Shown here in pieces: positions 1 through 64,000 of a DNA stretch of 64,000 nt. The DNA is taken from contig CM067529.1 of assembly GCA_034509925.1 (NCBI GenBank), positions 6,921,501-6,985,500 of the forward strand. The letters are read 5' to 3'. The position numbers were made by a program, and so were the translations under genes. The notes under the pieces are model-generated. The model was not told the origin of the DNA. It did no database searches and saw nothing but the letters and a program-made list of their open reading frames with translations. Source of the stretch: Hirudinaria manillensis (Eukaryota; Annelida; Clitellata; Hirudinida; Hirudinidae). The number at the start of each line of letters is the position of its first letter. Position 1 is the first letter of the stretch.

Positions 1-115
1 GCAACTGAACAATGCCTAGCCACAGAATGAAACACACAAGCTACTAAAAGTATGTGAATTCTCTCAATTAGTGACAAACTTTGCATGCAAAATTCCCGAC
101 TATGAATATCGCTAC

Positions 116-1007
116 CTGTTTTATATGAAGCTCAACATCCTGTTGAGTGCAACTCTCAACTTTGTTGTCAACAGTTTTCACTAAACTTTCAACCTCAATA
201 AGTGATTCCTTGGGGACACTGGTGATGATGAATACACTCCCTAATGAGTTTAGTGCAAAAACAAATCAAGACAATAAAAGATGACATACCTAGAAATGAA
301 TTTTATCATTTGCTTGCTGACATTTCCAAAATAAGGAGAGGCTAGAGCTTGAACTGTATGATCCTTGTCTCTCAAAACAACAAAGCATTGCTTCCCTATT
401 GAAAATGTGACATGAAAAACATTTGTTTATAAAAAATGTAATGACTGACCATTATTCGGTAAGATCAAAGCTTTGAAAAATGCAAATGTACTTACCCACA
501 GTTCTACTGGTGTGGAGTCTAGCTCTCACCCAAATCAATTGTTCCGTTTTGTCAGTTTTAATCTCTTTCACATCAACAAAGTTCAACTTCAATGTTTCTT
601 GAGACTGGATCAGGGGAAAGTTACCATACTGATTCTCTGCAGTGTCGACTGCTTCTGCTGAGCTAGCAGCTTCGAGAGCCTGCTGATTTTCCTGTTTCTG
701 AAGTTTCTTTGCAGCCTTTTCTGCATCTTTCTGCTGTTTCTTTAGGGCTTTTTTGCTCAAAGAAGCATCGTTCCTATAAAAATATCTAACAATTCATTCG
801 TATTCAAATAGAATATGTATGAATATGAGTCAAATAATATATTTCACTAAAGAAGATGAATATATATCTAAAAAGAAATAAAATCCGACACTAGATTAAA
901 TTTTGATCATTTTTAAACCATTATTTAAATGTGCTAAACAAACATAGAAAGCCAAATACGTATAAGTTGTCCCACCCTGCATGATTGCCCTCCTCTGCTC
1001 CAATCAT
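116..1007 (-). CDS. DARS1: Aspartyl-tRNA synthetase, cytosolic (5' part, gene runs off the left edge)
   Basis: Charges tRNA-Asp with aspartate in the cytosol; in animals it is part of the multi-synthetase complex. Exons read on the minus strand: about 976-1007 (proposed start), 496-773, 290-395 and 116-218, with phase kept at every junction. Exon 2 encodes a lysine-rich N-terminal extension (SKKALKKQQKDAEKAAKK) and the start of the OB-fold anticodon-binding domain. Motifs WVRARLHTSR, GKQCFVVLRD and CTQQDVELHIKQ match the family closely. The class II catalytic core lies beyond position 1. The first exon is inferred only from a good phase match: ATG at 1007, a short peptide of about 11 residues, and a weak GTGGGA donor. 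A different upstream first exon is possible. The identity of exons 2-4 is secure. Confidence 0.9.
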
Positions 1008-1534
1008 GTTTTTGTACAAAATAACCCGGCGAACAGACCCAGAAGCGTGACACAACAACCTCGGTGGAAATGGGAATTAGTTTTAGCGATGTGTGAGATT
1101 ATTTTCTTAAAGTATTCCTTCCTTTAAAACCTATGATTAAATACACCAAATAGATAACATGTGATTTAAATCAATCAATTTAATTACAGACATTTTCGAT
1201 CATTTTTGTCAAGGTTCTTTACCAAGAATAAAAAGAACTGCAAAGGGAACTATTAATTTTTCTTAACTTTTATGAAATTTTTTAAAATTTGTTTTTACTG
1301 CAATCCTACAGTTGGCTTGTTTTTATATAATAAATTATATTTCAATGCACAAACATACATGCATCACCACTTTACAATAATTATACCGATAATAAGCGGC
1401 TGCTAATTTTAACTGAAAATTTCTATTTTAAATCAAAAATGCACTTAATTTATGTGGTCTTAATTTAAAACTAATCCTATCAAAACTATTTTATCATCAG
1501 AGTCAAGATTTGTCTAAATTCCCTCATGGAGTTC

Positions 1535-2060
1535 CGTAGCATAGCTGCCCCCAGGCCGGAAAACACTCATCAGCCTAATCCTTCCTAAGATCGATTATGC
1601 CAACTCAGTACTGGTAGGTCTCCCTATCGCCTCAAGCAGCCACAACGGGTCATCCACGCGATGGTCAAATTCATTTTAAATAAGAGGAATTCCAACCACG
1701 CGTCCTCACCCCTCTCTGAAATGCATTAGTCAAGCATCTTCCCGAGCATCGATCTCTGCGCTAATGTTCAAATCTTTCTTAAAAAAAATTTCCACCACCA
1801 TATCTGTCATCCACCTATAGTGCATCTTCAGGGAAAAGGTTGACTTAGGCCAGGAGGCTCCCTTTTCCGGCCACATGCCAGACGCACTATGCTCGACGGC
1901 AGGTACCGGCTCACAAATCTGGACTAGACTGGACGCATCTATCATTAATTCCGACCCAGTCGTGTTCCTCCACTAAAGACCTTCCTTTTCAAGGAAAGTC
2001 ACCCACTAATTGTTCAGTGACCTGAAGCCCTTTCCGGACATACACAACTCCAAAAAGACT
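1535..2060 (+). mobile_element. Decayed non-LTR retrotransposon, reverse transcriptase C-terminal fragment
   Basis: On the plus strand a broken reading frame resembles the end of a CR1/L2-like reverse transcriptase. ILPKIDYANSVLVGLP (about 1580-1630) corresponds to the family's SRLDYCNSLLAGLP motif. After a +1 frameshift, LKQPQRVIHAMVKFIL and SPLSEMH follow, matching the QRVQNAAARL and LRELHWLP region. Frameshifts and stops mean it is dead. It lies in the spacer between the divergent DARS1 and CASD1 genes. An AT microsatellite (about 2065-2090) follows. The exact ends are not visible and no target-site duplication was found. Confidence 0.7.
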
Positions 2061-2595
2061 CGAAATAATAATATAATAATTATTATTATTCATAATACGA
2101 GTAGCTAAGGGTGGGGTAGGGTAGGGTGACGGCACCGTTCTCTACCTCTGGCAGTATGCCTCTTCAGTGATTGACTTTAGGTGTGTGAGAAGCAAAAAAA
2201 TCAATCTGCACATGTACGTATATAAAACAAAAAAAAACCCGGAATTTATTCCGGCAGCGCGACTAGTGACCAGTTATGTAAATTAATTAGAGTTTCATTT
2301 GTCATAAAGTTCAAATAATGGTCGCGGTTGATATTTACGACCTCGTCTGGTTAGCAGATGATATGATATGTAGTCGCTCGATCTTTTAGTAGGTAACATT
2401 TGTTGAATTAAGATTCCTTTTAAATAATAATTACATTAATGAAATATTTACGTTATTAGTGATATAAATGCTGAAGTCGTGATTCACGTTAAATAATATT
2501 GATCTTTGTCACACAGTGCTATGTTATTAAACTCGTTGTGAGGCATACGTTGTATTTGGCTCAAACTTGATGCATAATGCTTTTAGAGCATAAGT

Positions 2596-5500
2596 ATGAA
2601 AGTTTTTTCGAGGTGTAAAAGAATAGTTGGTAATGCAATAGGAATACTGATCAATACCATTGCTTCAAATTATTCAAGAATTTCCTGTGATGAGCGAGCA
2701 GTTGGTCTGAGCAATACCTCTCTTTCACAAACCATGAATTCAAAAAATAACTTTGGGCAATGTCATGCTAGTGCCAGTCAAAGGACAAGGAATATGTCGG
2801 GTTCCCAAAATATCGATGTTTATTATAAGTTTTTTACAGTCGAACGATTTAAAGTTTTAGCTGTGATGATAATCTTGGTTTCTGCTTGTTACCACGTCAT
2901 TCTGCATCTCAAAAGCGGTAGGATACTTTCAGTTAGGTTTGTTTAAAATAATCTGTATTGATCAAATATTTGTTTTAAGGCCATAATACCTGCAAATGGT
3001 TGCTTACTGATGGTCGATTTCAGGGCTATAATGAATGGCAACCCCATGGGTGCATGATGCACAAGTACAGTAAGAGGTGATCTCAACATTTGTAATAATA
3101 GTTTTTTGGTAATAGCATGTGCCTATAGCTCTACTGTAGCTTTCCAATTGCTCTCTGGATTTAGTTGTTTTTGCACATAGGATATTTGTCTTAATGTCTG
3201 CTTCACTGTAAGTATGCATCTAATAGTTAATTCTTCCTGCAAATGTAATTTTTGCCTAGGATATGTGAATATCAAATACACTTGGATCTTTGTTGTTAAA
3301 AGACAACTTTAATTATTTAAAACAGAAAGTAAAATCAATCAAAATTTCATCATCTATTTCTCCCTTAGAATATTGGAACTTAGAATACGTTACATAATAT
3401 TAATTTATGCCATAAAACATAATATGACCTAAGGTGATAATGCAAAATACATCTAAGATTTGAGGTAACTGTTAAAAGTTCTGAGCAAATGCAATTCATG
3501 GATTTGTCCTGTTGTGTAATAGTATGCATTTGTATGTGTGCCTCTTCGTAAGAATAGGGACTATCCCTTGCCCAACCAAAAATCAATTGACAGATTCTTA
3601 TGCTGTTCTAAAAGTCGTTTCTTTTAAGTGACTCATACAACTGCATGAACTACATATCCTACTGGGGCGGGAGGAATCACTATGTTTTTGTCGGTGACTC
3701 CCGTGTCCGGCAACTTTTTCTTGAATTTGTTGGACTTCTCAGCAAGGAATCGATTAAGTCGAGCAAATATCATGGAAAATTAAGCTACAGTGATGCCAAG
3801 ACTAATGTCTTAGTGGTTAGATCAAATTTTATCAAATAATGTGGAAAGCTTATATGCAATGAAAAATTTGCTTGTTATTATTTAACATTTAAATTGTTAA
3901 AGGAATTCTTCTGGGTACCATATGTTGATAATTCAATGAGAGAAATATTAGATTCTTGGACGGATTCTAGTCCCAGGCTTATCATCATCGGGTCAGCTTT
4001 GGTATGGCTATGAATGCTTTGATTGAATTCATTTGAATTTCACGACCGTGATTATAAATTTTGGCCTTCATAATTTTTTAAAAATGAATGTCATTCATTA
4101 AAATTCAATGTTGAGTTACATATATGAGACATTCAGCATGTTTATTTGCACAAGCTTAATGTTTGGTAGAATATTGATAAATATTTTTCATAACATTATT
4201 AAATTACGGCTAATAATTATTAGTGGACTATAAAGCTCAATAATGGATCGGAGGATGTCATCCCCTCTTTCAAAAGTTTGATCCTTTTTCCCAATTTGAT
4301 AATTCAATGTTTATCCATTCTTATCAATGATCCCATTGGTCAGACAATATCACGAGTATGAAATCCATATTTTCAAAATACGAAGACTCATCAAAAATCG
4401 TTTGGATGCTTCAAGGTATTTCATGTGTTTCAAAATGCTAAGTTTTTTCAAATGTTGCTGTGCTTATGTTGGACATATAAATGACAGATCATGTGGTAGA
4501 AGCTAGACTGTTTGCCAACAAGTCCATGATTACAAACAGGCAGATTGATCTTTATAACAGAGCAACCATTGAAAGCCTGTTAGTAAATTTCCTTCTTTAG
4601 CGAGATTTCGGAAAAAACTGAACCCTCCTTTTTGAAATGTCAACAATATTATCACAATTACATTATTATTTGTAATTATCTCAGAATTTCTAGCAGAGTG
4701 CAAATCTGGTCATCATCTGTCTTGATTGGTCAAGGATTCATGGGGAGAGATTTCATAAGTGAGTGACCATCAACAGATGTTTGAGTTAAATAAATTGAAT
4801 TTGAGCTGAGGTAGATCTTAGTGTCCGACTAATGTCCTTTTAGTATTTAGGAGCCTTTATTGGACTTTAGGCATAATTAATCCCTGAGAGTGTTTGTGTT
4901 ATGAATTATTTAAATTAGAATGCCAGAATTACAGACATTTTTCTTTACCTGAAGTGCATTTCAGAGAGAGAGCAAACATCAAACAAAGATTTGGTGACAA
5001 CAGCCACAAATATGGCAAAGAAGTCTGATTCAGAACACTTTTCTCAGACACCTTCAGAATTGGTTGAGGAGGAAGAAGAGGAGGAGTTAGGAGATGGCTT
5101 GCATCTTTCCCAAGAAGCTCTTGGTTGGGACGTCCAAGTGCTACTGAACATGGTCTGCAACGATTTCATGAACTTTGACGACGGCAGCTGTTGCACCGCC
5201 CCGGAAAGTCCGACGCCTCTTCAGATGGTTCTTGCCACGTTTTTTGCAATCTCTTTCTTCGTGGCATTCACGATGACGCTCTGCAAACACTTGATTCATT
5301 TGAGTAGAAAGGTGAACTCAATAAAACGGAGCAACAGGACCATATCGAGCGGCTTTGGTCACTTCGTCGCATCTCACAAGAATTTCAACAACAAAGATCT
5401 CGAAATCAAAGAAGTCAGAGAGTCCGTTCCGTGTCACGAGTCGAACTCTCAGACGAAAAGGTTTCCAGAAAGTTGCAATCTCGTCGTAGATTCGTTTGCG

Positions 5501-8282
5501 TCGCTCGATCCTCAATGCAGAAGTGTTGACGGCCAGTCGAGTTGCGATACTCAGAAAGTGCCAAGCACGTTTAAGAATTCAGTTGATTTACTTAATCAAA
5601 ATAAAGGCAAACAAGAACAAGTAGGAGGGTCATTTCATTTAATGAACTGCCAGGGCAAAAAGTTGCAAGATCATAAGTGCCTTGGAGATGCCACACTAAA
5701 AAATGATTGTGAAGTCCAATACCATTCTCTTGATGCCTCTGCACAGTTCGATCCCCCGTCGAGTCCCGTTCAAAATGGCTCCTCCTATCGACCGTTGTGC
5801 GAAGAAAACCAAGCGGACTTCTACTCGGTCGTTTGCTGCATTTCCAAGCTAGGCATCATTCTTTCATATTTCTTTGTTTGTGATAGGTGATTGCTTTGCA
5901 AATTTCAATGTTAGTTAAATAAATAAAAACTGGTTTTGAATGTTTTCCACAGGACAACATTTTTCATGAAAGAAAATAAATATTATACTCACGTGAACTT
6001 CTTTTTGCCCTTCACTTATCTCATGGTTCTCGGACTTTTCTTCACCGAGAAAACTCCACACGTGATTTGTGCTTAATTTGTATACAAATTAAAGCTGACT
6101 AAAACTGGCAAATTAACCTTCAGATGGAAGTTTTGAACAGAAATCAGACTGATGAATGGAAAGGATGGATGCAAATTGTCATTCTCATTTACCATCTGAC
6201 AGGAGCAAGCAAGGTCCTCAGCATTTACATGCAAATCCGGTTAGGTGTTCTTAGCAACTCATCTGGCTCGAATGCTTAAACTACTGATTAACTGTTTGAT
6301 AATAAATCAGAGTCATGGCATCAGCTTATCTTTTCCTGTCAGCATATGGACATTTCACATATTTTTTCAACAAGGATGAATTTTCTTTGCACAGGCTTTG
6401 CACTGTTGGTTTCATCATTTGGTGATGTTAGATTAAACTTAATTTAGATTAATAGTGATTTATTATACCAGATAAAACCAAAAAAAACATTTAGCCAGTT
6501 ATGAACGTGATTATGATACTAAAGTAATTAAACAGGTGATCTTTCGACTCAATTTCCTCGTGACTTTGCTGTGCTTAGCGATGAACCGACCATATCAATT
6601 TTATAACTTTATTCCTCTTGTTACATTCTGGTTTGTCATAATTTTCCTTGTCATGGCAATCCCGTTGAGGCTTTCTTCGGCAAAGACCAACAGTGAGTTG
6701 TCACGAACGTAATTGTTTGCATATTATTTTGTAAACAAAAGCGATTAATTATCTTTACTAAATCTTGACCAGTCATGAGCTAGTCTAAGCCAAATTTGAC
6801 TGAAAATGAGGCTTTTTTCTTATTTTTCAATTTAATTTAACATATTCACAAATATATTTCCAATTTATCTAAGTTGAATAATAGTAACTCTTAGTCAAGA
6901 GTACAGTTCCTTAATATTTTATGCTTTTTTTGAGCATTTAATTATTTCTTATTACCGGAAATATAAGGCAGAAATATATTAGGCTGATATTTTCCATTCA
7001 GATAAACTGGTAGCATATTGGTGGCTAACAATGAAGATAATTGCTTTGATCGTATCTATCACCCTCCTGTACTCTTATGAGGTGAATGCTGACCATTTCA
7101 ATTTCCACCTTTGTTGAGCAATTTGTATAATAACAAATAACAAATAATAAATGTGCAACTGCTGTGTTCTATTTTACAGGTGCTTTTTGATAAGATTTTC
7201 CTGTCGTATTTGTTGAAGCCTTTGTTTGTGTCTTCTGACGAGTCGATACGAGACTGGCGCTTCAGGTGGAGTGTGGACAGATATGTGAGTTAATGTTCAA
7301 GCTTATGACTATTGACACAGTTATGCAATGCCCGAGTCATACGGCCAACATTTATTTTCAAGAGTTCCATTTATGGATTAGTCTTCTCCTTGGTTCTCAT
7401 CCTTATAAAGAAGATTGTCGATGATTCCAAAGGAACCAACCTCAGCTCTTCAAGGTTAATCACACTGGCATCAATGGCCTTCTCTTCTTGCGGTCTCCTG
7501 GTTAGTTGAATTATACCGAACGTTCTGTAATAAATTAGTCTGTCCTCAATTAAAGTTAACGCATTCTTTCAAGTGCTATGCAGTCTTCACTAGTCTGTGC
7601 CAAAATAAGGACCAGTGTAATGAAACGCATTCCTACATTGCCTTTCTTCCCGTTAGTGAAACTGGTATCTCTTATATAAGGATGAATATATATGTACATA
7701 TATATGTGACATTTTCAATTGCTTAATGATTATCAATCTGATTTGGAATGATTTTTATATTCAGATTCTCTGTTACATAGTCTTAAGAAATACTTTGGGA
7801 TGCGTTAGAAAGAAATTCAGTGCCTTTTTTGCCTGGTTTGGCCAAATATCCCTCGAGGTTTTATTGTTTATGATTACTATTTTGATTAAATGTGCTCAAT
7901 TTGAGATTTATTATTATTATTTATGTAATTATTTAATGACTGACATATACTTAGGATTTCATTCAAGTCTTAGCATTACCCAAGCCTCTTAACTTTTGGT
8001 AATTTTTTTATTAATTGGATATATATTGTCTTTCAGCTATTTATAGCTCAGTACCACATATGGCTGGCTGCTGACACTCACGGAATACTGGTCCTCATTC
8101 CTTCTTATCCAGTCCTCAACATCATCATGACGAGCTTCGTATTTGTCTGTGTCGCTCACGAACTCAAAAAAATCACAAACTTTCTTTTACCCCTATTTGT
8201 TCCTCCCTCAAAATGTCTTCTGCTACGTAATATTCTGCTAGTTTTGGCATTCACTGCAATCAGACACTTTTTGCCATTTTGA
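2596..8282 (+). CDS. CASD1: Sialate O-acetyltransferase CASD1 (SGNH/GDSL domain plus multipass membrane domain)
   Basis: A Golgi multipass enzyme that O-acetylates sialic acids. Nineteen exons join with phase kept throughout: 2596-2917, 2980-3076, 3629-3815, 3903-4001, 4224-4275, 4344-4415, 4488-4578, 4685-4758, 4965-5886, 5953-6061, 6124-6239, 6311-6404, 6536-6692, 7002-7081, 7180-7284, 7363-7500, 7574-7651, 7765-7857 and 8037-8282 (TGA). This gives about 1,043 residues; human CASD1 has about 800. The catalytic Ser lies in [10 protein letters not shown] (exon 3). The Asp and His lie in GDGLH (exon 9), so the triad is intact. Membrane motifs [39 protein letters not shown] and [14 protein letters not shown] are strongly conserved. 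The extra length is mostly in exon 9: an acidic stretch before the DGLH motif and a hydrophilic loop of about 170 residues after the first membrane segment of the C-terminal half. The start is the first in-frame ATG. The 3' end converges on SLX9. Confidence 0.95.
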
Positions 8283-8960
8283 TTCCACTTAAAAGGGAAG
8301 TCATGTCTTAACTCCTCAAAGCTTTTTGGTAAAATTCAGCAACAATTCTCGAATGATGTTGTGCAATGAACAGATCTCTTCTGAATCTAAACAAATGGAT
8401 TAATGTTCGTGGACTCAATAAATTGAGCATGTGGAAAGAAATTAATCCGCTCTTTGTGATGCTGTTATTACTTTAGTTATCGTAGTCTTGATACTAGTCT
8501 GAGGATTGATAGGTATATGGACCAACCAATGAAGATTTTCCTACCAGGACTTCAAAATTGATCAAAGGAAATTCAGATGAGGAAAAATATTTTGCTTATG
8601 TTGTTGGTAACCTCTAGTTTGCTTTCCACAAAAGTTGTCACTTAAATGGACATGGAAATCCATCTGACAGAATAGGTTGGCTCCCTTTGCCTCTTCCCTT
8701 ATGAGCACAATAAACCAATTATTGGAAGGTCAAGTTTCCTTCGCTCCAATTATTTTAAAAAAAAGATGATCTATATGATCCTTCCAAACTTTGCCATGAC
8801 TTTTTCAAATTCATGTTATTTACTTTTCACCAAGAAAAAAATAGATAAAATAAGCAACCAGGAGCGATCCATCACAGAGCTGTTCAATAAAATTGGATTA
8901 GCATCGCTATAAGCCACAATTTCTCAGAGTGATTGAAATATCCAGACTAGGTGGTTTTTA
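8283..8960. other. Convergent 3' region between CASD1 and SLX9
   Basis: No coding sequence was recognised. It should hold the 3' UTRs of both genes. An AATAAA-type signal is visible on the plus strand near 8417 (caataaattg) and another near 8710 (cacaataaac). Nothing else stands out. Confidence 0.5.
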
Positions 8961-10618
8961 TTAATTAGTATCCATTTTGTTCTTAAGATGTTCAGTGATT
9001 GTGTTGAAAGGATCTGCTTTGAATGTCGGATGATTGAGCACAGTCTGGAAAAACTCGACTCCTTCCAACCTGCAAAATCAAAACATATTTGAATTAATTT
9101 CCATTCTAGCTTCAGAACTCAACTCCAGTATTACATCTGTGCTTGTAATTTCATTTTCTTCGGCACGCTTCGAGGCTTCGTCTCCCTAAAAACGGATGGG
9201 AACATGCATCATTAATTTCTAATAAAATAAGCATTATATTTTTCATAAGTTCAAAACTCAACTGTTTCCTTTTTGCAATTTTTGAGTTGTTGATCCAGTC
9301 AACCACTGGCAAGGCATCAATAAGAGGTTTCATATCCCCTGTAACTGGAGTCTGCTGTCTTTTTTCTGTATCTTTAATTTCTTTCAGGTGAGTTTCAATC
9401 ACTCCAACCTCTTTCAAGGATAACAAGATGTTATTCTTTACAATAATAATAATAAATATGCATAAATTTAAGTGAAATGATTTCATGCCATACTTACTTT
9501 TCCTCCATACTTCATGTTTTAGCTTTTGTATATCTTTCTTCTTGAGCTTTAGTCCTTTCAATGATTTACTGGTAACAAAGCTTCTGGTATCAAACTCTAA
9601 CTCTTTCACTGATTCTCCACTTGTGGTGCCTAATTGGCTTTTTACAGCAGTTTCAATGTCGTTTGTCAGCATTTGTTCATCAATGTCCAGTTTGTCAAAA
9701 ATTGACTTTGATTTCATGGATATTGTTGACCTTCCACTGACTGATGCAGAGTAATGTCTTGGTGCCTGCAGTTCAACATATTTATTACTGGTCTGGCAGC
9801 CTATGATTATTGCATCAATAACAGATTAGAGTAGAGGGAATTATGCAAAAATTATAAAAGAGACTTGTCAATTATTTCAATAAACTGGAAGATATTGAAA
9901 TTTTAATTCTGAGAAGTCACAGAGAAAGAAATAGCTGATGCTTCTAAAGCGTTATCTCAAGCTAAGGCATTTAATGATAGTAATTATTATTTAATAATAA
10001 TAGTTTACATGGCAATGCATCAGGGGTGCCTTAGATTTCCATTCTGAACTCTATCTCTCCTGAAAAAGGTTTTCAGTTGGTGCTTAAAGAGCCATTATGC
10101 TGGAGGTAACCCTTTTCAGATGAATGTATGGGTGCAGTATATGGGAGACTGATTGATGAAGGATTTAACTAGTGGATATGAATGATGAAGGTGATCAGAC
10201 ATGCTGATAGAGCTAAGGTGGATTTGACAATGTGATATATTTGATTCATGTTCTTGATTGGCTTTTGTATGCACATACATCAGTTTACTTGTCCATGCAT
10301 CTTTGTCAGTCACTACGCAAAGTTCCGACCATTTAAAAAATTTCTCCACTATAATTTAAAAAAATTGTAAAATCCCTATGAAAGTTCTGAGAGTTCGTGG
10401 ATCCAGGAAGAATAACACTTAGAGAGGTTTTCAAACGTGTTATGGAGTTTGATATGCTGAGCAAAGTTAACGTAACCCTGTGATATATGTCAAAAATAAT
10501 GAATGGGTGCGCTTACCGTTGATGGACAAACAGACATGGTCTCCGTCTTTGAATCAGCCAAAAAAGCGGCATTTCTCTTTGCATTGAGTTTTTGTCGCGG
10601 TGTTTTAAACTTGCCCAT
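8961..10618 (-). CDS. SLX9: Ribosome biogenesis protein SLX9 homologue (FAM207A)
   Basis: A small basic nucleolar protein needed for maturation and export of the pre-40S ribosomal subunit. Five minus-strand exons join in phase: 10517-10618, 9498-9765, 9263-9410, 9135-9185 and 8961-9069 (TAA), giving 225 residues, close to the family's usual length. The N-terminus MGKFKTPRQKLNAKR matches the conserved basic start of SLX9. The middle has KKKDIQKLKHEVW, a charged helix and the signature GDMKPLIDALP (family GDLHPLRDALP). The C-terminus FFQTVLNHPTFKADPF matches FQELLASPAYRASP. The start is fixed by that conserved N-terminus. It shares a very short promoter with the divergent TPGS1 gene. Confidence 0.9.
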
Positions 10619-10803
10619 GTGTGCTTTTTAATCCGATGCAAACCTCGTTACACTTCGAGACGAGCGATATTAAACAACAACATGCGGATAACCAAAAACA
10701 TAAGCGAGATTTTATGTTAAAAGTTCTTTGCAAAATTATAGATCTTTGGTATATAGGTAGAGTCCGTGACAACCCAGGCGTGGCACACGATAAACATAGT
10801 GGA
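10619..10803. promoter_or_regulatory. Bidirectional promoter of SLX9 and TPGS1
   Basis: The SLX9 start codon (10616-10618, minus) faces TPGS1. Only 17 bases separate it from the most upstream TPGS1 ATG (10636), or 185 bases from the conserved-start ATG (10804). Both genes must therefore initiate transcription within or next to each other's first exon. No TATA box is obvious. This is inferred from the gene models only. Confidence 0.6.
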
Positions 10804-12443
10804 ATGGAAAAATTTGAAGCTGATGCACAATTTTTAGGTAGGGCCAACAACCTATTTATCTGTTAGGGTTCCATAGACTTCATTTTCAGACAGATGTGGT
10901 GCATCCAATTCTCTTAAGGACCTCATTTTTGAGCTTTCGCAGGTTCAACCCGATGATCCGTTAAGTTTCGTAGTTGATTAGTAAGTGTTTCAGATACATT
11001 AATATAACGTTTTTAATAAAGGCTCATTAATTGAACTTAACCCACAGCTTTAATTCGTTGCGCGAAAAAACAGAATGTTTTAAACAAGCAGAAAGACATT
11101 TGAAAGTACTTGCCGGTGACCGGAGCAATCTTTGTCAAAAAATCCAACTTTCATTTGATTGCCTTGCTAAAAGCACGCGCGGTAACTCAATATTGATGTA
11201 TATTTAATTATTAAGTCTAACGGATAATAATAATCCTACTTCCATCAGAGGATATTCCAATGCATGTCGGTAAAAGGACAAACTGCATCACAGGAAAATT
11301 GATGTCGGAATTTGTTATTTACTTTGCCAGGTATTTGCTAACTCAAGAAATCAAGAATAAATATTTGTTCAATTCTTCATATGAACCACCTCCTGTGGTA
11401 TTCACAGAACGTCTGCTGCTGACCTTTTAATTATACATCATTTACTTAGAATAATTTCTAGATTAGCTGGAAAAACTGAGCAAAACCTAAGACAGCGTCT
11501 TTTCCATATTTTATTTCAGCAAGATGTTGCCAGAGCCTGTCTGTGACATATTCACAAGGAAAATGCAATCCAGGATCTCTGAGGCAGTCCCAATCCAGAC
11601 TTTCAGACTCACCATTTTTCTTCTGTATTATCTCAGAGGTGATATAAATCATTTCAAGAACTTTAAAACTGGATATGATGATTCACAATTTCATGTGTTA
11701 AAAAATAGTTTGGAGTTTAAAAAAAAACAGTGACTTAACAAATAATAAATCAATTAGGATCTAAACTAAGTTTATTGAATGACAATGAAAGCACTACTGA
11801 ACTAGACATTAATTGCTTGCCAAAGCTGCTTTGCCACTTCTGAGTCTCTACAACTTGTGACATCAACAATGGAATCAAGTCCTAGTCCTTGAACAATTTA
11901 TTTTAAAGCATTTTGAGAGACCTCTGCACTTTACTTAACAGATGTGGTAGAGCTTTCAACAACTATTTATAACAATGAATCATTGAGAAATAACAACGAA
12001 AAGGTCAGTACCACGACATGTCATGCCATCATCAAACAGCTAAAGGATGCCTTGCACAAGTCAAAGGACACAAAAAGGTATAAGAACTAGCTGTAATCAG
12101 ATTGTTAAAATCACATAACAAATTCATCATTTCCTCTAATATGAGTCACTGACAAATGCACTGCAGCTTTCTAGAGACCCTCCACATGCTGTCACCAGAC
12201 CATCTGAAACTGGTGGTGTCCAAGGTTATCCAATTATTTGCTGGTTAAATGATTAATGCTGCAATTTAAATGTGCAGCGATAAGCTCAAATCGATAAGTT
12301 ATTCAAGCTGTCATCGAATGCAGGCTCAAGCAAAGAGTGAGTCAGACGACATCATGACCTGCAACGACTTCACCAGAAATGTATGCAACCTAATTCTGGA
12401 GCATGTAAGTTCAAATGCAATCACTAATTGTCATTTGTCGTGA
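10636..12443 (+). CDS. TPGS1: Tubulin polyglutamylase complex subunit 1
   Basis: A non-catalytic subunit of the TTLL1 tubulin polyglutamylase complex, which adds glutamate side chains to tubulin in cilia, centrioles and neurons. Nine exons: 10636-10837, 10890-10980, 11048-11181, 11249-11269, 11348-11397, 11524-11638, 11942-12077, 12167-12224 and 12285-12443 (TGA). Family matches include ELSQVQPDDPLSFVVDYF (family LEARPEEPIAFLAHYF), EAVPIQTFRLTIFLLYYL, SFLETLHMLSPDHL and MTCNDFTRNVCNLILEHV. Exons 4 and 5 (21 and 50 nt) and the exon 9 acceptor are the least certain. Two starts are possible: ATG 10636 (321 residues) or ATG 10804, MEKFEADAQFLG (265 residues), where conserved sequence begins. I favour the second as the main start. 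The gene converges on RALGAPA. Confidence 0.85.
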
Positions 12444-13159
12444 AGCCCTTTACGATTTAAGACAATTTAGACTTATTCAGAAATTGGTTAAAGAAAACAA
12501 TCCTGTGAATTAAAATACTAGCTTTATAAACATGCACCAGACTTTGCAGGAATCAATAACTCAACCAAGTTTCTAAGTCATGAGATTAATTAATAAACTA
12601 CTTTCTCATGACGTGAAGACAACGATTTGTTTGTTTTGATTTAAATTTTATTCCTATTCAGTAAAACAATTCGGTTATTCCAATTAATTTGCAGAAGGAA
12701 ACATTAACATGAACAGAAAGGACCACTATTACAACTTCAAATGCATTTTGTACAATAAACATGTAACCATGATGAAACCATGACAACCAAAATGTGTTGA
12801 CCTTACGGCATGCGGTGCACTTTTAATCTTACAAAAGATTTTGCCAATCTCAAATGAGAATCCATTGCAAGCGGTCGTACTAGAGAAACTTTATGGGGTT
12901 ACGAGAGATGATTTTGGACCTTTTGGGATCAAATATTTCCATGCAACGTACTCATTAATGCAAGTTCACGAATTTCTAAAAATATTTTAATTTGGAAAAA
13001 AACAATCTTAATAAAGGTGAGTTAAACCGATCGACGCACTTCAAAAAGTTACAGATAATAAATGCTACCTGAAAATTTGATTTATTAGATGTAATTTGGT
13101 AACGCGGAAGAAGCATCCTCGAGAATGAATGAAAATGGCGTGTCATGATGCTCTTCAAG
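12444..13159. other. Convergent 3' region between TPGS1 and RALGAPA
   Basis: No coding sequence was recognised on either strand. It holds the likely 3' UTRs. On the minus strand, AATAAA-like signals occur near 13078 (tgatttattag on the plus strand). Small open frames here show no family resemblance. Confidence 0.5.
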
Positions 13160-16100
13160 TCAGCTTTGGTTGTGCTTCTTGTTGGGATGTTTCTTGGCTT
13201 TTGGTGTTGACAGCTTCCTTTGCAGGGTTGATGGGGCATCTGAAAATGGTTTTATATGACAATGAACATGAATTAAAAAAATATTCCAAGTAATTTAGAT
13301 TATTAATGAGTTTTGCATTGAAACTGCTGGTTTTTATACTCATTTATATAATTAATTAATTAAAAATTAATAGATAATGCATTTATCCATAAAAATGAAT
13401 CTGGCTTAAAGAGCTTGGGACTTAATTAAGCCATTTAAATGGTCAATAAGGTGCTCAAAAGATGGGCCAAATGTGATTATATCAAAATGTCAAAAATTAT
13501 TAAGCTTAAGTATTTTTGAAAAAATTTCTATTTAGAACATATTTAGATATTTAATTCTAAGAGTTCAAGAGGAAAGATTAATTGTAAATAACCCTTTAAG
13601 TAGGATTTTGCAGTGCAGGGACTAAATTTCAATGTAAAATGGACATTTTGCTAACCTTTGGGAATTCTTGGATCTTGGGATGGAGTTGCATTTTGTTCTC
13701 CTAGCGATTCATCCACTGCCAAATTCATTGACTCTGACAGTAATAATAACAATACTAAATTTGCATAACAATAACATCAACAACAGCCTTAAATGAATAT
13801 AAGAAGCTTCACTCAATCCAACAACACTTTTTGACATTTTCACTTTAAAAAAATTAGAACCTCATGCATTTAGATTTAAAAATACTTTCAGAGCTCGAAA
13901 CAAATATCTTTTTAGGACTTCACAGATGAAATTAATGTTTGATTGGCAGTAGCACTAACCAGTGGATGATGATGAAGATGGCAATACTTAATTAATTATG
14001 TAATACTATATTAATTGATCATGCAATAAAATGGTGAGGTGAAGAGATAAGCTCGAGTATAATAATCAACAGATATTGAGAACAAAGAAGCATAAAATCA
14101 ACTGAAAGATGACTATGTGATGAATGACAAACCTTTCTCACAACCAGGAATGATCATTTCAAATGAGAAGTCCTCAAAGGTTGTTAGACTTCTGTATTGT
14201 TTGGCAAGGTTCACAATTTGGTTGAATCTGCTTTCATAGCTGAATAAATAAATCACTTAACTATAACCATTGTCACTATAGGTTGTAACAAATATTAAAC
14301 CTAGGAACGGCTTTTTGGTCAGAGTCGCAAAATTATTGCAAACACAAGCTAGCATTATTGTATGATATAATAATAACTACATTGAGTAATAATATAATTA
14401 AATATAATTGTAAATATAAATATATTTAAAGACTCACTGAGTTTGATAATGGTCTTTAAGAGTTCTGAGAGCATTTCCTGCATTAATAGCAGTTGCTCTC
14501 ACCAACCCAGCCAGTACCTCTGAACTTATGATGGCCTCATCAAACAATGGACCAAAATGTGGCACCTAGAGAATAGACAAAGAGAATCAAATATTCTGAT
14601 TTTAATGCCTTTGAGATGTAAAAATAAACTATAGGAATTTAATAAATAAATTAACAACCCCTGGTTTCTGTTTGATTTGTACTCTGAACAATCCAGACTG
14701 CAGAGGATAAATGATGATGAGAACGTCCCCGAAATCGGTGGGAATGATTCCGTGCCTGTAATCTCTCGAGTGCTCGGACCAGATGATGTGGACCTCGTCG
14801 TTACCCAAGTGCCTCAACTGCAAACGCATGAAATTAGTAATTAACATAATTAATAAAATGGCTAGTATTTTGTATAATCTTAAATGGAGATTAATTTTTT
14901 GTAAAATAACAGCTTGAGAGAAATGACCTTTTTAAGTTTGTCTTCATCACTGACTCCTGGCATGAGGGTGGAAACATGGAAGAGAATCTCCTTGGTAGAA
15001 CTTCTGTAGTAAGGAGCACATTCTCCTGTACTGCCATTATTCTGGAGACCACCCATGAAGCCCTGATGTGTCCTCAGATTTACCTATTTATTTGGTTAAT
15101 CAGATATCCAAAACTTAATTGAAAATATGTTGCATGCCATGATTCAAGAGATACTGGTGATTTTCAGGGAAACTTTATAAAAAAAAAATGTAAAAAAACA
15201 TTTTATGGTAAAAATATGGTAAATGAACCATAAATTGAGAGAATATAATAATATATAACATTATATAAATGAAACAAAGCCATTGACAACAGCAAAACAC
15301 TCAGGTGTCTCAACAAACAAAGATCATTTCGAATAATAGAAAGTTGTAAAGAAAAGTGAATGAAAATAATTTAAGAATTAAAATCCAAATGTCCGAAGCA
15401 CAATTTCTCACCATGCAACCGAGAGACTCGACAAAGGAATTGAACTTTTGGCTTCCTTCCTGATTGGAAAGGATACTCAACTTATCCTCTTGACCTGGTC
15501 CGACATACAAAACGGCCACTTTGTGGGTTTCTTGGCTGTTATAAAAGAGGTATAATATGGATGTATACAGGTATATGGATTAATTCAATGATCCTGCTCC
15601 AGGAATGCAGGTATGGATTAATTCAATTTTTCAAATTTAATTATCCCTTTTCTACTTTAAAAAGTACTTATTTCTCAGAAATCCAATTAATCGAATAAAT
15701 TAAAAATAAAGCAAGATTAAATTCTCACCACCGTTGACTGTCCAAGTGCTTCAATTCTCGAAGGAACCTTTCATTCTTCTTGACCAGATCAAAGTGAGAC
15801 CTAAAATCACACAAACATCATTCGTTATACAAAAAGGTTGACGTCGAATGTCCAATGTTTCTATCGAACAAAACCTTCTCTCCCATGAAAAACTGCCAAA
15901 ACTGTTGAAGAGGCGTCTGAAGAGCAGAAACTCGGGTTGAGATCGACTCGGAATGGTGCGACAAGCAGCGCCTGCTTTGCTGGAAAACAAATATTAAAAT
16001 ATTACTGTTAACGAAGTAGAAGTAAAGCAATAATTCAATGTCCACTCTTTGTTATTGTTGTGACACCGTGGTTGAGTTACTGGCAGCTTATATTGGTGTG

Positions 16101-19100
16101 AAATATAATAACTGTTCTTGAGTTAAACTTAAAAACTTAAACATATAAAAACATAACTATTGGTGCAGTCAACAGACGAGATAAATTAAAATGCAAGAAT
16201 ATTATCACGAGTAGCAAACTCGACTCCATCTGAGTTTGTTCGAAATCCAACTTGAATGGCACGAATGCCACGTAAACGATCCCAGCTTTAAAGAACTTTT
16301 CCTAAACTTGGTCACCATTTGTAGTGCCATACAAAATCAATAAAACAATTTCATTAAAGAAAAAATGGATCACCTAAATTTACTCTTGCAGCTTTTCGAC
16401 TGGAGATATTTTCTAACTTCCTGGCACTGCAGTTCCACCGTTTGCGACAATTGATCTTCGACGGGCGACGAGATTTGAGCTGGAGGTCCCCAGGGAATGT
16501 TGAGCTGTCGACTCGGATCAAAAAGGCATTCGGGACTCACTTGGCCGACATAATTGAGGGTCTGAATATTTAGAATGAAGGAGGTACGAGACAAGTTGGA
16601 TTGTTAAATTCTAGTATGACTGTAGCAGTTGTATCATATCATGTTTGAAATTCATAGTACTGTTAGTGCATATCTGAAGCATATTGCTCTAATACAATTA
16701 TTATGCATCCAGATTTACATTTGTTTACATTACAAAGACATTAAAATAACAACCAAAGAAGGACAGCTAGAATTATGTTTAAAACTTACCGAATCAAGAA
16801 AATCTTCAGAGTGCCAGGGTTGAGCGGACAATTTTTGAGTGACTAAATGAGTGGAAGAATAAAAAGAAAATGATGAAACCATGGAGGTTGGCAGAGGTAA
16901 TGAAAAGGTGTTGAGGAACTGCTGGGAGAATGTAGACGGCTTGTATTTCTCCCGACGGATGGGTTCGCCAGGTGCTAATGACGAGGAGGAGGAAGAGGAG
17001 GCCGCTGCATCCGCAATGAGAGGGAAGGTGGGAGGGGAAGGTACCGGCGATGGTGGCGGGGAAGGCTGCACGGGAGGAACCTCTGCACGTTCCGATGGAG
17101 GAGCTGATTATAAAATCATTTAACAAAATGAAGTACAAATGAATAACATTTTATATAATTGGAAATAAATAATTTTTAATTATTCTCAGATTCCCAAAAG
17201 TTTCAACAATAAAATAAATTATTAACAATAAATTAGCAACACCAATAAAGACTGTTGTGATCCATCGATCGAAACCTCGAGATTTACCTGGCAAGTGTTG
17301 AAGAGAAGTGACGTCCCAGGAAAACTTTCCAGAAACATCTCTAAATATGAATCTGCACCAAGGTGAGGAATGGGAGGTGAAGGAACCAATCAGACCGTTG
17401 TTCTCGACCAAAGATGAATTCTGATCGTCATCAAAACAAAGCAATAAGACACGTGAATCGAACTTCAAATTCGTTAGGCCGTCTTGGCCATCATTGACAA
17501 TTGGTTATTTGATCGATCATTTAATTATAACTATTTATAATTATGAGTTGAAGACAGCCCACTTATGTTTTAATTGAATTTTAATGTTTACAATTCAAAC
17601 AAAAACAACGTGCCTCCCGAAATCAAAATCTCAATACCTCGACAGAGGGAAGTTCCATCACAGACATTAAGGACTGTCCATTGAGAAGAAAAAACTACAA
17701 AAAAAAAAATAGTAATAATAATAAATATGCCATTAATGTAATATAATTTTCCATTGAAATAATAACGATCAATGAGATTCACCTGCACGTCGGTGGCCTT
17801 GAGAACGTTTGACCACAAAGCATCCTCATTTGTGAGATCATGAGTTATTATTGTTGGTAGTTCTGAAGTCTCCAGCCTCCCTTGCTGGTAAAATTCATGG
17901 TCGTAGTGTTCCTGGGCTGAACTGCACAGCTGAACATTGTCTTTCGAGAAGGGAAAGTAACCAAGGTAGTTGACTAGATGATGAAGTACCTGCATTTAAT
18001 AATGGCAACGTTTTTAGGGTCAAAACTAGCCTAATAATAATAATAAGTTAGTAATAACCTATTAAAAATTAATAAATTTCAGTCATATGCACACATGGCG
18101 ATGAAGGTGAAAAGTGTGGACCTAAAATAACATCCAATCAAATCTCACCACAGAAGCGGCCAATCGGATGTCAAAAAAGTCTCCGCCCATCCTCGACGGA
18201 GCGTCGTTTAAAACTCCGTCGGACCAAAACGGAGACCTTCTCGGACGACCGTCGTCGAGAACACTTCCCGTCGATTTCGAGTCGCTTTGATGCGACTCGT
18301 GAGTGAAAACTTTGGAGGTCGTGGAGGAAGTGGGCGACAGAACGAGAGAAGCCGCACGGGACGAGTGAGTGGCGGACGAAGACAATGGGTTGGCAGAACC
18401 GTCTTTGGCATCATCTCGAGACAAAATGCTTTCTTCCAGAGGCGGAGTGTTTTCGGCTCCCAGCAAAACTTCGTGAAGGACCTGCAACCAACATCAATTA
18501 ATTAATTAATCGGACGATTAATTTCTATTATTAAACATCGAGGAAGCATATGCAAATTAAAATGAACTGCATTCAGAGATAATTGCATGCTTTGTTGTGT
18601 CATTAATAAATCACGAGGTCATAGACGCTCGGAATAGAATTGATAGCTTCAATGAATAAAGAACGAATACGATACGTGGAATATCCTGCCGAGGAGTGGA
18701 ACGAAGGTCCTCTTTGAATCCGGTTCGTCTTGACTCGTGAGAAAGGAAAGCGGTAATTGCATGCACCATTCCAAGATTGTAAATAAAGTTTCAGTGATTG
18801 CCTGGAACAAGTAAACAAAGTTGTTATGAAGCATCGATTAAGTAATTGATTAATTAATTAGTTGTCCAATACCTTCTGCAGAACATCTTTAGCAGCACTG
18901 GAGGTGCTGGATTCAACTTCTCTTGTCAAATTAGAGGCAGTCAAAGCCAATTCCTAGAAGTGAAAACATGTAATATTTTGAAATTTCACTAGGGAAATAA
19001 GTAAAGGACTGCAAGAAACAATGAATCAAATGCAGAAATGCCTACACATTCCTTTTGCATGTTTGAGCATTTTGCAATATTTGATAGATAAATAAATAAA

Positions 19101-22100
19101 TAAATAACAATTACTTCCAGTATCTTGAAAATGTGTTTTGGTCCTTTTTCAACCAGAAGCTCCACATAATCGGTCAACATCACTAACGTCGAGGCTGCCG
19201 TCTTGCTCGTGAACACGTCGTCCTGAAAGTACACGATTAAAAACCGTACAAATGTCGTTTTGCAGTTGTTTAAAAGTGAACTCACATTCACAGACGACAG
19301 CAGGACGTTCAGGACTTCGTCAAATTTTTCCGGAACCGAACCGTTGGCCAGGCTCTCGTACAGGTACATGCCCAAGCAACTGAGCGACACGCACCTGTTA
19401 AACGACAGAAACTCTTCAAGAGAATCGACGTCAATAATTACCAAAGCATTTCGGCAACCGATCGGTGCAAAGCCATACCTGGATCTACCTCTCGGTTCGC
19501 ATTGAGTTCGCTTCAAAAGGACATTCACCGAAGCATCCTGCAAACGAGAACCCGTTTTTAAGCTCGACGTGGACGACAAACAAGTTTCGCATCGGTACCG
19601 ACCTTGATGTTTCCCCCTTCGACCTTCAAGGAAGGGTCGTTCGAACCGGGGTCGAGAACGGAGAATTTGCAGTCGAAGTAATTGATGTAAGTCGTCAGAT
19701 TTCCTAGAAGCGCCATCGCATGGACTCGTGGAATCTTTGCAAGCATAAAACAAGGAATGCATTCTTTTTTAATCAGGCAAATTTTTTCATATTGATTCTT
19801 AAGAAAATGTAATGAAGGACAAATTGCTCCCTTAAAATATCCATGCAAAACACAAAACACAAAAAGATTTTAAGTCGATCTAACGATATAACCTAGAGAA
19901 TAAGATTTTGTAATTACGTATAAAATCGTTAATATGAAAAACATAATTTAACTGATAATTATAACATAACAATGGACTTCTCCTAACCTCTTTGCTGCCA
20001 TTATGCAGTGCTAAAGTGCTCTCTGCAGCTTGAATGAAATCAAGGAAAAGCAGCGAAAACCCGGGGTAGGCGAGAGACAGAAATCTTGGAGAACAATGTC
20101 TGATGAGAATGCTCGTTGCCTTCTGAAAATTCAAATTATTGCATTTAAAACGTGCTTTAAATAATCGATTATAATAATATAATTATATTCTGGATTGCAA
20201 TGAATAGGTACAAGCTAATTGAGGCAACTAAATGTTGGTATAAAATATCAAAACTTGTGTACTTTCAAGTAATAGAAGCATTATAATTTTAACAAGAAAC
20301 ATTTGAGTTGTCAAAGAAATGAATAAATTGAAATTATCATAAAATGTTTGACAGAAACTCACCTCACTGGAATGGAGGAGTCCGAGATGTAAACACAAAT
20401 AAAATCTGACGAGGTGTTCCAGAGGAATGTCGACGTCGTGTCTTCTCAAGGTGACTTTACACAGGACTCTAAGAGACAGCATGGCACTTTTCTGATACTT
20501 GCTACCCAGGCACAGTGACTGAGACAAATAAATTGAAATTCATTTGCAATAGGAATTTGTTAAATTATTTTCTTAAACATAAAATCGGTCGGATCGGTTC
20601 CTGGACGTCGCGATGATGGAATTTAAAACCCAGGACGTCCGTCGAACTCACGTCGAAGAGCCACGGAGCAACGTAAAGCATCGGCGGAACGACCCTCGGA
20701 GGAGGGGGAGACGACCGGTTGTCGGGGGTGACGGACTGATTGTCGCGGACGCAGATGAAAACTTCGATGATCTCCGAGAGACATTCGAGGGCCGCGAGGT
20801 GCACCGACGGATCCTCGAAGTCGTTGACGTTCCCGAGACTCCCCAACAGTCGACGCCACAGGACACTCGCGAGGTCGGCATTCCAGCCCGAGGCCATCGG
20901 ACCGCGGGGGTCGATCCTGACGAACGGAGCCTGCAACTGGGTTCGGAGACGTTCCAGCTGCTGAGAATCGAAGGATTCCTCGTCCGGACGAAGAGAAACC
21001 TCGTGTTCGGAATCTCGGTCGGACTTGGACGATTGAGGATGTTCGGGAAACGAGACCCGAATGTCTGAAAGAAGAAGCAAAAAAAAGTTATAAAAAAATT
21101 CCAAATGATTCCAGATGGATTTATTTCCTACCTTGCAAATCCTCCTTCTTCGACTCGAAGTCTCCACATCGGTTTCCGACTATTTCGTCGACCATGTCGA
21201 CGTCCTCGTCGTCGTCATCGTCGACGACTTCTTCTGATGCGAGATGCAATTTGTCCTCGTTGTCTTCCCTGTTTTGCTCCATAAACATGGCATTATCACC
21301 TTCTCCTATAAACCAGATTAACTGGTAAATGTCCGATCAAAAAGCAATTCATGTCAACAAAAGAACCGACCACTGGCAAGGAGATACTCATTGTCTGACC
21401 TATCACCTGTCATGCTTTCATTGCCCTACATACGAAATGAAAACAAAATGGAGGTAAGAAAATACTTCTTTGCATATAAACAGTCTTTCAAAAGACATTC
21501 GGAACCCCACCTGTTCCAGCATGCTGACGTAGGGCACCTTGGAAAGCTTGTGAACTTCGACGCTTCCCAAACTCTCCGTGTCGTGACCGCTTCGCGACGA
21601 CGCGTACGAGAAGTCGTCCATCTTTGTCAGGTGACCTTCGACTGCTTATTAAATGGCAGTAATGAATGCCTTCAGAAATGGATTGCCACATTTGTCTCGA
21701 TTAAAACTTCTTAAATGAAATTTAAAAATATGACCAAAAAGCCTTCAAACTTTAGCAATACAATTCTTCGCTTATACCTTATATACTTATGTAATACTTA
21801 CACTGCAAAATGTTATATGCTAAGAAATGTCCGATGTTTACATTTATCATTCATAAAAACAAAAAAGCTTGTCTCTCATAACATTAATAACATTTCCACC
21901 TTTAAATGATTTCTCTTCCATAAATTCACTGGTCTCATCATTCTGACCCCTGCTGGCCAGATGATCCGAACTCTTCCTTGAAGCCACTCCGCTGATGCTC
22001 CCATCTTTATTTGCCGATTTATCATTTGTACTATGCACGTGCATGCCATTGGACGAGTTGAATTCTGCAAGTACATGCGTACTGTTATAGTAGTACTACT

Positions 22101-25100
22101 GTACAAGTACATGGTAATAGTGCATAAACTCTCGTTGATTTGAATTGCCATAAATGCAGTGGAAGCCAATTTTTTTGTCTTTTTGAAAAGCAAAAGCAGA
22201 GAAGCAAGTAGAAATATAATGCATGGATTATTAAGCTAAATAAATAAACAAAATAGAGAGAACTATTAGTTCTAGGTTTGGAAATCCTCAATCGCATGTT
22301 GTTATTGTTTTAAATTCAAACAACCTTGACTTAAAACAGGCAAAGAATGATCACTTCCTGACATGGCATTCAATGCTTCCTTTTGTACAGAATTTGAATT
22401 CTTGTGTCCTAGTGTGATAAGAACATGATACTGCTCATTAAGGAACCCATTAACTACTTTTCCATTATAGTCATTATCAACATTATCATCGTTTACTAAC
22501 TATCTGCAAGTGTCAACAATAGACTGTTATCACTGCTACTCCTCACAATATTTGCAGACAAACCTGAAATCGTTGAATTTCTTGAACTCAATAAAATGCT
22601 GCAAACACACTGCAAAGCATAACAATTTGACAAACTGCTGATGTCATTAAGTTCATAAACTTTAACTTTATAATGCATCGAGTCATCATTTGCATGAAAC
22701 CATTTGAAACTTAATCAAACTTAATCATCTTTTACATTCATTTATAAAATAAAATAAATTCAACAAAGCTTAACATAAACACAAATTACTCCGTAATCTA
22801 AAAACCCATCGTTTACTGACTGACATTAGGAAAACAAGAGATTACCAGGGACTCCATCTGTCGGCAAATTCAGAAAGTTGGAAGTCTTTCCAGAGGGATC
22901 CGACGCGCTCGTATCCGTGGCGATGTTGGCGATCGAGGAGTGCAGAGGCGAAGCTTCGCCGGAATGAGAATGTCGTCTCGGTGAAGAGTCTTTGATTAAA
23001 AATTAAAAATTAACTTGAATTAAGAATAAAAAGCAGAAACAAAATGCTATAATTGAATAAGATCCAATAAAATTTTAACGTTCGCTCATCTACTGAGATC
23101 ATTCAGGATCGTTATCATAGTCGTCCTGGTCATCAATGTCATCATCACTATCAACACCACCACTTCGTTTAAAAATGAATTCAAATTAAGAATAAAAAGC
23201 AAAAAACAAAATTCTATGTTGAATAAAATCGAATAAAATTCAAAAGTCATTCTTTTACTTAAAGCATCCTTGCCTTGAATCGGGTCAACGTTCTGTTCCA
23301 CTTTTTGCACTTGGCCAATCTTTTCGACTCCATGATTTGAGCAGGCTTTGTATGCCCTGGATGCGGTCCTAACACCTAAATTAGAAGATCGATTAGCTCC
23401 CTCTGGTGGTAGCAGTTACCTTAATGCTTTGATTAATAAACAGAAGTCGGCAGAAAAGATGCATTTCGAGTACCCCGAGTACCCTTGAGTCTTTTAACTT
23501 TTTGTTCGGTCAATCTATCCAGGGGCAGGTCATTGAGGTTGAGACCGTAGACGAACTTGCTGAATATTCTCGTCATGACATCCATCACTTTCTGTAATTA
23601 ATTAATTAATTCGATAATTGTTCGTATGTTTATAAATGTAATTATATTTGTTTATATTACGATTTAATCATTTTGAATAATTATTATTTTCAACAAGTCC
23701 GACACTCACGGCCCATTCTTTGATGAGATCGATCCAATGAGTAAGAGAGGACAAGACCATGGTGAACTGTTGCCACAGAAGTACGCTGACTTCAAAGTTG
23801 GTATTTGCTTTTATCCAAGTAACTATTAGAGTCTGTGAATGGTGGGTTATTACTTTGGTCATTACAATTTTCTTAGTGATAAATGTTTAAAAAGACAATA
23901 TTAAAATATTTAAGATATCATTAAGCAACTTAGAATATCTGATTCGAACCTTGAATAACGGTTCTGCAAGATTTTTGGCCAAACTCGGAACGGGACCCGA
24001 TGAAGGGCCGTCTCGTGACATCACGACGGATGTCACTCTCAAAAGAACGGATAACAGTTGTTCCCTGAGAAATTATTTAATAAATATTACCTAAATAATG
24101 ATAATTAGAGGAAGTTTATCGAATTCATCAGAAATGACGAGATGTAATCCTTTCACAGACTTGCCGAGTTCCAAAAACCACATTTTAAACAACAAAAGAT
24201 CAAGAAATTCTCACCAAGTCTGAACATCCATTTGGAGATTTGTAACTGAGTATCTGTAGACATTCAAAATCCTCTTGCAAACCTCTACCTATAAATCAAC
24301 ATTTACTTGTAAATACAATTTCATAATTTCCGAATGAATTTAATATCACTTTCAATATCGTTTCAACCATCACTCACCTGTTTCTCCAATCTCTGTGAAA
24401 ATTTCAAAGCGATCGAGTGGTTCTGATCGCCAGAAGATTTTGAACCCTCGAAGAAGGTAAGGAAAACGTTCGATGAAATCGTGAAAAACACTTTCAGAAC
24501 GTTCTGTAATCCTGCACCGACGGGAGCACACTTCTGCTCGGCTTCAACCTTCAATGACAAGTTCCAGACGTGAGAAGATTCGAAGCGACAAGATGCAACA
24601 AAATGCTTTCAATGCAAACGGTGATGTGGGGCAAACCTCGGGGAATTCGCTGGAACCTTCAACTTCCTCTAGAAAAGCAGGCAGTTCCATTTTAGATTTG
24701 ATGCACCAAAACCAATCTTTATACACAGACACGGCTCTTCTTGCAGAATTCAATTCGTCGTCATTGCTGGTCCACAAAAATGCCTAAAAATGGATTTTAA
24801 AAAAGAAATCATTCTCTACACAAATGAATCCTGATGCCAGATTAAGAATAATTATGCTATGCAATCAATTAAGATAGATTAAATTCTAATAAAGTTAATA
24901 AAGTCACTGCCATTGCTAGGCTGACAATCAACAAGAAAGGAAATCTACAAAATCTTTTCCAAGATAACCTGTCTGAAGACTTCATGCACGATGTTGACAT
25001 TCTCCCTCGAGCCGTAGAGGACGTCCTTGACCAATCGAGCGTTCCGATCGTCGACGGAGAATCCCCCGAAACGTTCTCCTTCCGCTTCTCCACGCTCCAC

Positions 25101-27877
25101 CCCCGCCTCTCCGGGCTTGTCTCCGCCTCCGAGAGAACTTCCGAGGGACAACGTGCTGTCGTTGCTTCCCGGTCCTCCTCCTCCTCCTTCGGAAGGATCG
25201 GGCACCCCGAGGTCGGCAGGGGAACTGATCTCGGTCGATCGAAAGTCGTCCGCTCGAGAAGGTACGTCGGACGGGGAGTCGACGGCTCGGCGTTCGTTCC
25301 TCCCGGGCCTGAAGCGAGAGTCGAGTCGTTAATTAATTAATTAATTAATTTAATTATAAATTTTCATACGATGACGACAACAACCTGCTCAAATAGTTGC
25401 AGTAAGTAAAGAACCACTTGACGATCATTTCCTGGCAAACCACCATCGTGTTTGACAGGGTGGTCTTTCCTGGCAAGGTGAGGTTCCTTTGCTCGGGCAG
25501 ATCTTTGAATTGTTTTTTATCAGAAGTTTCAAATGAATTGTTCGAACAATTACTTAATTTACTGTGAAATTATTTTAAAATCATCCCATCCTAATAAAAC
25601 TTTAATGACAGCACTGTTGTGGGGCCTACATATTTATGCATTTGTGCTTCAAGAGTCAATGACTGGTCTGCAATTTTTAAATCGCTCCTAAAGTTTGGAA
25701 TATTTGCCATTTTGAATACTGCAGATGCATACTGTTCCATGTTAAGCTCAGCTGGTTAAAACAGTTGAAAATTTGAAATACAAAAGGAAAATAATTTGCA
25801 TGTTTGAAAAACCCACTCAGATTTGGTTGATATATGCTGAATTCAAAGTCAAAGTCTGGAAAGAACTGAAGCAGATAAAACTTCTTGAACTTGTTGAAGA
25901 GAAACATAAAAGCAAAGTATCGAGACTCCTTATTGGTCCATTCAATCTTGTTGACCTGAAGTAAAACGCTCGGATAAGATATTAAGTAAAAATATTTTTA
26001 TTAAGTAAAAATATTTTTATTAAGTAAAAATATTTTTATTAAGTAAGAATATTTTTATTAAGTAAAAATATTTTTATTAAGTAAAAATATTTTTATTAAG
26101 TAAAAATATTTTTATTAAGTAAGAATATTTTTATTTTCCTAAAATTTTATTATGGCAAAATGATTGACGAAAAGAATAGAAAAGAACTAACCTCAGACAC
26201 CATGCAGTACAGAAGGGACTCGAGAAAGTATCTCGTCAAGTTGCTCGGAGTTTTGTCTCCCGATTGAGGTGGAATTAAAGATGATATTTCAGGCACGGAA
26301 GCTTTAGCTGTTCAAAAACATTTCCAGAATTTTGAAATCCACAAATTTAGTCAGAAATTAAATTAAATGAATTAATTATATAATACTGTCAGTCAATAAA
26401 GTCAAAATCTAACTATTTTGAAAAGTTTTGATCGTGAAAATATCGAGATCTATATCTTGGCTCGACGAAGACAACTTTCCGCCCCACACGAGACTGCAGA
26501 ACATGTTGTGACAGTCCTCGGGGGCGTTATCCATCAGGATTTGATACCAGACCAGGAACAGCCTCAGACCTTCCCGTCTCAACTTCAAAATGTTCAATGA
26601 TAAACGTCAACAATGCAATAGCACCTTTCTTTAACTTTCATTAGATATCAATTACTTATCTCAATATGCTCCCAAAAATTTCACAAAAATTTAGAATATT
26701 TCCTTATAAGACAACTAGTCACAAACAAGAATTGGTATGACAGGAGATGCTTAAGAATAAAGTCTGCATCACAGTTATAACAGATACATGTTTAAGGTCA
26801 GCAAATAATAATAATATTTTATTTAATTGCCAAAAATATCACAAGTTACTTTGAGAGAATTGCCAGGATGAAGCAATTTCTTCATGATTCGACCTACAAT
26901 TTACAGAAACTATGATGTTGAATGGCACACGGGTGACCAGAACTCCTTAAAATTACCTATGCTGTGAACTTGCCATCGTTTATGAATCATCTCCGGAAGA
27001 AAAATTAGTATTTTCTGAAAGTGGTAAACAAACAAACGAATGTCAATTTTTAAAAAACATAAGCAAAACATTCAGCTTAAATTTGGTAACCTCAAAGATG
27101 AAAAGCATAAAGTCTAGTTCTTCTCTGTGAGCTTTACTAGCTGCAATGATGACAATATAAACATTAATTATGCAGAAAAATACATTAAAGTTGTGTTGAC
27201 AATGTGTTACTATTGCAAATGCATAGTTTTAAAGCCACATCTGGGGCAGAACTAATGCATTAGAAAAGGCATTGAGAACGCAATCACAAACAACATGGTA
27301 AACGTAACAATAACCTCTTTGGCCAAGACTGGCCTCCACGCTAGAAAAGCCTTCATAGAATAAGAAGAAAATGTGAGAATAGAACTGTTCAAAGAAGTTC
27401 TTGGATTCACTGGCATCGTACGATTCTGCAATAGATTGTTGTTTCAAATTCATTTAAATGAAGGCCGGTACCTCTGCTATATGTTTTCTATGTTGTTGCA
27501 ACTATGCCACAAATAAATGCCAAGTTTCTCATTAACATTTCCAAACCAGCTTAGTTCTTATAAGAGTAAGTGCTTGAAATCATCAAAACTTTGTTTATGA
27601 AATTGTAAATTGTCTGTCACTTGAAAGTACCATCAGCTTATTCATAAACCTTTTTATTTTAAAAATGACAAATGCCATTGCACCAATAGATCACTCAGTA
27701 AATCAACCTGCACTCGTTTGTACCTCTTCAGATACAAGCAAGAGTTCCAACAAAATAAAACAAAAACTTGCCGATGACGACCCTCAGGTGTTTCAATCTC
27801 GTGACGGTATCCTTCTTTAAATCGAGAACTTTTGCGGCCGATTTTTTGACGTCTGCTTGAGCTTTACGGCCAAACAT
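13160..27877 (-). CDS. RALGAPA: Ral GTPase-activating protein subunit alpha
   Basis: Catalytic alpha subunit of the RalGAP heterodimer, which switches off RalA/RalB by stimulating GTP hydrolysis. About 47 exons run from ATG 27877 ([19 protein letters not shown]; human MFSKKPHGDVKKSTQKVLD) to TGA 13162-13160. Precisely placed exons include 27772-27877, 27315-27425, 27091-27140, 26957-27014, 26850-26893, 26414-26582, 26192-26307, 25817-25955 and 25630-25751. Others lie near 25.4, 25.0-25.3, 24.7, 24.5, 24.25, 24.0, 23.8, 23.5, 23.3, 22.9, 22.4, 22.0, 21.6, 21.4, 21.2, 20.6-21.1, 20.4, 20.1, 19.6, 19.4, 19.2, 18.9, 18.7, 18.1-18.5, 17.9, 17.65, 17.4, 16.8-17.1, 16.5, 15.9 and 15.75 kb and in the GAP block. 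Conserved segments include [54 protein letters not shown] and [15 protein letters not shown]. The first intron has a GC donor. The serine-rich linkers differ from vertebrates. Orthology is secure; some small exon ends are approximate. Confidence 0.95.
13657..15800 (-). CDS. RALGAPA: Rap/RalGAP catalytic domain exons of RALGAPA
   Basis: The C-terminal catalytic part of the preceding gene, listed separately because it fixes the identity. Exons lie at about 15725-15800 ([20 protein letters not shown]), 15412-15540 ([19 protein letters not shown]), 14930-15085 ([19 protein letters not shown]), 14658-14824, 14438-14565 ([15 protein letters not shown]), 14130-14243 and 13657-13735. The 14658-14824 exon carries [16 protein letters not shown] and [16 protein letters not shown]. 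The Asn of LGND is the catalytic 'asparagine thumb' of this GAP family (known from tuberin and RalGAP), and it is intact, so the domain should be active. A final exon (13160-13238) gives a short lysine-rich tail ending [11 protein letters not shown]. Confidence 0.95.
25981..26132. repeat. 19-bp minisatellite, 8 copies, in a RALGAPA intron
   Basis: Eight head-to-tail copies of attaagtaaaaatattttt begin at 25981, 26000, 26019, 26038, 26057, 26076, 26095 and 26114. Copies 4 and 8 carry the same A-to-G change (gtaagaat), so the array is a four-unit block duplicated once. Each unit contains the perfect palindrome TAAAAATATTTTTA. It lies between exons at 25955 and 26192. Confidence 0.95.
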
Positions 27878-28363
27878 GTTGGCCCCCTGCCCGTCAAAAA
27901 AACCGTACAAAATCCTCCAAATGTTTAGCAGATTAATAATGATAATTTCAAAAAGACGTCGTTGCAAATATCGGGTTAGTCTAGGGAACAGTAAAAACAC
28001 AGCTAAAAGAAAGCAAAACCACCGCCAGCGAACATTTAATTATCTGAGAATAAAAAAAAATAAGCTTCAGACAATCAAGTCAATAAGAGCTGAGCATATT
28101 TTCATAAATGAACGAATTACAAAAAAATAGCACCTCAAACAGACAATTAAGTTTTAATCTTATTTATTGCCAGAAACATTATGACGTTTTAACCGACATC
28201 GTATTAGATAAAATTTCGATTAAATTCCAATCGCATATTTATTTAAATTATTTCATAATAAAGGTTGTCCATTACATCTTGTGGGTTGCATTATAAAACC
28301 TATTTATAGATGAATATATTCCTTTATTGCAATATTTCCAATGTTTAAAAAATTATATTTTAG

Positions 28364-28433
28364 GCTTGAAATGTTTTATGGACCCTTTTATCTTCCGAGT
28401 GTAATTGATGCTATTAACGCAATGATTAATGAG
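28364..28433 (+). other. Orphan exon-like segment
   Basis: A 70-base segment bounded by a good acceptor (tattttag) and a perfect donor (GAG|gtaagc). It encodes LEMFYGPFYLPSVIDAINAM in an open frame of phase 1 to 0. I see no partner exons on either side. It could be an exon of an unrecognised gene, a relic, or chance. Confidence 0.25.
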
Positions 28434-29386
28434 GTAAGCGATTATTTTATTATTTCGAACAATTAAATCGCACTATAGAGGCGGAGCCTACGATTTAAAA
28501 CAAGTAAATGGTATTTACTGAATGGCGCCTCTTAAATAAAAAGAAAATGGATCGAACGTTGAAAAGTATTAATTCGTTGATATCATCCAAAAAAGAGCAC
28601 TCATGAAAATATAATAGTCTATTATCAAACCAGAGACCAACGAATTAAAAATGTTCATAATTGACAATTATATGAATAATTCGGACTTAGATGAGAACGA
28701 ATAATGATCTTTAAATAGTCTGGTTCACGTTAAATTAGATTAGATGTCACGTTGGGCCTTGACATCGTCATTTCATTGCAACCTGTGGGTGAACTGTTGA
28801 GGTGTTTCGTTCCAATTAAATGCGCCTTATTTTGTTAACAATTGAAAAAATCTTTTAGCGTGAAATCTTATTAGAAAATCAACTGGTAGTTTTATCACGT
28901 GTGGGGATCAATTAAACATTCCCCAAGCAGTATTTTTTCAGTCACGGAAGATACATTATTTACAATCATTATTGTGCTAAATTTCACAATCATTTGCATC
29001 ATTGCTTTGATAACAATCTCTTAAAGACTGTCGCGGAATAAAATGTTTGTGACATGTGGATTGCCATGGTAACGGCTATAACAAATCAATAAGTTTGATA
29101 TCTTTGGACACTAGCATTGAAGACAGGAAATCTCACCTGACGATCTCAATTGTCTAATGTGCACACCTGTGCACTTGTCGGAGAAGATTACGCATTTTGA
29201 AGAATTTGCGTCTGATGTCAAATGCATTGCAAAAAAACACATGTCATCATTTTAGAATAGTTTTAATTATTAGTGTGAATGTTAGTGGACGTGTTAATGT
29301 CAGTGGAAAGGTTATTTAATCAAATTGTAACAAATGCGACCAAAGAAAGGAATCTACAGTGCTGTCGCATCTTTAGCCGAACACCA

Positions 29387-29409
29387 TCGTCGTCGTCGTC
29401 GTCGTCGTC
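29387..29409. repeat. (TCG)n microsatellite
   Basis: About 7.7 uninterrupted copies of the CpG-containing triplet TCG. It sits inside a 34-codon plus-strand open frame beginning at ATG 29334 and would encode seven consecutive arginines there. Confidence 0.9.
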
Positions 29410-30677
29410 AACAGCAGCGCGCCATTGAAACACCATGACATGCTGAGCAATTGGATTACGACTCACATTAAAAATGCTCTCAGCGACGAGTTATTAATAG
29501 AAACAAGGTTGAATAAATTAGAGATACAATTGGATGTATTAACTGATAAAAGACAATATTAATGCTAATCCGATATTTATTTACGTGCCAACTGATATGG
29601 TTTAATTACTAATATTCATGATATTCGTTTGTTCACCCAGAAGTGCCATCCAAGCAAATTTGAAATCGTTTCTAAGTGGATTTCCGTAATGATTCCGTAA
29701 TGAATGACGGAGACAAACTCAGGTCTTAACGTCTCTCGACCGTCATTTCTTCCATCACATTTTATGTTAAGTAAACAGGAAGAAACAAAAAAAAATAGCC
29801 AATGTTTTCTGATTCTCTCCATTTTTATGAGTTTGGATTGACGATGATGATGATGATGACGACGATAATGATGGCTCGATTAAGTGCTCCGTGAATATTT
29901 ACACAACATGCTTGAACTTCGAGTAGACTTTCACCGAAACTCCACCTTTGCATGGAAAGGACATTTGCTCAACGGCAAGTGGAAACGTAATGTAAATGAA
30001 TGAGTCAGGTCACCTTGAGATGACCTTGGGACGTGGTTCGTATGTTTATAAGCAGCAGCGGCACCTGGATATACTTCCATTTTACCTCCGCTGTCGCCAA
30101 CATCAAGCGCTTTATTCGAAATTTTGATTTTTTTTTTCATTCTTTTCTCATTCAGTCCGTTCACATTGGAGATCTGGTGAACACGATTTAAGGCAGACAC
30201 ATGTTCACTGAAAATCGATGTATTCGTAACGACTTGTGCAAATTTTGTAAATTTTGTAAATCTTGAAGAAATATTGAACAAATCAGATTCTTAAAATGAG
30301 CTCAGTTTATGTTGCTCGGACACGCTATTGATTGTTAGAAGCAGGTGCATTTGAGCTGAGGAGAGATTAATTTGATTTATTTATAGCCCAATAACCACCA
30401 GAATAGGTTAAACCACATCCTTTTATCCTGTTGAACCATATCGGTGTTTGGATCAATCGAGTGTCGTAAGAATGATTGCTTATCATTTTATAACTTAAAA
30501 TTCCAGGTGACGATATTAACATCATTTCACCTAAGATTTAAATCACTTTTTTTTACATAATTGACCTTCGCTATACCCTCACCAATAGCCTCATAGCTGT
30601 CATCTTCTTCATCAACTTTATCATCATCAACAGCTTCACCATCATCGTCATCGTAATCATCATCATGAGAAACCCAC

Positions 30678-33600
30678 CTGAGACCAATCACGTTGAAAAT
30701 TTCTCTGAAAGTCAAAAAAGTCCTGCGATGCACTTTCGAGCGAAGGACTCGTAGAACTTCTTCTTCCCAGTTGGAAGAAAAGCGAAGGCAGACTTGGACG
30801 CTGCTTGGGCTTCAGATCTGCTTCGAGGAGTTTTGACTTTTTGCCAAAATTGAGTCTCAAATCGACGCTTCCACTCGCCGACTGCTTGCGATTCGATGCC
30901 AGAGATTGGAGAGGTTTGTTGATTTTGCTTCTCAAATTTTCAGGAATTTCGGATCGAAGTTCTTCGTGGTGGTACGAAATGTTGGGAGTTGAAAACTTCC
31001 TCCTCTTCAGCGCGGACGTGAAATCGAGACTGGAAGATTTGGAAACGAATCCTGAGTTCAAACTTTGAGACAACAAAAGATGTTCAGGCTTTGAATCACC
31101 GAAGGAGTCATCGCTGAAGTTCCTCGCAGAACATGCCCTGGGTAGCTTTGACGAGAAATGAACCAGATCTCCGACCACGTCATCGTCTTCATCGCATTCA
31201 TCATCATCATCAGCATCGCCGAAGGTAATAAAAGGATCAAATCTCTCATTCGATTCCCGAGTGTGCCAAACAGTGGAAGTGTTGATTGGTCTTTTGTCTT
31301 CCTGTTGTTGTTGTTGTTGTTGCTGCTGCTGTCGCTGGTTTTGAGGAGCGTCTGATTGAACTGATTGAAGTTCGGAGGTGAAGTTCAAATTCTCGATGTG
31401 ATACTCAAGAAGGGGTTGAACAAAATTTAAATTCGAACAATTGCTCTGCTTTCTCGGATTGTTCGAAGCGTTCTTATTCTTGATCTTTTTCTTCGGGGGA
31501 GGATCCTTCAAGATCGCAGAGGGCAGGGATTGAGTGCTGAAGGACTGCGGTTGAGTCGTGAGAGAAGTGCAAGAGGTCTTTCTTGAGAAATGATTATTGC
31601 CCATTCATCACTTAGTCCAGTTGATGCCATGCGGTGAAGTCATTCCATGTGAATGAACAATCGAAGATCAACTTCTATTCAGAACTAAACATCGGATGTT
31701 ACGATGCGCTAACATCAAACCATTCAGAACCGTTTTAGCTGGACTTTGTTTTCTCAAAAGAAGCAATTTGTTCGACTTATTTCTAATTAGATTCACATTA
31801 TTTATAACATCCTGTTTTGCTATCAAACATTGAACAACTCTTGAGTCGAGTACGTTTGTGAAATTGAAATCGTCTAAAATTAACTTATACTTTATTCTTT
31901 ATTTTCTTGACTTAAAACTCTACTTTTCCTAACTTTCAAAACATCATCCAACGATTCTTTCAACTCCAACAATGCAATGTCCCGACGTCATCAATGCAGC
32001 TCTCCTGTTCTTCCGTTCATGCCTTACCTTCCTAAGCGCTATATAAATGGTCGCAAAGCCAATCGTCGACGTCCTCCTTTCAGTTGGACTTCAGTTGGCA
32101 GGAACAATTTGCAACGAAGTTTCATTCGAGAAAAAAGAAACAAATAAACAGACAATTTGAAAACATTCAGAAGCTCTGGAAATTTTGTCACCGACCTATT
32201 TTAAAAGACCTTTGAAACAGCATTTGTTTTATATTTGTTTAAAAATATTTCGCGAGGTATTTTCTCAAATATTTAAAAAAATCCAAAGATGCTTTTTTTT
32301 ACAAAAGTATTTCTGTATGAGTTACTGAATCTGAAGACGTGTGATAAATTGCTTGACTGAACAGAATAATTCTTAAATAATAAATGAACATTTCGTGTTT
32401 AATGGAGGTTCCAGTTGAATTAATTCTTAGATAACAAATATTCCAAAACTTTAATGGAACATTCAACGGTCATTATCCATCTCCTCCACTATTATAATCG
32501 CACTAGTTTTATAATTACATCAGTTAATGCTAATCAATGTATTTATTCACGCATCCTATTTATTTTTTAAGTATTTTGTTTATTTTAAGATATTATTGAC
32601 ACCCCTGGCCAACCAAACATCGAGCTGTGTTGAATGTAAATATTGAATGATTTGCTTTCATGCTTTAATAATTAATTGTACGATCGTGTGCCCCGTTATG
32701 GACAGAAAAATGAGATGACGACGATGACGATGATGTAGGTGATGATGACATTTTGTGATGAGATAAATAAAGTAAATAAATTCAAATCAAGCACAAGCTA
32801 AGAACCAATTCATTTCGTTGCTGTGGACTTTTTTTTTTATCATCAGTCGAGGCATTTTGTAATAAATAATCGGTCAATGTTGAGTAAGTTGTTGCTATTA
32901 AATATAATTTGAAGATCGTCATTATAATTTTGCTGTGTTCTTAAATTATTCGGTCTATTAAATGTTGACATGTCCTGACGAGGAAAATTTAGGATTTTCT
33001 AATTTATTTTTAAATGTTTGCTCCACCTATGGAGTGTTAAATAATTAAAAACATACCGTTTGCATCTCGGGAGGGACGATGGTTGTTCTTCTGCGTAGCT
33101 TTGTGATTGGTCGAAAAACAGACGTCTGTTTATCCCCGCCATCTTTGTTCGCGAAATTGTGAGCCGACATCCTGTGCCTCGTTTTGAAATTGCATTCGAT
33201 CTGAGAGTTGTTGTTGATTTCTTTTTGGAGTCCATCTTTAGCGCTCGAATCGTCCGAGAAACGCACAACACTCTTCCTTCCAAGGGTGGGATTCGAACTC
33301 AGATCCTCTCGATTCGAAGAAAGGTTGAGACTCAAGAACTCCTCCGGTTGTTGACTTGTTGGAAATTCGCTCGGTGGATCGGAATTGTTTGCGAAAGAAT
33401 TTGATGTCGAAAGTTGAACGTCCTTCTCTGAAATTATCTTTTCTTCGGCAACGATTTTGATGAACGGAAGTGACGGACAGGGAACATCAGAACGGATTGT
33501 TGTTTGAATGTCCTCAGCAATGATCTGTGAAGGGAAGCCATCACAACCCCTATTTAATTCGACCTTCTTTTGTTCTTCGATTTTCAAATCATTGTTTTGT

Positions 33601-35576
33601 ACTTTGGCGTTAGTTATTCGATGGCCAACTGTTTCGGTGCTAAGATTAGGCGGAGCTGACTCAGTGCTCGTTTCGACTGGATTCGGTTGAGAAACATCCG
33701 AAGGTGTTGAATATTTGTCGAGTTTAATCACAGACGAAGGATGTTTTTGTTGAACTTGTGGATCGTGCATTTCTTCGAAATCTTTCGAGTGCTCACGAAC
33801 CTCTCTTGTCGGTGGTCGTGTATTGCGTGGAGGCAGAGGGGGTGGAAGCGCTGGAAGGACTGGAAACTCGGGAGGTGGAGGGGGCGGATGACTCGGCATT
33901 TTGGGGGAATTTGATCCTTGACTTTCCGAGTGTCCAAAGTCGTCGACAGGAGAAATTGAAGGTTGACACCAGTCAAGGAGTCGAGTGGCAGTCGTCGACC
34001 GATTAGAAACTTCAGATGTTTCGAGGTTTTCGGAATTTTTGTCGAAGGGAACGAAATCGTTGCTGAGGATGTCGGGAGTGGATTTGGCACGAAAATTATT
34101 TCTTAAAGTATTTACATCTCCAGTGTCGTATGAAGATCCCGCATAAGAAGCTTCAACTTAAAAAATAAAATTATTACTTCAAAATGTTACTTAAAACATC
34201 ACTTAAAATATCTATATTTATCATTCAATTAAAATTGCATATTGGGCGGAGTATATTGACTAAGATAGCTTACAGTTAGTCCATTGAGAATTCATAATGC
34301 ACTCACATGCCAACATTTCTGTTGAAATTGTTTCCTTTATCGTTCTTCTACCCTTTCCAACTGCAAGTAAATAGACACAACTGTTTGGCTCGACTAACAA
34401 TGAATTAGTTTTTAAATTACTATTCAACCAACCTCCTGAATATTTGTGGAATTCTTCATCCTCTGAGAATTTCTTCTTACCGGGAAGAGACAGCTTTCCG
34501 TTTTTAAAAATGTGTCTTTTCTTTGCGACAGTTTCCAGCAAGTTGGTATCGGAGTTGGTCCTGAGTCTATTAAAAAAGAAGTCGACTTTCCTGCTTTGCG
34601 TCGAAACGACCTCTTGCTTAGTTGTTCCTTCACAGGATGGAATCTCGGCAGCTCCGCCAATGACTGAGATTTGACCAGTTTTCCTAAACCTGCTCTGACC
34701 CTCCATATTTTTGTTCATTTGGCGAGGACTCGACGGTTGATTGAAAATCTTGGGAATCATGAATCTCTTTTTGTAGTGGTTGTCAACACCTTGAAATGAT
34801 GAATCGGCAGATGACCCTTTCGTTAATTTGGATTTTTGAGAAACTTTCTTGGGCGGCGTTCCAAAAGATTCTGTCACATTGAGATCTTTAAACCTCCTTT
34901 CGCCGATTTCCGAAGGAAATGGATGCTTGAGATCGAATGTTGCTGAACGCCTTTTCACCTCAAAGGATTTAGCTTCCTGTAATTTCACTGACGTCGGAAT
35001 TGTGTCTGCTTTTCTCGATCTAAAACGATTTGTAACTCTGTTCCAAAGTCCCGCCTTTGTTTGCACCACGTTTGGGTCTGGAAATGCTAGGCTTACGTCT
35101 GCTTTACTGACTGTTTCGATTTCTATTGGGCCGAGATCGAAACTATCCTGCTTGGTCAAGTGGAGCTTCTTCAGGCCTGCCTGCTTCACAATAGATTCGT
35201 TGGAACTGTCAAATTTATCAGGAGACGATTCGAACATAGGCTCGCAGGAGATTTGTTTGTTGAACATTTTTGAGGATTCCTCGATGATATCAGGAGTTAC
35301 TTGATGGTGTTGTTGTTGCTGCTGCTGTTGAGTGCCGCTTTTGTGCTTAGATGGTTTCTCACCTTTCTTGAAAATGTCTCCAAAGAGTTTCGATTTTGAG
35401 GGCGTTTGTTGTCTCGTGTTGATGGGACTTTTAGAATCAACGTTTTCAGTCTTTTCCTTGACACTTTTTGACTTTTTGCTGGCCGATGGACTGATGCTTT
35501 TATTTCCCTTAAAGAGTTGCAGTGAAAATGTTCTGCCGCTGGTGACATCGTCGTTATTAGCCGCTGGTCTCGACAT
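30678..35576 (-). CDS. Unrecognised large polyQ/proline-rich protein
   Basis: I do not recognise the family. Three minus-strand exons join in phase: 34433-35576, 34307-34360 and 33057-34156. A fourth block, about 30678-31544, fits in phase through an acceptor at CCGCAG|TCC and ends at a CAG|GTGGGT donor, so more exons probably follow. The product would be over 1,000 residues of low-complexity, mostly disordered sequence rich in Ser, Lys and Arg. It has two polyglutamine runs (about 35310-35331 and 31300-31335), a polyproline stretch (SHPPPPPPEFPVLPALPPPL) suited to SH3 or WW binding, and short basic motifs such as KLRRRTTIVPPEMQ and RRSATFDLKHPF. This looks like a cytoskeletal or signalling scaffold, but that is only an impression. 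The fourth block could instead be a separate gene starting at ATG 31604 (MGNNHFSRK, a possible N-myristoylation signal right after an in-frame stop). ATG 35576 is also preceded by an in-frame stop. Confidence 0.6.
31620..33056. other. Probable intron or spacer of the polyQ gene
   Basis: No coding sequence was recognised. It includes a plus-strand TATA-like element (TATATAAA at 32040) with a gacgtcat CRE-like element about 55 bases upstream and two TCAGTT initiator-like elements (32080 and 32091), a GATGAC-rich microsatellite near 32712-32750, and AT-rich sequence. Confidence 0.35.
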
Positions 35577-35725
35577 GAAGGAGGCTTATTCGTCTTTTTG
35601 TGATGAATTAAAATCAAATTCATAAAACTAGGCACACGAAATTTAGATTGTTTATAAAGTGAATGAGAATCGCTGGGAAAAGCAAGCGATGAATCTATGG
35701 AGTTGTTAAGAAATCGTTGGTGCAT

Positions 35726-36880
35726 GACTTCTCATGAGACGCTTATGAAATTTGAGTGTAGTGGTCATTATTTATTTACATATTCCAAATGAACGTTAAA
35801 CGGTCAACTTAATTTCTGAATGTAAAAGCTCTCTAATTTTAAACATTTATAGGAAATCAGCTGCAATTAGTTCTAAGGAATATTTTATCACCGCTGAACT
35901 TGCCATCTGGCAAGTCAAGCTGTGAAACAATAAAATCACTTGAGACGAGATGTGGTTGTATGAAGTACCACATTCGATGTGTTATTAAAGCTCTAAACCA
36001 GTATTTTCACTTAAATGTCACCCTGATCATAGATCTAAAGTAGGGCTTTAGTTCTCGTGCTCAAATGTCTAGAAGACATTAATTAAATTAATCGAAAACC
36101 AAAGTCGCCCGGGGGTTTATATCGAATATTTTTTACTTCAAACGTAAAATATGAATCGGTTACCTTTGCTTCATTTAACGAGCAATCCACTAAAATACTT
36201 TCATTTGGTTAAAGATGAAACTTCACAAAGGCTAATCTACTAAAAAGTCCATTTAATCATCTGAAAATGTGTAGGAATGTCAACATGAATTTCAAACAGC
36301 AATAATCGCACATCGACAAACTGCACGCCTAAATCCAAACTTGCCAAAGGTGTGCATTCATTCATACAGGTCTTTAAAGCTCACCTAAGTCCATTTGAAC
36401 CAATGAAATACAAAAGTTAAGTTTCATACTCCTGCGCGTTATGTGCGCGTGAATGTGTATTGGTTGCTGATCGTGTCCGTGTGTGTGTGTGTTGCTTTTT
36501 TGTTGCTTTGTGTTGTTTATTTTCCTATTCTATGTTACACTAATGAAATTGTATCTACATCGTAACATTTTATTTAAAGGTCAATAGAAAATATTCTAAA
36601 GTTTATTTCTACATTAGAATTTTTTATTACATTTTTAGTTAAATATATGTAACCATTTAGCCGAGTTTATTAAATAGGTATTAAACTGGCAATTAATTGA
36701 AATTAAAATCCGTCCATCCAAATTATTCTTTAATTTTTAATATGTTCAAATTTAAACTTCTGTTTATTGAAGGACGCTATCCCTGCATACATACATTAAA
36801 TACAAATATATAAATATTTCGAATGTCAATGTTTGCTCTAGCAAACTTTTCAATAGCCAAATGACTTAGGTCGTCTTTAC
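35726..36880. other. Intergenic, no recognised gene
   Basis: AT-rich sequence upstream of the polyQ gene start, presumably including its promoter. A short GTGT run lies near 36477-36492. I see no coding or RNA gene signal. Confidence 0.4.
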
Positions 36881-37089
36881 AGATACTAGTAAAACTAGTA
36901 AAGGTTCATGTACAAGACGGATGCCTTGGATACTCTGGAGGGGCACAAACTTGAAAACGTTAATATGCTTAAAGCAAGCAGAAGGGTTTGTAAATCTGTC
37001 AATGGATCTGGTACCTGGCAGACCTCTTCTCTCTAGACGTTGTCGCAAGGGGTCTTTTCGAACTCATTACAAAAACGGATTGGATTATT

Positions 37090-38000
37090 TAGCAAGGGAA
37101 GTGATAAAGGCTATAATAAGAACGTCTAAATGTCATGACAGCACATTGATACATTTGTTCTGCATTACATACTGAGTGTTATTTATCGACCTCCAAAGTT
37201 TATTTTAATAATTCCGATTCCTACTCAATCAAATTACATGATTTCAATTTAGATTTGTTGGCGCATAGCACTGAAATGCGGGACTTCCAAGGATTTACAC
37301 CAAAGCATTGTCCGCATTCAAGAATAACTCAGCCAACAAGAATTACATTAAAACCAACATTTATTTCAAAATATCTACGTTAGAGAAAGATTGTTGTTGT
37401 TATGGGATTAAAATAATAACTGATAATGTGATAATATTGGCCATCTTTCCTTTTACTTTTCCCTATGCGTCTGTTCTATTAATTTAAAGATCAGTTGAAG
37501 AATAATGAAAGTAAAATCAAATACGTTAGTGCCATTAGAAGATTAAGGTTGATTTGGGATATGTCATTGCAACAAGATGGGATGACGACGAAAATACAAT
37601 AGATGTTTTATGTTTAAATATGCTCAGGCATTCAAAAACTCAGTTAGAATGTGGATACGGATGAGTTTCAGATAGATTTAAGTAAATTATATAAGTGGTC
37701 TGAGGGAATTGACAGATGCAATTCAATGTGGGCAAGTTCTCTGTCAGGCTCACGAGGAGCAAGAATTAGCTGGCAAAAAATGTTATTCGAGGGAAAGGTT
37801 TTAACTTAATGATTATGCACAGGGATGAAACTTTGCCCAAGAAATTTATATATTATATAAAATTTTGAAATAATGCACAAGATTGAAATATCGTCAATGC
37901 TCAGTTGGAGAGGCAGTGGATAGTTACTAAGTTCCTAGATAAACAAAATATCTTGTTCTTGCAACACGATTGTCGATCCTCCCAGCAGCATGTTTCTACA
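37090..38000 (+). mobile_element. Heavily decayed LINE with endonuclease and reverse transcriptase remnants
   Basis: Plus-strand fragments in shifting frames match an APE-type non-LTR retrotransposon. They are VIYRPPK (about 37180), DFNLDLLAHSTEMRDF with RITQPTR (about 37250-37345, the endonuclease GDFN...ITQPTR block), and later DEFQIDLSKLYKWSEG (about 37650-37700), which resembles the reverse transcriptase segment just after the catalytic YADD motif (LQ.DL..L..W). Multiple stops and frameshifts show it is long dead. The boundaries are unclear. Confidence 0.6.
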
Positions 38001-38706
38001 AACCATGATAAATAAGTGAGATAAATTTAAGAATTACATCTTAAACGTAAGAATGATAAACCTTTACCCCTTTGCCAAATTGCTTAATTTTTTGGTGACA
38101 TGTTGATGGATTAGGTTTCTGCAAGAACATCTCGCAGCTGTTCAATGGAAAACAAATCTTTGTTATATTTTGTCAAAAGAGAGGCGAATATTTAGTACAT
38201 ATTTAATATTTTCCGATTAAAAATATTTAATTTAGAAGTACCTAGTGAAAGAATCATTTTACTAAGTTCTTTGAACCGAAATATTCATTATTTCAGAACA
38301 ATTTATGGTAGTTTGAGGCACTGTTTAACCATTCCTTTCTGTGATTTGATGCCCTAATTTGAATAGACTATTCAATGGATATTCTTGTCTCACCCAATTT
38401 ATGAAGTAGATGGATTTCTAATGCGCCTACCATAAAATACCAGACTACATTCTAATGTATGTCCCCCGCCAAAATATTTTAGATCCTGATCAGACTTATA
38501 TCTGGTCCTGTTGTATAATTGCTTTTAGTGACCTGAGATAAACATTGAGGTAATAAATCTTCTCTACTAATACTTTGATATCGGATCAATATTTATCGGT
38601 TATCAACTTAATTCCATATCCCTCTTTTAAGTAGAAGCTTTAAAAGTCTTCCGATCGAACAATCGCTATTGCATTCCAATACACACCCGTTAAAAACTAG
38701 AGCTTC

Positions 38707-39160
38707 ATGACACGGCTACGCCCATGCATTTTATCTTTCGAGATCTCAAATGAGTTCAAAGGTTCATATGCAAATCCCCACCTGACGATTCAGAACTACT
38801 CAGAACCAGATTTCTCGGAAACAGAGAACCTCGTCATCAGGACTTGGACCAATTATTTAAATAAGCTCTCCTGCCAGTCCTTGTCTATCAAATACCGCTC
38901 ATCAATAGAAATAAACAACGAAGTGTAGCGAGAAACTTTAATATCGAGCCATACCACCCCTGGACTATACGACATTAATATCATCATGTTCTTCAAAGCC
39001 GTGACGACGTTAGATACAAAAAATGTGGCACCAGAAGTTTGCACTGAATTTGATTGCACTAAAGGACTGGTATGTCTAGGAACAAATTTCGATATGATTG
39101 TACATAGCAACGCGCGGCGAAGCTGTCGACGGGTGATGATGGCTTTGACGTAGAAGCAAG
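38707..39160. other. Coding-like fragment of unknown origin
   Basis: The plus frame is open from 38707 to about 39150 with a single TAG (38926-38928), and the minus frame is open 38853-39218. Base composition is less AT-rich than the flanks. No family was recognised in either direction. It may be a decayed transposon gene or a pseudogene. Confidence 0.25.
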
Positions 39161-39387
39161 TCAAAGGGACTGCAGTAAAAGCATTACAAGCGCATTCAAA
39201 TACTCCGAGAGCGTTCAACAGATTCGAAAATTACAACTGAATGAAACCTCACTTCCAATTACGAAACAAAGAGATCTTGAATCCCAAAAATCATTTACAC
39301 TCGACAGTACGGCTTAGATAAATAAGACGGCGAGAAGAAAAACGCTTATAGTGCAGATATCACCGAGCAAGAGACCGCGGGGAATCT

Positions 39388-42300
39388 TTACTGGGTCTTC
39401 TTCTTTCCAAACGTCTTCAATTTGTCTGAGATGCTGATAAGAATTAATAATGAATTAATCAAATGACCTGTGGCATGATACACTCAGAACTGCAAACACT
39501 CACAGCTTTGTCACTTCTTCAATCTTTCTCTTCACCAGGTCAAAGTACTTGTTGATTTCAGCCTACGGTGGCAAAGCATCGTTGAGAATTTGGCCTCATA
39601 GCAAAAGCACAACTAATCTAAAGCCCACATAGTTTGTAGTACATACCTTGTAAACGTCATAAAACTTGGGGATGGTGAAGACGGCAACGTTGGCTGAAAA
39701 TAAAAATTAAACCGAATTTAAAATAATACCTTTAAAATAGGCTCGTACATTTCGAATCTGCAATGTTGATCATTTCAATGTTTTATAATTCACTAGTATA
39801 TAATAATTATAAGTAACAATATCACTTTGGGATTGTTTTATAATAGATGTTGGTTATCTGCAAAAATCAAAACCAACCTAGGATGATGATGGTCATTCCA
39901 TTGAACCAAGCACCAATGTAAGTCAAGACCCACAAGAACAGCCCAAACTAAAGATACGGATGAATGGCATTGAATAACTTATACTTTTAATTTATTAAAA
40001 TAATTAATGTGGTAATTTATTAAAACAATTGATATTGTAATTCATTACCTTGAGTGAGTCCACAATGTCCTCGATGAGAATCAATCTTCTCAATTCAGTG
40101 AGAATAGCTGATCCATGCTTGACTACGCTTGTTGTTAGAGTCTTGGTCTTGTTTTCATCCAGTCCAATGTCCAGCTCCAAGTATTTCCTTGCAAAATAAC
40201 CATTAGAATGAGTCACTAGGCACAGGATCTGAGCAACCATTTATTTTTAAAAATGGATGCTTTGAAATTTACAAAAATGTAACAATCAATATTGTAATTA
40301 ATAACATGACTATAAATTGAAAGATGTTATTTATCATTGATGATAGTAGAATTAACAAAACCAGATTAACTGCAACTGACTTGAATGGATTCCCTTCTCC
40401 CGTCTTTTGTATGGCAGCCAGAATGTTCTTATAGAATCGAAAAGTCAAGGTGACTGTGAGGGTGATAAGCAGCAGGTAGGCCAACACGCTCAGCACAGAA
40501 AACAGAGCCAGAGACAAGAGGAAGATGAATGAACTCAGAAACACTGCACCAGTCAGGCGGTAGTCTTTCCAGTAAATCAAGTCTACAACTGCAAACACCT
40601 CCAATTTTATGTAATGAAAGAATTTCCTGCATTAAAAAATTAATAAAAACAATGTCAAAGTGGAATGTATCATCTTTTCATAAATTATCACATCTGCATA
40701 ATCTCAACCATCAGCTATAACCAGCCTCATTACAGGCAGCTATTTAACAGCTGTTTGATGATTATCAGGTACTCATATTCTCTGAAGCACATCAATCATA
40801 AATTTCCCCCCAGGCTGTCAGGCAACAATCAAGAAAACACTCATTTGAAGGAAAACCAGACATTTATGGCTTTTTATGGCTAAATTTAAATAAAAAAAAC
40901 TAAAAAAAGTGACATCAAAAGAAACAAGACAACAATTAAGTGACTTCCTTTGCAGAAGTGTGCCAGATTCCTAATTAGTCCGTAATAGCAAAAGAACTGC
41001 GCAAAATGGGATGTTTATTTTGCCAGCAACCTTTGCTTGAGAAATAAGGTTGACAGGATTCATAACATTTCAGCTTAAGAAAAAAACAGGCACATAGGAG
41101 GGCTCACAAAACAGAAATTTTAACTTTTCAAGAAAGTCATTCAAGATATTTGAACAAAAATAGTTCCATTAAATACATCTAAATACTCAAAGATTTATTA
41201 AATAAAAAATGTCCCACGTTCTGTTCCCAAAAAGTCGGGTGAAAGCAAAGATACTAACAGGTGGTGCATTGCTGATTATCCTTAGGATGACCAAATGTCA
41301 CAGAAATATCATCAGCATTTGAGGTAGCCATCTTATTGATGAGTTCAATCGAGCTTACAACAAGGGAGTTACGTCCTTAAAAAAAGCAGACTAGCAAAGC
41401 GAAATATCCTACAACTCTTTTGTGCTCCTGTCGGCAGATGGAGACCAGACAAAAGAATCTCATCCTCCGAACAAACAGCACAGCAGGAGAGATCCTACAC
41501 AGTACCAAGGATCTGCAGAATCTAAGCAAGCCAGGTAAGAGGAGTGTGTGTATGGATGCAACAACTGCAATCTCAAAAGTAGAAAGGATTTCTTCTCGAT
41601 GGCTTTTGATGTGAAAACTTTAAATAACTTTTAAAATGGGATTTTTTTTCATGGAAAGAGAGGTTAATCTAAGAAAAATGATGCTGGGAACTTGAAACTG
41701 TAAACTGACATCCAGGTGAAAAATTTCCAAATGCTAAACAAATAATAAGAAATTATAGCACCAGAAAATAAATGAATGCCTTTAATAAGGAACAGAATCT
41801 GAAGTCATACAAATAAGTTACTGAGTGAAATATTAAATAATGTTGAGTAATTTGAAATTGATATAAATATAGCTGATGTAAATAATTGATATAAATATCC
41901 CTTTAGAATTTCTGACATTTCTATTTCTTAGGCTAAAGTACAATGTCCTAGTGAGTAAGTCAAATGACTGAATGATACAGCTCAATGTTTGCTGACTACT
42001 AATCAGGTCTGTAGTACGTCAATGCCTCACATGACCCTACAGAAAACTTGGCTATTTTTACTGGGCTTACAATCATATCAACAAAAACAGAGATGTTTTG
42101 ATTCTACAAAATGTTAAATTCATTTTTATCAATAAATTTGCAAGCATTGCAATATTCTAAAGCATTAAAAACAAAAAATTAACTTGGATGGATTATTTAT
42201 TCAGAGCAAAAATCAATCCATTATTTAAAAATATTCCCACTTTTTACTTAGTGGTCAATTATTTAACGTGTACTTACAAATCTAACTTATAAATAGCTTA

Positions 42301-42808
42301 AATGAACTTATTAACAGTTTAAATTTATAATTTATATTATACCAATGTGCCATTAATAACATTTTGCAAAAATTGAAAGCATTTTTAAACAATAATTATC
42401 AAAAATTTAACTAACCCCTTGGGTGGATATGTTCAGACCACTTGCAGCCTTTAAAATAGATTTGATTTAAATACATTTAGATAAATAATAATAGGGATTT
42501 CAACCACTGAAAGTTAGAGAAAAACAATTAAATAGACAAGCAAATAGCCTCATAAATTAGTCAATGGGGCAAATAAAATTGAATTAAGACTTTCAAATCT
42601 TACATGAATGTTTCTCTGGCATAAGAGTCCCTTCAACAGGTAGTGGTTTATTGTCACTAAGAGCAGGGGATTTTTCATCTGCAACTACCTTTCCGAGTTC
42701 ATAGCTATTATTCAGGCTAGATGTTGGAGGAATTTTTTCGAAGCCATAATCACCGGTTGTACTTTCTGCAGCCATTCCTTCAGATGGAATAAGATTTGGT
42801 TCAGCCAT
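39388..42808 (-). CDS. RTN: Reticulon-like ER-shaping protein
   Basis: Reticulons insert hydrophobic hairpins into ER tubules and bend the membrane. Exons: 42604-42808 (long-isoform first exon), 40381-40588, 40049-40187, 39878-39947, 39647-39693, 39504-39562 and 39388-39433 (TAA), all in phase. The reticulon homology domain begins FVDLIYWKDYRLTG, followed by hydrophobic hairpin 1, SFRIYK-like TFRFYKNILAAIQKTGEGNPF, and ELRRLILIEDIVDSLK. Hairpin 2 is FGLFLWVLTYIGAWFNGMT, and then IPKFYDVYKAEINKYFDLV. The C-terminus KKKTQ ends in KKTQ, which fits the KKXX ER-retrieval rule. The N-terminal exon MAEPNLIPSEG encodes 68 acidic, disordered residues. An alternative first exon is listed separately. 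Confidence 0.95.
41259..41331 (-). CDS. RTN: Alternative first coding exon of the reticulon gene (short isoform)
   Basis: ATG 41331 opens a 73-base exon (MATSNADDISVTFGHPKDNQ, then QCTT) ending at a GTTAGT donor. Like the long exon it ends in phase 1 with a T, so both can splice to 40588 and complete the same Phe codon. Reticulon genes in other animals commonly use separate promoters for long and short isoforms. No expression evidence is available here. Confidence 0.65.
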
Positions 42809-42889
42809 GATAGTACTATAATAAGCACACGAATCTGTAAAGATAATTAAAATGCACGATGATACACGCACTGATTCAAGGACTGACAA

Positions 42890-44385
42890 CGAAGTAGGCG
42901 CAAGAATTAATTTGATTCATAAATGTTAATGAGATGAAAAATACTGCATAAAAGTAAGCTCAAAACTTATAAATAAGTAAATTAAAAAATAGACCAAACA
43001 AGTATGAAAATAGACAATAACCAGCAAGCTCGCAATACCAAAGGAATCTACCGAATCTTCAGCGAAATGCACCCGACCCGAGACGATTTAAAATTATTAT
43101 TTTCTAGGCCTCACCAAAGACTCTTCATCTAATAAAACAAAAAAATATTTGCATAAAATATCAAATTAACGTTTAATTTTTTATGTAACTACAATTTATT
43201 ACTATTATTTTGAATCTGTAATAGTATTAATTTAAACAAGGAGATATAATATTTATTGATAAAGTTGTCATAAGCTCCATCAAAGACAGGTAAACAATAA
43301 TAATAATTAAAAGAAAAAGTTATTTGTGAGGAAAACGAATATTGTCGCGAAAATTAATTCTGGATCTTTGCTAATCACGTTTAAACCGTTAAAATGATCA
43401 CTAGCTTTTTCGTTCCTGTCCCATAAACATATTACAAAATACAAAAAAAAAACATTTGATACGGCCCTTGCAGAAGTCTCATGGACTTTTTTGCGGCGAC
43501 AAGCAAAAAAACGCATGATTCGCTGTCGCGCCAGCACTAATCACAACAGTATTCAGATTGCTACCTGTTTTCTTACGGTAATAAAATTATAATAATGTCG
43601 AGATACCTGAAGGAATTATGAAATTGTTATATAATAAATCCCTTTTAATTTCGGAAACTTAAACATGAAACAAAAACTGAAGTCTCTCAAAGGTCATTCG
43701 ATCAACCAAAATTCGATGAAGGGTTCATGTGTTTATTTTGAAAAAAAAATACAGCTTACGTACAAATACAGCTCCCAGCTTACTCATAAAACACAAAGCT
43801 ATGACCGTATCTCAAAAACATATACCAAAGCAAGCTCTGGGCTAATGAGTATGAACATTTCCTTTTACCTCATTTTAAACACTTGACTTGAAATTTTCTC
43901 ATCAAGTCACTTGCTAATGTTATTAATTACCAACACAAATCATAATTCAAGCAACTGCTACATTATTCAAGTCATTTTCAATGCAAAAAAAAAACTTTCC
44001 TTAGGTTTAAAAATATGATATCTATGTAAAGTTCACAATTATTGAAAATATTTATATTTCAACATTGATTCAACAAGTATTGATCATTTCAAATTGAAGC
44101 ACAAGCATGGATATTGGAAATCAGTGACATTTTAATTTTAATATATAATACCAAGAATTATCTTTATTTATCATGTAGATTATTATTCATAATCAAAGGT
44201 AACTGACCCATAAAATGAGTTTTGTCCTAATATAATTTGTATCTCATTCAACATGATGAGTTTTATAGAAGATATAAAAATAAATTTCCCAAAACTAATA
44301 AAATAATTAAATAATGTTAAATACACTGAAGCAGAAGATTATCCTGCCAAGTAAAGAATAATAATAATAAATAAATATCCAGCAA
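42890..44385. other. Spacer between the reticulon gene and the next gene
   Basis: Probably holds the reticulon long-isoform promoter and 5' UTR and the 3' UTR of the gene at 44386. I recognised no coding sequence. The small plus frame at 43665-43886 shows no family resemblance. Confidence 0.4.
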
Positions 44386-46208
44386 TCACTGCATCATTAT
44401 AATAGACTTTGTTGTCACTTGAACCTGATTTCCCAATTCTTTCATCATCGGAAGAGTAAAAAGGATGTCATCGACCAGGTCACCACTTTGAATCTTCGTG
44501 AAAATGTGAACCTGAAATTCGTGTAAATTATAGAAATAAAATTAATTAGTTAGTTAATTTAAACTTAATTAGTTTCAGGTTCTTAACAGTCCATTAAATA
44601 TTCATTGTTGGGCAACAACAGCATAAAATTACAATTTATCAGCCATTACTTAACATTTAAAGCCCTGATAGTCCAAAACAAAGAGTCTAAAATACAGAGT
44701 CCACATGACTGATGCTGACAACCACTGTTTGTTTCATCAACAAAGAATTATCTTTTACCAATATTTGGTAAGTATTTCAAAAGGGCACTGGCATTTGGTT
44801 TCTCAACCCATCGTATTTGTCTGGGACCCATTTCAAATTTCATTCCATTTTATTAAAGACCTAAGGTTTTCTCTCTGATATTTTCTCATCATTGATCCAA
44901 ATCAGTTCCTTGTCAAGAAGTCTTTGTAGTGTCAATACCACTGCTACAACATCATCTTCACTTTTTCCATCAGCACAAAATCATTTATTGTTCTATTATT
45001 TTCATTTGGTTTTAATTTTCTCATGATACAGAAATTTTGCACATATTTTTTTCATGTATTTCAGCTCTTAAATGAGATAATTAATTAAGTACATTTAAAA
45101 AGTTACAAAGTTCCCTTTAGACTACAGTGTATTAGATCTATTTACAACAATTTCTTCATATTATTACTGAACAACTGCTTCCATTTAGACAAGAAAAAGA
45201 AATGAAAGAGTGACTTTTAATATAACCAGCAATTGATTAAGGTTGTTTCAAAATAAAAAAAATTAGATTCACAAGCAGACTTGTCCAAAGAAACATGAAA
45301 ATAATTATTATGTTTCCATTTTATGACTGAAACTAAATTTTTTATCATGCCCATCGAGACAAGGTGCCTCACTTCATAAATGCAAAGAAGCAAGTAATAA
45401 ATAATTAATATTTATATTACATTAAAATAAATTAGTAATTATCATAAATATAGAGTCTTTGTGAACACTAATTTGAAGAATATCATAAAAAATCTGACAA
45501 ATTTACCTGTCTCTGTCCAACAACTTTGTACAATTCAATTTCCATCCTTGCACTGTCATTACTTCTAAGGGACATAATAGTTGTTGCTTCAGACCTCCAT
45601 ATTGCTAAAAAGTCTGCTATCTTCAAATCTAAAGGATAAAATTCATCATTGAAATCTCATGAACAAACTTATTCATTAAAGTATTGCAACTATTATTAAT
45701 TAGGTACATAACTATTACTCAACGTTTTTATTACCTTTATAATTTATATCCATCTGCAGCCAATAAATCCTTCCACCATTTGATATCTTTGATGGACTCG
45801 ATATTAAAGATTTGTCCACACCAAGAACATGTTCAGCAAAAGTTTCATAAGAACGAAGAGGGGTGCAAGTCAAATCTATTTGTTCTCCATAAGCAGTATT
45901 CATTGCATCCAAAGCTTCATCTACTCCATCATCTAAAACTAATTTTATTTGAAATGAACTCTTTATGATTAAATTTCCTACTCAGAAATCTAGCGAATAA
46001 ATAATAAAAAAAAACCTAGAAATGTTCAAACAAACATGTACTTACTGAAAACCATACGATTTTCTCCCACAATTTTGAAGCCATGTACAATTGTGCCTTT
46101 TTCCCTCATACCATCCTGTACATATCGCCAACATCCGCTTATGACATCTTTAATGTAGGCGTGTGGTCGGACCTTCACTTGAAGGAGATGTAAATGCTGG
46201 CCAGCCAT
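44386..46208 (-). CDS. Unrecognised compact four-exon gene (about 202 residues)
   Basis: I do not recognise the family, but the gene model is clean. Four exons join in phase: 46046-46208, 45735-45932, 45507-45628 and 44386-44511 (TGA). ATG 46208 gives MAGQHLHLLQVKVRPHAYIK. A longer start at 46295 is possible but would add an unremarkable hydrophobic stretch. Features are RSEATTIMSLRSNDSARME, ELYKVVGQRQVHIFTKI and a C-terminus ELGNQVQVTTKSIIMMQ. No signal peptide or membrane segment is apparent. The alternation of short strands and helices suggests a small globular alpha/beta protein. The compact exon structure and preserved frames argue that it is a functional gene. Confidence 0.75.
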
Positions 46209-46299
46209 ACTCCCCAACCTAATCGCTATGACGCAGCCGAAATTACGCCCCGACTGAACACAACAAACACTCCGAGACACCACCAGACCAATCACAATG

Positions 46300-49290
46300 A
46301 GAGGCTTCCAAATAAGTTTGAGTACAAGTTTAGTGTCATAATTAAACCTGAAATGTATTAAACATCATAAAAACTTCCCAAAACCTCACACTCTAAAAGT
46401 AGAACAGAACTCTTAAAAAATATGATAAAAACTTTATTTATGGATACCATAAATTGGCATATGCAGTTTATTTATTTTATTTCATAATCAGTGAAAGGGC
46501 AACTTAAAAGGGCCTCTCATATGATCTACAAATAATTTAAAAAAAAAACAGAGGGCGAGCGAAATGGCACCAGTAAACTAGAAACTGGAAACCGCAAGAA
46601 AAAAGTTTCCCACTGTTAAACCGGAACAATTTATTTATTTATTTATTTATTCATCTTTTTGGATGCACCAAAATTAACAACACCGCACAAATTGGACAAG
46701 AAAAAAATATAACGGTGAAACCAAGGATGCCCGAAAGGAATCTTTCCAGATTTTCGAGTATTGAAATTAAACGGACGACACCACCTCCTCAGGAAGTGAG
46801 GATATTATTAATAGTAGTATGGACTTGTATCTCGTAACATATTTTCATTAATACCAAGGAAGCATCGATAAACTTTATTACTAACTAAAAATATAACTTC
46901 GGTCAAGTGAGGCTGCTGACATCTTTCCTCTTACCAACAAGCGATTGTTATTTTAACAACATACACATATACAAAATAGTCATCGGCGTCTGTAATGATA
47001 TAATATCATAAGATGTTATAAGACAAAAATTATATATACATATATGTAATACCAAGGAAGCATCGATAAACTTTATTACTAACTAAACTTATTTAGAAAT
47101 TCTAAATAAATCGTAGTTTATTAAAACAACCTAAACAGATCGCTATATCTTAGTGGTATTTAATGTGTTAATTATATATTAATACTTGCAAATAAGGATT
47201 TCCATTGTTCAAGTTCCAATTTAAATCTTAAGAGTCGTCTCGGTTCGTTTCCAGTGGCTGAACCACAAAAATTAAGTCAAATCAAACGAAAAAGTGACAC
47301 TCCATGTCTAAGAGTTGTCGACGTTGCAAACGTTATGGCTCAATATAGCCAGAAATTAATATAAAAAAGCTGTGAATATGTTTAAAAAGTGGACAAAAAC
47401 CTAGGCCCAATAGAATCAAGCAAAATCAAATCAGAATAACTTTGACTTCTGAAAACGAGAAAGTAATCGACCTAAAAAAATCAGTTACATCATCTGCAGT
47501 TGGTAGCAAAGAATGCGTCTTTTTGGTCCGTGGTGAATCGTTTTAGAACAACTGGAATCGATGTTTGGAATGCTGTAAATTGCCGCACTCAGAGTGACTC
47601 GGATGATAACTTGTGCCGTGATTGTTTTGAAAACTGATTATACAAAAACGCAAAAACATAGCGCAGTCTCAAAATATTCTAAAACTTTTTCATTCAGCAC
47701 ACTTCGTATATTTCTTAGATTTTATAATTTTTTTCCATATTTGTGACGTCCTTTGGCAGTGCTTAAGGATGCTACCCGAATTGTAAGTAGTTCTGATTTG
47801 AGATCGTTTTCCACAAAAAGATCCTCAAAGCGAAAGTCTAAAAATATGACGAACATTCAATTCCTGATTTTTACCGATTTTTCACATCCCTTATTGCTTC
47901 AAATTCCTTTCTTGAGCTTTACGTCAACGTCAGCTGGTATAATGAAACGCGGTAATGAAAGTTTCTTAATGGTTGAACAAGCAAAACTCCCTGCTTTGGA
48001 AATGGCACTTGAAAGCTGAAGGATTTTCATTAAAAATTTCATTTACTTGGTCTCTCAACTACATTTGAAATTGTTAATATAATGTACTTTAAGTAATTTA
48101 AGACTCGGAAACTTAATTTATATTTGCTCTATTTCATATTAGTGAGAAATATAATTAAATTTGAATTTAAGGTGAATTTCGAATAAATGCGTTATTGGTA
48201 GAAAATTCATAACTTCAGGTTGTCGAAAACATTGGCTATTTTCCACCACCAATTCAATAATTAATTATGAGTCACGGTGAGGAATCTCATGGCTTATTTT
48301 TAATTTATTTAAATTTATCATTAATTTCCTCGATGAGTATTTGCACTTCGCTAGAAGTGATGCTGTTCATTCAGTTCATAATAATTGATATTTGTTTGTC
48401 TAAATTATATATTTTTCATTTAGTTTAACTAGGAAGCCTCTCGAAAAACCAGAAAAAGTCTGAAATAAAATCGGAATAGAGTCTTTAAAAACTTCTAAAA
48501 GCTTAAATTTAACGACGATAACATCACCGGGTCAAGAGTGACGAATAAAACTGATGAAATACGTCAGAAGAAATCATTCTCAACCATTAATGTTCTTTCT
48601 TTCGTTTAATACAAAAAAAAAAACAATTTAATAAAAGTAAATGTTTTGTTTTCGAGTGACCGTTTAAAATTATTTGTTTTGAATATTTAGTCAAGCAGAA
48701 TGATAATAGGACAGCTGACCATAGACTGCTCCAGAAATGATTGTTTTGGTCCGCGTGGTAGCTGGAAGGAGGTGGAGCCAAATAAAAAAAAAGAGTTGGC
48801 ACCGATCCAGGATATGTTGACCGCCAACAAATTCCAGGGGTCGTCTCGGAAAAACGAAATTTTTTTGGGGGCAGTCAGAATTTATAATATTAATTGAAGT
48901 TAATTCAAGCACGACTTTTGTTCAGTTCGTTAGACATTTTAATGAAAAGTGGAACGTTCGCATCGAGTCTTTCCCAGTCGACAAACAACAAGAAGAACAA
49001 CAACATATCCTTGTCTCTCACTTGTGGTCTTCTCCTAAATTCTCCGAAATTGGGTGGAGATTGGTTCCTAGTCTGACCCGCTTAACGAGGTCACCCCAAA
49101 AGCCCCAAAAGTCATACTCTTTCTGACTCATCCGCCCAGCGCTGACATTGCAAGAAGGTTGTTCTTATTTTCAATTTCTGTCTAAAACACGTCGAGAAGG
49201 CAACTTTGATGACTGAGAAACGAATGTTCGCCCAGTCATTGAGAAATACTGGAGCGAGGCCGCGACTTATTTTTGGAGAGCCGAGCACTT
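46300..49290. other. Long region without a recognised gene
   Basis: AT-rich. It contains a TTTA microsatellite (about 46630-46650), a 41-bp direct duplication (46849-46889 and 47047-47087), a short TATA-rich dinucleotide stretch (about 47030-47045) and scattered short open frames with no family resemblance. Confidence 0.4.
46849..47087. repeat. 41-bp direct repeat, copies 198 bp apart
   Basis: The sequence starting taataccaaggaagcatcga is present at 46849-46889 and again, identical over 41 bases, at 47047-47087. The intervening DNA is not itself obviously repeated. Confidence 0.9.
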
Positions 49291-49341
49291 TAGAAGGCGC
49301 TCAGTCGAGCTATTTTTGTTTTTCCTTCGGTAATCATCAAC

Positions 49342-49372
49342 ATGTCGGCCGGTCAAGGACGGCCTGCTAGTA
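49342..49372 (+). CDS. Candidate first coding exon of an unknown gene
   Basis: ATG 49342 in a good animal context (atcatcaacATG) encodes MSAGQGRPA and meets a strong donor (A|GTAAGT). The preceding 250 bases are CpG-richer than the surroundings and contain a TCAGTC initiator-like element at 49301. No downstream partner exon was found with certainty. It could belong to the basic or KEN gene to the right, but the phase does not match the simplest acceptor at 52798. Confidence 0.35.
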
Positions 49373-49379
49373 AGTAAGC

Positions 49380-52300
49380 TGCTTCCAATAAAAAAGCCTG
49401 CACGTATAAAAGCACGAAGGAGTGATCTAGAAACTAAAATAGCGGGTTTTCAAAGTTTTTTAATCTCGTTTCGGAGGCACCGTACGTCTTGAAATGTTCG
49501 ATATTCGTGTCTGTTTTGCTGTCAGAGGTTTGTTTGAAGATTTTAATTGCACTTGGTAGCCCCGTTGTCGCTGTTGTTGTTGTTGTTGTATTCGTTACCT
49601 AGGCGTTCCCTGGAGTGGATTCCTATACAGAGGGCATCTGCTTCCTGTTTTTAAGAAATTAATCGGGAAGATGTTCTCCATGTAGGTGTCCTCCTTCAGG
49701 CCAATTCAACTGTCTTCCATTTTGTTTGTCAGGAATTTAACTTAAATTTAATTTATGTTAAGTTTAATTGAATTTAATTTAGCGCACATACATGTGATTA
49801 ATATTCTCTTCTAAGTTATTTTTTAAAAATAATCTAATTCGTGACATCCGAAAAGATGGTAAGAACAACCATTCATTTCAGTGTAAATGTTCAAACAATT
49901 ACTTGAAAATATGTTTGAACAAAAACTTAGGATATAGAAATTGTTATGCCGATTAAGTACAAGCATTACCAAGTTACCAAGTGCAGACAACAACATCAAC
50001 GACGACAACAACTTCTACGACGACGAAGTCTGTCGAGGTCACGATACTCACTTTGATAGATTGTTACGTCTGATAAAGCTTTACAGATTAAGCAATGAAC
50101 TCCCATTTTGACGCAGACATCGATAACATCAATCATGATTACGAAAGTGATTTGTAAACAAGGAATTTGGTAATTTCATTCGCTGCAAGTCGGCAGAGAA
50201 CGTCGTGACCTTTTTGCTCGGGATGAGCATGATCATTGTTTAACTAACTTTTTAGACTGATTTAATGAATTGCAGAGTGATGTGTTTAATGAGTGATAAG
50301 TTACCACTGGCAACCGTTGAAAGTTTTCCGAGACCTGCAGACCAGCTAGAGAAGAGGAAGAGAGATGAACTTTCAAGTTCAAATTGTTTGTGAGCGTATC
50401 TGTGCCTCTCGGTGTGGATAAGTAAATGAGCTGACTAAGTGAATGAGTGAACGAAACTTGAAATGACTCAATGGATCCGAATATCACTCGGGCCAGAACT
50501 GACCTTTTTTTTTAGAAAGCTGTAAAATGGACCTGAGTGGATGAAACCAGAATGTTGTCCAAATTCAACATGAGTTGAATCCGAGCATTTAATCCAACCA
50601 TATTCCGACGAAACTGAGACTTTAGGATCTTTAGCCAGAAATTAAATTGCCAATTCCAAAAAAGGAATCCCCGGATTTATTTTATTACGGCCTAAGTTTC
50701 TCAAACCTGTTGTTCAATGGAATCGGGGCCGAAGAAATGACATGAAAACAGCCTATCTATTCAATAATGCCTTCGACTCTGAATAGAAATAATTTTAAGG
50801 AGAATTTAAAAATTGCTGTCAGCAGGTGATTTGCAGATTTCAAATTTTGTCTGCTTTGGGGACATTCAAAGATTTCAGACAGGAATGCGACAGATAGTTA
50901 TTTTGTCTGCCTTTATTATTTGAGTTTAACAAATTGACCATTCACGGCTGTAATGGAAATAATGGCACATTAAAACCACATTATTTCCATTTGTAAGGCA
51001 ATCAAGCATTCTCCTGAGAGACTTTCACATAGATTTCGTTAAAAATTTTCACAAAAATTTCGTAAGGTATACCGAATATTTAAGAAAATTTGAAAAATTT
51101 TGTACTTTTTAAAATACAAATTAAGGTCTAACTGAGAATTGCTCTACAAAATAAGAAGCACAAATGACAAAAGGGGTTGTTAGGATTCAAAGTCTCCGAA
51201 CGCTACGATGGAACAAACCACTTGAGCTAGTTGAAAAGATGGAGAGCATCCTCGGACGAAACCTCACCTACGGAATGAATATTTGTATAAATCACTGTGG
51301 CTGTCATAAATGAAGACTAGAGGCCTGAAGAACTTTATCTTTTGTTAAGCAGTCACTTCAGTCAGTTTCATTGATGTCACTACTTTAAAACCATAATTTT
51401 CATAAGTAGCGGTTGGTGGTCGACTTTTGATGGACTAGTCTAACAAATCAAGGTTTGGAAAAATCGAAATGAACCTCAAATGATTTTTAAAGCAACTAAG
51501 GAATATAAATTTAGTAAAGTCCAGTAGAATGTGGCAGGAAGTTTACGCATTCCTCTGGAATGTTTTTGCATTGATGTCATTTCAATTGATTTCCAAAGAT
51601 CTGATTTAAAATTTAAAAAAAAAATGTCTTGTTTTTTATGCAGGAACCCTGAAATTAAGTGTTAATTAATTTCGTATTATTGTGCTCAGATGTAATTTTT
51701 AATTCATTTATTTTCGTATTTGTGTTGTCTTTGTTCCTAAGAAGTCTCGACAGATAACGAAATAAACAATTTACCAAATCAGGCACTCTTTTTTTAAAAT
51801 TGAGATGCGCAATTTATTATAGTAATAGTCATTATTTATGTTAGGTACATTTTTCAATGAATCCATCTCCATTACTTTTATCATTTGTTTGTATTGGTTA
51901 TTTTAAATATCACGAAAGTTCTTAACCTTTAGATTCCACTTAATCAATTAGCATCAAATTGAATTTGTATATTTTTTATTTGTGAGAAATTTTGAATGGT
52001 AAAAGTTATGTTATGACCACTTATCGTGAGTTGCATTGCTTTAAAGTTGGTTTAAAGTGTTAATAAACATAAACACTACTCCACTAACAACTGTTATTGT
52101 CAACATGCCTAGACTTGTTGGCAAACAATTGTTTACTGAGATGTCTTCAGTTACGAACTTTAAAACCATAATTCAACGTGCCATCAGTATTACCGTTTTA
52201 ATAGCAGGGCTTTCAGTAACAAATACTTTCACTCACAAAAACTGTTGAAAAGGTTGAATTTTGCTGCATTCTGTGGTAGAAAGAGTGTCTTATATTAAAC

Positions 52301-52797
52301 CAGATTGAATTTTTCACTTTGGAATCTTACAAAAGTACAAGAGGCTTAAAGGCCTTGAAACAAAATGTTGAGACTAGATCACTGGTCTTCTTCATGCACC
52401 ATCCAATGTTGGTGAAACTTTTCCTCTGAACTTATGCCTTTACTTTATTCACTGATTTGATCTTCCTGTTCTCATTCGCAAAGTTGTTCGGGGCATGCAC
52501 TCGATTTGTTTTATCATTTTTGATAACTGACAACTATTTATAATGCTTTATAGAAAATATTTTCGTTCGAATTTGGATTTTTCCAATTTTCTAAGCTCTC
52601 TGGTCGTCTCGACCACAAAACCAAGCGCCAAATCTAATTGTGACCAAGAGGACAGGAATCTGTAAATTGCTATCGTGATCCTCAAAGCACATGTTCTGAC
52701 AATGGATCTCAGCACTCATCATGTTCTGAATAAATTTCTTTTGTTATTGCATTTCGGTTTTAAAATGTTTTATCAATGACGTCAGCTTCTGGGCTAG
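49380..52797. other. Region without a recognised gene
   Basis: Either a long intron behind the 49342 exon or intergenic. It has a short TTG-triplet run near 49571-49588 and poly-T stretches. I see no coding exon that I can support. Confidence 0.4.
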
Positions 52798-55678
52798 ATT
52801 TTGAATGAATTTGGAGACGTTCAAAGAAGCCTATGTCTGATGAATAAAAGAAAATCATTACCAGGATACCACATGTTTATAAAAGCCTATCTTGATGGCA
52901 TAATTGATGAAATTGTTAACGATTCGTCGAAACATACCCCCAAACAAAAGAAGGATCAACAGAGAGGAACATCAGGAAAAGTCCCGAAAGGATCGAAGAC
53001 ATTGAAATTGCCTAACATTGCTTTTGAACCACAAAATTCAAATCTTCAATTAATTAAATCTGCCGTGAATATATGGAATAGGTATTATCTCAGATATTTC
53101 GGAAATAAACACACTTTAATTAATTACCCTAAGTGATTTTTCAAACGGTGAATATTTATAAAAATTCGCATTTATTTTGCAGATTAAGCGAAAAAAAGAA
53201 AGCTTACTGGATGACCAAGAGACATGGAGGATCCTGTGTTAGTGGCATTCGAAGAGTTTTCACTAATTCAAAAGCGTCAACAAAGTTAACGAAATTACAG
53301 GGCAATAGAGAGAAGGGTTGCGACAAGTTAAATCGTAAAGCAGAACCGAAAAGGGCTGAAACAAGATCCAGAAATCCGATTCGCAATGAATCGGCAAAAG
53401 GGAATATAAAAGACTTTAACAATAATTCACAGAAAGTTAAGACGACGAAACAAAGAAGAAGGAATTTTAAAAGTAACTCTGAACATTCGCCACGTTTTCC
53501 AAGCATACGGTCAGCAAGTCGTAAATCAAAAGCAGCTCTCGCTGGACAAAATAAGCAGCCAAAAAGGGACGTCAAAATACTTCCAGAATTCCCGTTGCAG
53601 GAGATGAAACTTTCTCGTAATAAAGGATCCACCAACTCAATCAGAACGCCAAGCAAACAGAAGGGCTTGGCTTCACCACCGGCGAATGATTTGAAAAAAG
53701 CCGGCGGAAACAAACGAAAAAGAAAGATTTCAGCCAAGAACAGACAAGTCAAAACGATCACGGATAGCAAAAAATTCAAGGAGAATTTCGGAAAAAATAA
53801 TCGCAAGAATATAAAAGCCAATGTTAAGCTGTGCTTGAAAAAGTTTTGTGCCAAACGACCACCTGGGTCTCCAATTGATGAAAATATTCCCGTCGATAGA
53901 CTCGAAAATAAGTCTCGGAAAAAGGCTAAGAGGAAGTACAACTCTAGAGTTAAGACCTCTAAAAAGAGAAGATCTTTAAACAATAATTGCAATAAATCAA
54001 CCAATAATAATCACAATAACAATAATAATAGCAACTTTATGCATAAAGAAGTATATGTAAATGTTAAGTCAGATTTTTTGTATGGACCTGAGCATTGCAA
54101 TCATTTGTCCTTTCCAAAATATTTTAGAGGAAGGGAGCCAAGATACACACAAGGAGCAAGGTGACATTTTCGCTAAAAGGATCACTTCTATAAAAAAAAA
54201 AACAGTCCTCTAAAAAAATAAAATGAAACTACGAAATTCAATTTAACATTTAACGATTAATCCAATGAAGAAAATTCATTTTTGATAGAATTGTTTTTAA
54301 CTAGATTATTGATTACTCCTCTAAAAATTCTTGGAAATTGAAACCCATTATGGGGTTTAGCCACTAAATTCCCCATCGTTGTGTCCTGACAAAAAAACGT
54401 GTTATCACAGCGTCTTAGTGAATCTGGGACCTGGTGCCACTTTAGACACCTGAAATATAATATTATATAAAGATAATTAGTGCCACTATAAAATGATATA
54501 TCAGACAATGCATTTCCACGTGAAATAAAATTAGCCATTGACAAGATGATTCGAAACGGAAAATGGTATGCTCGTCAGATGCTTAATATTACAAAATATT
54601 ATGTTGTCACTCTATAATTACATAAAAATGTGGGCACAGATTATTGAACGCCATCAAAAGCCGAAGGCGTGTTTATGAGATAAAGTAACGCGACGATTCT
54701 AGAGCGGTTTTGTTTCGAGATCGCATTGAGGCAGGTGACCGTCTTGGTACATTTTCGTCAGTTTACAACTTTAGCCTTTAAATTATTTAAAAAGTATAAC
54801 TCTGCAATTTGAATTCGGTGACGTTCATGTTCTGTTTGCTCATATGCGGACTTATTTGATGGAATAGCCATCTAATTCTTTTAATTAAGAAAGGCTAAAG
54901 TGATATAAATGTAAATTTTACGAATATTTGATATCACTGGTTGCAAACACTTCCAGTTTATGATTCTTCAGCAACTGCTTGACCCATTTAGTTCAATTAG
55001 GTGTGATAACTGTCATTATGTAGATTCACGCCGAACATGTCTAGGTTGTTGAAACATTCCAATGTACTGATTAGTATTTCACAAATTTTTTTATCATAAG
55101 ACTTGTTAGTAACAAATTATGTAGTATTATAGGTTGTAATACAATATAATGATCATTTCATTTTTAGGATTTCATTTCCAAAGGCCGACATGAGCATTGC
55201 ATGCAACTTTCACTTGGACCCATCAAAACAGGTCCACAGACCTATCCCTCCCAATGTCAAAATATTTCCAGATTTCCCAGTGCAGGAGATAAAAATTTCT
55301 CATAACAAAGGATCCACCAACTCAATCAGAACGCCAAGCATACAGGAGGGCTTGCCTTCACCATCGATGAATGATTTTCAAAATGTTGGTGGCCTGCAGC
55401 AGAAAGATGGTTTGGATGCAAACAGTTTGGAGAATGCAGTTCCTAGAGTAGAACAGGATAATAATTTCGATTTTGAGCGAGTTGGATCAACTTACAGACA
55501 ACAACAAGGATGTGTTAGTAAACAATGATTGTGTTTCAACTTTGGATTTCTGACTATTTGCATGAAAAATTGAATCTATGCTAGAAGCAGTTCAACATCG
55601 GCCAAAGGACGTGCCTTGGTGAATCACTGGAAGGACAATATGGAGAAGCAAGGGAAGGATATGCTAGAGGAGGAGATG
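52798..55678 (+). CDS. Lysine/arginine-rich protein with an internally duplicated segment; possible N-terminus of the KEN gene
   Basis: Exons that join in phase: 52798-53081, 53183-54160 and 55168-55513, then probably 55588-55678. The second exon encodes about 325 residues of extremely basic sequence with many KRK, KKK and RKS runs and an Asn-rich tract. It should be disordered, nucleic-acid binding and probably nuclear. A block in exon 2 (LPEFPLQEMKLSRNKGSTNS and onward) is repeated in exon 3 (FPDFPVQEIKISHNKGSTNS). Exon 1 is better ordered (LPGYHMFIKAYLDGIIDEIV). No family was recognised and the true start is not identified. The last exon is open in two frames; the one that keeps phase with 57966 reads QFNIGQRTCLGESLEGQYGE. 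If the 55513 donor is not used, the protein stops at TGA 55526-55528. Confidence 0.55.
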
Positions 55679-56047
55679 GTTTGTGATGGAATGAATTTCA
55701 TTTTCATTTCATTCTTTTGAGGAGCTTCTCAGTTAAGACCTTTCTAGTGGCTTTTCATCTTTCATGATTCTTTATTCATTTTATTGAATGTTAATTAATG
55801 TTATTAATAATTATTTAATTAATTAAATTGATTTAAAAATCTTATGATCAACTAATAATACTAATGCAGATAATGTTTTTAATTTTGGTACTTTCAATAT
55901 TTAGAAAGTTGGTTGATGTTTGAAATGTGCTTTACTACATTTTGTAATGTTCTGAGTCATCTAAATATCATGAAGAAAAGGTGAAAGAATAGACTGAGAG
56001 GTTGTGTAAGTAGGAGAGGTATTGAAATTTTTCTTGGAAATGGCAGT

Positions 56048-57440
56048 GTTTTTTTTTTTTTGAGGTTTATGAGTTTATTCCTTCATTAACACAAAAACTG
56101 AAAAGAGCAGCAAACAAAATAAAACTCTAAGGGCCAGTCTTAAGGAAGCACATGCTTCCGCTAGTAGACTGACCCATGAAACACAATAAGCAGAAAAATT
56201 AACACAAAAAATTAGGAATGATGGTATATAATTAAATGGTTCCATTAATCAGAAGGTGCATGTTTTTAAACAATAAATATAGTACAATAACATGTAGTTA
56301 AATTAATCCGATAGAGTTAATAATAAAATGTTTTAATGCTTTCTTATAAGCATAAAGATTAGAAATGTTGGTAATATTAAGCGGAACAGCAGAGTAAATT
56401 TTTGGTCCCATACAGACAATAGAACGAGAGCCAGTGACAGATTTAGCAAAAGCCGGTCTATAATTATTAGACGTTCGAGCAGAGTATTTGTGTAAGGAGG
56501 ATATTTTTGAAAACAAGCTATCGAAAAGACGAGGCAGCATGTGATGATCTACTTTATACATGAGAATGGCCAAATGGAAATTATTAATTTGATGAATTTT
56601 AAGTATGTTTAAATTTGTAAATGCATAATCGGTATGAGAATTATATGGCAAACAAAGGGCAACACGTAAGAATTTTTTCTGAAGATTAAGTAAGGGTTTT
56701 AAGCAAGTTGAGTAGTTACAAGCCCAAATTAAATTACAATAGTTTAAATATGGATAGATAAATGAGTAATACAATGTAATTACTGTTTTTATATTTATAT
56801 AACGACGTATGCGATAAATTAAGCCAATATTTTTGGAGATCTTTGCCGCTATGTACTGAATATGTTGTTTGAATGACAGATGCTGGTCAATAATGACGCC
56901 GAGAAATCTACAAGATTCAACCCTAGATATAGAAGAATTACTAATATAAATGGTATGATCGTCCAAGACGAATTTTTTCCTTGCTTTATGAAAAAACATG
57001 TATACTGTTTTTTTAGTGTTGAGAGACAACAGGTTTGCCCTAAACCATTCTGCCAACTTCTCAAGTTCAGTATTCATGGTAGAGTAGAGTTCAGTAATAT
57101 TATTTCCAGACAGAAAAACAGTTGTGTCGTCTGCGAACAGTAAACACTCAAGACGATCCGAGGAGTTACACAAGTCATTGATATAGATCAGAAACAATAG
57201 TGGCCCCAAGACTGAACCCTGTGGAACACCCAGGTTAACAGCTCCCAACGACGATGTTTGATTTGCAAATGAGACCATCTGACTCCGGTTTTTTAAATAA
57301 CTTTCAAACCAAGAAAAACATCTGCCTCGGATACCATAATGATGAAGTTTTTCCAGGAGAATATCATGATTGACTGTATCAAAGGCCTTGGCAAGATCCA
57401 GAAACACTCCAATAGTAGATTGACCTTGGTCCAGAGAGAA
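56048..57440 (-). mobile_element. 5'-truncated non-LTR retrotransposon with intact partial reverse transcriptase frame
   Basis: The minus-strand frame is open from 57440 to the stop at 56298 (about 380 codons) and encodes the second half of a LINE reverse transcriptase. Motifs include GVFLDLAKAFDTVNHDIL, GVPQGSVLGPLLFLIYINDL, the catalytic FADDT and CRFLGVIIDQHLSFKQHI. Upstream coding (endonuclease and RT N-terminus) is missing, as in typical 5' truncation during target-primed reverse transcription. The 3' end carries a poly-A tail, seen as a T run at about 56049-56060. With no stops across the RT, the insertion is young. It sits antisense in the intron between exons 55678 and 57966. No clear target-site duplication was found. 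It cannot move by itself. Confidence 0.9.
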
Positions 57441-57965
57441 TTACATTCCACAGCAGCTTAATTGGGACACTGGAAGCTGACAGATTATGTTTGTTGTAGT
57501 GCTCTTGTGTGCTTGTGATGAGTTGTAACTGTATTGTTTGTGATGTTTGTTGTGCAAGTAAGAAAGTATTATTTAGAGATGTTGATGCTTTTATGTATCT
57601 CCTTCAGATATGAAATATTTATTGTGGGTCCTTAAATATTTCTAAATAAGCAAGTTATTAATTTATGCAAGATTAACATTCCCTATAACATTAGTGGATT
57701 ACTTGAAGCATAATGATGCTGAATACACTTTAAAATGTTTTTGAATGTTTGCATTATTTTAAAGTTTGCATATAAAGTTTCAATTTCAATTCACATTATC
57801 TGATTGCTACAATATGCAAATGTCAAAGATATTTGGAGGAGCATGAAAATGTTTGAATTCTTGACTCTTGTGTGTCATTATCAATGTGTTAAATGTGTTC
57901 ATTCCACTATGAAACATTTAATCAACTTTCGTTCTGCTTTTTTCATGTTTATAATATCAATTCAG

Positions 57966-60900
57966 GTCATTACAAGGGCATGTGTAATGCATCTGGCATT
58001 GTAAGCCCCATCAACTCCACAAACAAGAATTTGATGCCAATACAACATCTAGAACAGAAAAAGTTGTTCAAGATTCACATCTATGATATCTTCAAGTTTT
58101 TTGGCAGATCATCTAATTTATGGATGGTCATGTAAGTGTTATTTACAAAGTTCATTTAAGATAGAAGTATCAACAATTATTGTAATAAGATTGTTATTTT
58201 AAGGATGATCATCATGATGTTATGCCCAGTGGTAAAGGCTACAAAGGAAAATGAGGATACGCTGTTAGTGGTCAAGACTGCTATCGTGATATCACTTTTG
58301 GGCGGGGTTAGGCATCCATTTGTTTCTGATATTGAATCAAAAGCAATTAACAAATTAAAATTTGGCCTTTTCAGCTTGTTGCCTTTTCAGCTTGTTGCAT
58401 TGACAAGAACTCTTGTGAGTGTTAATTACATTGCATTAATTATAGAGCAAAACATTTAATTAGCATTTATAATGGGATTTATTGGAGCTGATGTTTGAAA
58501 ATTTTGAAATAGCAAAATATTTGTTGGAATGTTCTTGTGTTGAATGGTATAATTTATAAAGGAAGTGCAGGGGAATCCATTTCCATATTTAATCCATTAT
58601 TTATTAAGGATTGTATTTATAATTTTAGAATTTAATATTTTAGGATTTCTTTTGTATGACTTTTTTTTAATCACTAGCAAATGCTGTGGAAATAGAAGAG
58701 CAGGAAGATGAATTGGATTCTTCAGTACAAGTTCTGGACAAAATCCAAGATGGCCGAACATCTGAACTTTTTAAGCAAGTATCTCTATATATCTGATTAT
58801 ATTGAACAGCAACCAAAAATTTTTTTAATTTTTACAAACAAAATATTTTTAAAAAACTACCCCAATATTCAATATTTTTATTTAATCAATTTACTCATGC
58901 CAAATATACAAAAACAAACTCTATGATTTACATCATTGCCAAATCTTAATTAAAACACCCACGTTTTTGTAGAGGATCCTTTTTTGGAAAAGCAGTAATT
59001 ATAAGAAAAATTTTACCTGCTAATAAAGATAGAGCAGACAGAGAAGTGGATATCTTAACAAAAACAGAAAATGCGAATTTACATAGCACAGTGAAAGTTA
59101 TTATGGACGTAAGTATTTAATAAAAGCAGTTGAGTAATATTAATTAAACAATGATGAGATTATTTCAGGTTCGTCTAAGCCGGAGTATTTACTTAGTTTA
59201 TCCACATAATGGACATAATTTATCAAGTTTCATGCATGGAAAGGATGACATAACTCTTATTAGAATTGGACATGACATCGTCAAAGCGGTTGCCGAGCTG
59301 CATATGCTAGAAATAAGTAAGTATGTTTATCCTGATATTTATGGACAAAAATTTATAATTATTATTAAACTATTATGAGAAGCATTGATTATAATCATTC
59401 TGATATTGTGATTCTGATACTGTGCAGCTAAATGTATCAGCGATGCTATCACTATAATTTCAATATTTTGACCTTGCTGACTTTTAGTAAGAACTTTTAA
59501 AAAGTTGGATTTGATGTTTCAGTTCATGGAGATTTGAATCCAGACCACATCCTTGTTAAGGATTCTGACTTTGGACCCATTCTTACAATTTCCAACATGA
59601 GAAGAAGCCATAATGTCACTGAAGAGTCATGCAAAATTCATCAAGCAAGTGATGTCTGGGCTTCTCCTGCTGTGAGGAAAGGGAAATGGGTTGGTGTTTT
59701 TATACCTTTTTAGTTTTGTATTTGTCTGTTTTTCTATATTTTTAAGTCACTTATTTATTTACATGAGCATTTGCAAATTTATTTTATCAGACATTCTAAT
59801 GAAAAACTTAAATTCAGGCCACAAAAAGAGACGACCTTTGGAGCTTGGGCCTGATACTATCCTATCTTTGGAGTGATGATGGTCAAATACATGAAAATAA
59901 TTTTTCCAACATCTTGAAACCTGGTATGAAATGGCATGGAAGCCATTTACTAGAAAAGCTCATATCCTGGCAACAAGCTGATGCAAAGACCATTTACATT
60001 CATCCCATCTTTTGGTATCAAGGCATCTTACCTTTCTATTTTGAGGTGAGCTAAATGCTATTTCACATCATCATGATGACATTTTAAGAATCAGTTATTA
60101 ACCTAAATGTTCTTTGTTCATAAATACAGTGTTTACAGAAATTCTTATGGAGAACCAAAAGTGAAATTTCAAGTTTAACTTCACATAGTCAATCATGGAT
60201 AAATATTGCAAGCAAGGAAACATTTTTTGGAGGTTGTTATAAAAATTTCTGAGCTTTTCTCAAACTTTAACCCTTTTGTGGATTAACTAAAAAAAATTTA
60301 TCCAGTTTCTTTCTATTAAAATGGATTTTAACATCCTTTCTCATATTTATATTCTAGTAATTTTAGACACAATAATTGTAACACTTGATTGGCAGATATT
60401 AGTGGTTGCCTTGATTTATATTTTCCTGATATTTGTATCCATGAGATCCATGAAATTTGTATTTCTTCCATGTTTTGTCCAAAATATTCTAAATCTGTTG
60501 CCACCTTATGTCTAAATGTGCCTTATCTCAATAAGATAATATGCACCAATATCTCAATATGCACCTGCTCTCATGTTAATGGCTCATTATATGGTATGTG
60601 GCATTTGCAGCTGATTGTTTATGTTTTTCACTTTGTTGCTCCAGTACAAGTTCAGATACTGGTTGCTTTCAATTTATATACCTAACAGCTGTAGCTCTTA
60701 GCTATATATTAACTTGCAGCTAACATAGCTACATGCTATGACTTAACTAAATTTTTTTAAGATATGCAGAATTATCCTAAGAAGGCAAAAAGGATTCTGG
60801 TCAATGACAAAAAGGAAAAACCAAATCAAACAAAACCAAAGAAAAAGATAAATTCAAAGCGAAAAAGACCAAATCAGAAAATGGCACATCAAGAAAGACA

Positions 60901-61647
60901 AATTCAGATAAGACCAGATAAAATTACACATCAAGAAAAGCAGATAAAAAGACCAGATAAAATTACACATCAAGAAAAGCAGATAAAAAGTCCAGATAAA
61001 ATTACACATCAAGAAAAGCAGATAAAAAGACCAGATAAAATTACACATCAAGAAAAGCAGATAAAAAGTCCAGATAAAATTACACATCAAGAAAAGCAAA
61101 ATAATGAAAAGCAGGAAAAGGGTAACTATGGTGATAATCCCAAGCATTTTATACGATTCCTGAGAAATCTGGTAAGTTAAGATGTTCTTAAATAAATAAA
61201 TTTTTTGTATTTATAACCATGTGTCCATTAGCTTAGCATGGCCTGGGCTGCTCTTTGAAGTGTGTTGCAAAATTTCTTAATAAATATGACTAACAATAGC
61301 TTGTAATGTGAACCATTTCTTTAAATGTTTCTTAATTTGGATGTTTCTTAATTATGTGGATGTCTGAAACCCACAATAGCAAGTTGCTAGAATGTTTCCA
61401 GTAGAGAATTTAGTTTGGAAACTTTTGTTTTGACCATGATTGAAACTTTTTACAGAATGTCCATGCTGGTCAGATCAAAAATACTAGAGCATTCCAAAAT
61501 CCAAGATTTTTCCAAGATTGGGTGGTAAAGAATGGTGCCCTCAGAGAATTAGTCCACTATATTTTTGATGCATGCAATGAATATGTTGATGAACAGTTCT
61601 GGCATGAATTCAGCAGATATTTTGGATCAAATCTAATCTTTAAATAA
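57966..61647 (+). CDS. Divergent IRE1/RNase L-like protein: pseudokinase plus KEN ribonuclease domain with repeat insertion
   Basis: Exons: 57966-58131, 58204-58414, about 58680-58774 (acceptor uncertain), 58973-59108, 59169-59316, 59523-59689, 59818-60045, 60130-60232, 60762-61171 and 61456-61647 (TAA). The first two encode a hydrophobic segment (LWMVMMIIMMLCPVV) and a helical region unlike known domains. The kinase N-lobe LFKGSFFGKAVIIRKILP and ADREVDIL align with IRE1 YRGMFDNRDVAVKRILP and ADREVQLL. The catalytic loop reads HGDLNPDHIL instead of HRDLKPxNIL, and the DFG site reads ISNM. The C-lobe KRDDLWSLGLILSYL and YIHPIFWY match RNase L and IRE1. In the KEN domain, W in SQSWINIA and R and H in FLRNLNVH align with RNase L catalytic-site residues W632, R667 and H672. 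FWHEFSRYFGSNLI matches the final helix. The third intron uses a GC donor (AA|GCAAGT). The product is probably a ligand- or dimer-switched RNase with a non-catalytic kinase; its role is unknown. Confidence 0.8.
60911..61099 (+). repeat. 39-bp coding minisatellite inside the KEN domain
   Basis: Five in-frame copies starting at 60911, 60950, 60989, 61028 and 61067 encode RPDKITHQEKQIK with position 1 reading R, R, S, R, S; the last copy is truncated after HQEKQ. The copies are nearly identical at the DNA level, and copies 2-3 repeat as copies 4-5, which indicates a recent 78-bp duplication. A degenerate copy (MAHQERQIQI) precedes the array. Confidence 0.95.
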
Positions 61648-61924
61648 GTGCTTTCATAGTGAGTGATAATCTATCTGTCTTTTTTTGTGTTTATTTATTC
61701 ATTCAATGGAAGAATGAAAATGAACTTTTGAGCATCATCCTCAGAGAAATAGGCAAATTTATGTATGTTTTTGGTTGTCTCAATTTCGAAAATTATGAAA
61801 AAATTTAAATTTAAAATAATTCAGGTAACAGGTTAATAATAAGAAGTACGAATGATAAAGCCGAAGTTGGGACTTCTAAAGTGATTAGTTTTTCTTATAA
61901 TCTCGAAAATATAAGATGGGCGCG

Positions 61925-62455
61925 AGACTCCATGTCGTTTTTGGCATCGTGAACAAAATAGGTGGAATTGCAAGAAAATTTAAAAAATAGAAATTGTAGA
62001 GGATAGTTTCATGATTCTTGTCATGTATTCACTTTTAAAATTTATTCAGTGGAATTGCTGAGTTTCGAGTTCGAAGTTGACTCAACACGCAGCGGAAGGG
62101 TCCATGTTGTTTTTGGCATCGTGAACAAAATAGGTGGATTTGCAAGAAAATGTAAACGAGCATAATTGTAGAGGATAGTTTTATGATTCGTTTGATGTAT
62201 TAATTTTTAAATTTGGTTCAGTGGAACTGCTGCGTTTGGAGTTAGAATAATCGCCGGCAAGCGATTTTTCCTAAACTTTTAACTGGGTCATTTCTTCCGA
62301 CTCCATGTCGTTTTTGGCATCGTGAACGAAACAGGCGGAGTTGCAAGAAAATTTAAAAAATAGAAATTGTAGAGGATAGTTTCATGGTTCTTGTGATGTA
62401 TTAATTTTTAAATTTTGTTCTGTGGAACTGCTGCGTTTGGAGGTTTCCTGAGTTA
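61925..62455. repeat. Three imperfect tandem copies of a 170-200 bp unit
   Basis: Units align from ccatgtcgtttttggcatcg at 61930, ccatgttgtttttggcatcg at 62102 and ccatgtcgtttttggcatcg at 62303. Each is followed by a gtgaac, aggtgga/aggcgga, ttgcaagaaaat, tgtagaggatagtt and ggaa(t/c)tgctg series. The spacing is 172 and 201 bases. The units have no coding frame and lie between the KEN gene's stop and the next gene's start. Confidence 0.9.
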
Positions 62456-62459
62456 GGGC

Positions 62460-62880
62460 TCACGCAATTTGTTGTCGTGTTCGTATGACGCCGGTCGAGT
62501 AAGGGCCGCCAGTAAATAAGCTCTAACCAAATCCGCGCAAACCATAACATTATTTTGTGTCTGAATTTTTAGTTTTATAAAATAAAGGTCATTACTTGAA
62601 AATCTCTTTTGGTTTTGTTTCATATATGACATATCACTTATTGTTTGGTAAAAATAAACGTTAAAATATGTTATTCAAATAATTTCCAATTTTATTTCTT
62701 AGTGTCATAAAAAAATTGGCAAAATGAAAATATTTTATTTGCACTTATTTTGTCTGGGGTTATTTATTTTCGGTTGAAATGTAAACAACTTGCTAGCTCA
62801 ATTTCGGGCAACCGGCTGGCCTGATGCAAGTAGGCGGTTGTGCTTGTTCGTTACGTAATTAGTTTAAGTTGAGAAGGAAA
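62460..62880 (+). promoter_or_regulatory. Probable promoter and 5' UTR region of the gene starting at 62881
   Basis: The last 120 bases before ATG 62881 are less AT-rich than the surroundings (ggcaaccggctggcctgatg, then a run through ttcgttacgtaatta). No TATA box is obvious. This is inferred from position only. Confidence 0.3.
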
Positions 62881-63031
62881 ATGGAGCACGCTTCGAACCT
62901 TGAGGTAAATATTAAACTCTAATAAACCTTAACGATACTAATATGATATTAAATTATTTGTTTTTCATTTTTAAGGGACTTACAGACTTACGGAAAAAAT
63001 GCGGCCTCGATTCTGCTTTGGAATGGAATAG
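62881..63031 (+). CDS. First two exons of an unrecognised gene continuing beyond the window
   Basis: ATG 62881 gives MEHASNLE, ending at GAG|GTAAAT (62904). The next exon, 62976-63031, continues in phase with GLTDLRKKCGLDSALEWNR and ends at AG|GTTTGT. No family was recognised from these 27 residues. Further exons were not identified before the right edge. Confidence 0.5.
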
Positions 63032-63039
63032 GTTTGTAA

Positions 63040-64000
63040 CTATCCTTGTATCGTCCGTCGTCTTAATTGTTTAATGAATAATAAGATGCTTTTGTTAATG
63101 TTTATGAAACAATTTTCAAAAAGTCTATTGCAACAAATAGCTAACAACCATTGGCTGATATAGAACACTTTGAAACTCAAAATTTGATGAAAGGAGAAAT
63201 GTTTGTAAATAGTCACTTTTATTCAGCTTCTAGATTACTTAATTTCCTCCTCCTGGTCAATAGGAAAACCAGATTTGGTTACACATCACTGGTTACTACA
63301 TCCTTACGCCTGATAGGGGTAACATACTGTCTCAAGTGTATATATGGTCTTTCTAAGGATATCATTACAGCACTTTCCACCTTGTTTAAATTGTCTTGAG
63401 TCGACATTCTTGATAAAACTCGAGACCAGTTGCAAAGATGAGAATGATGGAACTTTTGATGATCCACCATGAACAAAATTAAACTGAAAGTCTTGGATAG
63501 TGTTTGAGGCCCTCCTGTTGGAGAATTGGGACTGAATCCACAAAGGTGGGATACACCAGTTATGCAGAATTCACCTTTTTGCAAAATTATAAGCTTTTGA
63601 ATCAAGAGAATTGGGATCATAAAGGTGGTTTGCAAAATGGATTATTGTGAGGGAACCTTGAGTGATTCCTTATTAGGGTTGTTGCCCTACTTTTTTAAAA
63701 GCACTGGACATGATTATGAGTTAACTTAGTGTCATATTGTTGTTCAAGCACCTCATCACTGGTTCAAGCAGTCATGCTCTTAGCTCACATGTAATAAATG
63801 TGAAGAATGGTTTCAAGTTCCAATTACATTTATTTGAATATTATTTAGTTATTTTGTATTGTTGTGAGCATTCATATTCAGTTCATTAAATTAGTTTCTC
63901 ATTTGAATTTGTATGCTTTCATGAATGTATTCAATGAGTTTTGTTGCCTTTCATTACTAGTTGAAGTAAGCCTAATATTATTGAAACTAATCAATATTCT
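63040..64000. other. Right-edge region, probable intron, nothing recognised
   Basis: AT-rich sequence following the 63031 donor. Open frames at 63151-63399 (plus) and 63279-63635 (minus) overlap each other and show no family resemblance. They may be a decayed repeat. Confidence 0.3.

Follow-up and report, generated by a model that had tools for sequence, protein, structure and literature searches.

Among the KEN ribonucleases of animals, two are well studied, IRE1 and RNase L, and each has its own trigger. The KEN domain has been placed within the HEPN superfamily, which is marked by an Rx4-6H motif, and lineage-specific expansions of KEN proteins are described in Oikopleura and in monocots (PMC3710099). 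In RNase L, the pseudokinase is reported to mediate dimerization (PMC4730318), and within the KEN domain a helix-loop element is described whose positively charged loop engages RNA, with R1039 and H1061 of the yeast protein paired with R651 and H672 of RNase L (PMC8104961). An IRE1 paralog that lacks the luminal sensor is described in Arabidopsis, where IRE1C occurs beside normal IRE1 genes and is more diverged than its sisters; in the same account, Arabidopsis IRE1B from which the luminal domain has been deleted becomes active under a treatment that increases saturated lipid (PMC6788458). As for the distribution of RNase L, a survey covering four sponges and eight further lower metazoans reports finding OAS without RNase L (PMC6307210), and both OAS and RNase L are reported to be absent in Aplysia (PMC9334734). 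Among the titles listed by a literature search that named annelids, none concerned a gene of the kind described here.

The window that we analyzed is a stretch of 64,000 nucleotides from Hirudinaria manillensis (C4:6921501-6985500), and the genome searched comprised 148 Mb in 23 contigs. Ten plus-strand exons in the window, between 57966 and 61647, splice into an open multi-exon frame of 619 residues, read from 57968, whose stop codon at 61647 coincides with the end coordinate given by an earlier reading of the same DNA made from the sequence alone (hereafter, the sequence-only reading). With a probability of about 0.62, we regard this gene as a diverged IRE1 paralog, encoding an IRE1-family pseudokinase joined to an Rx4H KEN domain, with no sensor module found and a lysine-rich insert in a KEN loop; dimerization, RNA cutting and docking by the loop are predictions of this reading. 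At least three KEN genes were found in the genome: IRE1 itself, near C2:12149181, which scores about 398 bits against human IRE1 and has luminal-type frames; the window gene; and a paralog on contig C8 (C8:4804793-4806052).

How does the window gene compare with the described systems? IRE1 (ERN1), including the copy in this genome, has the same kinase-KEN order, and 7/7 introns from exon 3 on lie in the same place and phase. The window gene differs from IRE1 in that no luminal domain was found, the kinase motifs are lost, the RNase motif is of the RNL type and a lysine-rich array occupies the KEN loop. RNase L resembles the window gene in its pseudokinase plus KEN domain, its RNLxxH motif and its Tyr-His spacing, and is the best PDB match of a profile built from the two paralogs. 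However, no ankyrin repeats were found in the window gene, and so there is no sign of 2-5A binding; its DFG site is also more degenerate than what we take to be the RNase L sequence. Arabidopsis IRE1C is likewise a sensor-less IRE1 paralog next to normal IRE1, but it is a plant gene of independent origin, and its description as given mentions no KEN-loop array (PMC6788458). The KEN proteins of Oikopleura and monocots also depart from the IRE1 architecture while carrying Rx4-6H, but those expansions, as described, are of KEN domains separate from a kinase (PMC3710099), whereas the window gene retains its kinase domain. What is new here is that the kinase motifs are mostly lost, Rx4H is kept, one active-site Asp is changed and the putative docking loop is expanded into paralog-specific lysine-rich repeats.

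The kinase part was recognized directly. Pfam Pkinase matches the spliced protein (42.8 bits, E=5.5e-11), and blastp aligns it with the genome's own IRE1 (E=2e-15, 64/248 identical). Exon 3 (58678-58774; all exons are on the plus strand) encodes an acidic linker and the start of the kinase N-lobe, and exon 4 (58973-59108), which lies within the blastp alignment, continues the N-lobe; exon 5 (59169-59316) runs up to the catalytic loop, exon 6 (59523-59689) carries that loop and the DFG site, both degenerate, and exon 7 (59818-60045), in which 37/75 residues are identical to the C8 copy, encodes the C-lobe and ends in HPIFW...FE. The set of motifs expected of an active kinase (the VAVK Lys, HRD and DFG) was not found in the window protein: VAVK is replaced by VIIR, HRDLKPxN by HGDLNPDH and DFG by NMR, the last assignment following the phmmer alignments, whereas blastp pairs a literal DFG ten residues earlier. 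With its motifs largely lost, the window kinase is a putative pseudokinase.

The same region carries the intron positions that connect the gene to IRE1. All four introns that fall inside the blastp alignment with own IRE1, among the nine in the window gene, coincide with it in both residue and phase, the borders in own IRE1 having been placed by hand. These are the introns that follow exon 3 (a GC-AG intron, phase 2), exon 4 (phase 0), exon 5 (phase 1) and exon 6 (phase 0), and the rough chance of such agreement is 3e-9 for exact coincidence, or 3e-7 if one residue of slack is allowed. Three further introns downstream agree with own IRE1 by anchor motifs rather than by alignment. In both genes the first lies ten residues past the W of HPxFW, in phase 0 (in the window gene, after the E that ends exon 7), the second lies at a G-D junction in phase 1, after exon 8, and the third, in phase 0, splits the RNase motif three codons counted from its Arg. 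Own IRE1 has one extra border, after MRPLRR. This comparison covers the seven introns from exon 3 on.

Is the C terminus a KEN domain? Exon 8 (60130-60232; 12/34 residues identical to the C8 copy) would begin it, exon 9 (60762-61171) carries the lysine-rich insert at the helix-loop position followed by the KEN helix with the RNL of the RNase motif, and exon 10 (61456-61647; 28/63 identical to the C8 copy) supplies the catalytic His of RNLNVH (Rx4H), the C-terminal part of the domain and the stop. Pfam Ribonuc_2-5A did not match the window protein, whether it was searched whole, after removal of its repeats or as its last 80 residues alone. A phmmer search of the PDB with the window KEN region matched three sequences, none of them a KEN chain, the top match being designed armadillo repeats (whole-sequence E=0.00021; single stretches, i-Evalue >=180). 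Comparison with two IRE1 KEN domains by hhalign aligned 22 columns, which are those of the RNase motif, at a probability of 3.8, and a three-way mafft alignment failed to align the two RNase motifs. The HEPN motif Rx4-6H itself is in the right place, and a kinase fold directly precedes the domain, as indicated by the Pkinase match together with the introns, the C8 paralog and the profile.

The evidence for KEN ancestry comes instead through the C8 paralog, which, with the repeats cut out, is 47% identical to the window KEN region. In Pfam the repeat-trimmed C8 paralog gave a single family at E<=10, which was Ribonuc_2-5A (E=0.0027; 18.3 bits, below the cut-off of 23.3). Searched against the PDB, a profile of the two paralogs placed RNase L first (E=0.0026, or an i-Evalue of 0.057 for the best domain alone; next chain 0.45), and a longer version of the profile gave RNase L at E=0.0063 and the next chain at 0.25. 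Over 188 ungapped codons of the window gene and the C8 copy, 89 residues are identical, with ps=0.765, a value close to saturation, and pn=0.334; so large a difference was reached in 0/1000 column shuffles and is absent in the other two frames. By this test, which is pairwise and does not tell which copy was constrained or how recently, the window exons show purifying selection.

Because the introns common to own IRE1, the Ribonuc_2-5A match of the C8 paralog, the RNase L match of the profile and the signature of purifying selection all bear on the same gene, we assign it to the IRE1 family, as a putative diverged pseudokinase-RNase rather than a new family. The sequence-only reading had proposed kinase-like and KEN exons in the IRE1/RNase L order, which is borne out, on the Pkinase match for the kinase and on the introns, the C8 paralog and the profile for KEN; its view that the protein is distinct from the genome's ordinary IRE1 is also supported. 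It had named Pfam Pkinase and Ribonuc_2-5A as the searches to make, and counted the lack of a KEN-family hit against itself: the window protein matched the former and not the latter. Its proposal of a new architecture is not supported if a new family is meant, since the introns are those of IRE1 and a luminal-less kinase-KEN protein is already described in Arabidopsis IRE1C (PMC6788458). The degenerate kinase motifs, the expansion of the KEN loop into repeats and the second paralog go beyond what that reading noted.

Both paralogs retain Tyr, Arg-Asn and His in the spacing of RNase L, with 17 residues from Tyr to His, as opposed to 18 in the two IRE1s. Eleven residues before the His, an Asp is present in four of four compared sequences (own IRE1, human IRE1, RNase L 4o1o and the C8 copy) and a His in the window copy only. 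As this Asp, which we presume to be important in RNase L, is replaced, RNase activity of the window protein is not assured. It is possible, if unlikely, that the KEN domain is catalytically dead, cutting no RNA and acting instead as a decoy or regulator that binds IRE1 or RNA, as the Asp replacement in a protein that has already lost its kinase motifs might suggest; however, the Arg, Asn, His and Tyr are retained, and the motif block, with 12/16 residues identical to the C8 copy, is the best conserved of the four blocks compared.

Just upstream of the RNase motif, the lysine-rich insert of the window gene is built on a 39-bp tandem repeat (60910-61098, plus strand; RPDKITHQEKQIK type unit; 4.8 copies; 98% matches and no indels by TRF), and the C8 paralog has at the same place an insert made of a different unit, of 48 bp in 5.5 copies. 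Both unit lengths are multiples of three. The window insert has 36 K+R versus 16 D+E in 121 residues and the C8 insert 30 K+R versus 20 D+E in 110. The position that corresponds to R651 and R1039 lies 21-22 residues before the catalytic His, and both inserts end about there. By analogy with the helix-loop element, the inserts may represent an expanded RNA-docking loop.

Upstream of the kinase, exon 1 (57966-58131), an open frame with an AG acceptor and a GTAAGT donor, encodes a helical region and the start of a hydrophobic stretch, and exon 2 (58204-58418), whose 3′ border is uncertain, is weakly hydrophobic; peak hydropathy is 1.71, versus 3.34 for the transmembrane segment of own IRE1. The two exons have no significant similarity to the IRE1 transmembrane exon (best E 10) and are present once in the genome. 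A hypothetical first coding exon at 57518-57557 (plus strand; 13 Cys-rich codons; donor GTAAGA) is one of 23 candidates listed from 57441 to 57950 that run in phase from ATG to GT. A LINE-type reverse transcriptase on the minus strand (56298-57440; RVT_1, E=3.3e-27) lies just upstream of the gene.

When six luminal and transmembrane excerpts of own IRE1 were searched in the window with tblastn, the best E was 0.22; this is a weak test, since nine kinase and KEN exons of own IRE1, used as a control, likewise missed this known relative (best E 0.18). Ankyrin repeats were not found, and eight plus-strand ORFs at 52.0-58.5 kb, the region covered by that search, had no Pfam match above cut-off; spliced exons from upstream of the LINE are a possible further source. 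These results agree with the sequence-only reading, which saw neither an IRE1 luminal sensor nor RNase L ankyrin repeats. Its suggestion that a very basic protein at 52.8-55.7 kb might form the upstream part of the gene did not find support. This two-exon frame (52840-54164 and 55133-55528, plus strand) has no Pfam match, and by inspection no in-phase splice was seen from it to the KEN gene: the part at 52.8-54.2 kb was rejected as the N terminus because it runs into a stop codon at 54164, and the part at 55.1-55.5 kb because its apparent donor ends in phase 0 and exon 1 needs phase 1. The start of the basic frame, judged by eye, resembles an HMG box, and apart from a partial copy 1-2 kb downstream, at 55.2 kb (55% identical over 60 residues), it has no other match in the genome.

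We find it rather improbable that the gene is an ordinary IRE1, or an RNase L with ankyrin repeats, and that its sensor exons are located elsewhere or are too diverged to be recognized. The typical acceptor before exon 1 does imply upstream sequence, the LINE reverse transcriptase may have displaced such sequence and the tblastn control fell short, but neither the six excerpts nor the eight ORFs gave a trace of either sensor, and an IRE1 with luminal-type frames is already present in this genome.

Of the nine introns, eight have GT-AG borders and the remaining one has GC-AG. The one awkward place in the model is the junction of exons 2 and 3, where exon 2 is closed by a weak donor, a consensus-like donor at 58415 not being in phase with exon 3; the model may lack a mini-exon here, and the gap holds seven in-phase candidates. 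Since in own IRE1, by reading, the phases of the transmembrane exon and the first kinase exon disagree in the same way, we do not take the mismatch as damage. In the C8 copy, no match to the kinase N-lobe was found, and the donor of exon 7 has AT in place of GT and is followed three codons on by a stop; this copy is unlikely to function as a KEN gene today. That the window gene is itself on the way to becoming a pseudogene, as this broken sister and the exon 2-3 junction could hint, is quite improbable given 619 codons free of stops, its regular splice sites, the mismatch common to own IRE1 and purifying selection on the frame, the last being pairwise and silent as to copy and recency.

The surroundings of the two paralogs are also related. 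Downstream of the window gene, from 62881, is a RAB3GAP1-like gene, whose joined exons match the Rab3GAP catalytic subunit 8vyb (E=2.5e-26, residues 196-330 of 354) and have no Pfam match. On C8, around 4803700-4809750, the KEN paralog lies between a 5′ fragment of RAB3GAP1-like sequence, before it, and a further copy, after it. Because RAB3GAP1-like sequence thus flanks the KEN copy on C8 too, the KEN gene and its neighbor seem to have been duplicated together and later rearranged. Between the two genes in the window, at about 61900-62450 on the plus strand, three similar stretches of ~200 bases lie in a row and, by eye, share 'tttttggcatcgtgaac' and its neighbors. Ordinary neighbor genes elsewhere in the window include exons that match Cas1_AcylT (4919-5890, plus strand; E=9.8e-11) and SLX9 (9151-9825, minus strand; E=5.1e-06).

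Two observations concern mitochondrial sequence. The mitochondrial contig, C23, of 15581 bases, has its genes on one strand, reads with code 5 and is N in the middle; cox1 was named by search, and the gene order, with the other names as we presume them to be, is cox1, cox2, cox3, nad6, cob, nad4, nad1, nad3, nad2, which would be an arrangement of annelid type. A full-length cox1 match that scores equally to C23 lies inside contig C9, at C9:3026446-3027786, and reflects either a recent insertion of mitochondrial DNA or a join made in assembly.

If the window gene is a diverged IRE1 paralog, how might it act? The pseudokinase could serve as a dimerization platform, as in RNase L, so that when two protomers meet the KEN pair would cut RNA, with the long basic loop docking the substrate. 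The least certain steps are that the weak hydrophobic segment may hold the protein at a membrane and that what brings the protomers together may be neither unfolded protein nor 2-5A but crowding, the state of the lipids or a partner. A more speculative suggestion, which we regard as doubtful, is that invertebrates have here their own version of RNase L, a pseudokinase-KEN endoribonuclease no longer tied to either of the known triggers. Its docking loop would have been built anew, separately in each of the two paralogs, from lysine-rich repeats that change fast, and might serve for recognition in an RNA-level defense. Since OAS is reported without RNase L in the survey of sponges and other lower metazoans (PMC6307210), a diverged KEN effector like this one could take the place of the missing enzyme.

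A KEN gene of this sort can drop below Pfam detection, so that diverged genes may be overlooked in surveys from which RNase L-like genes are reported to be absent in invertebrates. As a kinase-dead relative that sits beside a normal IRE1, and for which no sensor was found, the window gene would provide a natural test of control by the kinase and the N terminus. It could also be used to test whether the helix-loop element redirects the choice of RNA.
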